Below, piece by piece: positions 1-42,315 of a stretch of DNA of 42,315 nucleotides (positions are counted from its first letter, which is position 1; the number at the start of each line of letters is the position of its first letter). Source of the stretch: Candidatus Zixiibacteriota bacterium (GTDB taxonomy: Bacteria; Zixibacteria; MSB-5A5; UBA10806); the NCBI GenBank assembly GCA_020344055.1, contig CP070813.1:1280027-1322341 (forward strand). The letters are read 5' to 3'. The notes below the pieces were generated by a model. It saw only the letters and a program-made list of their open reading frames with translations, did not search any database and had not been told where the DNA came from. Both the position numbers and the translations under genes were made by a program.

Positions 1-57
1 TCACGCCCTGCGGGCTACGAACCGGCTGAACTTTATATTATTATTTATGCTTACCGG

Positions 58-705
58 CTATCGAAATTCGGGGATCAGGATTATTCCTATATACGATTCG
101 GATTTTATATAAGTACATGATCCCTCGTAGCAAAAATTGAGTGACCCCCAGAATCTCCTGTATTCTCCTATTATGCCGAACTGGATCGGGCCAAACTCCT
201 GAAGTAATTTGGCATGAAAAAACAGCGAGGGTATAAAACTGAATCCTGCAGCCAAATCGATACCGGTCGATTTCCCGATTTTACGTCCCCACATTGTGTA
301 AACCAGAGGGTCACCCAAGACGATCGCTCCGGTTCCGGACGCAAATGGCAGGCTGTCCGGAGTAAGCTGGTAATAGAAGCCTGCCCCCATCATAAATGGG
401 AAACGGGCATTTTTGGCCGCGGCCATGTTTAGGTAGACCATGAATTTCCGTTCATTGCGCAATTTCGATGCATATCCGAGATTAATCAGGTACTCGGTAC
501 TCAGATATTCGGTCGATTCGCTTTCATCATCCTGATCGTCCCAGGGCGTTTCAGGAGGTTTGGCTGTTTCGTAATCCTGAATAATGGCCCCCGATAAATT
601 AAGGCCCTCGCTTACCCTGGCCCTGTGAGGGATATGTGAGCAGCCCGAGAACGCCCAAAATAGCACGGAAATCGATAAGATTTCGGAAACCGTAAGTTTC
701 CTCAT
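58..705 (-). CDS. Predicted outer-membrane lipoprotein, beta-rich, unknown function
   Basis: The 215-residue product starts with a charged n-region and a hydrophobic stretch ending in a lipobox (AFSGC, Cys22), so it is probably a lipoprotein. After an acidic linker (about 45-60, rich in Asp/Glu) the rest alternates aromatic and glycine residues in short strands (for example GAGFYYQL, IDLAAGFSFIP) and ends in a phenylalanine-containing strand, which suggests a small beta-barrel or beta-sandwich at the outer membrane. I do not recognise a family. ATG at 705 is preferred over an in-frame TTG five codons upstream. No Shine-Dalgarno precedes it, but TATATT lies 4 bases before the ATG, so the mRNA may be nearly leaderless. 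It is transcribed away from the PUR-family gene. Confidence 0.75.
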   Translation of the reverse strand: MRKLTVSEILSISVLFWAFSGCSHIPHRARVSEGLNLSGAIIQDYETAKPPETPWDDQDDESESTEYLSTEYLINLGYASKLRNERKFMVYLNMAAAKNARFPFMMGAGFYYQLTPDSLPFASGTGAIVLGDPLVYTMWGRKIGKSTGIDLAAGFSFIPSLFFHAKLLQEFGPIQFGIIGEYRRFWGSLNFCYEGSCTYIKSESYIGIILIPEFR

Positions 706-831
706 ATCAACAATATACAAATTAATTTTAAAAAAGTTCGATTTTTTTGTACGCCACTGACCGAATCTGACAGTGACATACTATACATTTGAACAGGTAA
801 TGGAGAAATGAAATTAAAAAAGGAGGCAGGA

Positions 832-1062
832 ATGTCTGAGCAAACCCAGAAAGAGGCGATTTTTTCCAGGATGGTCAAGACCCGCTCGCGAACTTATTTT
901 ATAGATGTGCGAGAAACTTCCAAGGGCGGTAAATACTTGACTATTTGTGAGTCGAGGAAAGTGGATGGGGAATGGCAGAAAAACCGGATAATGGTTTTCG
1001 ACAACGATATCCCCAATTTTTTCCAGGCCTTGAAGGAAGCGGCGCCGAGCTTGAAGGAGTGA
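832..1062 (+). CDS. DUF3276 / PUR-family nucleic-acid-binding protein
   Basis: A 76-residue single-domain protein matching the DUF3276 (bacterial PUR-alpha-like) pattern: an IFSRMVK segment, then RTYFIDVRET, YLTICESRK, and a helix DIPNFFQALKEAA. Family members fold as a PUR domain that dimerises and binds single-stranded DNA or RNA; the Borrelia homologue is a DNA/RNA-binding regulator. The size matches the family. The start at 832 is fixed by AAGGAGG at 820-826; an ATG at 808 would put this ribosome site inside the gene. It is preceded by a possible promoter (CTGACC at 757, TACTAT at 779, 16-base spacer). It appears monocistronic, with a hairpin downstream. The target in this organism cannot be told from sequence. 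Confidence 0.85.
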   Translation: MSEQTQKEAIFSRMVKTRSRTYFIDVRETSKGGKYLTICESRKVDGEWQKNRIMVFDNDIPNFFQALKEAAPSLKE

Positions 1063-1095
1063 AATTATTATTAAAAAATTTGAAATAGATAACCG

Positions 1096-1144
1096 CATGT
1101 TATAAAATTGCGACAGCTTTTTTAAGCGTTCATTTTATAACATG
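1096..1144. repeat. Perfect 13-bp inverted repeat before the holin-like gene
   Basis: CATGTTATAAAAT (1096-1108) is the exact reverse complement of ATTTTATAACATG (1132-1144), with a 23-base loop. The right arm abuts the G-run at 1144-1148 that would serve as ribosome-binding site for the ATG at 1154. It could be a protein operator, or an mRNA hairpin limiting access to the ribosome site. It is AT-rich and lacks a following T-run on the plus strand, so a simple terminator is less likely. Confidence 0.7.
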
Positions 1145-1153
1145 GGGGTTGCC

Positions 1154-1411
1154 ATGTCCACCAAATTAAACGTTAAAGCCTTCGCCCTGACCTGCGGGAT
1201 ACTCTGGGCCGTCATTCTATTTCTATTGACCTGGTGGCTGATCCTGCTGGAGGGCCTCGACGCCGGGCCGACCTTTTTCATGCGCATGTATCCGGGGTAT
1301 TCGCTCAGTCTTGTAGGAAGCCTGATCGGACTGGTGTGGGGTTTTGTCGATGGGCTAATCTGCGGGTTTGTTTTCAGCTGGCTTTATAATAAGCTGGCCA
1401 AAGCCCAGTAA
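1154..1411 (+). CDS. Small two-helix membrane protein, bacteriophage-holin-like family
   Basis: An 85-residue protein with an N-terminal KLNVKAFAL segment, a first membrane helix (about 10-32, containing LTWWLILLEG), a short periplasmic or cytoplasmic loop (about 33-50) and a second helix (about 51-76, SLVGSLIGLVWGFVDGL), ending in a short basic tail WLYNKLAKAQ. It resembles small chromosomal proteins usually labelled 'bacteriophage holin' because of size and topology; no endolysin or phage gene is nearby, so lysis is not supported. The start at 1154 is chosen over the in-frame ATG at 1142 because the GGGGG at 1144-1148 lies 5 bases upstream of it. The start region overlaps the edge of the 13-bp inverted repeat, suggesting regulated expression. 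Confidence 0.65.
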   Translation: MSTKLNVKAFALTCGILWAVILFLLTWWLILLEGLDAGPTFFMRMYPGYSLSLVGSLIGLVWGFVDGLICGFVFSWLYNKLAKAQ

Positions 1412-1449
1412 AAAACTGATCCGTAACTAAAACAGCCTGATTTTCATCC

Positions 1450-1478
1450 TTGATTTATCTTCCCTGAACTGTTATACA
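1450..1478 (+). promoter_or_regulatory. Sigma-70-type promoter placed for a leaderless start
   Basis: TTGATT at 1450-1455 and TATACA at 1473-1478 are separated by 17 bases. The dipeptidase ATG lies at 1485, six bases after the -10 box, where transcription would be expected to begin. No Shine-Dalgarno is present. Confidence 0.5.
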
Positions 1479-1484
1479 GCCTCT

Positions 1485-2666
1485 ATGAAAACTGTAATGT
1501 TATTTTTTTGCCTGTTTCTGGGAGGTTTATTGTCCTGTTCGCAAACGATAGATGACCCTGAGAAACTTCATCACGATGCCCTGGTGGCGGATATGCATAA
1601 CGATACCGTCCTGCGGATAGTCGAGGAGGATTTTGATATTTCGGAAAGGGATACCTCCGGTCATGTAGATCTGCTTCGCCTGAAAGAGGGAGGCGTGGAC
1701 CTGCAGGTGTTCGCCTGTTATATGGATCCGGATACTGCCGCCTCCGAACGTAAGAAAACGATTGATATAATGATCGATTCCCTTGAAACACAGATCGGCC
1801 GCAATCGGGATAAAATCGCCATCTGCAGGACGGCGGCAGAGGCCGAGAATATTATAGGAAGCAGTAGAATAGCGGCATTCCTGGCTATCGAAAATGGCCT
1901 GGCCATAGAGAACAATCTCGAAAACCTGGATCATTTCTACAATCGCGGCGTCCGATACATGACCCTCACTCACGTTAAATCCAGCGACTGGTGCATTTCG
2001 TCAGCCGATACCGTGCCCGCTTTTAACGGCCTGACCGATTTCGGCCGCGAGGTCGTGAAACGGATGAACGAGCTCGGCATGATAATAGATATTTCCCATG
2101 CCTCACCGGCCGCGGTCGAGGAGATATTGAAAGCGTCGAGAGATCCCGTCATTGCCTCGCATTCCTGTGTATACGCTTTATGCGATCATGACCGCAACCT
2201 GACCGATGAGCAGATAAAGGCCATCGCCGCTAACGGAGGAGTGATAGGAATCAATTTTTATGAGGGTTACCTTTCGCAGGAGTTCAAGGATCTGGATGAG
2301 GCGTATGAAAACGAGCATAAGGCCGAGATCGATTCTGTGGAAAAGCTCTATAAAGGAACCGATAACTGGACAGAAGAGAAAAGAAAACTCTATGCGCCTT
2401 TAACGGCACAGGTTATCAAGCTGGACATAAATACAGCGACGGTGGTTGACCATATTGACCATATCGTTAAACTGGTGGGGCCGGATCACGTGGGGCTCGG
2501 CTCAGATTACGATGGAGTCCACCGCATTCCGGAAGGACTTGACGATTGCTCCATGCTGCCCAATATCACCAGGGAGTTGACGTCGCGTGGTTATTCCGCG
2601 CAGGATATCAGGAAAATCCTGGGGGAGAATTTCATGAGAGTTTTCCGGCAGGTATGTGACAAATAG
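1485..2666 (+). CDS. Membrane dipeptidase (peptidase family M19), lipoprotein
   Basis: A 393-residue zinc dipeptidase of the renal-dipeptidase family, which hydrolyses dipeptides (including those with D-amino acids) with a dinuclear zinc site. The signal peptide ends in a lipobox LLSC (Cys18), so it is anchored in the periplasm or outer membrane. Zinc-site motifs are visible: HND in DMHNDT (His38, Asp40), the bridging Glu in FLAIENG, His in DISHAS and in IASHSC, and the late GLGSDYDG Asp. The length is normal for the family. The start has no Shine-Dalgarno and sits just after a -10 box. It is followed at 17 bases by a methyltransferase and then a flavin reductase, so the three are probably co-transcribed. 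The role may be turnover of peptidoglycan or scavenged peptides (inference). Confidence 0.92.
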   Translation: MKTVMLFFCLFLGGLLSCSQTIDDPEKLHHDALVADMHNDTVLRIVEEDFDISERDTSGHVDLLRLKEGGVDLQVFACYMDPDTAASERKKTIDIMIDSLETQIGRNRDKIAICRTAAEAENIIGSSRIAAFLAIENGLAIENNLENLDHFYNRGVRYMTLTHVKSSDWCISSADTVPAFNGLTDFGREVVKRMNELGMIIDISHASPAAVEEILKASRDPVIASHSCVYALCDHDRNLTDEQIKAIAANGGVIGINFYEGYLSQEFKDLDEAYENEHKAEIDSVEKLYKGTDNWTEEKRKLYAPLTAQVIKLDINTATVVDHIDHIVKLVGPDHVGLGSDYDGVHRIPEGLDDCSMLPNITRELTSRGYSAQDIRKILGENFMRVFRQVCDK

Positions 2667-2683
2667 CGAAATTCGGAGACGAG

Positions 2684-3427
2684 ATGATAAAACAGGAAAG
2701 ATTATATAAGGATATGGCCTGGATCTGGCCTACCATGAGCCCGCCGGAGGAATATATCGAGGAAGCCGAATTCCTTACAGGATTGATCAAATCCTATATG
2801 AGCTATTCTCCCAAAACCATGCTTCACCTGGGCTGCGGAGGTGGCCATATAGATATGACGCTTAAGAAGCATTTCGAGATTACGGGAGTGGACATAAGCA
2901 AATATATGCTGGATCTCGCGAAAAAACTCAATCCCGAAAATAGCTATATTCGCGGAGACATGCGGGATATAAGATTAGAGGAAAAATTCGACGTCGTTTT
3001 GCTTTATGACGGGATCAACTACATGGCGAGTGAAAACGATTTGAAAGCCGCTTTTGAAACGGCTCACGCGAATCTGAAAGACGGCGGTATTGTATTGACC
3101 GTTGTCGAGGAAACTCCGAGTTCATTCCAGCAAAACAAAACTCATGTACGGCATCGAACCGGAGACAATATCGAGCTTACCTATATAGAACACTGGTACG
3201 ATCCCGATCCGGATGACTCCACATATGAAACCGCATTTGTATATCTGATAAGGAAAGATAAGAAGCTGACGGCGGAGTTCGATCTGCATATCTGCGGCAT
3301 ATTCGAGGTGGAGGTGTGGGAGAGACTGTTGAAGGAGGTCGGATTTACATCGAAACAGGATACATTCAGACATTCCACATTCGCGCCCGGCGAAGAATAT
3401 CCGATTCTGATAGGGTTTAAAGAATAA
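2684..3427 (+). CDS. Class I SAM-dependent methyltransferase
   Basis: A 247-residue protein with a Rossmann methyltransferase core: motif I LHLGCGGGHID (about 44-54), motif II acidic end VDISKYML (about 68-75), motif III-like RGDMRDIRL, and the motif IV region FDVVLLYDGINYM, where family members position the substrate. After the core there is an inserted beta-rich region (about 145-205) with a WYDPDPDD turn, typical of small-molecule methyltransferases of this type. The substrate cannot be predicted. The start is supported by GGAGA just upstream. It lies between the M19 dipeptidase and the flavin reductase in an apparent operon. Two other methyltransferases of the same broad family occur at 18021 and 18962. 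Confidence 0.88.
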   Translation: MIKQERLYKDMAWIWPTMSPPEEYIEEAEFLTGLIKSYMSYSPKTMLHLGCGGGHIDMTLKKHFEITGVDISKYMLDLAKKLNPENSYIRGDMRDIRLEEKFDVVLLYDGINYMASENDLKAAFETAHANLKDGGIVLTVVEETPSSFQQNKTHVRHRTGDNIELTYIEHWYDPDPDDSTYETAFVYLIRKDKKLTAEFDLHICGIFEVEVWERLLKEVGFTSKQDTFRHSTFAPGEEYPILIGFKE

Positions 3428-3451
3428 CCGGTAGCCAGAGGGGACGGGGAG

Positions 3452-4168
3452 ATGAGCCAGAAAGACGTTATAATTACCAGGTATAGAATAATTGAAAAAC
3501 AGCGGGTAACCCGCGACACCAGCAGGTTCAGGTTCGCCTTGCCGCCGAATATCGATTTTAAATTCCTTCCGGGCGATCATATCAAGATCTACCCGGATCG
3601 GAATAATCCCCTGGAGTTCAGGCCTTACACGCCCACAAACACACCCGATATCAAAGACTACTTCGAGCTTATCATCAAGCATTATCCCAACGGTAAGGTC
3701 TCGGGTTATATGAAAGAGAGGGGCCTGGGCGATGACGTCGCCGTAAGCGGCCCCGATAAGGGAGGGCATTTCGAGGACGGTATGGCGAAGAAGATCGGTA
3801 TGGTCGCCGGGGGAACCGGGATTACTCCCATGATCTCCATGGTAAGGTCGATATTAAGCCGGAAACTCGATGTGGAGGTCTTCCTCCTGTTCGCCAATAA
3901 GACCATCGATGATATCATTCTTAAAGAGGAATTCGATAAATACGCGGAAAAATATGATAATTTCGATCTTTATTATGTTCTGGATAAGGGGCCGGAGGGC
4001 TGGCCCATGGGCGAAGGCCGCATAACTAAAGATTTGATGAATGAGAAACTGTTCGGACCGTCGGACGATACGGTGATTTTCGTCTGCGGTCCCCCCATGA
4101 TGCAGATCAATTTGAAAAAACAACTGATGGAACTGGGGCATCCCGGCGAGAAGGTTATTTTTCCGTAA
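3452..4168 (+). CDS. FAD/NAD(P)-binding oxidoreductase of the cytochrome b5 reductase / FNR type
   Basis: A 238-residue flavoprotein reductase. The N-terminal beta-barrel holds the FAD motif RPYTPTN (about 51-57) and the second flavin motif near GKVSGYM (about 74-80). The C-terminal pyridine-nucleotide domain has GGTGITPM (about 118-125) and the CGPPMM motif near the end. This is the pattern of cytochrome b5 reductase and ferredoxin reductase families, which pass electrons from NAD(P)H through FAD to a protein or small acceptor. There is no 2Fe-2S ferredoxin domain or heme domain, so a separate partner is needed; none is adjacent. The start follows a purine-rich GGGGAG. It is the last gene of the dipeptidase operon and converges on the TetR gene 29 bases downstream. 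Confidence 0.88.
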   Translation: MSQKDVIITRYRIIEKQRVTRDTSRFRFALPPNIDFKFLPGDHIKIYPDRNNPLEFRPYTPTNTPDIKDYFELIIKHYPNGKVSGYMKERGLGDDVAVSGPDKGGHFEDGMAKKIGMVAGGTGITPMISMVRSILSRKLDVEVFLLFANKTIDDIILKEEFDKYAEKYDNFDLYYVLDKGPEGWPMGEGRITKDLMNEKLFGPSDDTVIFVCGPPMMQINLKKQLMELGHPGEKVIFP

Positions 4169-4197
4169 ATACTGTATTGCCTGTTATATGGTATCTA

Positions 4198-4809
4198 TCA
4201 GGATCTGCTTATTCCGGTTAAGAGCGTGTTTATAAAATCCTCGGCCGCGTTTTTCAGGTTGAAATTTTTCCGATCCGACATCCACTGCAGATAGAATCCG
4301 TCGGCGGCTGCGACTATGGAAGCTGAAACCGATTTGGTGTCGATCTGCCTGAAATCCCCTTTATCTATTCCGTCCTTAAGGGCTCGACCGAATAGATCCC
4401 TGTATTGCAGGTATATCCACCTCAGGTCAAAGGAAACGTCAGCCTTGCTGTTTCGGAGCCTGATACCGTAGGCCCACAGATCCGGGAGGATTTCGGAAAT
4501 GTCGCTCAATCCCAGCGCCTCGACATCCACGTAAGCCAGCATTCCCGCCTTGAGTTTTTCGGCAGGTGACATTGCGGCCGCCATGTTTTGTTTCACGTGC
4601 ATATTCATCTGCACCAGAAGATAATTGAATACCATTTGCGCCAGTTCGTCTTTGCTTTTGAAATATTCGTAAATCGTCCCTTTGGCGATTCCCGCCTTTT
4701 GCGCCACCATCTCTATCTTGGTATCGTATATCCCGTTTTTGGCAAAAACCTTCATGGCGGTTTTTATAATTTTATCTTTCTTGGCTTCCTTATCGACTTT
4801 TTTGGGCAT
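4198..4809 (-). CDS. TetR/AcrR-family transcriptional regulator
   Basis: A 203-residue regulator with an N-terminal TetR helix-turn-helix: KIEMVAQKAGIAKGTIYEYF (about 34-53), preceded by the usual KDKIIKTAMKVFAKNG helix. The C-terminal all-helical ligand-binding half (about 60-200) is variable as in all TetR proteins, so the ligand is not predictable. The start at 4809 is chosen because GGAGGAG lies 4-5 bases upstream and because the best promoter (4852-4881) would start transcription near 4845, excluding the longer in-frame start at 4881. The gene is divergent from the 1-pyrroline-5-carboxylate dehydrogenase gene, which makes that gene and itself the most likely targets (inference). Confidence 0.92.
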   Translation of the reverse strand: MPKKVDKEAKKDKIIKTAMKVFAKNGIYDTKIEMVAQKAGIAKGTIYEYFKSKDELAQMVFNYLLVQMNMHVKQNMAAAMSPAEKLKAGMLAYVDVEALGLSDISEILPDLWAYGIRLRNSKADVSFDLRWIYLQYRDLFGRALKDGIDKGDFRQIDTKSVSASIVAAADGFYLQWMSDRKNFNLKNAAEDFINTLLTGISRS

Positions 4810-4851
4810 AACGCTCCTCCCCCCGCGTCGGCTAACCGGCCTGTTCGATAG

Positions 4852-4881
4852 TTTATACCGCCGTCCGTATCTTGCAGTCAA
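4852..4881 (-). promoter_or_regulatory. Promoter of the TetR-family gene
   Basis: On the minus strand TTGACT (4881-4876) and TATAAA (4857-4852) are 18 bases apart. The predicted transcription start near 4845 gives a 5' leader of about 35 bases carrying the GGAGGAG ribosome site of the gene starting at 4809. Confidence 0.55.
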
Positions 4882-4914
4882 GCATAAAATTAGATGTTAC
4901 TGACACACTATAAT

Positions 4915-4947
4915 TCCCTTGACTACAGGGATGATATCAATTTTTAT
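4915..4947 (+). promoter_or_regulatory. Possible promoter and operator upstream of the P5C dehydrogenase gene
   Basis: TTGACT at 4919-4924 faces TTTTAT at 4942-4947 with a 17-base spacer. The -35 box is embedded in a short inverted repeat (TCCCT at 4915-4919, AGGGA at 4927-4931), a plausible place for the divergent TetR-family protein to bind. An 8-base palindrome TGATATCA lies at 4932-4939. The -10 match is weak, so this is tentative. Confidence 0.3.
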
Positions 4948-5003
4948 GGGCAAAGCGTTTTAAAAAGATAATGTCTGATTTTTTAAAATAATCGGAGGTA
5001 AAA

Positions 5004-6623
5004 ATGGGAAATTTCAGGGTTCCGATCCCGAAAAATGAACCGATTTACTCATACGCCCCCGGCACCAAAGACCGGGAAAAACTGGAGCAGGCCATAAAGA
5101 CTTTGAAGGGGATGAAAATCGAGGTCCCCATGATAATAGGGGGAAAGGAAGTCAAAACCGCCGACAAAGTCGAGATGACCACTCCCCACGATCATGGTTT
5201 TGTCCTGGGGCATTATTATAAAGGTGGCAAAAAAGAGGTGGAGTCGGCGGTCAAGGCGGCGCTGGACGCAAAGGCGTCATGGGAGGCGATGGATTGGGCC
5301 GACAGGGCCTCGATTTTTCTGAAGGCCGCCGATCTGATCGCCGGTAAGTACCGCTATGAGCTCAACGCCGCCACCATGCTGGCGCATGACAAAAACATAT
5401 TCCAGGCCGAGATCGACGCGGTCTGCGAGCTGGTCGATTTCTGGAGATATAACGTCTATTTCGCCGAGCAGATCTACGATCAGCAACCGGACAACCAGCC
5501 GCTCATGTGGAACCGCCTGGATTACCGTCCGCTCGAGGGATTCGTCTTCGCTGTAACGCCGTTTAACTTCGTCTCCATCGCTGGCAACCTGCCGACATCA
5601 CCGGCTATTATGGGAAACACGGTGGTATGGAAACCGGCATCGAGCGTGGTCTATACCGCCCATTTCCTGATGAAGATTCTCAAGGAGGCCGGTTTGCCCG
5701 ATGGGGTGATCAATATGATTACGGCGCGCGGCGCCGATGTGGGCGAGTTGATACTGAAAAATCCCGACCTGGCGGGAATTCATTTCACCGGAAGCACCGC
5801 CACTTTCCAGACCATGTGGAAAACGGTGGGCGGTAATATTGAAAAATATAAATCGTATCCCCGCATCGTGGGGGAGACCGGCGGCAAGGATTTTGTCTTC
5901 GTGCATAAATCGGCCGATATAGCCCAGACCGCCACCGCCCTCACCAGGGGCGCGTTCGAATACCAGGGGCAGAAATGCTCGGCGGCATCGCGGGCCTATA
6001 TCCCCAAATCGCTGTGGCCTGATATCAAGAAGATCCTTCTTAAGCAGATCGACGATATGAAAAAAGGCGATCCCGACGATATCTCCAATTTCTTCAACGC
6101 CGTCATCGACAAGGCCGCCTTCGATACCATTAAGGAGTATATTGACTTCGCCAAAGATTCAAAGGACGCCGAGTTGATCTGCGGCGGCGGTTGTGATGAT
6201 TCGAAAGGATATTTCATCGATCCGACGATTTTCGTTGCCAAAAAGCCCGACTTCAAGCTGATGCAGGAGGAGATCTTCGGACCGGTTCTGACCGTTTATC
6301 TTTACGATGACGATAAATATGAGGAGACACTTCATCTCTGCGATAAAACATCTCCCTATGCTCTCACCGGGGCCATATTCGCCGTAGATAGAGAAGCCAT
6401 AGCAAGAGCCGCCAAGATCCTGTGCAATGCCGCCGGGAATTTTTATGTTAACGATAAACCGACCGGGGCGGTGGTGGGGCAGCAACCGTTCGGCGGAGCG
6501 AGAGCATCGGGCACCAACGACAAGGCCGGAAGTTACCTCAACCTGATTCGATGGACGTCGCCCAGGACGATAAAGGAGAATTTCCTGCCGCCGTCGGATT
6601 ACAGGTATCCCTTTCAGGGATAG
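5004..6623 (+). CDS. pruA: 1-pyrroline-5-carboxylate (glutamate-gamma-semialdehyde) dehydrogenase
   Basis: A 539-residue aldehyde dehydrogenase of the stand-alone P5C dehydrogenase group (ALDH4A1 type), which oxidises glutamate semialdehyde to glutamate with NAD+, the second step of proline catabolism. Seen: the family N-terminus with IPKNEPIYSYAPGT, the catalytic-Glu motif GETGGKDF (Glu291), the nucleophile motif YQGQKCSAASR (Cys325), and the C-terminal QQPFGGARASGTNDKAG and SPRTIKE stretches characteristic of this group. Length is normal. GGAGGT sits just upstream of the ATG. No proline dehydrogenase is in the window, so the first step must be encoded elsewhere or glutamate semialdehyde comes from another source such as ornithine. 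A TetR-family gene is divergent and a long hairpin follows the stop codon. Confidence 0.95.
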   Translation: MGNFRVPIPKNEPIYSYAPGTKDREKLEQAIKTLKGMKIEVPMIIGGKEVKTADKVEMTTPHDHGFVLGHYYKGGKKEVESAVKAALDAKASWEAMDWADRASIFLKAADLIAGKYRYELNAATMLAHDKNIFQAEIDAVCELVDFWRYNVYFAEQIYDQQPDNQPLMWNRLDYRPLEGFVFAVTPFNFVSIAGNLPTSPAIMGNTVVWKPASSVVYTAHFLMKILKEAGLPDGVINMITARGADVGELILKNPDLAGIHFTGSTATFQTMWKTVGGNIEKYKSYPRIVGETGGKDFVFVHKSADIAQTATALTRGAFEYQGQKCSAASRAYIPKSLWPDIKKILLKQIDDMKKGDPDDISNFFNAVIDKAAFDTIKEYIDFAKDSKDAELICGGGCDDSKGYFIDPTIFVAKKPDFKLMQEEIFGPVLTVYLYDDDKYEETLHLCDKTSPYALTGAIFAVDREAIARAAKILCNAAGNFYVNDKPTGAVVGQQPFGGARASGTNDKAGSYLNLIRWTSPRTIKENFLPPSDYRYPFQG

Positions 6624-6642
6624 GATTACCTCATCAAACTGT

Positions 6643-6710
6643 GGTGTCGGGTCACCTGACCCGACACCTGTTATTACTCTAAGGCGGCGTCAGGAACCCT
6701 TTCCTGACGC
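6643..6710. repeat. Two palindromic repeat units after pruA (possible terminator)
   Basis: Unit one is an 11-bp perfect stem, GGTGTCGGGTC (6643-6653) with GACCCGACACC (6658-6668) and a 4-base loop. Unit two is a 10-bp stem, GCGTCAGGAA (6687-6696) with TTCCTGACGC (6701-6710), followed by TTTACT. Either could end pruA transcription, but neither has a long T-run. Tandem GC-rich palindromes of this kind are typical of REP-like dispersed elements. Together with the 6765-6840 element they fill most of the 367-base gap between pruA and the next gene. Confidence 0.75.
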
Positions 6711-6764
6711 TTTACTAACGCGATTTTTGCCAACGATCTGGTATAAGACATGGTAATTAATCAC

Positions 6765-6840
6765 TGTCATCCCGGACTCGATCCGGGATCCATAATGGCC
6801 TGCCCTCATGGATTCCCGATAAGAGATTTCGGGAATGACA
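6765..6840. repeat. Dispersed palindromic element of the TCATCCCGG...CGGGAATGACA type
   Basis: The 76-base unit has near-matching ends, TGTCATCCCG (6765-6774) and CGGGAATGACA (6830-6840), and two inner hairpins: CCCGGA/TCCGGG (6771-6776, 6782-6787) and ATTCCCG/CGGGAAT (6812-6818, 6830-6836), with the pair ATCCA/TGGAT between. This is the arrangement of small non-coding palindromic repeats found scattered in many bacterial genomes. A 100-codon frame running through it from 6750 is not convincing as a gene. Confidence 0.7.
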
Positions 6841-6990
6841 GGGAAATGTCCGAAGCGCAGGACTTTCGATCTACCGGCTCAGGCACATTTTTACGTCACG
6901 AAAATTCACTGGAAAAAATCAAGTCGAAACACTGTAGTAAAAAAAGGCGTATCTTAATTGAGAAAAAACGATGGGCAAAGGAGGCAGATT

Positions 6991-8199
6991 TTGAAAAGGC
7001 TATCTTTTTTATTAATCGTATTATTGGCTATCTGGTCCTGCTCCTCGGATAAAACAAACGAACAGCTTTTACATAAGATAGACAATATCGAAAACGGCCT
7101 TGTATCATTTATGCCGGGTGCTCAGATAGATAGCGCCGAAACGCAAGCCGCGATGTCATTATCGGAGCGCATGAATCTTCATAAAATACCGGGTGTCAGC
7201 GTAGCGGTTATCAACGATTTCAAAATCGAATGGGCTAAAGCTTACGGCATTTTAAGTGCTGAAAGCGCCGAACCGGTTACCACCGAGAGTATTTTTGAGG
7301 CCGCCTCCTCGACCAAAATGCTGGTCGCCGTGTTGGCCCTCGATTTCGTTGAACGGGGATTGCTTGATCTTGATAGAGATGTTAATGAGTATCTGAAATC
7401 CTGGAAAATACCGGAGAACGATTTCACGCGAGAAAATAAAGTTACTCTGCGCCTGTTGTTGACCCATCAATCAGGCCTTAACAGACCCGATGGAGGTTTT
7501 TCATGGGAGGATGATAGCTCTCCTACCCTTGTTCAGGTATTAAACGGTGAATTACCCGCGCAGAACCAGCCTGCTAAAATCGAATTTGTACCGGGTAGTA
7601 GCTGGCAATATTCAAATATGGGATACCTGGTGATACAATTGCTTCTGGAGGATATATCCGGCAAACCGCTGACTCAAATCGCCCGCGAGATTGTTTTCTC
7701 GCCACTCGGGACGAAATCCAGCACTCTGGAGCATCCGTTAGATGCGCAATCCGGGAAAAAAGAAGCCGTACCGCATGACGCTGACGGTAACGCCCATGCA
7801 CCTGTTATGCACCCGACGGCCCTGGCCCAGGGCGGCCTCATGACCACTCCTTCCGATTTTGCGTTGCTCGCAATTGAGCTGATGCGAGCTAATCAAGGAG
7901 AATCCGATCAGATATTGTCGCAGAATATGATGCAAAGTATGTTTCATAAGGAGTTGGATCTCGATCCCGCCATTTTTGGCGGTATACCTGTTGGTCAAGG
8001 TATGGGAGTATTCCTTCAAGGCGACGATCAGGGTTTCACATTCGCCCATCCCGGCGATAATTATCCGGGCTCGTCCTGTTGGGTGGAAGGATCACCCGCT
8101 ACAGGCAAAGCAATTGTCATAATGACAAACGGGGCTATGGGCAATCTACTCGCGATGGAAATCCTCCCGGCTGTCAAAAGGGAATACAACTGGCCGTAG
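6991..8199 (+). CDS. Serine hydrolase of the beta-lactamase / class C penicillin-binding family, lipoprotein
   Basis: The 402-residue product has a signal peptide with lipobox AIWSC (Cys16), then a beta-lactamase-fold domain. Seen: the nucleophile motif SSTK (SxxK, Ser106 and Lys109), the Tyr motif YSN (207-209) and HPG (353-355) in the position of the third motif (KTG in beta-lactamases, HxG in the esterase and carboxypeptidase relatives). HPG makes an esterase, D-aminopeptidase or carboxypeptidase role more likely than resistance. TTG at 6991 is chosen because AAAGGAGG (6977-6984) is ideally placed and the lipoprotein signal then begins at residue 1; an in-frame TTG at 6958 is the alternative. 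The gene stands alone and is flanked on both sides by palindromic repeats, so lateral gain is possible. Confidence 0.88.
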   Translation: MKRLSFLLIVLLAIWSCSSDKTNEQLLHKIDNIENGLVSFMPGAQIDSAETQAAMSLSERMNLHKIPGVSVAVINDFKIEWAKAYGILSAESAEPVTTESIFEAASSTKMLVAVLALDFVERGLLDLDRDVNEYLKSWKIPENDFTRENKVTLRLLLTHQSGLNRPDGGFSWEDDSSPTLVQVLNGELPAQNQPAKIEFVPGSSWQYSNMGYLVIQLLLEDISGKPLTQIAREIVFSPLGTKSSTLEHPLDAQSGKKEAVPHDADGNAHAPVMHPTALAQGGLMTTPSDFALLAIELMRANQGESDQILSQNMMQSMFHKELDLDPAIFGGIPVGQGMGVFLQGDDQGFTFAHPGDNYPGSSCWVEGSPATGKAIVIMTNGAMGNLLAMEILPAVKREYNWP

Positions 8200-8215
8200 A
8201 ATTGAAGCTTGGTGC

Positions 8216-8286
8216 CCCACACCTTGGTGTGGGTTAATATATATTGTATTATTCTTACTATTTAACATCCCACAGCAAGCTGTGGG
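8216..8286. repeat. Pair of related palindromic repeat units
   Basis: CCCACACC/GGTGTGGG (8216-8223, 8226-8233) and CCCACAGC/GCTGTGGG (8269-8276, 8279-8286) are two near-identical 8-bp palindromes differing by one base pair, 35 bases apart with an AT-rich spacer. Paired units of this kind are typical of REP-like elements. They lie in the 166-base gap between the convergent serine hydrolase and Crp/Fnr genes and could also act as a bidirectional terminator. Confidence 0.7.
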
Positions 8287-8365
8287 TTACCGCTTGCCCC
8301 CTTCGACCGCTATCCGCAAGCCCGTCCCACTGCAGCCGCCGACCTGCTTTTGGGCTGATAACTGA

Positions 8366-9052
8366 TTAATCGTAACTTGCGGCTATCTCTCTGAGCCCCT
8401 CGAGATCGTTTATGCTGATAATGTTTCCCGATTCGAATATATATCCCCCGGCCTTCAATTTCGCGAAAGCCCGGGAAAGCGTTTCCGGGACGGTGCCCAG
8501 CAATGACGCCAGGTCCCCTTTGGAGATTTCCAATTTGAATTCCGATTTTGAGCCGGAATTTTGCACTATATATTCCGCCAACCGCGGCACCACTCCCATC
8601 AGGGAGAGCTGTTCGATTTTTCGAGCGAAATTCTTTAACCTCTGAGACAATAGGGCGATCATATTCAACGCCAGCCGGGGACGAGATTTAAGTAACTCCA
8701 GGAAACGGTTCTTTTCGATAGAGACCAGTTCGGCGTCGGATTGAGCCTCGGCGTAGGCGGGATAAGCGCCATCCGCGAAAAGCGCCGCCTCCGCTATGGA
8801 CGCTCCCGGCTGAGGAGTCATAAGGGTCTGCTCCCGGCCCGACGATGAGAGCTTGTATATTCTTACCTTGCCGCTTGCCACTATATAAAAATAACCCGCC
8901 GTATCACCCTCGGAAAAAATAAGCTGCCCGCCTTCAATATGCCGCAAATCCGCAATCCCGATTATTTCCTCGAGTTCGTTTTTTTGCAGCCCCGAAAAGA
9001 GGGGACAGGCTTTTATGGCTTTAGAGATTTTTTCTTTATCTTCGGTATACAT
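8366..9052 (-). CDS. Crp/Fnr-family transcriptional regulator
   Basis: A 228-residue regulator. The N-terminal cyclic-nucleotide-binding-like beta-roll (about 20-125) includes GQLIFSEGDTAGYFYIVASG, followed by the dimer helix (about 125-150) and a Crp-type winged helix (about 165-215) with the recognition helix in LGTVPETLSRAFAKLKAGG. There is no N-terminal Fe-S cysteine cluster, so it is not a classical FNR; the EAALF stretch resembles the effector pocket but I cannot name a ligand. The group is closest in pattern to CooA/NtcA/FixK-like and other redox-linked regulators. It lies downstream of the NifU and Mrp genes on the same strand but a terminator at 9072-9095 separates them, so it probably has its own or read-through expression. 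The ATG at 9052 has only a weak ribosome site. Confidence 0.92.
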   Translation of the reverse strand: MYTEDKEKISKAIKACPLFSGLQKNELEEIIGIADLRHIEGGQLIFSEGDTAGYFYIVASGKVRIYKLSSSGREQTLMTPQPGASIAEAALFADGAYPAYAEAQSDAELVSIEKNRFLELLKSRPRLALNMIALLSQRLKNFARKIEQLSLMGVVPRLAEYIVQNSGSKSEFKLEISKGDLASLLGTVPETLSRAFAKLKAGGYIFESGNIISINDLEGLREIAASYD

Positions 9053-9071
9053 CCAATGGTTTAATAGATGG

Positions 9072-9095
9072 AAAAAACCGGCCCGTCAGGGCCGG
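9072..9095 (-). terminator. Rho-independent terminator after the NifU-like gene
   Basis: On the minus strand a 7-bp perfect GC stem CCGGCCC/GGGCCGG (9095-9089 and 9084-9078) with a 4-base loop is followed by six T residues (9077-9072). It lies between the NifU-like gene and the Crp/Fnr gene. Confidence 0.85.
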
Positions 9096-9121
9096 AGTCT
9101 CATGGAAAAGGTATCGTTTTC

Positions 9122-9370
9122 TTATTGCGCCTGTTCGGGTTCCGGCGGAACCGCGACTATTCTTTTAACCTCGGGTACCTGCTGCCTGATCACCCGCTCG
9201 ATCCCCATCTGCAGGGTCATCTGCGACATGGGACAGCTTCCACAGGCGCCGGTCAACCGAACCCTTACGATCCCCTCATCCTCAACCACATCCACCAGCT
9301 CGACATCTCCGCCGTCGGCCTGAAGATATCCCCTGATCGAATCTATCGCCTTTTCAACCTTTTCTCTCAC
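9122..9370 (-). CDS. NifU C-terminal-domain Fe-S scaffold protein
   Basis: An 82-residue stand-alone NifU C-terminal domain (NFU type), which carries and transfers Fe-S clusters through a CxxC motif on a dimer. Seen: IRGYLQADGGDVELVDV and the motif GACGSCPMSQ (Cys43, Cys46) followed by the family's TLQMGIE helix. Length is that of minimal NFU proteins. The start is GTG at 9370, with AGGAG five bases upstream. It follows the Mrp-type ATPase by 40 bases on the same strand, and both families act in Fe-S cluster assembly or transfer, so the pair makes a consistent two-gene unit ending at the terminator at 9072-9095. The C-terminus carries a short Pro/Glu tail. Confidence 0.93.
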   Translation of the reverse strand: MREKVEKAIDSIRGYLQADGGDVELVDVVEDEGIVRVRLTGACGSCPMSQMTLQMGIERVIRQQVPEVKRIVAVPPEPEQAQ

Positions 9371-9410
9371 TTGAACTCCTATTTTAAATCCGAGTAAATG
9401 TTATTTTCCG

Positions 9411-10481
9411 TTATCCTGCCGCGGCGATTATTTTTTCGGCGATTTTACCGAATTCAACCGACGCCGGAGTACTGTTGTCGGAAAGAGCGATCGGCTTTCC
9501 CAGATCGCCGCCTTCACGGATCGCCGTTTCCAGCGGAATCTGCCCCAGAAGAGGAATACGCATTCTCTCGGAAAGCTCGGTTCCTCCTCCTGTACCGAAA
9601 ATATATTCTTTTTTACCGTCAGGGGCAAGGAAATACGACATGTTTTCTACCACTCCCAGCATCTTAATGTCAAACTTATCAACAAGTTGCCCGATTCTGG
9701 AGGCTACCATATAAGCTCCCGGCTGAGGCGTGGTAACCAGAATGGAATTTACTCCCTTTGCGGTATTCGCCACGGATAACGCTACGTCGCCCGTCCCGGG
9801 AGGTAAATCGATAAATAGGTAATCGAGGTCGTCCCAGTATACGTCGCTTAAAAACTGCGTCACCGCTTTGTGCACCAGGGGACCGCGCCAGATAACCGAT
9901 TCCGATTCGCTGATGAAAAATCCCATTGAAATAACCTTAATCCCGTAGCTGTCCAGTGGAATAATCGTGTTGTCTATTACCGTGGGAGCCCCCTTAATCC
10001 CCAGCATTCTGGGGATGGAAAAACCGTAAATGTCGGCATCCAGTACGCCGACCTTAAAACCTCTTCGAGCGACGGCGGCGGCGAGATTTACTGTCACAGT
10101 GGACTTGCCGACGCCACCTTTTCCCGACGCCACAAGAATGACGTTTTTGACGTTCTTTCTGGCGAACGATTCGGAGGGATCTTTACCTTTTAACTGTTTT
10201 GTGAGATTTTTCCTCTCCTCGGCGGTCATGGCGGAAAAATCTATCTTTATTTCCCGGATCTCCGGAATATCGGATAACGCTTTTTCGATGTCACTCTGAA
10301 TACGGTTTTTCAAGGGACAACCGGGGATCGTCAATTTAATCTTTACGGTTAAACGTCCGTCCTTGGCCTCGATTCTTTCAACCATGCCCAATTCTACTAT
10401 TGACCGGTTTAATTCGGGGTCGTAAACCTCCGCCAACCTTGACATCACCAGTTCGGTATCAAACTTTTCTTTTTCCATCAT
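9411..10481 (-). CDS. Mrp/NBP35-family P-loop ATPase, Fe-S cluster carrier
   Basis: A 356-residue protein with an N-terminal MIP18/DUF59 domain (about 8-85, containing TIPGCPLKNRI) and a deviant Walker A P-loop ASGKGGVGKST (118-128), then LDADIYGFSIPRMLG, the switch motif DLPPGTGD and VENMSY. This is the Mrp/ApbC architecture: ATP-dependent carriers of 4Fe-4S clusters. The CxxC pair that bridges the cluster in many Mrp proteins, normally just after ENMSY, is missing here (the segment reads FLAPDGKKEYIFGTG); Cys55 in the MIP18 domain remains. Two adjacent ATG codons (10481, 10478) are possible starts. It heads the minus-strand unit with the NifU-type gene and is divergent from rex across 365 bases. 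Confidence 0.92.
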   Translation of the reverse strand: MMEKEKFDTELVMSRLAEVYDPELNRSIVELGMVERIEAKDGRLTVKIKLTIPGCPLKNRIQSDIEKALSDIPEIREIKIDFSAMTAEERKNLTKQLKGKDPSESFARKNVKNVILVASGKGGVGKSTVTVNLAAAVARRGFKVGVLDADIYGFSIPRMLGIKGAPTVIDNTIIPLDSYGIKVISMGFFISESESVIWRGPLVHKAVTQFLSDVYWDDLDYLFIDLPPGTGDVALSVANTAKGVNSILVTTPQPGAYMVASRIGQLVDKFDIKMLGVVENMSYFLAPDGKKEYIFGTGGGTELSERMRIPLLGQIPLETAIREGGDLGKPIALSDNSTPASVEFGKIAEKIIAAAG

Positions 10482-10770
10482 CTTTCCCCGGATTTTTTAT
10501 TCTTCGTCGTGCCCTATGAATAACGTAGATAATTTAATGCCGGTTTCAAATCAAATAGATTTAAAGAAATTTATTTTATCAATCTTGCGTTAATGATTTA
10601 AGGCATAAATACTGAATTTCAGTCAGGAGGAATTTACGGGTTTAAATAGCGGTCGGGGTAGCTCGCGAAACGGCTTTTAACCTGACCCGGCGGTCGATTA
10701 ATTGCAATACTATGATTTTAAATAAATTATGATCCCGAAATATTAATATTTTTTTTCTATAAATTTTTCC

Positions 10771-10798
10771 TTGACACCTGTAAGACGATTTCTATATT
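10771..10798 (+). promoter_or_regulatory. rex promoter
   Basis: TTGACA at 10771-10776 and TATATT at 10793-10798 are separated by 16 bases, a strong sigma-70-type promoter. The expected transcription start is near 10805, inside the Rex box. The rest of the 365-base gap (10482-10846) is AT-rich, must also hold the promoter of the minus-strand Mrp gene, and shows nothing else I can name. Confidence 0.75.
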
Positions 10799-10804
10799 TA
10801 GCGA

Positions 10805-10822
10805 TTGTGAAACCATTCACAA
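10805..10822. promoter_or_regulatory. Rex operator (Rex box)
   Basis: The 18 bases read TTGTGA-AACCAT-TCACAA, a perfect match to the known Rex consensus TTGTGAnnnnnnTCACAA. It covers the predicted start of transcription, immediately after the -10 box at 10793-10798, and ends 24 bases before the rex start codon. Bound Rex would block RNA polymerase, so rex is very probably autorepressed and induced when NADH rises. Confidence 0.9.
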
Positions 10823-10846
10823 ATCAGGTTTAACAGGCGATACCGA

Positions 10847-11503
10847 TTGGCAACGAATAGAAAAATAAGAAAGATATCCGATTCGACAATTCACAGGCTT
10901 TCAATCTATTACCGCGCTCTATTGGCTCTGGAGAAGGAAGGCTATGACACCATTTCATCGAAGGAACTGGCGAAACGTGAAAAGTTGACCCCGGCCCAGG
11001 TCAGGAAAGATCTGTCCTTTTTCGGCAGTTTCGGGACGCGTGGATTGGGTTACCCTGTTAAGCAGCTTATGCAGGAAATATCCGACATCCTGGGGATAAA
11101 TCGGGCCTGGAACGTAGCCCTTATCGGCGTGGGAAATGTCGGGTCGGCTCTGGTCAGCTATAAGGAGTTCGCCAAGCAGGGTTTTGTGATAAGATTGATT
11201 TTCGATAATGATCAGCGTAAAATCGGTTCCAATCATAAAGGGATAGTCGTTTCGGATATTGCGGAAATGGGAAAGCTCATTCCCGAGCATAATATCTCCA
11301 TCGCGATAATAACGGTTCCCGGTTCCGCCGCCCAGAAAGTCTGTGACGGTGTGGTGGAGTGCGGTGTTAGAGCCATACTGAATTTCGCTCCTATAAACCT
11401 GCGCGTTCCCGATGACGTTTACCTGAGAAATGAGAATATGGCCATTGAGCTGGAGCACCTCTCATTTTTGCTTCGGAACATGGAATTTGGGATTGCGGAA
11501 TAG
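10847..11503 (+). CDS. rex: Redox-sensing transcriptional repressor Rex
   Basis: A 218-residue Rex protein, which binds DNA when NAD+ is high and releases it when NADH rises. Seen: N-terminal winged helix with the family signature TPAQVRKDLSFFGSFGTRG (about 49-67) and YPVKQL, then the Rossmann domain with GVGNVGSALV (about 95-104), the NAD(H) acidic end FDNDQRKIG, and the C-terminal swapped helix ending SFLLRNMEFG. Length and domain order are normal. The start is TTG at 10847; its ribosome site (ACAGGCGA) is weak. The perfect Rex box upstream supports the identification independently. The divergent neighbour is the Mrp-type Fe-S gene, so the region groups redox and Fe-S functions. A hairpin at 11513-11568 follows the stop. 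Confidence 0.96.
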   Translation: MATNRKIRKISDSTIHRLSIYYRALLALEKEGYDTISSKELAKREKLTPAQVRKDLSFFGSFGTRGLGYPVKQLMQEISDILGINRAWNVALIGVGNVGSALVSYKEFAKQGFVIRLIFDNDQRKIGSNHKGIVVSDIAEMGKLIPEHNISIAIITVPGSAAQKVCDGVVECGVRAILNFAPINLRVPDDVYLRNENMAIELEHLSFLLRNMEFGIAE

Positions 11504-11512
11504 GCACCCGGA

Positions 11513-11568
11513 TCAGGCCCGAAATTATAACTTGTTAAAATATAATGTGTTAACGCTTTCGGGCCTGA
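11513..11568. repeat. Long imperfect palindrome after rex
   Basis: Outer arms TCAGGCCCGAAA (11513-11524) and TTTCGGGCCTGA (11557-11568) are exact reverse complements over 12 bp. An inner pair GTTAA/TTAAC (11534-11538, 11550-11554) extends the symmetry. It begins 10 bases after the rex stop and lacks a T-run, so it may be a factor-assisted terminator, an mRNA 3' stabiliser or a protein site. Confidence 0.6.
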
Positions 11569-11652
11569 ACGTTTCCTGCCCGGCTCCAATTTTCTGGAAC
11601 AAATAGGGGTATTATGGTTGTAAACATTTTGAGTAAAAAATGGAATTGTCCC

Positions 11653-11681
11653 TTGACTTTTAAAATGGCCGAGCCGATATT
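11653..11681 (+). promoter_or_regulatory. Probable promoter of the gene at 11692
   Basis: TTGACT (11653-11658) with a 17-base spacer to GATATT (11676-11681); TATTGT at 11678-11683 is an alternative -10. The gene's ATG is only 8-10 bases further on and has no Shine-Dalgarno, so the mRNA would have almost no leader. Confidence 0.4.
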
Positions 11682-11691
11682 GTAAAACTGT

Positions 11692-12114
11692 ATGGCGCAA
11701 TTTTCGACATTAATGAGGATTTTCCTGTTTGCTGTATTATTATCCGTAGTCTCTTTATCGAGGGCCTATTCTCAGCAGCCGTTAAGCGTGGCCTGCGAGC
11801 CTTATGGTTCGGTCACAATTAACGGCTCTCCGGCTTCTGATAATATGCTTGTCATAGCGTACGTGGGGGATATCGAGTTGGCCCGGACCTCAACGCAGGG
11901 CGGTCAATATTCGCTCGTGATCAATCTGGATGATCCGGATACGCCCCAGAGGGAGGGTTATCAGCCAGGGGATATTATCAATATCCGCGTCAACGGAAAT
12001 CCCGCCTCGCCGGCTTTTGAGGCTTTCGCGGGCCGCCATAGAAGGGATCTCGAGGTGGTGACGCTTGGAGTTACGCTCGAGACCTGGGGCCGTATAAAAG
12101 CGTTGTTTAAATAA
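11692..12114 (+). CDS. Secreted single-domain beta-sandwich protein, unknown function
   Basis: A 140-residue exported protein with a signal peptide (about 1-28; hydrophobic core IFLFAVLLSVVSLS, cleavage after AYS or nearby). The mature part has the pattern of a carboxypeptidase-regulatory-like or transthyretin-like beta-sandwich: CEPYGSVTINGSPAS, MLVIAYVGDIELART, a YSLVINLDDPDTP edge, and GDIINIRVNGNPA, in which a small substituted 'added content' domain carries an attribute of a larger assembly. Such domains in FCB bacteria often occur in surface proteins; here it stands alone. No catalytic residues are apparent. The start at 11692 lacks a ribosome site (another ATG is at 11713) and follows a putative promoter closely. 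I cannot assign a role. Confidence 0.75.
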   Translation: MAQFSTLMRIFLFAVLLSVVSLSRAYSQQPLSVACEPYGSVTINGSPASDNMLVIAYVGDIELARTSTQGGQYSLVINLDDPDTPQREGYQPGDIINIRVNGNPASPAFEAFAGRHRRDLEVVTLGVTLETWGRIKALFK

Positions 12115-12380
12115 AAATGCACTCTAATAATATCCTCAGGCGTCGAAAAAGGCGTTTTTTTATCAGATTTGGGTCTCTTGATTGCGGCCGTAAAATGAAC
12201 TTGCCATTTAACTCGTTTTTCACTAATAACATATAACGTTATCGGAACGAATTTCGGTGCGGGAGCGTTTTTGCTAAAAATCGCGTTTTAAAACCTGTCC
12301 GCATTCATTATAATTGCGGATAAGGCTTAAATGATGAATGTAAACAAATGATGACAATATCCGTAAAACAGGAGGAGTGA

Positions 12381-12719
12381 ATGAAGCTGACCAGCAGAGA
12401 AGAGAACAGTATCGTGATATTGGAACCAAGAGGGAAGATAATGGGCGGTCCCGATGCCACCATATTGCATGATCAGTTGCATGAATTTATCGATCAGGAT
12501 AAAAAGAGGGTTGTGATAGATCTGGCTAAAGTTGAATGGATGAATTCCACGGGCCTGGGTATTTTAATTTCAGGGTTGACTACCTTGAGAAATAACGGCG
12601 GGGAGCTGAAACTTGCCCGGGTCACCGAAAAAATCGAATCTCTTCTGACAATAACCAAGTTAATCACGGTTTTCGACAATTACGATTCCGTAGAGGATGC
12701 CCTGAAAAGTTTTGATTAA
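12381..12719 (+). CDS. Anti-sigma factor antagonist, STAS domain (RsbV/SpoIIAA type)
   Basis: A 112-residue STAS protein. In partner switching, the unphosphorylated antagonist binds the anti-sigma kinase and frees its target; the kinase phosphorylates a Ser in the STAS loop and a PP2C phosphatase removes the phosphate. The phospho-acceptor motif WMNSTGLGIL is visible with Ser56, the same position as in RsbV. AGGAGG stands 5 bases before the ATG. The kinase (12814) and a SpoIIE phosphatase (13250) follow, completing a module. A strong terminator lies between this gene and the kinase gene, so the antagonist may be made in excess. The 266 bases upstream (12115-12380) hold no gene and no promoter I can call with confidence. 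Confidence 0.95.
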   Translation: MKLTSREENSIVILEPRGKIMGGPDATILHDQLHEFIDQDKKRVVIDLAKVEWMNSTGLGILISGLTTLRNNGGELKLARVTEKIESLLTITKLITVFDNYDSVEDALKSFD

Positions 12720-12764
12720 CCCGCCTTTAGCATGCAGGGTATGGAGTTCGATAAATTCGATTAT

Positions 12765-12791
12765 AAGGTGGGTGGAATTCCCACCTTTTTT
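12765..12791 (+). terminator. Rho-independent terminator inside the partner-switching operon
   Basis: AAGGTGGG (12765-12772) and CCCACCTT (12780-12787) form a perfect 8-bp stem with a 7-base loop, running into six T residues (12786-12791). It sits between the STAS gene and the anti-sigma kinase gene, 22 bases before the latter's ATG, so some read-through is expected if the genes share a promoter. Confidence 0.85.
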
Positions 12792-12813
12792 ATAATTATG
12801 ACCGGAGACCGAT

Positions 12814-13239
12814 ATGACCGATAACAACCGTTTTTCCGATTCCCTGACTTTTCCAAGTACAACCGACCAGGTCGCGAAGGCGGACGAATTCCTTGAGACG
12901 TGGTTACGTAAAATTGGCGTACCCGAGGATACTATCGCCAATCTGGCGATAGCCGTTACCGAACTCGTCAATAACGCTATCGTCCACGGCAATAAGCTCA
13001 AAAGGAATAAAAAGGTAACCGTCTCTTTAACCTTTGATTCAGGTATGATAAAAATAACCGTTGCCGACGAAGGAGAGGGTTTTAATCCCGAAAACGTCCC
13101 CGATCCCCTGGCGAAGGAAAACTTGATGAAGGAAATCGGAAGAGGAATTTTTATAGTGAATTCGCTGATTGACGAGGTTAAATTTCAGTTTCCGCCCGGA
13201 GGCGGGACGAAGGTTACGATTACAAAAAATATAGCGTAA
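12814..13239 (+). CDS. Anti-sigma regulatory serine kinase (RsbW/SpoIIAB type, HATPase)
   Basis: A 141-residue GHKL ATPase of the anti-sigma factor kinase group. Seen: N-box AVTELVNNAIVHGN (about 49-62, with Glu and Asn for Mg-ATP), G1 box DEGEGFNPENVPDP (about 85-98) and G2 box GRGIFIVNSLID (about 109-120). It should bind either the STAS protein encoded at 12381, which it would phosphorylate, or an output partner such as a sigma factor. No sigma factor gene is in the window, so the output is unknown. GGAGA precedes the ATG. The gene is 10 bases from the SpoIIE phosphatase gene, indicating co-translation, but a terminator separates it from the STAS gene. Confidence 0.93.
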   Translation: MTDNNRFSDSLTFPSTTDQVAKADEFLETWLRKIGVPEDTIANLAIAVTELVNNAIVHGNKLKRNKKVTVSLTFDSGMIKITVADEGEGFNPENVPDPLAKENLMKEIGRGIFIVNSLIDEVKFQFPPGGGTKVTITKNIA

Positions 13240-13249
13240 AGAAGGTAAA

Positions 13250-15469
13250 TTGAACATAGGTCAGCTAATAGATCTGGTTTATCTGGCTTCCGGCCTCTCG
13301 CTGTTCATGCTCGCCGGCGTGATTTTCAGGGAAAATCCCGCAGGGCGTCTGAATATAATCGCGTCTATAATGCTGTTTTTTGCCGGGATCGGGCCTCTCG
13401 CGGCATCGGCCTATGGATCATTTCTCGAAGGCATTCCCGATATACCAACCTGGCTTCTAAACAGCTTCTATGTATGGGAGCTGTTTTTCCCGGCGCTTTT
13501 GTATTTCTCGGCGATTTTCCCCGAACCCCGGCCGTTTTATTACAGGTACAAGAAACTGCTGCAAATCGCTTTCCTGCCAACCGTCTTTCACCTCCTGATG
13601 GTCGTGTTTATGGCGGAACCCGAGAGAGTCTTGAGTCTGTTGACCTTCGAGTCTTCGTTCCCCATAATCGGGGCGATATTATCGCTCGTATTTGAAATTC
13701 TAAGGATGATTACGGCGTTTATCGGGTTTCTCCTTCTGTTCCATTCCCGATTTTTCTCAATCATAAATCTGGCCTATGTGGTTCTGGCCCTCATAATACT
13801 CTATTACGGTTACAAAAGAATTGAAAATCTCCGCTTGAAACAGCAGGTAAGAGTCGTAATCTATGGAATCAGCATCGGCGTCGGTTTGTATACTCTGGCG
13901 ATAATAATACCCACGATTTTTGCCATAAATTTGACGAATCCGGTTCGGGATGCCATGGTTATGCTGGGCCTTATTGTGGGGCCCGGGAGTATCTCCTGGG
14001 CTATCGTTAAATATCAGTTCCTCGATATCGGGCTTATAGCGCGGAAATCGCTGGTTTATTCTATCTCCACCGCCATCGTCGTGGGAGGATACCTGATAAT
14101 AGTGATGCAGGCGGGCTCGATAATTCAGAGCCTGATAGGCCGCGAATCGCAAATGATGAACGTCCTGGTTATAATAGTGATGCTGTTATTCTTCCAGCCC
14201 ATTTACACTCAGGTGGATGATTTTGTTAAGAGGATATTTATCCGGTCCCGAGGAGATTTCAGCCAGATTTTGGAATCTTTTTCCAGGGAAATATCGACCG
14301 TCTTTCAAGAAGAAAAATTGGCGGCGACCGTAAAGGATACCTTGAAACGTGAAATGTTTATAGAAAACGTCGAAGTATGTTTCAGGGAGACGGAACGGGT
14401 CTACAAGCTGGTGTCGCTGGATCCCACGGGCCCCCGGGTGGAAATGGAAGAACATACTTACAATTACCTTATCTCCAAGCAAGCGCCCTTGTTCGCGGAC
14501 GAAATATCGTCAAAAATGGACGAGAGATGTCTCGGGGACGCGCTGAAACATCATAGTACCGAGGTCATCGTGCCGCTCATAAGAAAAGACGAACTGGCGG
14601 GACTCCTGTTTCTTTCGTCCAAGGTAGCGGGATTTCGTTACGGTTCCGAGGATCTTTCATTCTTGAAGATTCTGGCCAACCAGATCGTCGTCGCTCTCGA
14701 AAGCTGTGAGCTCTACAGGGAATCGCTGGAAAAACAGAGAATGGAGGAGGAACTCGCGGTCGCCAAACAGATCCAGAGGGGGCTTCTTCCCGGAGAACTT
14801 CCTTTGATGAGAAATTTCGATTTTGCCGCCTTTATTGAACCATCCCGACAGGTGGGAGGCGATTATTATGATTTTATTCCGATAAGCAGTGAAAGGACGG
14901 GGATAGTGATAGCGGACGCTTCGGGCAAAGGCGTGCCCGCGGCACTGTTTACGGCCCGGATGCAGGTAATGATACAGAGCGAGGCCAGGTTCGGCAAACG
15001 ACTGGAGGAGATGATGTTTTCCATTAACAATTTCCTGTCGGAGTCGTCATCCGGCGAACGTTTCGCGACCTGTTTCTATGGTGAAATCGACGATAACGAA
15101 AGAAGGCTGTTTTATTGTAATGCCGGCCACAACTACCCCATACTCGTCAGAAAGAACGGTTCCGCAGAAAGCCTCAAAAAAGGAGGCCTTATTCTGGGGG
15201 CCTTTCCCGAAGAGAGATATGAGACGGGGGAAGTCCTGTTTGAACCGGGCGACGTGCTTGTTCTTTACACGGACGGTCTGTCGGAGGCGATGGATGACAA
15301 CAATATTGAATTCGGCGAGCAGAGACTTACCGAAAATATCAGAAAATTCAGAGTCCATCCCGCCGAGGTTATCAGCTCCATGATAGTTAAAAGCGTCAAA
15401 CAATTCGCCGCCGGTATCAACGATCTCGATGATATGACACTGGTCGTGGTTCGGGCGAAAGAGACATGA
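13250..15469 (+). CDS. Membrane PP2C-type phosphatase: multi-helix sensor, GAF-like and SpoIIE domains
   Basis: A 739-residue membrane signalling phosphatase. Residues 1-320 hold about eight to nine hydrophobic helices resembling the 7TM-type sensor region of some histidine kinases. Residues about 335-485 form a GAF-like domain (VIVPLIRKDELAGLLFLSSK, then FLKILANQIVVALE). Residues about 500-739 are a SpoIIE/RsbU PP2C domain: AKQIQRGLLPGELP, metal motif VGGDYYDF (Asp538), DASGKGVPAAL (about 557-567), NAGHNYP, LVLYTDGLSEAMD and NDLDDMTLVV (about 723-732). It should dephosphorylate the STAS protein encoded at 12381 and so release the kinase's target. The start is TTG at 13250 with GAAGG upstream. 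The signal sensed by the membrane region is unknown. Confidence 0.94.
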   Translation: MNIGQLIDLVYLASGLSLFMLAGVIFRENPAGRLNIIASIMLFFAGIGPLAASAYGSFLEGIPDIPTWLLNSFYVWELFFPALLYFSAIFPEPRPFYYRYKKLLQIAFLPTVFHLLMVVFMAEPERVLSLLTFESSFPIIGAILSLVFEILRMITAFIGFLLLFHSRFFSIINLAYVVLALIILYYGYKRIENLRLKQQVRVVIYGISIGVGLYTLAIIIPTIFAINLTNPVRDAMVMLGLIVGPGSISWAIVKYQFLDIGLIARKSLVYSISTAIVVGGYLIIVMQAGSIIQSLIGRESQMMNVLVIIVMLLFFQPIYTQVDDFVKRIFIRSRGDFSQILESFSREISTVFQEEKLAATVKDTLKREMFIENVEVCFRETERVYKLVSLDPTGPRVEMEEHTYNYLISKQAPLFADEISSKMDERCLGDALKHHSTEVIVPLIRKDELAGLLFLSSKVAGFRYGSEDLSFLKILANQIVVALESCELYRESLEKQRMEEELAVAKQIQRGLLPGELPLMRNFDFAAFIEPSRQVGGDYYDFIPISSERTGIVIADASGKGVPAALFTARMQVMIQSEARFGKRLEEMMFSINNFLSESSSGERFATCFYGEIDDNERRLFYCNAGHNYPILVRKNGSAESLKKGGLILGAFPEERYETGEVLFEPGDVLVLYTDGLSEAMDDNNIEFGEQRLTENIRKFRVHPAEVISSMIVKSVKQFAAGINDLDDMTLVVVRAKET

Positions 15470-15550
15470 TAGATTAGAATTCTTGAAACGTAATGAATAA
15501 GCGGTATGTATATATATATGAAAGGTTTTAATTACCTTGCGGAGGACCTG

Positions 15551-15904
15551 ATGAAAGACCTGACGCCGGAGAACATAAGAGATCTCAGCAATGATCAGAT
15601 TGAGCTTCTATCGGAACTGGGTGAACTCGCAAAAACGGAGAGAGATCTGACCGAGAAGATTGAAACCATTCGCAAACAGTCCGAGAATGTGGGATTGAGG
15701 GGTCCCAATCGGGAAACCAGGGCTTTGTATGAGGACAACGAATTCGATGAGCTTTTATCGATAAAGTCGATAAGGGAAAGGGAAGCGATCAGGGAAAAGA
15801 TTGCCGGGCTGATGCGTTCTCTGGTGGAAGCCGGTCTGGGTGACCTGGCGCTGATTAAAAGACAGGCCTTAAATTACGGGGTCGATTTAAAGAAGCAAAA
15901 ATAA
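15551..15904 (+). CDS. Small charged, helical protein of unknown function
   Basis: A 117-residue soluble protein, almost entirely helical and highly charged, with a likely coiled coil over about 15-45 (LLSELGELAKTERDLTEKIE) and a second helical pair over about 62-105. It has no cysteine and no recognisable catalytic motif. The start at 15551 is chosen over an in-frame ATG at 15506 because GCGGAGG lies five bases before it. It sits 81 bases after the SpoIIE phosphatase gene and its stop codon overlaps the start of the GWxTD lipoprotein gene by one base (TAATG), so the two are translationally coupled. It may be an adaptor for one of these neighbours (inference); I do not recognise a family. Confidence 0.7.
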   Translation: MKDLTPENIRDLSNDQIELLSELGELAKTERDLTEKIETIRKQSENVGLRGPNRETRALYEDNEFDELLSIKSIREREAIREKIAGLMRSLVEAGLGDLALIKRQALNYGVDLKKQK

Positions 15905-17994
15905 TGGGCAGTTGTAAAAATCATTATGATCTTGGCGTACGTTTTTTCATAGGCGCGTCCGTAGTTGTTTTATTATCTGCTGCTTGTTCCAGTCCGCCCG
16001 ATAAGACGAAAGCGGAGCTTTTGGATAAGTATTATTCCAGGGCCGAGCTTTTTTTCGAAAACGAGGAGATCGACTCTTCGCTTTATTATCTGGAAAAATG
16101 TTTTGAAATTGACAGGAATTATAGCGACGCCCTTTATTTGCGGGGAAAGATTTATCTGTACAAAGACGGGATTTATAACCGGAAAATTTCCGCCTCCTCA
16201 TTAAAAAGGGCGGTTCTGCAGGACAAGGGTAATTCCGAATACCATTACAGTTTGGGAGTTACCCTGGAGAAACAGGGCTTTTTGAAAAACGCCCTGGATG
16301 AGTTTGAGAGGGCCGCAAAATGCGACAGCAACGATTCGCGTCCCTTTTTGAAGATAGCCGAAATCAGCAAGAAGATAGGGTTGCGTTACGATGACGAGGA
16401 TTATTTCGAGCAGTCGGCCAGGGCCGCCGCCAGGGCCGGCAACATATCCAACGACCCGGAGAGCTATTATAAGCAGGCCGTGGCCCTGTATCAGATGGAC
16501 CGTTACGCCATTTCGGCGCGCACCCTCGAGCAGGCCGTGAATATAAGCGGGGATCCATCCATGATTGTCCATTGCGAACTGCTTCTGGGGACGAATCTGG
16601 TCAGAACCGGGAATTTCGATTCGGCATACGCGGTTTTTGAAAGCGCCCGCCGAAAAATGGGCAAAATCGGACAAGCCGAAATGGATAATCCGAGATTTTT
16701 AATGACGCCAGCCGACTACGAGGCTCTTACCAATGAAAGCAGTTATAAACAGAAGAAAATTTTAAAGCAGTTCTGGGGTGAGCTCGATCCCGATCCCACC
16801 ACCGAAATAAACGAGAGAAAGCTCGAGCATTACGCCAGGTACATACATACCCAGCTGACGTTCTCGATCCCCGAAAAATCGATCGAGGGAATTGGGACCA
16901 AGCGCGGAGAGATGTATATAAGATACGGCCCTCCCAACTCGAAGAATTATGTACTGGGAGGAAGCGGTACCGGAAGAGACGTTCCCAAGTGGGTCTGGAC
17001 ATACAATCATTTCGACGAGCCGATAACCCTGGTTTTCGAGGATACGTTTTTGAACGGCGATTTCGATTTCCCGTTTCCATCGCCCAACTGGACGGCCGCC
17101 GACTACGCCAACAATCCGGCATATCTGGCCGAGAGGATGCGCAGTTCCAATCCCCAGGTCTTCGGTTTGAACATGGGCGCCGGCCCGCTTTATTTCACCT
17201 ATCTCCCCCGGCAGTTTAAGGGGTCCCGGGGGAAAACCGACCTGGAGGTTTTTCTGGCCATTCCTTTTGCCCAGATGCAGTTCGAAAGGCGTGGGGGAAT
17301 GGCTTATTCCGATATCGACTGGCGTCAGGTTCTACGTTATCCCAGCTGGCGGCTGGCCGATTCGTCCACCGTGGAACGCACCTACGAGATCAGGGCTTCT
17401 CAAATCGATAATCCCGGGCTGGATATGTCCGACCGGCTCAAGCTCTCGGCATACCCCGATACCCTCGTTCTGGCCGTTTCGCTCCGGGATCTCAGATCCA
17501 ATTACGCAGGCATCGCAAAAACCGGAATAAGGTTGAGGGATTTCTATACCGATAAAGTCGAGTTGTCGGACCTGGTGCTTGCCAGGCGGATCGACAAACC
17601 CCCGCGCAGATTAGATTTCGCCCGGGAGGATCTTCGAATACTATCCAACCTTAACAATCGATATTTCGCCGGCGAGCCCGTATGGCTGTATTTCGAGTTT
17701 TATAATCTTCAGCCGGGACCTGACGGCAAAACGTCCTATACCATCAATCAAAAAATCACCGAGAAAAAGTCGGCCGGCCTTCTGGCGGCAATTAAAGAAA
17801 CCGTTACTGGCGGGGAGATTTTTGAAATCGTCACCTCCTATGAAGGAAGCAGCATATATACTCATGAAAACAGAATATTGACGCTCGAGCTGTCGGAACT
17901 GAAGGCGGGCGATTACTATATTACCATTGAGATTATCGATCGTATTTCCGGAAATTCCGCCGCGGTTTCGGAATCAATAGTACTGTACAGGTAG
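15904..17994 (+). CDS. TPR and GWxTD-domain lipoprotein
   Basis: A 696-residue lipoprotein (lipobox LSAAC, Cys28). Residues about 35-240 are TPR-like helical repeats (ALYLRGKIYLYKDG, YHYSLGVTLEKQGFLKNALD, and so on). Residues about 270-400 match the GWxTD domain: KILKQFWGELDPDP, HYARYIHTQLTFS, and the core RGEMYIRYGPPNSKNYV, which in this family begins the beta-rich part. The C-terminal third is beta-sandwich-like (VWLYFEFYNLQPG, YYITIEIIDR). GWxTD proteins are found in Bacteroidetes, Acidobacteria and candidate phyla and have no settled function. The start overlaps the upstream stop by one base, and a methyltransferase gene follows after 26 bases. Co-occurrence with a partner-switching module suggests a surface output of that system (inference). 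Confidence 0.9.
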   Translation: MGSCKNHYDLGVRFFIGASVVVLLSAACSSPPDKTKAELLDKYYSRAELFFENEEIDSSLYYLEKCFEIDRNYSDALYLRGKIYLYKDGIYNRKISASSLKRAVLQDKGNSEYHYSLGVTLEKQGFLKNALDEFERAAKCDSNDSRPFLKIAEISKKIGLRYDDEDYFEQSARAAARAGNISNDPESYYKQAVALYQMDRYAISARTLEQAVNISGDPSMIVHCELLLGTNLVRTGNFDSAYAVFESARRKMGKIGQAEMDNPRFLMTPADYEALTNESSYKQKKILKQFWGELDPDPTTEINERKLEHYARYIHTQLTFSIPEKSIEGIGTKRGEMYIRYGPPNSKNYVLGGSGTGRDVPKWVWTYNHFDEPITLVFEDTFLNGDFDFPFPSPNWTAADYANNPAYLAERMRSSNPQVFGLNMGAGPLYFTYLPRQFKGSRGKTDLEVFLAIPFAQMQFERRGGMAYSDIDWRQVLRYPSWRLADSSTVERTYEIRASQIDNPGLDMSDRLKLSAYPDTLVLAVSLRDLRSNYAGIAKTGIRLRDFYTDKVELSDLVLARRIDKPPRRLDFAREDLRILSNLNNRYFAGEPVWLYFEFYNLQPGPDGKTSYTINQKITEKKSAGLLAAIKETVTGGEIFEIVTSYEGSSIYTHENRILTLELSELKAGDYYITIEIIDRISGNSAAVSESIVLYR

Positions 17995-18020
17995 GCGATT
18001 TCGCCGTTAAGATAATTCCC

Positions 18021-18740
18021 ATGAAGAACGTTTACGGAGATTTTTCCAGATATTACGATATGCTCGGCTGGAATCTGTTTGCCGGGATCTGCGCCGAAAG
18101 GTTGAAGGAGTTCTTCAAGCTTCGGGGAGAGAAACCGGAAACCGCGTTGAACCTCGCCTGCGGGACCGGCGAGCTCGAAAAATTATTGAGAAAAACGGGA
18201 ATAGAATTTACGGGAGTGGACGCTTCGCCGGGAATGCTGAGGGAAGCCCGCAAGAAATGCCCCGAAGCGAGGTTTGTGAAAGCCGATGCCGCCGATGTAA
18301 GATTGAATAGGAAATTCGATATGGTGCTTTTCCTGTTCGACTCCGCAAACCATATGTATTCTCTGCCGCATCTTTCCCGGGTTTTTAAAAACAGCCGGCG
18401 ACATTTGAAGAAAGGCGGCTATTTTATCTTCGACATAAACACCCCGATCGGTCTGAAAGCGTGGGAGGAAACCCAGGTCAGGCGCGCCAGAAACTTTACG
18501 GTTATTACCATGGGAATTTATAATGAGGAAGAGATGATGGCCGAAGTGATAATTGAGGCTTTTATAAAAGAGGGCCGTTCCTATAGAAGAATGGTACAGC
18601 TTTTAACGGAGAAAACCTACGAGACTCAAGACATCATTGAGGCTCTGGTAAAGGCCAAACTCGATAAAATCGTAATTACCTCCTTCGATCCTTCCGAGGA
18701 AATTGAGGATGCCGGAAGATTATGGTTTGTATGCAGTTAA
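18021..18740 (+). CDS. Class I SAM-dependent methyltransferase
   Basis: A 239-residue methyltransferase. Motif I is LNLACGTGELE (about 44-54), motif II VDASPGML (about 68-75), then RFVKADAADVRL and the motif IV region FDMVLFLFDSANHM (about 95-108), and post-motif KKGGYFIFDIN. The N-terminal YGDFSRYYDMLGW stretch resembles the substrate-covering lid of small-molecule and glycine/cyclopropane-type methyltransferases of this broad family. The late beta part (FTVITMGIYNEEEMM...) is related in layout to the proteins at 2684 and 18962. The substrate is unknown. It follows the GWxTD lipoprotein gene by 26 bases on the same strand and probably ends that operon; a 221-base gap without a gene follows. 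Confidence 0.88.
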   Translation: MKNVYGDFSRYYDMLGWNLFAGICAERLKEFFKLRGEKPETALNLACGTGELEKLLRKTGIEFTGVDASPGMLREARKKCPEARFVKADAADVRLNRKFDMVLFLFDSANHMYSLPHLSRVFKNSRRHLKKGGYFIFDINTPIGLKAWEETQVRRARNFTVITMGIYNEEEMMAEVIIEAFIKEGRSYRRMVQLLTEKTYETQDIIEALVKAKLDKIVITSFDPSEEIEDAGRLWFVCS

Positions 18741-18961
18741 TGCCGAAACTGCCCCGACGCCGGCTTATCTCCGCATAAATCGTTGATCGCGCCGGCTTCA
18801 GGATTATAATTTCATACCGACAAATTTAATGTCATGGATTGCGATAAGAAAAATGGCATTGGTGATAATGTTTTCTAAATTTTCGGAAAAAGATTGCGTC
18901 AACCATCGCCTGTGAATATTTTGCTCTGGACAGAGTTCGGAACAGCGTCGGGAAGATCGTA

Positions 18962-19699
18962 ATGGAATGGTGGAAAAAATATTTTAGCGAAGACTACCTG
19001 AAGCTTTATAGTCACGATGAAAGCGTATCGTCCCGGGAGGTTTCAGCGGTAATCAGGATGCTTCAGCTGGAGGATGGACAGAGAATTCTCGACCTGGCGT
19101 GTGGATTCGGCCGGCATTCGGTGCCTCTGGCGCAAAAGGGATTTAATGTCACCGGTTACGACCTCTCCGAGGGTTTCCTGAAAAAAGCCAGGGAGATCGC
19201 GGATTCGCTTCTGGTCGCCATCGATTTGAGACAGGGCGATATGCGGGAAATTCCATATAATGAGGAGTTCGACGCCGTGATCAATATGTTTACGGCTTTC
19301 GGCTTTTTTGAAAGGGAAGAGGAAGATCTGGAAGTCCTTAAAGGCGTTTATAAAGCTCTGAAACCGGGCGGACAGTTTTTGATGGATGTTATCAACCGGG
19401 AATTCGCTCTCGCGGATCTGAGCCAGCGCCGCTGGACCATCGAAAACTCCTCGTACCTGCTCGAGGAGAGGTTTTTCGATTACTTCAATTCCCGTCTGGA
19501 ACTCACCAACCGTCTGATTCTCGCCGGCGGCAAGGTCAAAGAGGCGAATTATTCCATCAGGCTATACACCCTAACCGAGATGCTGGATATGTTCAACAAA
19601 GCCAATCTGGTATTAACGGACGTTTACGGGAATTTCGACGGCGAGCTTTACAGCGCCAAATCGCCGCGAATGATCCTGGTGGCGGCCAGGGAGGATTGA
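18962..19699 (+). CDS. Class I SAM-dependent methyltransferase
   Basis: A 245-residue methyltransferase with N-terminal WWKKYFSEDYLKLYSHD, a signature of a widespread bacterial subgroup, motif I LDLACGFGRHSV (about 45-56), motif II TGYDLSEGFL, LRQGDMREIPY, motif IV region FDAVINMFTAFGFF (about 101-114) and KPGGQFLMDVIN. The C-terminal beta strands (YSIRLYTLTEMLDMFNKANL) form the usual substrate arm. The reaction is methyl transfer from SAM; the acceptor is not predictable. GGGAAGA precedes the ATG. It stands between the GWxTD operon and the mfd operon, about 220 bases from the first and 82 bases from the second, on the same strand. Confidence 0.9.
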   Translation: MEWWKKYFSEDYLKLYSHDESVSSREVSAVIRMLQLEDGQRILDLACGFGRHSVPLAQKGFNVTGYDLSEGFLKKAREIADSLLVAIDLRQGDMREIPYNEEFDAVINMFTAFGFFEREEEDLEVLKGVYKALKPGGQFLMDVINREFALADLSQRRWTIENSSYLLEERFFDYFNSRLELTNRLILAGGKVKEANYSIRLYTLTEMLDMFNKANLVLTDVYGNFDGELYSAKSPRMILVAARED

Positions 19700-19781
19700 T
19701 CTTTAGTATAAACGGGTTACGAGAGGAAAATTTTGGGATACCCCGGGTCATTCTGGCGCGGGGCTTTCGTGTTTGTGTAAT

Positions 19782-22700
19782 ATGATTGAAAGAATAAAAA
19801 ATCTGGATCGGATACCCGGCTTCCGGGCGATTCTGGAAGAACTGAAAAACGGCAAGAAATCTATCTCCGTATCCGGCCTGGTCGGTTCCTCCAGAACGCT
19901 TCTGGCGGCCTGGCTTTTTCGCCTTTGTTCGAGACCGGTCCTGTATATATCCTGCGACCAGGAATCATCCGAAAAGGCCTTTATCGATTTTAAGACATAT
20001 CTTGATGACGGCTCGGTGGCATCGTATCCGTCGTGGGAAATACAGCCTTATGAAATACGGGCGCCGCACGCGGAGAATATCGGCGACCGCCTCAAGGTCT
20101 TGTATGATCTTCAGTGCGGAAGAAAAAGCGTTATCTGCGCTCCCGCGGCGGCACTGATAGAACCGACCATTGAAAAGACAGATTTGTCGAAACTGGCGCT
20201 GCAGATAAAAAAAGGCGATTCCATTAATCCTGACCACCTCGTAAATCGGCTCATTAATATGGGATTCGTTCGCCGCCCCATGGTTGAACAGCTCGGCGAT
20301 TTCGCGGTGAGGGGAGGCATAATTGACGTTTTCCCGGCCACGGCCCCCGAACCGGTCCGGATCGAACTGTTCGGCGACGAGGTCGATTCGATGAGGGCCT
20401 TTTCCGTCTTGACCCAGAGATCGCTCTCCGGAATCGATTCGGCCGTGATTTTACCTCTGAGAGAGATTTCCGTGGATTCAGATCTTATTGAAACCGCCGG
20501 CGAATTGTTGACGCAGGAAAAGGCGATAGCCCTGCATCAGGCACTGGGGCCGAACCACGCCTACGATGGGCTCGAGTTTTTCAGGCAGCTTTTCACCGAC
20601 GATAAATCGTCAATTTTAGATTTCCTTGAGGGCGAAACCATCGTTATCAAAGACGACCCGGATTCGATTCGTGACGAAATCGAAAATGTATTCGAAAAAG
20701 CGGCCGGAAGATATGATGACAGGGGCGATTATCCCTTCGGTTCGCCGGACGAGGTTTTTATAGGTTTCGACAAGATGGAATCGCTTCTGCAGGGCTATTC
20801 CGGCATAGAACTTTCAGGCATCTTGAAAGCCGAATCCGATTCCATCGAAATCCGGTCGACGCCCCAGGAGCCGTTCGGTTCGCATATAAAAATATTCGCG
20901 GACAAATTGAATGAATATCAGAAGCAGGGTTATACATCGATCGTGTTTTGCGACGGCGAGAACCAGAAGATCCGTCTCGGGGAACTGCTGGGCGACTATG
21001 ATATCGATATCCCCCTGGAAAAAAACAGGATTTCATCGGGATTCGGTTTTCCCGATATCAGGCTCTGGTTTTTGACAGATCATGAGATATTCGCCCGCAC
21101 CAGGCCGCGTCGAAAAATCCGCCGGTTCAAGGAAGGTATAGCCTTATCAAGCTATCAGAGCCTCAAGCCCGGAGATTATGTCGTTCATATCGATTACGGA
21201 ATCGGTAAATACAGGGGCCTGGAAACCCTCATTGTTGATGGCCGCAAAAGAGACTGTCTGCTGATCTTCTACGCCGGCGACGATAAATTGTACGTTCCTA
21301 TCGAGGAGTTTTCCGGGGTTCAGAAATTCGCCGGTAAGGAAGGAAAGCCCGCTCTATCGAGACTCGGCACCGGCGCCTGGGAGAAAACAAAGGCCCGGGC
21401 CAGAAAAGGGATAATGAACATGGCCAGGGACCTGGTCGCCCTGTATGCCAGGCGGCAGGCGCTGGGCGGGTTCGCGCATAAAAAGGATACCCCCTGGCTT
21501 ATGGAACTGGAGGCCTCTTTTGAATACGAAGAAACCCCGGACCAGCTTGCCGCCATTAACGAAATCAAAGGCGATTTGGAGAAACCGGTTCCCATGGACA
21601 GGCTGATTTGCGGCGACGTCGGCTATGGCAAGACCGAGGTCGCCATAAGAGCCGCCTTCAAGGCCGTGGAATCCGGGAAACAGGTGGCGGTTCTGGTCCC
21701 GACGACCATTCTGGCCCAGCAACATCTTACGACTTTCCGGGAGAGGCTGGCCGCCTTTCCTATCAAAATAGAAATGCTGTCGAGATTTCGTTCTCCCAAA
21801 GAATCAAAACTCGTCAAGGAAGGACTGAAAAACGGCACCGTTGATATCGTAATCGGTACTCACAAACTCTTGCAGAAAGATATCGAATTCAAGGACCTCG
21901 CTCTTCTGGTGGTTGATGAGGAACAGAGGTTCGGCGTGACGCATAAAGAGAAGATCAGGAAATTAAGATCCCAGGTCGATACACTGACTTTAACCGCCAC
22001 CCCCATCCCCCGGACATTGCAGCTTTCGCTTCTGGGGGCCAGGGACATGTCGGTGATTAACACTCCCCCGAAAGACCGTCTTCCCATAGTGACCGAGGTA
22101 TCCCTGTTCTCTCAGAAAACGATAGCCGACGCTATTAACAGGGAGCTTATTCGCGGCGGGCAGGTGTATTTCGTGCATAACCGGGTGGAGTCGATCTACG
22201 CCATCTACAGGTATCTGAAAAAATTGATTCCCGCCGTCAGTATCGTCGTGGGGCACGGGCAGATGCCCGAGCGGCAGCTGGAAAGGGTCATGCTGGATTT
22301 TATAGATAAAAAATACCAGGTTCTTCTCGCCACCACCATTATCGAATCGGGGCTGGATATACCCTCTGTCAACACCATTGTAATCGACCGCGCCGACAAG
22401 CTCGGCCTGGCCCAGCTCTACCAGCTCAGGGGCCGGGTAGGAAGATCGTCCCGGAGAGCCTACGCGCATCTGCTGGTTCCTCCCCTCAAACTGATGAAAG
22501 AAAAAGCCCGAAAAAGGCTTCGTGCCATAGAGGAGTTTACAGAGCTGGGTTCCGGTTTTCATCTTGCCATGCGCGACCTCGAGATAAGGGGCGCCGGTAA
22601 CATACTCGGCGCACAGCAGCATGGGTTTATAGAAGAAATCGGTTTCGATCTATACTGCCGGCTGGTCGAGGAGGCGGTCGCGGAATTAAAACAAAAAGAG

Positions 22701-23186
22701 CCGCCGAGAAAGAAAATCGAATTCAGAATTCAGACCGACCTGGATCTATTTATTCCCGATTCATACATTGAGGAGCCCGATTTGAGGGTGGAGCTCTACA
22801 GAAACGTCGCGGAGATAGACAGCTTTGAAAAATTGGAAATCCTTGCGGCTGAGATACAAGACAGGTACGGGAAATATCCCCGGGCCGTGGAAGACCTGTT
22901 GAATCTTTCCTACTGCCGGCTGCTGTTGTCGGATCTGGGCGCCGAGCGGCTATCGCTTAAAAACGGCGACCTGCTGATTGAATTTCGGCAGGATAAGACG
23001 TTCTCCAGGCAAGAGATTGAGGGTTGGAGAAAAAGGATCCGGGGTAAAATGGAGTTCAAATCCACCGGGGGCCTCGCGGTAAAACTGAAGCTTGAAAAAT
23101 CGGACGGGAATCTCTTAAGAAAGACCTTGCAGACCCTTTTGGGCCGGGGAAAATTTGAAGGCCGCGAACATAGCGTGGCCAAATAA
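19782..23186 (+). CDS. mfd: Transcription-repair coupling factor Mfd
   Basis: A 1134-residue Mfd, the translocase that removes RNA polymerase stalled at DNA lesions and recruits UvrA. Domains in order: UvrB-like region (about 1-400, with LFGDEVDSMRAF), the RNA-polymerase-interacting CarD-like domain (about 460-530, LKPGDYVVHIDYGIGKYRG), the RecG-like motor with Walker A GDVGYGKT (about 610-617), DEEQ (about 710-715), the TATPIPRTLQ motif and QLRGRVGRSSR, then the TRCF C-terminal domain (about 990-1110). Length is normal. ATG at 19782 is preferred; an in-frame TTG lies nine bases upstream. It heads a long same-strand run with three parvulin-family proteins 24 bases downstream, an arrangement seen in several FCB-related genomes (recollection, not checked). 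Confidence 0.97.
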   Translation: MIERIKNLDRIPGFRAILEELKNGKKSISVSGLVGSSRTLLAAWLFRLCSRPVLYISCDQESSEKAFIDFKTYLDDGSVASYPSWEIQPYEIRAPHAENIGDRLKVLYDLQCGRKSVICAPAAALIEPTIEKTDLSKLALQIKKGDSINPDHLVNRLINMGFVRRPMVEQLGDFAVRGGIIDVFPATAPEPVRIELFGDEVDSMRAFSVLTQRSLSGIDSAVILPLREISVDSDLIETAGELLTQEKAIALHQALGPNHAYDGLEFFRQLFTDDKSSILDFLEGETIVIKDDPDSIRDEIENVFEKAAGRYDDRGDYPFGSPDEVFIGFDKMESLLQGYSGIELSGILKAESDSIEIRSTPQEPFGSHIKIFADKLNEYQKQGYTSIVFCDGENQKIRLGELLGDYDIDIPLEKNRISSGFGFPDIRLWFLTDHEIFARTRPRRKIRRFKEGIALSSYQSLKPGDYVVHIDYGIGKYRGLETLIVDGRKRDCLLIFYAGDDKLYVPIEEFSGVQKFAGKEGKPALSRLGTGAWEKTKARARKGIMNMARDLVALYARRQALGGFAHKKDTPWLMELEASFEYEETPDQLAAINEIKGDLEKPVPMDRLICGDVGYGKTEVAIRAAFKAVESGKQVAVLVPTTILAQQHLTTFRERLAAFPIKIEMLSRFRSPKESKLVKEGLKNGTVDIVIGTHKLLQKDIEFKDLALLVVDEEQRFGVTHKEKIRKLRSQVDTLTLTATPIPRTLQLSLLGARDMSVINTPPKDRLPIVTEVSLFSQKTIADAINRELIRGGQVYFVHNRVESIYAIYRYLKKLIPAVSIVVGHGQMPERQLERVMLDFIDKKYQVLLATTIIESGLDIPSVNTIVIDRADKLGLAQLYQLRGRVGRSSRRAYAHLLVPPLKLMKEKARKRLRAIEEFTELGSGFHLAMRDLEIRGAGNILGAQQHGFIEEIGFDLYCRLVEEAVAELKQKEPPRKKIEFRIQTDLDLFIPDSYIEEPDLRVELYRNVAEIDSFEKLEILAAEIQDRYGKYPRAVEDLLNLSYCRLLLSDLGAERLSLKNGDLLIEFRQDKTFSRQEIEGWRKRIRGKMEFKSTGGLAVKLKLEKSDGNLLRKTLQTLLGRGKFEGREHSVAK

Positions 23187-23210
23187 GTAGAACTCAAAGA
23201 GGATAATGAC

Positions 23211-24944
23211 ATGCTGAAAATGTTACCGATTATTATGGCCGTTCTGATCCTGATATTAAGTTGCGGAGAGTCCGAAGTCGATAAGGATGATCCCAGGTAT
23301 TACGATGACCGGGTTATCGCGAAGCTCGGCGACCATATTCTTACCCTGGGGGAGGTTCATAAAAAATTCAGGGATACGGAATTCGACAGTACCCTGCATG
23401 AATATGATAAGAAAAAAAGCTATGTAGAAGAGGAGATCGAGCGATTCCTGGTGATCGATGGCGCAAAGGCGGCGGGGTTGTCTTACGAACCCGATTCGGC
23501 CACAATTCAGAGTTACCTCTTTCAGGAGCTTTATAAACGTGACGCCGGGGTGAAATCAGAGGTTTCCGATTCAGATGTCAGGAGACATTTCAAACGATAT
23601 GGCGGTGAGATACAGTTCGGTCCCCTGGTCGTGGAAGATTCGGCTTTGATTGACACTTTATATCGGATGCTTGAAAACGGCGCCGATTGGGATTCCCTGG
23701 TCCTTGAACACTCGGTCATAAGGCTCGGCAAAAAAAGGGGGGGGAGTCTGGGATATGTCCCCTTCGGCCAGTACGATGAGGAGATCCAGGGCAAGGCCTA
23801 TGATCTGGAATTCGGCGAATATACCGAACCGTTTCGTACCAGGTTCGGATGGTGTATTGTGAAGCTTTTTGACAGGATTAAACATTCCGAGGAAGATCTT
23901 GAAGAGAACTGGGATGTATATAAAAGAGTAACTACAAATTATTCCGAAATACTCCAGACCGACGAATACAAGAAAAGACTATTGGATGACTATAATTATA
24001 GGATCAACTGGCAGGACATAGATATGATGGCGCGGATTTCCGACTCGGTAAAAAATACCGGCAATTTGCCCGTTGATATGCCCGGTTCGGCGTATCTGGA
24101 AAGATCGGTATTTACTCCCGGGCAACTCAGTCTTTACCTGGCGGAATTTAAAGCCGGAGGCATAACCATCGAGCAATATCTTGATCTGATGGAATCATAT
24201 AATCCCTACAGGACTCCCCGGCTCCGGGATCGTTTTGAGATGGAGTCGGTATTAAAAGGTGTAGCCACCAGGAGAATTATGGTGAACCGGGCCCTGGAAC
24301 TGGGGTACGATACCCTACAGACTTTCAGGGAAGCTTTGGAATATTATGAGGAGAACTGGCTGATTCAGGAATTTTATAAACAGCTCTACGCTCAGATGGA
24401 CACGGTTACCGAAGAGGACATTCGTAAATATTATAACGGGCATCCCGAAGATTGCTATCGTCCCGACCAGGTGCGCGTCTCCGCCATAAGCCTTAAGACC
24501 GAGGATGAGGCTATTGAGGCGCTTGAAAAACTGAAGATGGGAGCGAACTTTTCCGCCATGGCCAAAAAATATTCAAGGGATAAAAAGTCGGCTTCGGAGG
24601 GGGGAGATCTGAATTTCTTCACCGAAAAAAGATTCACCGAGATATATGATGCCGCCCGGGATCTGGAAGCAGGTGATATCGGCGGGCCTGTCGAAATGTA
24701 CGGTAATTACTGGGTGTTTAGGGTGACCCAGAGACTAACGCGGGAGCTCAGGCCCTACCATCTCGTCCGGAGCAATATCAGAAGCAGAATTTTATTAAAC
24801 AGGCGGAATCAAGCGGTGCGATCGTGGATAGATGAAAATAAAAAAAATACAGACTATTTCCTTGATCTGGGACTATTAAAAAATGATCTTGGAATAACCG
24901 CCAAGGACGAGATGCGGGCCGGCGCGGAGGAGGAGATCGAATGA
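23211..24944 (+). CDS. Parvulin-family lipoprotein with two degenerate PPIase domains
   Basis: A 577-residue lipoprotein (lipobox LILSC, Cys18) of the SurA/PrsA/PpiD type: a SurA-N-like helical region (about 25-110), a first parvulin-like domain (about 115-225, ending FGWCIVKL), a helical insert, and a second domain (about 405-515, with DKKSASEGGDLNFF and ending GNYWVFRV). Both domains lack the two histidines of active parvulins: the first strand reads IQFGPLVV and VRVSAISL rather than the ASHILV type, and the last strand lacks the H of the FGxHIIKL motif. A chaperone rather than an isomerase is the likelier role, probably in outer-membrane protein folding. AGAGGA precedes the ATG. Its stop overlaps the next start by four bases (ATGA). 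Confidence 0.88.
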   Translation: MLKMLPIIMAVLILILSCGESEVDKDDPRYYDDRVIAKLGDHILTLGEVHKKFRDTEFDSTLHEYDKKKSYVEEEIERFLVIDGAKAAGLSYEPDSATIQSYLFQELYKRDAGVKSEVSDSDVRRHFKRYGGEIQFGPLVVEDSALIDTLYRMLENGADWDSLVLEHSVIRLGKKRGGSLGYVPFGQYDEEIQGKAYDLEFGEYTEPFRTRFGWCIVKLFDRIKHSEEDLEENWDVYKRVTTNYSEILQTDEYKKRLLDDYNYRINWQDIDMMARISDSVKNTGNLPVDMPGSAYLERSVFTPGQLSLYLAEFKAGGITIEQYLDLMESYNPYRTPRLRDRFEMESVLKGVATRRIMVNRALELGYDTLQTFREALEYYEENWLIQEFYKQLYAQMDTVTEEDIRKYYNGHPEDCYRPDQVRVSAISLKTEDEAIEALEKLKMGANFSAMAKKYSRDKKSASEGGDLNFFTEKRFTEIYDAARDLEAGDIGGPVEMYGNYWVFRVTQRLTRELRPYHLVRSNIRSRILLNRRNQAVRSWIDENKKNTDYFLDLGLLKNDLGITAKDEMRAGAEEEIE

Positions 24945-25798
24945 GGTATGGAATGGTCCCGATCGCCATTCTCATGATTGGCGTTATAGTTTGCTCCGAT
25001 AAAGACGAGCGGGAAGACGATATCGTGCTCGCCAGGGTCAATAACGAGGTTTTAACCTATAATGATATTATCTATCAAATACCCCCGGATCTTAGAAAAA
25101 ATCTTACTGACGAAGATCTGCGAGAATTGATAGAAACCTGGATCAATACCGAGGTGTTGTACCAGAGCGCCGTCGAGAGAGGACTGGATAAAGAGCCCGA
25201 CGTGGAGGCGATGATAAAGTGGGGCATAAAAGAAACAGTCGCGAAAAAGCTTTTCGATTCGGAATTATCCTCCCGGGACGATCTTTCGCCCGCCGAAATC
25301 GACTCCATTTATCAGCTGCAAAAGGATAATTTAAAAGCGGAGCAGGACAGGTTCAGGGCCAGCCATATCTTGCTGGATGATTACGAGACGGCCATGGCGG
25401 TTTATAATCGTCTGAAAAAGGGTTCCGGGTTCGAGAGTCTGGCGCTCGATTATTCCATTGACAGGCAATCGGCAAAATCCGGCGGCGATATAGGTTATTT
25501 TTCCGCCGACCAGGTGGAATTGCCGTTTGCCGAAGCCGTGAAAGGACTTAGAGAGGGAGATTATTCAAAACCCGTAAGAACTTCATATGGTTTTCATATT
25601 ATAATGTTAACCGAGAGGGTAACGACCGGAACCCCGCTGGATTCCCTTGAGGCGACTAAAATGATTGAAGATCGGCTTCTGGCCGGCAGGCGTGCCGCCG
25701 GTTTTCAAAAAATCGTCGATTCGCTGAGAGCCGGGTCCGATATAGAAATTTTCCCCTTGCCGGGGCCCGATAAACGTACGTTACAGGATGGGAAATGA
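24941..25798 (+). CDS. Peptidyl-prolyl cis-trans isomerase, parvulin (PrsA/PpiC) type
   Basis: A 285-residue exported foldase. The signal region MRYGMVPIAILMIGVIVC could be a lipoprotein signal (Cys18), but Val at -1 is unusual, so anchoring is uncertain. A SurA-N-like helical part (about 30-130) precedes one parvulin domain (about 137-228): SHILL at its first strand, SAKSGGDIGYFSADQVELPF, and YGFHIIML with the second conserved His. Unlike its upstream neighbour it keeps the catalytic histidines. It should isomerise Xaa-Pro bonds in periplasmic or outer-membrane clients. Its ATG overlaps the upstream stop (ATGA), with a purine-rich GGAGGAGG inside the upstream gene as ribosome site, and the next gene starts one base after its stop. 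Confidence 0.9.
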   Translation: MRYGMVPIAILMIGVIVCSDKDEREDDIVLARVNNEVLTYNDIIYQIPPDLRKNLTDEDLRELIETWINTEVLYQSAVERGLDKEPDVEAMIKWGIKETVAKKLFDSELSSRDDLSPAEIDSIYQLQKDNLKAEQDRFRASHILLDDYETAMAVYNRLKKGSGFESLALDYSIDRQSAKSGGDIGYFSADQVELPFAEAVKGLREGDYSKPVRTSYGFHIIMLTERVTTGTPLDSLEATKMIEDRLLAGRRAAGFQKIVDSLRAGSDIEIFPLPGPDKRTLQDGK

Positions 25799-25799
25799 T

Positions 25800-27077
25800 A
25801 TGAAAAAGATTATTTTGATCCCGCTGGTTACCTTATTATTCATTGAGGGATTATGCGCGGAAACCCTGGATAAAATTGCGGCTATAGTCGATGACCAGGT
25901 GATTTTGCTGTCGGAACTGGACGCGCAGATACAGATATATGCCATGCAGAACAAGATGGCCATTTCCGATTCCGTAGCGCTGGATAGCCTGAGGAGAGAA
26001 TTCCTTGATAAGATGATAGAGGATAAGGTCCTGCTGGTCAAAGCCGCCAAAGATACGACCATAAAGGTTACGAATCAGGAAGTGGAAGAAGCTTTATCGC
26101 GTCAGATAGAAATGATAAAATCTCAATTTCCGTCCGAGGAAGCTTTCCTGGCGCAGTTGCGGGTGGAGGGGCTGACTCTTCGTGAACTTAGAGAACAGTA
26201 CCATGATGAGATAAAAAACCAGATATTGAAAGATAAGCTGATACAGAAACGATTGGCCCTGGTCAAAGTCTCTTCGGGCGAGGTTAAGAGGTTTTACGAA
26301 GCCAACCGCGATTCGCTTCCCGAGAAGCCGGCGGGGGTCAGGTTATCCCATATTCTTATCGGAATTGCTCCGGGCCAGGAGACGCGGGATTCGTTGTACA
26401 ACTTCGCCTCCCTTGTTCGCGACAAGGCCCTTGCGGGTGAGGACTTCGAGACTCTGGCAAGAAACTATTCCGATGATCCTTCTGCGGAAAGCGGCGGGGA
26501 TCTGGGATGGTTCAGCCGGGGTGAGATGGTGCCCCAGTTTGAAGAAGCCGCCTTCGCAATGCAACCCGGAGAAATTTCGGATGTGGTGGAATCGATTTTT
26601 GGATTCCATATTATCAAATTAACCGGCAGAAAGGGGGACAGGGCAAAGGCGAGCCACATACTTATAAAACTGGCTCCCGGAGATGAGGACCGGGAAAAGA
26701 AGCTGGGGCTCGCAGACAGTCTGTATCAGGCTATTTTAAGCGGCGCCGTATTCGAAGAGGTCGCGAAAGAATATTCCGACGATGAAAACTCGGCGCAGGA
26801 GGGCGGCGAACTGGGATGGTACGCGGCGAATGATCTTCTGCCTGAATTCATTAGGGCGTTGCAGGATCTGAACGTCGGGGATATTTCCGCGCCCGTGGCC
26901 AGCGAATTTGGATACCATATCCTGCGGATCGAGGAAAGGCGGGCCGCAGGCTCAATAGACCTGGAAGAGGATTTTAAAACCCTCGAAGAAATGACTCGAA
27001 GAGATAAAACTTATAAACAACTGAAGGAATGGCTCGATAGGATTTCAACGGAGATCTTTGTAGAAAAGAGATTGTAA
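25800..27077 (+). CDS. SurA-like periplasmic chaperone / peptidyl-prolyl isomerase with two parvulin domains
   Basis: A 425-residue periplasmic foldase with a cleavable signal (MKKIILIPLVTLLFIEGLCA), a SurA-N chaperone module (about 20-165, DKIAAIVDDQVILLSELDAQ being the typical SurA start), a first parvulin domain (about 180-275, LSHILIG ... YSDDPSAESGGDLGWFSRGE ... FGFHIIKL) and a second (about 282-380, ASHILIKL ... FGYHILRI). All four conserved histidines are present. The layout and length equal E. coli SurA, which delivers outer-membrane proteins. ATG at 25800 is chosen because the signal peptide then begins cleanly; an in-frame ATG at 25788 overlaps the upstream gene. The next gene overlaps by one base (TAATG). 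Confidence 0.93.
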   Translation: MKKIILIPLVTLLFIEGLCAETLDKIAAIVDDQVILLSELDAQIQIYAMQNKMAISDSVALDSLRREFLDKMIEDKVLLVKAAKDTTIKVTNQEVEEALSRQIEMIKSQFPSEEAFLAQLRVEGLTLRELREQYHDEIKNQILKDKLIQKRLALVKVSSGEVKRFYEANRDSLPEKPAGVRLSHILIGIAPGQETRDSLYNFASLVRDKALAGEDFETLARNYSDDPSAESGGDLGWFSRGEMVPQFEEAAFAMQPGEISDVVESIFGFHIIKLTGRKGDRAKASHILIKLAPGDEDREKKLGLADSLYQAILSGAVFEEVAKEYSDDENSAQEGGELGWYAANDLLPEFIRALQDLNVGDISAPVASEFGYHILRIEERRAAGSIDLEEDFKTLEEMTRRDKTYKQLKEWLDRISTEIFVEKRL

Positions 27078-27337
27078 TGCGGCTGGACAAGTTTTTGTCT
27101 GCCGCCAGGATTTTTAAAAGCCGTACCCTCGCGGAGCAGGCGATTTCGGCCTCCATGGTATATGTTGACGGGCTCCGCGCCAAATCATCGAAAGAAGTGA
27201 AACCCGGTTCCATTATTGAAGTCGATACATTGACGTTTTATAAGAAGATCGAAGTTAAGGAGATTCCCTCGAAAAATCTCCCCAGGAATAGAGCCCGCGA
27301 ACTTTACCTGACATTGCAGGAGAGAGCCAAGAGTTGA
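27077..27337 (+). CDS. S4-domain RNA-binding protein (RqcP/HslR type)
   Basis: An 86-residue protein consisting of one S4 domain: MRLDKFLSAARIFKSRTLAEQAI (start of the domain), VYVDGLRAKSSKEVKPGSIIEVD (the RNA-binding loop), then a basic tail (KNLPRNRARELY). Proteins of this size and order belong to the HslR/RqcP group, which bind ribosomal RNA or tRNA on the 50S subunit and take part in rescue of stalled nascent chains. The start codon overlaps the upstream stop (TAATG) and the next gene, hflX, starts four bases before its stop. Adjacent HflX is also a ribosome-rescue GTPase, so the pair is a small 50S-recycling unit (inference). Confidence 0.92.
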   Translation: MRLDKFLSAARIFKSRTLAEQAISASMVYVDGLRAKSSKEVKPGSIIEVDTLTFYKKIEVKEIPSKNLPRNRARELYLTLQERAKS

Positions 27338-28629
27338 AATCGTTTTTTGACGGTATTCCCGGGAAAAGAATCTTACAGCGTGCTATCGTGGTCGGCGTTC
27401 GAAAGAAAGGAGATTATGCTGTCACCCGGGATAACTACCTGGATGAGATCGCCAGTCTCTGCAGGACTGCCGGCGCGGAAGTGGTGGGTCGATTTATACA
27501 GGCGCTGGACCGGTTTAATCCCTCGACTTTAATCGGCGTCGGCAAGGTGGAGGAGCTCGCCGCCTTCGCGGAGGGAAAACGGGCTAATCTCGTTATTTTT
27601 GATACCTCATTATCGCCGTCCCAGCAGATGAATCTGGAGAGGAAATTGAAATTGCAGGTAATCGACCGTCCCGGCATTATTCTGGATATCTTCGCCCTGC
27701 ATGCCCGTACCAGAGAAGCCAGGGTGCAGGTCGAGCTGGCTCAATTCGAATACCTCCTTCCCCGGCTTGCCAGGGGCTGGAAACACCTGGAAAGGCAGGA
27801 GGGATCTATCGGCACCAGGGGGCCCGGGGAAACCCAGCTGGAAACCGACAGACGCCTGGTTCGCCTGCGGATCAGCGAGTTGAAAAAGAAACTCAAGCGT
27901 ATCGAAAGCGAGAGATTGGTCCAGAGAAAAATGCGGAAAGGGCTCTTCAAAGTATGCCTGGTCGGTTATACCAATACCGGCAAGTCCAGCATATTCAATT
28001 TCCTTACCGGCGAAGACGTTACTGCGGCCAACTATCTTTTCGCCACTCTCGATTCCACCACCAGGAGACTAAAGCTTTCAGGCAAAAACGAACTGCTTAT
28101 CTCCGATACCGTCGGTTTTATCAGAAAATTGCCGGTTTCCCTGGTGGCTTCCTTCAAATCCACCCTCTTCGAGGTATCCAGCGCCGATCTATTGATTCAT
28201 GTTATCGATACTTCCGAAAGTTATTTTGAAGACAGAATCGCCTCTGTCAACAGCGTTTTGGGCGAGATCGACGCGGATACAATTCCGGTGTTGCATGTTT
28301 TTAATAAAATAGATAAAATTAACGATCCTGATCTTTTCAGGTCGCTCCTGGGGCAATACCCCGGCTCGAGATTCGTTTCGGCTGTCACCGGCGAAGGGAT
28401 GGGAAGGCTTATGGAAACTCTGGAATCTTATCTTGAAATAACCAGGGTAACGGTGATCGCCAACATACATCCCGATGATGGCCGTAAGATGAATATACTG
28501 GGCTCCCTGGGACAGCTGATCGACTCGGAGACCTATGACGGGATTTTAAAGGTAAAGGTGAAACTTCCGGTAAATCGGCTGGGAAAGCTGGAGTCCGAGG
28601 GAATTGAGTTTATAAGGTCGAGCGATTGA
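27334..28629 (+). CDS. hflX: Ribosome-associated GTPase HflX
   Basis: A 431-residue HflX GTPase, which splits stalled or heat-damaged 70S ribosomes. The N-terminal domain (about 20-190) has the family features FNPSTLIGVGKVEEL, GIILDIFALHARTREA and the glycine-rich QEGSIGTRGPGETQLETD (about 153-170). The G domain follows: G1 GYTNTGKSS (211-219), switch region with FATLDSTTR, G3 DTVGFIRKLP, G4 FNKIDK. A short C-terminal domain follows (about 370-431). Start is TTG at 27334, overlapping the S4-gene stop by four bases (TTGA), with AGGAGAG upstream. The next gene begins one base after its stop. Confidence 0.95.
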   Translation: MKSFFDGIPGKRILQRAIVVGVRKKGDYAVTRDNYLDEIASLCRTAGAEVVGRFIQALDRFNPSTLIGVGKVEELAAFAEGKRANLVIFDTSLSPSQQMNLERKLKLQVIDRPGIILDIFALHARTREARVQVELAQFEYLLPRLARGWKHLERQEGSIGTRGPGETQLETDRRLVRLRISELKKKLKRIESERLVQRKMRKGLFKVCLVGYTNTGKSSIFNFLTGEDVTAANYLFATLDSTTRRLKLSGKNELLISDTVGFIRKLPVSLVASFKSTLFEVSSADLLIHVIDTSESYFEDRIASVNSVLGEIDADTIPVLHVFNKIDKINDPDLFRSLLGQYPGSRFVSAVTGEGMGRLMETLESYLEITRVTVIANIHPDDGRKMNILGSLGQLIDSETYDGILKVKVKLPVNRLGKLESEGIEFIRSSD

Positions 28630-28630
28630 C

Positions 28631-29365
28631 ATGATTTTGAAGGGCAAAAAAGCGCTCGTTACCGGGGCTTCGAAGGGTATGGGCCGCGCCATCGCAAAAG
28701 CGCTTGCATTAGAGGGCGTTGATCTTTTTCTGACCGGCCGCGACAGCGACCTCCTGGAAAAGCTGAAAGAAAATCTATCGAAAACCGGCGTAAGAGCGGC
28801 GTATAAGGCCGCGGATCTCGGTTCCGAAAAGGAATTGAATGATATTTTTGTGGACGCTTTAGAGTTTCTGGGAGATATTGATATATTGATAAATAACGCC
28901 GGAATTGGTATAAAAGGGAATGTAACGGAGATGGCGGTCACGGATTGGGAGCAAATGTTCTCGGTAAATTTGAAGGCGCCGTTCATGCTGTCTCGACTGG
29001 CGGCGAGGGAGATGATTAAAAAACGATCCGGCTATATTATAAATGTCGGTTCCGGCGCTTCTCAAACGCCCATTGCCGGGTTCGCCGGTTACTGCGCCAC
29101 CAAGCACGGGCTTCTGGGATTTTCGGAATCTCTCGGCCTGGAGTTGCGGGATCATAATATCAAAGTATCTATCATACTGCCCGGTTCCACGGCCACTCAC
29201 TTCGGCGGCGCTTCCCCGGAGAATAAGCTATCGGCCAGGCCGGGAATACTGCGCCCTGAAGATATCGCCGACAGCGTGTTGTATCTTCTGAAGCAGAGCG
29301 ATGTCGCCTGGACCTCCGTGATGAATCTAAGGCCCCTGAATCCAAAAACATCACCATTAAAATAA
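28631..29365 (+). CDS. Short-chain dehydrogenase/reductase (SDR)
   Basis: A 244-residue classical SDR. Cofactor motif TGASKGMGRAIA (about 11-22), acidic end LTGRD and ADLGS, NNAG (about 89-92), catalytic Ser in VGSGASQTP (about 140), catalytic YxxxK in YCATK (about 155-159), and the ILPGSTATHFGG loop. This subgroup is typically NADP(H)-dependent reductase; the substrate cannot be inferred. There is no ribosome site other than within the end of hflX (the ATG lies one base after the hflX stop), so translation is coupled. The neighbours (ribosome rescue upstream, DUF2914 protein downstream) give no biochemical context. Confidence 0.93.
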   Translation: MILKGKKALVTGASKGMGRAIAKALALEGVDLFLTGRDSDLLEKLKENLSKTGVRAAYKAADLGSEKELNDIFVDALEFLGDIDILINNAGIGIKGNVTEMAVTDWEQMFSVNLKAPFMLSRLAAREMIKKRSGYIINVGSGASQTPIAGFAGYCATKHGLLGFSESLGLELRDHNIKVSIILPGSTATHFGGASPENKLSARPGILRPEDIADSVLYLLKQSDVAWTSVMNLRPLNPKTSPLK

Positions 29366-29374
29366 GGAGGGATT

Positions 29375-29926
29375 ATGAGAGGAATTTTCTTAACGGCGGT
29401 CATCATTGGAATTTTATTCTTGCCTGTATACGCTCAAACGCCGGAACCGGTCGAGGCCGATACCACTGAAGAGGTGGCCGAGCCTGAAACGACCCAGGAG
29501 ATGGCCGAACCGGAAACGACCGAGGAAATGGCTGAACCCGAGGAGGTAACCGAGCCGGAAGCCGCCGAGGAGGCGGAGGAAGTAGAAGAACCCGCCGAAA
29601 TGGATTTGAATCTTACAGTGAAGGAAATGACCTTTTGTGCGGGTGTAGAGGATAGGGAGCCTGTATCAAGAGATACGACGTTCAGTTCAGACGCGGGTAA
29701 TGTATTTTTCTGGTCCAACGTTCTAAACGACGGCTATGAAACCGTGATCGAGCATGTCTGGTATTACAACGGCGAGGAAATGGCGCGCGTGGAACTGCCT
29801 GCCAGGTACCCGCGCAACCGGGTCTGGAGCTCCAAGACCATCCTGCCCGAATGGACCGGCGAGTGGACCGTTATGGTAATGGCCGGTTCCGAGAAACTGG
29901 GAGAAATGACCTGCACCGTAGAGTAG
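29375..29926 (+). CDS. Exported DUF2914-domain protein with acidic repeat linker
   Basis: A 183-residue protein with a signal peptide (MRGIFLTAVIIGILFLPVYA), an acidic low-complexity linker (about 22-75) made of repeats of the type EPETTEEMAEPE, and a C-terminal DUF2914 domain (about 78-183): NVFFWSNVLNDGYETVIEHV, WYYNGEEMARVELP, and the signature WSSKTILPEWTGEWTV. DUF2914 is a beta-sandwich of unknown function, common in Gram-negative envelopes and often attached to an acidic or proline-rich linker. AAGGAGGG precedes the ATG. It is nine bases after the SDR gene. The final ~16 bases and the preceding region overlap the start of the EamA transporter gene. Confidence 0.88.
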   Translation: MRGIFLTAVIIGILFLPVYAQTPEPVEADTTEEVAEPETTQEMAEPETTEEMAEPEEVTEPEAAEEAEEVEEPAEMDLNLTVKEMTFCAGVEDREPVSRDTTFSSDAGNVFFWSNVLNDGYETVIEHVWYYNGEEMARVELPARYPRNRVWSSKTILPEWTGEWTVMVMAGSEKLGEMTCTVE

Positions 29927-30807
29927 CGGGCAGAGATAAAACTTACGGCCTCGTTTACGCGGCCCTTGCCATACATACGCTATTTTCCGCCGGAACCTAC
30001 ATTGCGGCCAAAGGAGCGGTTGCCGAAATCGCTCCTTTGGTTTTCGCGTTTTACAGGTTCTTGCTGGCATCGGCGATATTTGTCGGTATTTCCGCGTTAA
30101 GAAATAACCTCTTCCCATTCGAAAAAAGAGATTTGCCGCTGCTTTTATTGCTGTCATTTTTGATATATCCGGTCAACCAGACTTTTTTCCTGATCGGCAT
30201 ATCACATACCCTTCCCACTCATGCCGCGCTGCTTTACGCCTCCACCCCTGTATGGGTTTACCTGCTGTCGATTCAAAGAAAAGAAGAAGAATCATCTCAC
30301 CGGAAGACGGTCGGCATCGCGGTCGCCCTGGCCGGGGTCGTCGCCTTTTTCGCCGAAAAAGGTATCGCCCTTAAATGGGATTATTTTTTCGGCAATATTC
30401 TGGTGATGATCGCCGTCTGGGCCTGGGCGGCATATTCGGTGCTTGGCAGACCCCTGGTCAGAAAAAAGGGCGCCTTTACCGTAACCGCCTGGGCCTCAAT
30501 AACCGGAGCGCTGATATATTCCCCCCTCGGCATATATCGCGCCGCCTGCTTCGATTACTCCGGTGTCGGGGTAGTCGGATGGTCCGGAGTCGTATATACC
30601 GCTATCTTTACATCCGTAATCGCCTATACCCTGTGGTACTGGGGGATCAAGCATTTTTCGCCCTCGCGAGTCGCGGTCTTCATGTATCTTCAACCTGTGG
30701 TGGCGGCCATCCTGGCATATTTCATTTTCAGTGAGAGATTATCTTCGGGCAGTATCATTTCGGGTCTTATTATCCTCGCGGGCGTTTTTATCACCCAGAG
30801 AGATTGA
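29911..30807 (+). CDS. EamA-family (DMT) transporter
   Basis: A polytopic membrane protein of the 10-helix drug/metabolite transporter superfamily with two EamA repeats: LVFAFYRFLLASAIF and PTHAALLYASTPVWVYLL in the first, WAWAAYSVLGRPL, VGWSGVVYTAIFTSVIAYTLWYWGIKHFSPSRVAVFMYLQPVVAAILAYF in the second half (positions about 165-275; quoted in parts). The substrate is unknown; relatives export amino acids and other metabolites. Start choice is hard: the ATG at 29851 and GTG at 29863 lack a ribosome site and would overlap the DUF2914 gene by more than 60 bases. CTG at 29911 lies six bases after GGGAGA (29899-29904) and gives about 298 residues, the normal length, so it is preferred here with reserve. 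Confidence 0.85.
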   Translation: MHRRVAGRDKTYGLVYAALAIHTLFSAGTYIAAKGAVAEIAPLVFAFYRFLLASAIFVGISALRNNLFPFEKRDLPLLLLLSFLIYPVNQTFFLIGISHTLPTHAALLYASTPVWVYLLSIQRKEEESSHRKTVGIAVALAGVVAFFAEKGIALKWDYFFGNILVMIAVWAWAAYSVLGRPLVRKKGAFTVTAWASITGALIYSPLGIYRAACFDYSGVGVVGWSGVVYTAIFTSVIAYTLWYWGIKHFSPSRVAVFMYLQPVVAAILAYFIFSERLSSGSIISGLIILAGVFITQRD

Positions 30808-30848
30808 ATACAATATAGATCAGCGTGTCCGGTTGCCGAACTTCATGC

Positions 30849-30877
30849 TTGACTTTCTAAAACCGCCCGTTTTTATA
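30849..30877 (+). promoter_or_regulatory. Promoter immediately before the ABC exporter gene
   Basis: TTGACT (30849-30854) with 17 bases to TTTATA (30872-30877), or 19 bases to TATAGT (30874-30879). The ATG is at 30885, five to seven bases after the -10 box, with no Shine-Dalgarno, so transcription should start at or next to the start codon. Confidence 0.5.
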
Positions 30878-30884
30878 GTTTTAC

Positions 30885-32633
30885 ATGAATAATAAAAACA
30901 AATCCACCCCGGGCGTACTGAGGCCCTATCTCTTACGATACAAAAAGCTCTGGATCGCCGGTATCTTCGCGGTGGCTTTTACGAACATATTCATGCTCGC
31001 GGCCCCCTGGATCCTGAGAATCGCCATAAACGATCTTGAAAAAGGTGTTACGACATCCAGGCTGGCCATCTACGCCGGGGCCATATTACTTGTCACGTTG
31101 ATCTCCGCCGCTTTCAGGTTTATGATGCGACAGACCATGATTGTGGCGTCGCGCAAAGTCGAGTACGATTTTCGCAATGATTTCTTCGACCATATCCTGA
31201 CCCTGGATCGAAAGTATTACGATAGAACGCCCACGGGTGATATCATGGCGAGAGCATCCAACGATATGGATTCGGTGCGTGCCATGATCGGCCCCGGCAT
31301 AATGTATTTTTGCTCCACGGCGATAGCCCTGGTTCTGGCAATTTCTATTATGATAAAGATAAGCTTGAAATTGACTCTCCTGGCCCTGATTCCGATGCCG
31401 ATTATTACGGTCCTGGTCTTTTTTCTCGGGCGGGAGGTGAACAAAAGGTACGCTAAGATCCAGAAGCAATACAGCGATATGACCGCCCGCGCACAGGAGA
31501 GCTTTGCGGGCGTGCGAGTGGTAAAAGCCTATGTCCGGGAAGACTCCGAAATCGAGGATTTCGGCTCGATAAGTATGGAATATGTTCGGAAAAATATGTC
31601 CATGGTTCGCGTATGGGGTTTCTTTTTTCCCGCTATTGTCCTGTTCAGCGGCGTGGCGCTGATTGTGGTGCTCTGGTTCGGAGGCAAAGCCGTCATCGAG
31701 GGAACCATAAACCTCGGCGATTTTGTCGCCTTCTCCGCCTATCTCCTGCTCCTTATATGGCCCATGGCCGCCCTGGGTTGGGTGGTAGGATTATATCAGA
31801 GAGGAAAAGCGTCCCTGGGCCGGATCAACCAGATCCTCGAAGAAAAGCCGGTTGTAGCTGACGCCGCCGGTGTTGTAACCAGGGAGATAGAGGGTAAAAT
31901 AGAATTTAGAAATCTGCGGTTCGGATACGGACGGGACATAGTCTTAAATGATGTAAGTATCTTGATAGAGCCGGGCACCAGGGTCGCCTTAATAGGCGAT
32001 ACCGGGGGCGGAAAGACCACCCTGGTCTCGCTTCTCCAGCGGGCCTACCCCGTGGATCGGGGCATGGTTTTCATAGACGATATCGATATCAACGATTATG
32101 ACCTGAAATGCCTGCGCTCGCAGATCGTGCCGGTTATGCAGGAGACGTTTCTCTTTTCTGATACTATCAGGCACAATATCGCCTACGGGCGGCCCGATGT
32201 CGAGATGGAGTCCATCCGGCGGTTTGCCCTGACCGCCGGCATAGCGGCGGAAATCGACGAATTTCCCAAAGAATATGAAACCATACTGGGCGAGCGCGGC
32301 ATCACCCTCTCCGGTGGCCAGAAACAACGGACCGCGCTGGCCAGAGCCTTATCCTCGAATCCGAGAATATTGATACTGGACGACGCCTTCTCCGCGGTGG
32401 ACACCCGCACCGAGGAGGAGATACTCACCAACCTGCGGCAGATACTTTCCGGAAGAACCACCATTACCATATCACACCGGATATCGACGGTAAAAGACTC
32501 GGACGTCATACTGGTTCTTAAGGACGGCGTAATTGTGGAGAAGGGATGTCACGCCGACCTGGTGGGCGCCGGAGGGCATTACGCCAAACTCTACGAACGT
32601 CAACTCCTGCAGGACGAACTGGAGACCCTTTGA
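30885..32633 (+). CDS. ABC exporter half-transporter (MsbA/Mdl/YheI type)
   Basis: A 582-residue protein with six membrane helices (about 20-310) fused to an ATPase domain (about 335-582). Walker A is GDTGGGKTT (about 369-377), the Q-loop PVMQETFLFSD, ABC signature LSGGQKQR, Walker B ILILDDAF (Asp499), and H-loop TISHR. The residue after the Walker B aspartate, normally the catalytic Glu, is Asp500. This E-to-D change is the hallmark of one half of heterodimeric exporters such as TM287 or YheI, which work with a second, catalytically complete half. No partner is adjacent. Substrate unknown; the family exports lipids, drugs or peptides. The next gene starts in the TTGA overlap of its stop. Confidence 0.93.
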   Translation: MNNKNKSTPGVLRPYLLRYKKLWIAGIFAVAFTNIFMLAAPWILRIAINDLEKGVTTSRLAIYAGAILLVTLISAAFRFMMRQTMIVASRKVEYDFRNDFFDHILTLDRKYYDRTPTGDIMARASNDMDSVRAMIGPGIMYFCSTAIALVLAISIMIKISLKLTLLALIPMPIITVLVFFLGREVNKRYAKIQKQYSDMTARAQESFAGVRVVKAYVREDSEIEDFGSISMEYVRKNMSMVRVWGFFFPAIVLFSGVALIVVLWFGGKAVIEGTINLGDFVAFSAYLLLLIWPMAALGWVVGLYQRGKASLGRINQILEEKPVVADAAGVVTREIEGKIEFRNLRFGYGRDIVLNDVSILIEPGTRVALIGDTGGGKTTLVSLLQRAYPVDRGMVFIDDIDINDYDLKCLRSQIVPVMQETFLFSDTIRHNIAYGRPDVEMESIRRFALTAGIAAEIDEFPKEYETILGERGITLSGGQKQRTALARALSSNPRILILDDAFSAVDTRTEEEILTNLRQILSGRTTITISHRISTVKDSDVILVLKDGVIVEKGCHADLVGAGGHYAKLYERQLLQDELETL

Positions 32634-33205
32634 GTTTCCTCGCGCCGCAAATACCGCGGATGGAAGAGTTATACGGCCGCCCCGATGAGGCCGCCTTCGT
32701 TCAGCCGGTGACTCCCGATGAATATGAACGCATATCCCGGAGCATGAAAAACGGCCGCGCCCACGATATTACCCTGTATATAAAAAAAGAGAGTGGTTAT
32801 ATCTTCATCGCCAAGCATTTCTATCCGCCGGGATTATACAGGGCTCCATCAGGCGCCGCGAAACCGGGCGAGGACTTTCAGGATGGCGCCCGCAGGGAAG
32901 CCCGGGAGGAAACCGGCGTCGATATCGAGCTCGTCAGATATATCATGAGAATCAATGTGAGGTTCGAAAATGAAGCCATCCATATCGACTGGACCTCGCA
33001 TATATTCCTGGCCGATTATATCAAGGGCGATATCGAACCGCGCGACAAGCGGGAGATCAAAGAAGCCCGATTGATATACCCCGGTGAAATGCCCGGGTTC
33101 GCGAAAAAAATGAGGGAAACGAAAGTAGGCGGTTTAAATTATCGGGCTTTTCTCACTGAAGAGGTGGGGAAGAGATTAAAGCACGATAAATTTCCTAAAA
33201 CCTGA
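32630..33205 (+). CDS. Nudix hydrolase
   Basis: A 191-residue pyrophosphohydrolase with a perfect Nudix box over residues 75-97 (GX5EX7REUXEEXGU; seen as GAAKPGE, then REAREETGV), preceded by strands ITLYIKKESGYIFIAKHFYP. Such enzymes cleave nucleoside diphosphates linked to another moiety, and the flanking residues do not fix the substrate. The N-terminal extension (about 1-45) is unusual and may be a specificity or dimer element. Start TTG at 32630 overlaps the ABC exporter stop (TTGA) and has CTGGAGA five bases upstream; an ATG-started longer frame from 32546 would be buried in the exporter gene. The end overlaps the convergent Cys-rich gene by 11 bases. Confidence 0.88.
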   Translation: MSFLAPQIPRMEELYGRPDEAAFVQPVTPDEYERISRSMKNGRAHDITLYIKKESGYIFIAKHFYPPGLYRAPSGAAKPGEDFQDGARREAREETGVDIELVRYIMRINVRFENEAIHIDWTSHIFLADYIKGDIEPRDKREIKEARLIYPGEMPGFAKKMRETKVGGLNYRAFLTEEVGKRLKHDKFPKT

Positions 33206-34076
33206 TCCTCTTCTTTTCAGACTCTATGATCTCTTCTATCCTGACAGGGCAGTTATCCGAATCCGATATCCCCCTCAAGCAATAAAACCGCCTGTAATGA
33301 GAGATCTCTTTTCTGGAGCGATCCTCGATATCGATGAGCGAGCAATAAGCGCAGTCTTTACATTTCTCGATCGATCCCGCGATTATCTTTCCCGTCGCCC
33401 GAGCTACCTGGGCGCGGGATATATTTATACATTCTTTGCCGCCGTTTTTCTTGGTCTCTAACTTTCTGGGGTTTTTCAATATTATCCGGCCTCGATCCTC
33501 GGTAAATATGGCGTCGAATTCCATATCGTCGCCCGGCGCCGCCTCGGTGCGGCACAAAAACCTTCCGTTCACTCTCAGGTAAATCCTGTCGTCGAATAAA
33601 TCGTTATCGAAATACCCCTTGTCGAATGACACGTAGAAACCGTCCATATGAACCCGGCTCCGCCCGTTTTCGATAGTCATCTTTAAATGAGGCAGCACGG
33701 AAGCGACAGTTCCGCCGAAGCGGACGTTTTTCCCCCGCATGCTGTCAAGCCAGCCCCGGTATTCCAGAAGATCGTCCATAAATCTCTTCAGCGATTTATC
33801 GTCCAGGCCGGTTTCAGGCCGGTATGTCATCTTCTCATCGTAGAATTTCTTGCAGGAGAAACATCCCCTGCCTACGTGTTTGAAATCCTTGGGGCATTTT
33901 TTCCCTTTATCCAGGTCGTGACATTTCCAGAGGAACTCCACGCAGCCCTGGGGAAAACAGCGCTTCTCTACGATTACATGATACGGTGAAACATCATACC
34001 CGAACTGCCTGTGGGCGGGGTAACTACACCTGAAAAGCCCCTTTTGCTTGAGGAGGTTATTAATTTTATTCGGCAT
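33195..34076 (-). CDS. Cysteine-rich protein of unknown family (possible metal or Fe-S binding)
   Basis: A 293-residue protein with 14 cysteines in two groups. N-terminal group: Cys17, 40, 45, 52, 61, 72, 75 with several His (His22, 33, 53). C-terminal group: CKDCAYC (Cys239, 242, 245) plus Cys266 and Cys276, a spacing that could hold a 4Fe-4S cluster or zinc. Between them (about 115-205) lies a beta-rich segment with VRFGGTVASVLPHLKM and DDRIYLRVNGRFL that looks OB-fold-like, hinting at nucleic acid or ligand binding. I do not recognise the family. No signal peptide, so cytoplasmic. The ATG at 34076 has no Shine-Dalgarno and lies eight bases after a -10 box, suggesting leaderless expression. 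It converges on the Nudix gene with an 11-base overlap. Confidence 0.85.
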   Translation of the reverse strand: MPNKINNLLKQKGLFRCSYPAHRQFGYDVSPYHVIVEKRCFPQGCVEFLWKCHDLDKGKKCPKDFKHVGRGCFSCKKFYDEKMTYRPETGLDDKSLKRFMDDLLEYRGWLDSMRGKNVRFGGTVASVLPHLKMTIENGRSRVHMDGFYVSFDKGYFDNDLFDDRIYLRVNGRFLCRTEAAPGDDMEFDAIFTEDRGRIILKNPRKLETKKNGGKECINISRAQVARATGKIIAGSIEKCKDCAYCSLIDIEDRSRKEISHYRRFYCLRGISDSDNCPVRIEEIIESEKKRIRF

Positions 34077-34084
34077 GATATGAA

Positions 34085-34112
34085 ATAATACTCATTTTAC
34101 CGCCGCTTGCAA
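34085..34112 (-). promoter_or_regulatory. Promoter of the Cys-rich gene, placed for a leaderless start
   Basis: On the minus strand TTGCAA (34112-34107) and TATTAT (34090-34085) are 16 bases apart. The ATG at 34076 is eight bases beyond the -10 box and no Shine-Dalgarno intervenes. The divergent gene at 34314 must use a separate promoter in the same 237-base gap. Confidence 0.5.
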
Positions 34113-34313
34113 AGATCGATTTTACATATCGATGCGCAAACGCTTGCACATCAAAATCGCCTGACCCCGATTTTCTGCGATTATTTTGCCGACCTTGTTT
34201 GTTTATCTATTGGAACTGAATAAGTTAATGATCTGTAAAAGAACGAAGATGACGCTTTTTATTTTGCTTGCCCGGCATATAAATTGCCCTATATTTTAGC
34301 GGAGTAATATCTT

Positions 34314-35570
34314 ATGGCAGTCAAGGCTTTAAAGTTCCTTGTTTTAACAGGTGTAATGGCGGCGGTTATCTACTCGCCCTGCATTGCCCAGTGGGATTTA
34401 TATTACCAGGGTTCACTGGTAACGGCCGGCCAACCGCACGATCTGGTCGTCTCCGGCAACTATGTATTCCTGGGCGATTGGACCGCCGGTTTCACGGTCA
34501 TAAATATCGCCAATCGCTACTTCCCGCTACAGGCATATAATTACGATACCCCGGGCCTGGCCAATTCCGTTTTTCTGCATGGCACCCTTGCGCTTGTTGC
34601 CGACTGGAGCCAGGGAGTGGCGATTTTCGATATCTCCAATCCCGCCTCACCTGCCTATCTGTCCACCTGGAATACCCCCGGCGCGGCGTATTACGTTTAT
34701 GCTAAGGATACCTGCGCCTATATAGCTGATTTTAACGGCGATCTGGCCGTAATTGATATTTCCGACCCGACCGATCCCCAATACATAACTACACTTCAAC
34801 TTCCCGGCCTTGCCACCGGCGTCTGCGGATCGGGTAATTACCTCTACGCCGTCTCCTATCCGCAGGGGATCGAGACCTACGATATATCCGATCCCTCATC
34901 TCCCGTTCACGTGGATTCATACGTTTCTCCGGGCTCGGCTATCAACATAAGCGTATCGGATACCCTGCTGTTTCTATGCGAGGCCGATGAGGGCGTAACG
35001 ATTTTATCCATAAATGACCCCTCGGATCCATTGATGTTGTCATACGTAGATACGCCCTTTTACGCCAACGACGCCACGGTGGCCGATACGATCCTGTATG
35101 TGGCGGACGATTCTGCCGGCGTTATAGCGTATTCCGTCAGAAATCCCCTGATTCCTTTTGAACTTACCAGCTACGATAGCCCCGGGGCCGCCAAAGGAGT
35201 GTTCGCCTCGGATACAACCGTTTTTCTCGGCGACAACAGCTCCTTTATTATTCTGGTCCATACCGATACTCCCAGCGGAATAGAGGAGAAGGAAATAGGC
35301 GCTCCCGCGGCCTTCTGGATCCAATCGATTTATCCGAATCCGTTCAATCCCGAGGCTACCATCAGGTTTAATCTGGAGAAAACGGCGGAGATCTCCCTGG
35401 ACGTTTACGATATCGGCGGTCGCCTGGTGGAAAACCTTTTGAAGCAGACTCTCGGTCCCGGAACATTCGAGGTTTCCTGGGACGGTGGAAACCATCCCTC
35501 CGGAATATACCTGATCAGGCTTGCGGGAGGCGGTTATGGCATTGTCAGAAAAGCCACTCTTCTTAAATAA
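34314..35570 (+). CDS. LVIVD-repeat beta-propeller with T9SS type A sorting domain
   Basis: A 418-residue secreted protein. Signal peptide to about residue 27 (VMAAVIYSPCIAQ). Residues about 40-320 are six to seven repeats of about 42 residues of the LVIVD type, each with a core like VAIFDISNPASP, VIDISDPTDP and TYDISDPSSP, forming a predicted beta-propeller. Residues about 335-418 form a T9SS type A C-terminal sorting domain: SIYPNPFNPEATIRFNLEK, LDVYDIGGRLV, PSGIYLIRL, ending ATLLK. The CTD directs export by the type IX system and attachment to the surface. No enzyme motif is seen, so a binding or structural role is likely. GCGGAG lies nine bases before the ATG. The following 298 bases are non-coding. 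Confidence 0.93.
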   Translation: MAVKALKFLVLTGVMAAVIYSPCIAQWDLYYQGSLVTAGQPHDLVVSGNYVFLGDWTAGFTVINIANRYFPLQAYNYDTPGLANSVFLHGTLALVADWSQGVAIFDISNPASPAYLSTWNTPGAAYYVYAKDTCAYIADFNGDLAVIDISDPTDPQYITTLQLPGLATGVCGSGNYLYAVSYPQGIETYDISDPSSPVHVDSYVSPGSAINISVSDTLLFLCEADEGVTILSINDPSDPLMLSYVDTPFYANDATVADTILYVADDSAGVIAYSVRNPLIPFELTSYDSPGAAKGVFASDTTVFLGDNSSFIILVHTDTPSGIEEKEIGAPAAFWIQSIYPNPFNPEATIRFNLEKTAEISLDVYDIGGRLVENLLKQTLGPGTFEVSWDGGNHPSGIYLIRLAGGGYGIVRKATLLK

Positions 35571-35868
35571 ACCCTTTTAATTAATAACCTGGATAGTTCT
35601 CCTGAAAATTAGATATATTTTAATATAAACAGATGAAGTCGAGCTGGCATTTTTTTCCAGAACCGGTGATTATTTTTCCGTTTCCCGGATTGCCGATTTG
35701 CATCTAAAGCCGGATAGACCTCTATAATCTATTGACGCGGTTTAAGATAGGCCGAAAACCCCTCTTCGCGCCGTTATGGCACACCCTTTGAATATTCTAT
35801 TGCTCGATATGGAAGAAATATAAGAGTTAGTCAGCGGAATGAGAAAATGCAAATAGAGGCGGGATAAG
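35571..35868. other. Non-coding gap before the glycan-like block
   Basis: The 298 bases hold no convincing gene. A possible promoter is TTGCAT (35698-35703) with TATAAT at 35723-35728, but the 19-base spacer is long. GAGGCGGGA just before 35869 is the ribosome site of the next gene. No clear terminator hairpin follows the T9SS-cargo gene. Confidence 0.4.
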
Positions 35869-37038
35869 ATGCAAAAAAGATATGTCAGGATTGCCAACGC
35901 CCTTCTGGATCTGGAACCGTTTGATTCTGAAAGATCGGAATTTTATGACGGAGGCATCGACCCATCAGCCCTGCGGTTGAATAATAATGAATCGATGATG
36001 GCCCCTTCGCCCGGAGTATTATCGGCCATAAAAAACCTGCTGGAAAGGGAATCGCTGAACAGGTTTCCCGATCCCCGTGCCGTCCGGCTGAAAAATAAAA
36101 TCGCGGAATATTGCGGAATGCCGGCTGAGTATATCGGATGTTATCCCGGGGCGGGAATATCTCTGGAAAATATCCTGAAGACTTTCCTTGAGCCCGGAAC
36201 CGAAATGTTGACCGCCGGGGCCGTTCCTGCGGATAAACTAATCGCCGCCAGAACCGCGGGATCGACCGTCGTAGAAACTGATTATGATAATCCCTTCTCA
36301 CCCTCGCTGGAACCGGTTATCAATAATATCGGGAAACGGACCCGGGTTCTCTACCTGGGCAATCCCTCCGAATATATAGGGTCATTTTTTACTGAGGCCG
36401 AACTGGTTTTCCTCCTGGCATACGCTGAGAATACCATGATAGTCGTGGACGAATCGTATTTCGAGTTCAGCGGTTTCACGGCTGCCGACCTTGTCAGGAA
36501 ATTCCCTAATTTGACCATTATCAGATCGTTATCTCACGCTTTCGGGCTGGCCGCGATGAATGTCAGCTACGTCATCACCGACCCTGAGAATCTGGTCTAT
36601 ATGAATAGACTTAGCGCAGGATACGCTATCGACGCTGTTTCACAGGTTGCGGCCGAGGCGGCTCTGGATGATCCGGATTATATGCGAAGGTATGTCAGTA
36701 CGGTCAACCGCTCGAAAGATCTGATTTCCGCCAACCTGCCCGAAACCGGGTATGATTTCTATATTTCGCCGGCCAACTTTTTCGTGCTTCGCGTTTCAGA
36801 TCCCGAATCGGCATACGATTATTTGAAAAATAACGGCGTTTTGGTAAAAGACCTGTCCGGAATCAATCGGCTGGAGGGCCTTATCAGGATTACCGTCGGC
36901 ATCCCCGAACAGACGGACCGTCTCCTTCTGCTTCTGGGCAGGGCGGCCGAGAGATTCGCCACCGGATTCAATCGTAGCAGGATAGCGAGACTCTCAAACG
37001 TCGAGGAGAAAAATTCGGTAAAGAGCGGTTTGAAATGA
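35869..37038 (+). CDS. HisC-like aminotransferase homologue lacking the PLP lysine
   Basis: A 389-residue fold-type-I protein closest in pattern to histidinol-phosphate aminotransferase: LRLNNNESMMAPSPGV (N-terminal arm), ENTMIVVDESYFEF with the PLP-ring Asp194, and the C-terminal LIRITVGIPEQTDRLL. The active-site lysine of the RTFSKAFGLAGxRxGY motif is replaced: here the stretch reads RSLSHAFGLAAMNVSY with His223 where Lys belongs and Asn231 for the conserved Arg. The NPNNPTG motif is also changed, to NPSEYIG (165-171), losing the Asn that contacts PLP O3'. It therefore cannot transaminate normally. ColD, a sugar 3-dehydratase, is a known PLP enzyme with His for Lys, so an unusual reaction is possible; a binding or structural role is equally likely. 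The stop overlaps the next start (ATGA). Confidence 0.85.
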   Translation: MQKRYVRIANALLDLEPFDSERSEFYDGGIDPSALRLNNNESMMAPSPGVLSAIKNLLERESLNRFPDPRAVRLKNKIAEYCGMPAEYIGCYPGAGISLENILKTFLEPGTEMLTAGAVPADKLIAARTAGSTVVETDYDNPFSPSLEPVINNIGKRTRVLYLGNPSEYIGSFFTEAELVFLLAYAENTMIVVDESYFEFSGFTAADLVRKFPNLTIIRSLSHAFGLAAMNVSYVITDPENLVYMNRLSAGYAIDAVSQVAAEAALDDPDYMRRYVSTVNRSKDLISANLPETGYDFYISPANFFVLRVSDPESAYDYLKNNGVLVKDLSGINRLEGLIRITVGIPEQTDRLLLLLGRAAERFATGFNRSRIARLSNVEEKNSVKSGLK

Positions 37039-38423
37039 TTGTCGATGAGATAAAAAGCATACATAATTTCGTCAGGTCCCGTAACGGCGCCAACGGCAAT
37101 CCGGCGCGGAAAATCGTCTTCGCCGTTAAAAATATCCGGCATTTCCAGAACGCTTTGAGATTTTTAAGAGAATCCCAATGGCGTTCGATTGAATGGCATG
37201 AAAATTATCAACGGGAGAAGCTCCAGAAGCTTATAAAGTTCTCATCAGAAAAGGTGCCTTTTTACAGGGATCTTATGGGCAAATATAGGATCGATAACGG
37301 AAAATCCAGACCCGTCGAATATCTGAAAGATTTCCCTATAATAAAAGAGGCCGACCTGAGATCCCATTCCAACCTGTTCATATCCGATCGTGTTGGAAAT
37401 GATGACTATATTTATATGGCCTTGAGTAGAAAATACAGCGATAAATTTTATCTGCCCGTGGACGCGGAAACGTTCATAGGAGATAAGGCCTTGATAGCCC
37501 GGCACTATGAGAACGCTGGTTACCGGATAGGTTCCCCGGTTCTTTGCTTCGTAAACGAGATTGACGGATGCCGGGGTAAGGAATTCCGGTTCGACAGAGC
37601 CCGCAACAGATATTATTTTTCGTCGAGCAATCTTAAAAGAAAAAACCTCCCTGATTATTGCAGGAAAATTAAGGAGCCGAATGCCGGTTTCATATTCGGC
37701 TATCCCGGTTCATTGGAAACCTTTGCCGATTACGTTCTGGAGTGGGAGATAGGCTTAAGGTTCCAGGGAGTAATAACAAGCGGCGAAATCCTTACCGATA
37801 TCGTGCGAACGAAAATCGAGAGCGCTTTTCATGCCAAGGTTTACGATCTTTATCATTATTCGTTTCCTATTCTCGGGATGGGTCAATGTCACTATTGCGA
37901 AGGTTATCATCTGTTCTCGGAATATTGCATTCTCGAGCTGGTCGATTTCAACGGAAATCAGGTCAAAGAAAAAGGGGAGGTGGGCAGACTCGTGGCCACT
38001 AATATTTCCAACCGCGCGCTGCCCTTAATCCGCTTCGACACCGGCGATTTTGGAGTGTACGATGGAAGCGGATGCGATTGTGGTAGGGGATTGCCGAAAA
38101 TCGTCAGGAAAATAGCGGGCTCGCACAGGGAAATGCTGATAACCGCCGACGGCAGCTATCTTCCTCCGGGGCCTTTGCGAGCGGTCTTGAGCCAGGCCGG
38201 TTTCTCGACTACAGGTTATCAATTGGTTCAGGAAAAAAGGCATAAATTCAAGCTGAAACTTATACGCGGACCGGAATATAGGCCCGACAGTCTTGAGAGG
38301 ATAAAAGGCGATCTACAGGAAAGGCTGGGCGAAAGTTCCGATATATCCATTGAATCAGTAAATCTAATAAGCGGGGATGGAAGAAAAACCAGATCGATAA
38401 TGAGGGAATATGAACCGGAATAA
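37035..38423 (+). CDS. PaaK/CapK-like adenylate-forming enzyme homologue with lost ATP loop
   Basis: A 462-residue protein with the layout of phenylacetate-CoA ligase and CapK-like (coenzyme F390 synthetase-like) proteins: LQKLIKFSSEKVPFYRDLM, DFPIIKEADLRSH, ITSGEILT, RFDTGDFG (Asp335 and Asp338 region) and a C-terminal lysine segment. The phosphate-binding TSGSTG(x)P loop is missing: the aligned segment is ALSRKYSDKFYLPVD (129-143), without glycines. The later YGSxE motif is DLYHYSF (271-277). Both ATP-site motifs are thus degenerate, so normal adenylation is doubtful. Cys-rich patches (MGQCHYCEGYH, GSGCDCGRG) may bind metal, as CapK-like proteins sometimes carry. The start overlaps the aminotransferase stop (ATGA) and the next gene starts 14 bases before its stop. 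Confidence 0.85.
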   Translation: MIVDEIKSIHNFVRSRNGANGNPARKIVFAVKNIRHFQNALRFLRESQWRSIEWHENYQREKLQKLIKFSSEKVPFYRDLMGKYRIDNGKSRPVEYLKDFPIIKEADLRSHSNLFISDRVGNDDYIYMALSRKYSDKFYLPVDAETFIGDKALIARHYENAGYRIGSPVLCFVNEIDGCRGKEFRFDRARNRYYFSSSNLKRKNLPDYCRKIKEPNAGFIFGYPGSLETFADYVLEWEIGLRFQGVITSGEILTDIVRTKIESAFHAKVYDLYHYSFPILGMGQCHYCEGYHLFSEYCILELVDFNGNQVKEKGEVGRLVATNISNRALPLIRFDTGDFGVYDGSGCDCGRGLPKIVRKIAGSHREMLITADGSYLPPGPLRAVLSQAGFSTTGYQLVQEKRHKFKLKLIRGPEYRPDSLERIKGDLQERLGESSDISIESVNLISGDGRKTRSIMREYEPE

Positions 38424-39624
38424 CGATAAATCGGGATTGAGCCGTATGACCATCGGGATCAGCGTCTTAAATGTGCAAACCGGAAGCGATTATGGATACA
38501 TTAACAGGCTGATAGAATGTCTCGGCGATCCGGCGGTCGACCGGACTTTTATTTTGATCGGACGCGAAGAACAAAAAGGCCATTTTATCGCCGCGCCGGC
38601 GAATTTCAGCTACAGATTTTACAAACTGCACGGTCCGGTTTCGGAATCATCCGGTCCCCGGATTGATAAACTGTTCAATGAGGTTATTGCCGACTTCGGC
38701 TGCGATTTACTCCTGGAATTCGGCCTGGGCGGGGTTTCCAGCGTTTCCTTGCCCCGGGTCTCGATGATAAACAATTTTAAAATGGTCGGAACCTTCAGTA
38801 ACAGCGGCAAACCGTCGGTTTCGCGGAGAAAATTGACGCTGATAAATAAATCCAACGTAAATAACATCAAAAACGCCCGTGGTATCATATTCTCCAATCC
38901 TTATCTTCAACATGAAATATCCAGAATCATACCGCTGGAGCGTCTTAAGACAACATCGATATATTTGGGGATGCCCGGTCCGGATGAGGAATCCAGCCAT
39001 AAGGCAATTGCCCGATACGGGATCGGTAGCAGGCATATTGTTTCCATCGTATCCTCAGAAGGAATGAAAGAGTCTTTGAGAATGCTTAAAGCGTACTGCC
39101 GCGCGTTTGAAAAGGACTCCGAGGCCCCTGACCTCGTACTGGTGGGCACTAATGAAAATCCCCGGGATGTAGGTTTGATACTGGATAAGATTAATAAGTC
39201 GGCGCTTCAGTCGAAAATTAAATATATCGGCACAATCCCCGACGAGGATTTTTCGGCTCTTCTCCATAAAGCACATTTCCTGGTGATTCCGTCTGAAATT
39301 TTCAATAACGCCGATACGCTGGTTACCGCTATGAACTGCGGTTGCGCCATCCTTTGCGCCAATAAAAATGCCAATCAAGAGATAACGGGTGGCGCGGCGT
39401 TGTATTTTGATCCCGACCACCGGCCGGACCTGACTTATAAACTGAAATTGACGGCCGATGATAAGAGTTTGCTGGACTTTTTGCGAAGGCAATCTACGTC
39501 AAGAGCTCGTCTTTTCACCAAAGGGCAGATCGCCGGCAGGCTTCTGGGCTTTTTCGACGATGTTATCTGTGACTCTAAAGACTCTGCCGCTGTGAAAACT
39601 CCTCAAAATACCGTTGCCCCGTAA
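38410..39624 (+). CDS. GT4-like glycosyltransferase homologue lacking the EX7E glutamates
   Basis: A 404-residue GT-B-fold protein. The N-terminal half resembles glycosyltransferase family 4 acceptor domains (TGSDYGYINRLIECL, NARGIIFSNPYLQHEI). The C-terminal half has IVSIVSSEGMKESLRMLKAY, VLVGTNENP, KIKYIGTIPDEDFSALLHKA and the donor-site motif region PSEIFNNADTLVTAMNCGCAIL (about 294-315, quoted for position). In GT4 enzymes this reads EGFGLPVLEAMACG with two glutamates eight residues apart; here the equivalents are Phe298 and Thr306, so the EX7E catalytic pair is absent. Lys of GMKES may keep a donor-phosphate contact. Either an inactive or an altered enzyme. The ATG at 38410 has GAGGGAA upstream inside the previous gene, and the two genes overlap by 14 bases. 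Confidence 0.82.
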   Translation: MNRNNDKSGLSRMTIGISVLNVQTGSDYGYINRLIECLGDPAVDRTFILIGREEQKGHFIAAPANFSYRFYKLHGPVSESSGPRIDKLFNEVIADFGCDLLLEFGLGGVSSVSLPRVSMINNFKMVGTFSNSGKPSVSRRKLTLINKSNVNNIKNARGIIFSNPYLQHEISRIIPLERLKTTSIYLGMPGPDEESSHKAIARYGIGSRHIVSIVSSEGMKESLRMLKAYCRAFEKDSEAPDLVLVGTNENPRDVGLILDKINKSALQSKIKYIGTIPDEDFSALLHKAHFLVIPSEIFNNADTLVTAMNCGCAILCANKNANQEITGGAALYFDPDHRPDLTYKLKLTADDKSLLDFLRRQSTSRARLFTKGQIAGRLLGFFDDVICDSKDSAAVKTPQNTVAP

Positions 39625-39876
39625 GATAAATCCGGATAACGAAATATGACGTAAACCCATTTCGGTGTGGTATCGCCCATTTTACGCCGCAAAAAACCGT
39701 TGCAGTTTGAAACAGTTGTATGAAATTATTTTTATCTCCGGGTAAATTGCCGCCGCAATAAAAATCTTTTAAGGCGCCGGCCATACGGTCGAGATTCCAT
39801 GAATCATAAATTCAGAACAGGGGCATAATATGCCGAATAGTGAATATAGAACCGATTTTCGGGAGGTCGAAGAGCC

Positions 39877-40581
39877 ATGGATAAGTGTGAGGAAACAGCC
39901 ATTCTGGAAAGAAGCAAGACGCGCCCGGCGGAGTTTAGCGGCGTCAATAAGAAAGACCGCTTTTCAAAATATAATGTGCCTGTTATTATAATAGAATCCT
40001 CTCTGGTGGGATGTTCGCTCTTCCTGGCGTTTCTGGTACGGCAGATACATTTCACCGCTGATGGCCGCCAATTTTTGGTCGGGCCGGGTGAAATTTTCCG
40101 CATGAGCCTGGGAATAGCTTTCTGCTACGCGTTTATTTGCGTCTTGAGACGGGAGTACCGATGGGGATTGAATTCTCCCGCAAAAGAGACCGCGAAACGG
40201 ATGGGTCAATATATTGTCGAGACTCATGTGTTATATCTGGCGTTGCTTTTTCTCGCAAATGACGTCAATTTCACATCTACCAAGTTGGCGATCGGGATGA
40301 GTGCCCTAACAAGCGCAGTTCTTTTATTCTCCTGCAGATTCGCATATAGGTCTGTCCGAACCCGGGAGAAATCGCCGTCGGAGCACCGCAAAATCACCCT
40401 GAAAAAGCCGCCTTATTCGTACGAATTGGAGACTTCATCCCCGGCCGGTGAGAACGCAGAAACGCGAAGAAACGCTTTTCCCAGGGAACATTCGAAGGTT
40501 GGTAAGTCGATAAATGGCAGTCTCACCGAGGATCCGGGGGAAAATCAATACCGTCCCGGCCGGCACGCTCCTGAGAATTGA
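39877..40581 (+). CDS. WbaP-like membrane anchor without the sugar-transferase domain
   Basis: A 234-residue protein with four predicted membrane helices (about 33-56, 70-90, 112-132, 140-160) and the motif RREYRWGL before the third, then a hydrophilic tail (about 165-234) rich in Arg, Glu, Pro and Ser. The helix pattern, the YRWG motif and RFAYRSVR at the end match the N-terminal membrane module of polyprenyl glycosylphosphotransferases of the WbaP/EpsE type. The CoA-binding-like and catalytic sugar-transferase domains, which normally add about 250 residues, are missing, and only 199 non-coding bases separate this gene from the next, so there is no room for them. It is a truncated or free-standing membrane module. 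Start at 39877 follows GGAGG at about ten bases. Confidence 0.7.
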   Translation: MDKCEETAILERSKTRPAEFSGVNKKDRFSKYNVPVIIIESSLVGCSLFLAFLVRQIHFTADGRQFLVGPGEIFRMSLGIAFCYAFICVLRREYRWGLNSPAKETAKRMGQYIVETHVLYLALLFLANDVNFTSTKLAIGMSALTSAVLLFSCRFAYRSVRTREKSPSEHRKITLKKPPYSYELETSSPAGENAETRRNAFPREHSKVGKSINGSLTEDPGENQYRPGRHAPEN

Positions 40582-40780
40582 GTATCAGATAATAATGCGG
40601 GAGAAATCAAAAGCTACTTGTATCTGATTTGTGACCGGTTTTCGGGAATAATTTGATTTACGATGTAAGCTAACGACGTTTAAAGCCGATAAATAACAAG
40701 AAGGAATACTTGAGATTACGTTGATCGGCAGCATTTGAATCTGCTCGAGAGGATCAAGAAAAATTATTCGGGGGTTTAAG

Positions 40781-42226
40781 ATGAAAAAATTGTTGATCGC
40801 GGTCTTGACGGTACAGTTTTTGTTCGCGGCGGCATACTCCGCCGACTTTTTGACCAGCGCCAGGGGCGGAGGAATCGGTTTCTCGTTCTTCGTTCTGGGA
40901 GACGATCCATCCGGCGCACTCTATAATCCGGCTTCGCTGGGATTTATAAACGGCTGGCAATCCCAGTTCATGTACAACAAGAGAAACAATTACGGCTATG
41001 CGCAGTGGGACGAGAATCCCTACTACGGCCTTTTCGGGGCGGTTTATAATCAGCCGGAATGGGGAACCTTTGCGCTAAACAGCGTGCAGAGCGGGTCTTT
41101 GCTGGATAATACCGATATCCCCACCGTCAACTATTTCACCTTATCGTTCGGGCGCGAATTCTGGCCGGGACTGGCCATGGGAACATCGATTAAGTACATG
41201 GATGAATACGGCTTTCTGGAGAGATCGGCCTTCGACTTCGATTTCGGGGTAACATACCGCACCACCGAAAACATAATCCTGGCGGCGTCGGCTGAAAACA
41301 TCGCCAGGTCGAAACTGACCCCGGTTTACCTCGGAATCGCCGAACGTCTCCCGCGCCGCAGCCGGGCGGGCGGCGCCTATATCCTTGAAACGGACGAGTT
41401 TCAGGCCGCCTTTCTTCTGGCATCCCAGATCCAGGAATGGGGCATTCTGGAAAAACATACGACCTTCCTCGCCAATTTCGGGACCGAATGGTGGTTCAAT
41501 CGCTTCGGTAAAATCGCTTTCGCCGCGCGGGGCGGCTATACCATCGGAAAAGGGGTCTTAAACGACCTGAAAAGCGATTACAATAGCTTTTCCGGGGGAC
41601 TGTCGGTCAATTACAATCTGGGCTCAAATGATTTGAGGATAGATTACGGCATCGAGACATTCCCCTATGATACCGAGCCGGGCCGCAGCCCCGTAAACCA
41701 TTATTTCTCCCTCAATTTCGGGTGGGGAGGAATCCCGAGCTACAGCAGATACGAAGCCGATGAGGAATATACGGAAAATCCGCCGATCCAGCACGACTAC
41801 CTCTCTACACTGGAACCGAAAACCTACGAACCTCCTCAGACGGACGAAAATGATATTGATCCCGATACCGAATTCGACATTAAAAAGTTCGAGCGCTACA
41901 AGGTGGAAATGGATGTCGCGGATATTTCAAGCATGGATTATAAACGCGTAGTCTTCTATCTTCGCCCTCAGACCATAATAAACACTAACTCATGGAAGCT
42001 GTATGTGTTTAAGGCGAAAATCAAGAAATGGAGCGAGGTGGAAATAGACCGCTGGGCCCTGAAAGTTATCGAGGGGAAAGGGCTCCCTCCGCTAAACGTG
42101 GTCTGGGACGGGATTTCAAGCGACGGCAGATTGCTGCCTCCTGGGAAATACTATTGCATACTGACAGCGGTCGATCAACAGGGCAGGCATTTCGCCACAC
42201 AGTGGCATAATTTTAATCTGGAATAG
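40781..42226 (+). CDS. PorV/PorQ-like outer-membrane protein with C-terminal FlgD-type domain
   Basis: A 481-residue outer-membrane protein. Signal peptide to about residue 21 (LFAAAYS|AD). Residues 22-320 have the PorV/PorQ pattern of the FadL-like barrel family: DFLTSARGGGIGFSFFVLGDDPSGALYNPA, YGYAQWDENPYYGLFGAVYNQ, GLAMGTSIKYMDEYG. After an acidic linker (about 325-370) comes a FlgD-like Ig domain (about 375-481) ending VVWDGISSDGRLLPPGKYYCILTAVD. PorV in T9SS shuttles cargo from the translocon to the attachment complex; PorQ-type proteins are related. The T9SS-cargo gene at 34314 lies 5 kb upstream, so a T9SS link is possible but other T9SS genes are not here. GGGGGTTTAAG precedes the ATG, and two hairpins end the operon. 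Confidence 0.88.
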   Translation: MKKLLIAVLTVQFLFAAAYSADFLTSARGGGIGFSFFVLGDDPSGALYNPASLGFINGWQSQFMYNKRNNYGYAQWDENPYYGLFGAVYNQPEWGTFALNSVQSGSLLDNTDIPTVNYFTLSFGREFWPGLAMGTSIKYMDEYGFLERSAFDFDFGVTYRTTENIILAASAENIARSKLTPVYLGIAERLPRRSRAGGAYILETDEFQAAFLLASQIQEWGILEKHTTFLANFGTEWWFNRFGKIAFAARGGYTIGKGVLNDLKSDYNSFSGGLSVNYNLGSNDLRIDYGIETFPYDTEPGRSPVNHYFSLNFGWGGIPSYSRYEADEEYTENPPIQHDYLSTLEPKTYEPPQTDENDIDPDTEFDIKKFERYKVEMDVADISSMDYKRVVFYLRPQTIINTNSWKLYVFKAKIKKWSEVEIDRWALKVIEGKGLPPLNVVWDGISSDGRLLPPGKYYCILTAVDQQGRHFATQWHNFNLE

Positions 42227-42247
42227 CTGCGCATTTTAATGGGGGGG

Positions 42248-42289
42248 AAGCGCCGTTTTCTCGTTTGAAGACGGCGCTTTCATTTTATA
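42248..42289 (+). terminator. Rho-independent terminator after the barrel gene
   Basis: AAGCGCCGTTTT (42248-42259) pairs with AAGACGGCGCTT (42268-42279), one G-T wobble, loop of eight bases, followed by TCATTTTAT. It lies 22 bases after the stop codon of the PorV/PorQ-like gene. Confidence 0.85.
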
Positions 42290-42290
42290 T

Positions 42291-42315
42291 AAAAACCCCC
42301 GCCCATATGGGCGGG
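42291..42315. terminator. Palindrome cut by the window edge, likely bidirectional terminator
   Basis: An 18-base perfect palindrome CCCGCCCATATGGGCGGG (42298-42315) is preceded by AAAAACC. Read on the minus strand it becomes a GC-rich stem followed by TTTTT, so it probably ends a gene on the minus strand just beyond the window, or acts in both directions. Confidence 0.6.

Follow-up and report, generated by a model that had tools for sequence, protein, structure and literature searches.

Single pseudo-enzymes are common, a known example being SPTLC1, the serine palmitoyltransferase subunit that lacks the lysine. Known pseudo-enzymes are the subject of one review (PMC10211241); no literature on the subject of this report was found among open-licence PubMed Central papers. 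The described systems closest to the locus presented here are HisC (TIGR01141, fold-type I PLP), the adenylate-forming PaaK/CapK ligases (phenylacetate-CoA ligase type), the GT4 family (Pfam Glycos_transf_1/Glyco_trans_1_4), and the Wza/WbaP/Wzi export loci. In a window of 42,315 nucleotides (the whole stretch of DNA analyzed), we examined four neighboring genes, termed AT, CapK, GT, and MEM (Table 1), the first three being homologs of these enzyme families. Given that textbook active-site residues have been lost and yet the genes are preserved by selection, the three enzyme homologs and MEM likely serve the cell envelope in some way other than catalysis, probably as leftovers of a lost polysaccharide pathway.

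Table 1. Genes of the locus and its two flanks, with positions in the window and the evidence for each assignment.
Feature	Position	Strand	Evidence
LVIVD-repeat protein carrying a C-terminal T9SS sorting domain	34314..35570	+	Pfam LVIVD 3.7e-30, Por_Secre_tail 1.7e-9; synteny
AT, putative HisC-like pseudo-transaminase	35869..37038	+	TIGR01141 profile, family alignment, tree, model, dN/dS
CapK, putative PaaK/CapK-like pseudo-ligase	37035..38423	+	NF045666, relatives' alignment, model, dN/dS
GT, putative GT4-type pseudo-glycosyltransferase	38410..39624	+	Pfam Glyco_trans_1_4, clade alignment, dN/dS
MEM (gene 4), membrane protein	39877..40581	+	relatives by search, position and alignment, dN/dS
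PorV/PorQ-like outer-membrane protein	40781..42226	+	NF033709 3.1e-15, 56.6 bits vs cut-off 90; synteny

All four frames are open, as first described. The accompanying claim of coupled starts holds for the first three genes, with an ATGA overlap between AT and CapK at 37035–37038 (none in G001, a genome of the same genus) and a 14-base overlap between CapK and GT that is found again in G001, but MEM follows GT only after a gap of 252 bases and is uncoupled from the other three. The original prediction had also linked the locus to the type IX secretion system (T9SS) through its neighbors. In G002 and G003, the fuller locus does have the same LVIVD cargo and PorV-like genes at its flanks, and the PorV-like gene is the end gene of related loci in G001–G004 and G008 by synteny, although the link is one of position only.

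AT resembles HisC in fold and over nearly its whole length, but its score against TIGR01141 (217.1 bits, 3.1e-64) lies under the curated cut-off of 276.55, the PLP lysine, the phosphate-binding Arg, and the NPTG Asn are replaced, and it has a C-terminal tail of its own (ATGFNRNR or a close variant in most family rows; the eight intact relatives lack it). The substitutions first noted are all present, namely His223 for the PLP lysine, Asn231 for Arg, and NPSEYIG at 165–171 for NPNNPTG. The best matches of the predicted AT model (mean pLDDT 82.5) were solved structures of HisC, the top ones reaching a TM of about 0.83 by target length, consistent with the fold-type I HisC fold. A separate HisC is encoded at G000:C1:232972, elsewhere in the window's genome (G000), and scores over the cut-off at 295.5 bits, so on this profile score AT is unlikely to be the cell's histidine enzyme and is probably dispensable for histidine.

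The AT family forms a starred clade in the tree, on which six changes between lysine and non-lysine were counted. All six checked residues are found together in none of its 44 rows, versus seven of the eight intact relatives. Position 223 is H, N, G, R, Y, or S in 34 rows and Lys in 10, with even Y and R occurring within the window's own 17-row clade, and the phosphate-binding Arg is gone in 36 of the 44 rows; Asp194 is kept in 42 and Arg340 in 37. These residue counts left out fragments P0026, P0027, P0030, P0037, and P0041, with P0038 (identical to the G005 copy) counted once and the G001 locus standing for P0004; matches P0049 and P0051–P0059 were left out of the analysis.

Eleven AT columns are common to at least seven of the eight intact relatives yet to no more than half of the family, and eight of these lie in or beside what we take, by the names assigned to them, to be active-site motifs, which judging from the alignment would be more than chance. 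The change at one of the eight (position 220) is a mild one, from Thr to Ser. Another 30 positions are common to 85% or more of the family and to no more than two of the eight relatives, 12 of them falling in residues 176–190 and the N-terminal arm.

CapK shares with the PaaK/CapK ligases their fold, the C-terminal half, and the TGD and CxCGRG motifs. Its match to NF045666 (1.2e-29, 103 bits) is below the cut-off of 300, and the Pfam and NCBIfam profile searches returned no family match above its cut-off. As first reported, ALSRKYS stands at the SGSTG loop and YHYSF at YGxxE, and unlike in the ligases both the loop and the YGxxE glutamate are gone in 30 of 30 close CapK relatives. Both are intact in P0090, in four more distant rows, and in all seven genome relatives read. 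All 30 rows retain Asp338 of the TGD motif, 23 of 30 retain Lys451 of the C-terminal tail, and in six rows (P0074–P0079) the C-terminal domain is absent in frame with the tail retained. The predicted CapK model (pLDDT 85.1) best matched PaaK-type ligase structures (TM by target about 0.69), in agreement with the PaaK fold.

GT is alike to GT4 enzymes in its C-terminal domain (Pfam Glyco_trans_1_4, 6.7e-7) but differs at the EX7E glutamates, where we confirmed Phe298 and Thr306; no solved structure was matched by its sequence at E 0.01. The second EX7E glutamate is absent in all 11 readable GT rows (P0130 ends before the motif). EX7E is intact in all six genome relatives read (G002, G003, G096, G110, G053, and G034, with G110 and G053 read by tblastn), and among five distant rows, both glutamates are present in P0131, P0133, and P0135, with Gln at the second in P0134 and P0136.

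The original prediction held that the catalytic features were lost altogether. This is so for the residues it named, but Asp194, Tyr197, Ser222, and Arg340 of AT and Asp338 and Lys451 of CapK are still in place; since AT and CapK thus retain several residues of their cofactor pockets, some chemistry could remain. The proteins might accordingly be thought of as enzymes whose mechanism has changed, to a PMP-dependent step with His in place of lysine, for example, or a ligase fold without the phosphate loop, and the wide retention of the AT Asp194 and Arg340 and of the CapK TGD aspartate and tail lysine agrees with this. Dehydratases of PLP fold with histidine for lysine are known (ColD type) and offer a precedent, our literature search for the ColD-type enzyme having returned unrelated papers only. 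However, the variety of residues at AT position 223 disfavors a His base of the ColD type, the phosphate-binding Arg is mostly missing, and a ligase would be ill-suited by the loss of a C-terminal domain as in six CapK rows, such that we regard changed chemistry as rather improbable.

The fourth gene had been described as a WbaP-like module without its transferase domain. MEM does show remote similarity to the WbaP N-terminus and has no Pfam match, Bac_transf (PF02397) included, but in G002, G003, G004, and G008 its relatives are encoded on their own next to a full WbaP, and Bac_transf is absent from all five relatives read (the fifth being that of G001). The idea of a WbaP stripped of its transferase was therefore rejected. 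Relatives of MEM were found by search in G001–G004 and by position and alignment in G008 (17% identity). A Response_reg receiver domain occurs in those of G002 and G008, and in none of G001, G003, G004, or the window MEM.

Gene order in the relatives suggests where the four genes come from. The order in the window and G001 is LVIVD-AT-CapK-GT-MEM-PorV; in G002, of the same family, it is LVIVD-Wza-AT-CapK-GT-dehydrogenase-WbaP-receiver/MEM-Wzi-PorV, and in G003, G004, and G008, AT likewise lies in or beside Wza/WbaP/Wzi-type exopolysaccharide genes. AT is within two genes of Wza in six of nine genomes of the order; Poly_export matches above the cut-off number three in those six genomes and two in the others. 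Between 34314 and 42226 of the window there is no frame for Wza, an initiating transferase, or Wzi, these are also missing at the G001 spot, and tblastn for remnants in the window or L088 gave only matches of E 0.16 or worse. A scan of genome contigs yielded, among the matches listed, at least 80 loci, two titled Zixiibacteriota and 78 others 25–34% identical; for the metagenome protein matches, co-location is presumed from the longest contigs being equal in length. The window's genus probably lost Wza, WbaP, and Wzi, the alternative being a gain in the other genomes.

The relatives form a graded series, from G068 with AT and CapK intact, through G002 with AT and CapK altered, GT intact, and Wza, WbaP, and Wzi present, to the window's genus with AT, CapK, and GT all altered and the machinery absent at the spot. 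The losses in AT and CapK are therefore independent of the loss of the Wza/WbaP/Wzi machinery, and the order of loss becomes testable. Such coexistence in G002 also makes a partner role inside synthesis plausible, and the four proteins might on this basis serve in trans as non-catalytic partners of a second, conserved exopolysaccharide locus. A candidate lies at G000 1574750–1580229, where a Bac_transf match (299-aa frame) and a Poly_export match (334-aa frame) are about 5 kb apart, a pair of similar size and spacing being present in eight of eight relatives searched; Bac_transf elsewhere in G000 is otherwise confined to a 768-aa frame, with none in a frame of ~470 aa. However, the two loci showed no connection in position, the only aspect examined, and we consider this trans-acting role quite unlikely.

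Selection was assessed on one genome pair, the window genome and G001, in which all four frames are open. The dN/dS (omega) values were 0.196 for AT, 0.161 for CapK, 0.256 for GT, and 0.296 for MEM at dS 0.77–0.99, and omega = 1 was rejected for each (likelihood ratio statistics of 117, 158, 91, and 41, respectively). The 23 control genes had a median omega of 0.113 (range 0.064–0.250); 10 of the 38 window frames were unpaired in the G001 stretches compared, and one of 28 pairs (2684–3427, a paralog match with dS 65) was excluded from the control set. Private losses or relaxed selection (dN/dS near 1) had been named at the outset as signs of decay, and neither was seen: G001 has the same genes next to one another, altered in similar ways, the losses recur in the family alignments, and omega is far below 1. 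Private decay was thus rejected, and the view of a maintained set is borne out. On sequence grounds, the coupling of motif losses with selection (omega 0.16–0.26) marks AT, CapK, and GT as putative pseudo-enzymes.

GT and MEM have the highest omega of the 27 genes compared, above all 23 controls, which indicates that part of the set is relaxed. One could therefore propose slow erosion, in which the genus gave up this exopolysaccharide, leaving the four genes on their way out, with the observed constraint reflecting an incomplete or recent release. The absence of Wza, WbaP, and Wzi from the spot fits this, as does the lack in MEM of the receiver domain of its G002 and G008 relatives, but the machinery-bearing G003 and G004 lack that domain too. 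Moreover, four intact frames in both species at such divergence and constraint speak against erosion, AT and CapK were altered already in the machinery-bearing G002, and since neither the window nor G001 has the machinery at this position, the simplest assumption is that the measured constraint post-dates its loss. We consider erosion unlikely.

We give roughly an even chance to our preferred reading, that the four genes are what survives of an exopolysaccharide locus, selected as pseudo-enzymes and now forming a non-catalytic inner-membrane complex. AT, CapK, and GT may bind one another or MEM, and may bind ligands (PLP/PMP, nucleotide, and sugar nucleotide) without turnover; the location at the membrane is suggested only by the neighbor MEM, 252 bases downstream. 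Close to the PorV-like protein, the module would then act as a sensor or organizer of cargo attachment or of the assembly of surface glycans. More doubtful, and offered tentatively, is the fuller version in which a whole operon of pseudo-enzymes, from three unrelated folds of an exopolysaccharide pathway, lost catalysis stepwise (transaminase and ligase first) and was selected as a purely structural or sensing membrane complex coupling surface glycan or type IX cargo attachment via the PorV-like protein.

If true, a run of pseudo-enzymes of three folds, kept by selection without export and initiation genes, would show that a biosynthetic pathway can be converted en bloc to a non-enzymatic module. 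The findings also caution against the annotations histidinol-phosphate aminotransferase, phenylacetate-CoA ligase, and glycosyltransferase for these genes. Some source names among the protein matches carry those labels.

Compared with the Wza/WbaP/Wzi export loci, one of which in G002 contains AT, CapK, and GT between the same flanks as in the window, the loci of the window and G001 differ in having no export protein, initiating transferase, or Wzi-like barrel at this position. Compared with SPTLC1-like pseudo-enzymes, AT is likewise a PLP fold without the lysine, and SPTLC1 is kept as a non-catalytic partner; here, by contrast, no active partner enzyme is seen beside the genes, and motifs are gone from three unrelated enzyme folds within one operon.

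The genes AT (HisC-like), CapK (PaaK/CapK-like), GT (GT4-type) and MEM (a membrane protein) are all open in the frame listing of the window, which spans G000:C1:1280027-1322341 in a single-contig genome (G000) of 3.83 Mb with a listed completeness of 90.3%. The original prediction described coupled starts and ribosome sites throughout. The window sequence bears this out for an ATGA overlap joining AT to CapK, a second overlap of 14 bases where CapK meets GT, and GAGG stretches that resemble ribosome sites ahead of AT, GT and MEM, but not for a coupled start of MEM, which is uncoupled and lies 252 bases 3′ of GT. AT matched the TIGR01141 hisC model (3.1e-64) at 217 bits, below the cut-off of 276.55, while CapK gave zero Pfam matches and matched PaaK-type models only below cut-off. 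GT was barely over the threshold for Glyco_trans_1_4, and the profile matches of MEM were all weak (top, EPS_sugtrans, 0.0017). The predicted models of AT (mean pLDDT 82.5) and CapK (85.1) had HisC and PaaK-type structures, respectively, as top PDB matches; pLDDT falls below 50 at AT residues 1–39 and 369–389, though the N-terminal stretch is partly conserved across the family.

Coordinates of the features discussed (window positions unless a contig or locus is named)
Feature	Position	Strand
293-aa protein	33195-34076	-
LVIVD gene	34314-35570	
AT	35869-37038	+
CapK	37035-38423	+
GT	38410-39624	+
MEM	39877-40581	+
PorV/PorQ-like gene	40781-42226	
Second Bac_transf/Poly_export pair	G000:C1:1574750-1580229	
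Receiver-membrane fusion	L096:5769-6881	
Receiver-membrane fusion	L089:7788-8726	
Intact AT-CapK pair (genome G068)	L097:9332-12862	

Protein and genome searches gave 45 AT family rows (44 distinct), which we compared with eight intact relatives at six positions (Asn168, Asp194, Tyr197, Lys223, Arg231 and Arg340). All six residues are retained in 0/44 family rows versus 7/8 intact relatives, the eighth having Ser at 168; individually, the family retains them in 5, 42, 31, 10, 8 and 37 rows, respectively. Of the 17 rows in the clade that includes the window, 14 have His at position 223, two have Tyr and one has Arg. The family forms a clade (starred on the tree; SH-aLRT 99, quick method) outside which the intact genes of G068 and G132 fall, and six changes between Lys and other residues at 223 are required. 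Positions 168, 223 and 231 exceed ~73% of columns in variability, and Asp194 and Ser222 remain conserved. Eleven columns are common to at least 7/8 relatives and retained in at most half of the family, eight of which (167, 168, 169, 196, 220, 223, 231 and 233) lie within or beside the NPNNPTG, DEAY, TFSK and RxG motifs; conversely, 30 columns are common to at least 85% of the family and found in at most 2/8 relatives. Loss of the active site together with fixation of new positions outside it is the trace expected of a protein that took on a new non-catalytic role.

In CapK, none of the 30 rows P0060–P0089 has a complete SGSTG-type loop, and none has the glutamate of YGxxE, which is replaced by Phe (19), Leu (10) or Ala (one); a partial STG is retained in P0084 and P0085. 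Both motifs are present in P0090 (39% identical), in four more distant rows and in 7/7 genome relatives read. Among 11 readable rows of the GT clade, the second glutamate is absent from all and the first from nine; both occur in genomes G002, G003, G096, G110, G053 and G034 and in three of five distant outgroup rows, the other two having Gln at the second. The losses are thus shared by close relatives of AT, CapK and GT and not private to the window. A rival reading is changed chemistry of the three proteins; the CapK TGD aspartate is kept in 30/30 rows and the tail lysine in 23/30. Six CapK rows (P0074–P0079) lack the C-terminal domain in frame and retain the last dozen residues, and P0086, P0088 and P0089 stop at about the same place.

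Erosion of the four genes is a further rival, on which pairwise codon-model fits bear. These compared the window with its nearest relative, the same-genus genome G001 (matching record CP070742.1), whose AT contains P0004, a Candidatus Zixiibacteriota MAG protein. Of the 38 window frames, 28 could be paired, and one of these pairs was excluded as paralogous. Omega was 0.196 (AT), 0.161 (CapK), 0.256 (GT) and 0.296 (MEM), at dS of 0.77–0.99, with likelihood-ratio statistics against omega = 1 of 117, 158, 91 and 41, respectively. The 23 control genes had a median omega of 0.113 (range 0.064–0.250), and three reached the value of AT, six that of CapK and none that of GT or MEM. All four genes are therefore under purifying selection, weaker than on most neighbours, in this single species pair with automatically chosen gene models, in line with the maintained set originally proposed. 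Upstream, a 293-aa protein with zero Pfam matches at 1e-4 shares 86% identity with its G001 counterpart and is under strong constraint (omega 0.082).

G001 has the identical six-gene content and order, so the predicted side-by-side set recurs in a related genome. By equal longest-contig sizes among the protein matches, AT and CapK can be linked five times, AT and GT three times, and CapK and GT four times, so the three probably adjoin one another in further genomes. In the same-family genome G002, the locus between the LVIVD and PorV-like homologs holds Poly_export/SLBB (Wza type), AT, CapK, GT, a dehydrogenase fusion, a full WbaP-type transferase, a receiver-plus-membrane relative of MEM and a Wzi-like barrel. 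The longer locus of G003 includes Wza, a Wzz-like gene, AT, GT, WbaP, MEM, Wzi and PorV, and the stretches read there contained no CapK; that of G008 reads Wza, AT, WbaP, receiver/MEM, Wzi and PorV. Corresponding genes of G004 are spread over separate contigs, and a further, unplaced contig carries an intact CapK adjoining the start of a GT. The receiver-membrane fusions in L096 and L089 adjoin WbaP and show weak similarity to its N-terminal half, an unusual-looking, apparently regulator-like architecture in exopolysaccharide loci.

AT lies at most two genes from Wza in six of the nine genomes of the order, the exceptions being G000, G001 and G006, which have two Poly_export matches versus three over cut-off in the other six. 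No Wza, WbaP or Wzi remnants were detected in the window by tblastn, and the Wzi-like genes of G000 and G001 are located elsewhere. Bac_transf matches in G000 occur only in 299-aa and 768-aa frames; in G001, a 467-aa frame that lies ~107 kb away from the cluster carries such a match. The four proteins could alternatively be helpers of a second exopolysaccharide locus. G000 has a second pair, Bac_transf (the 299-aa frame) and Poly_export (334-aa frame), ~5 kb apart, and a similar pair occurs in 8/8 relatives searched.

In G002, AT and CapK are already altered while GT and the machinery (Wza, WbaP and Wzi) are present; the clade of the window has an altered GT, and G000 and G001 lack the machinery at this spot. 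The simplest order would place the AT and CapK changes first, with the GT change and machinery loss later, in either order; the constraint between G000 and G001 would therefore date from after that loss. In G068, an intact HisC-like AT overlaps an intact CapK, so the pairing exists with both motifs intact, and this pair is a possible catalytic ancestor. A PHP-domain gene (Pfam PHP, 1.1e-8) adjoins it, and one also lies upstream of the intact HisC-like gene of G132 (L098).

The best-supported reading is that AT, CapK, GT and MEM are a non-catalytic module, for which motif loss, shared ancestry, selection and the absence of machinery at this spot are observed. The machinery was probably lost here, and the proteins of the module may form a complex, presumably at the membrane, and could be tied to T9SS cargo or surface glycan. 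For T9SS, the link is one of position: the LVIVD flank gene bears a T9SS sorting domain, from a family with at least 150 matches in G000 (150/150 scored among 276 candidate places), and the PorV-like flank gene scores 56.6 bits, below the model cut-off of 90. Pseudo-enzymes as such are a known kind. Searches of open-licence PubMed Central papers found no description of the variant seen here, in which a single operon combines three of them with unrelated folds and the surrounding pathway is missing.
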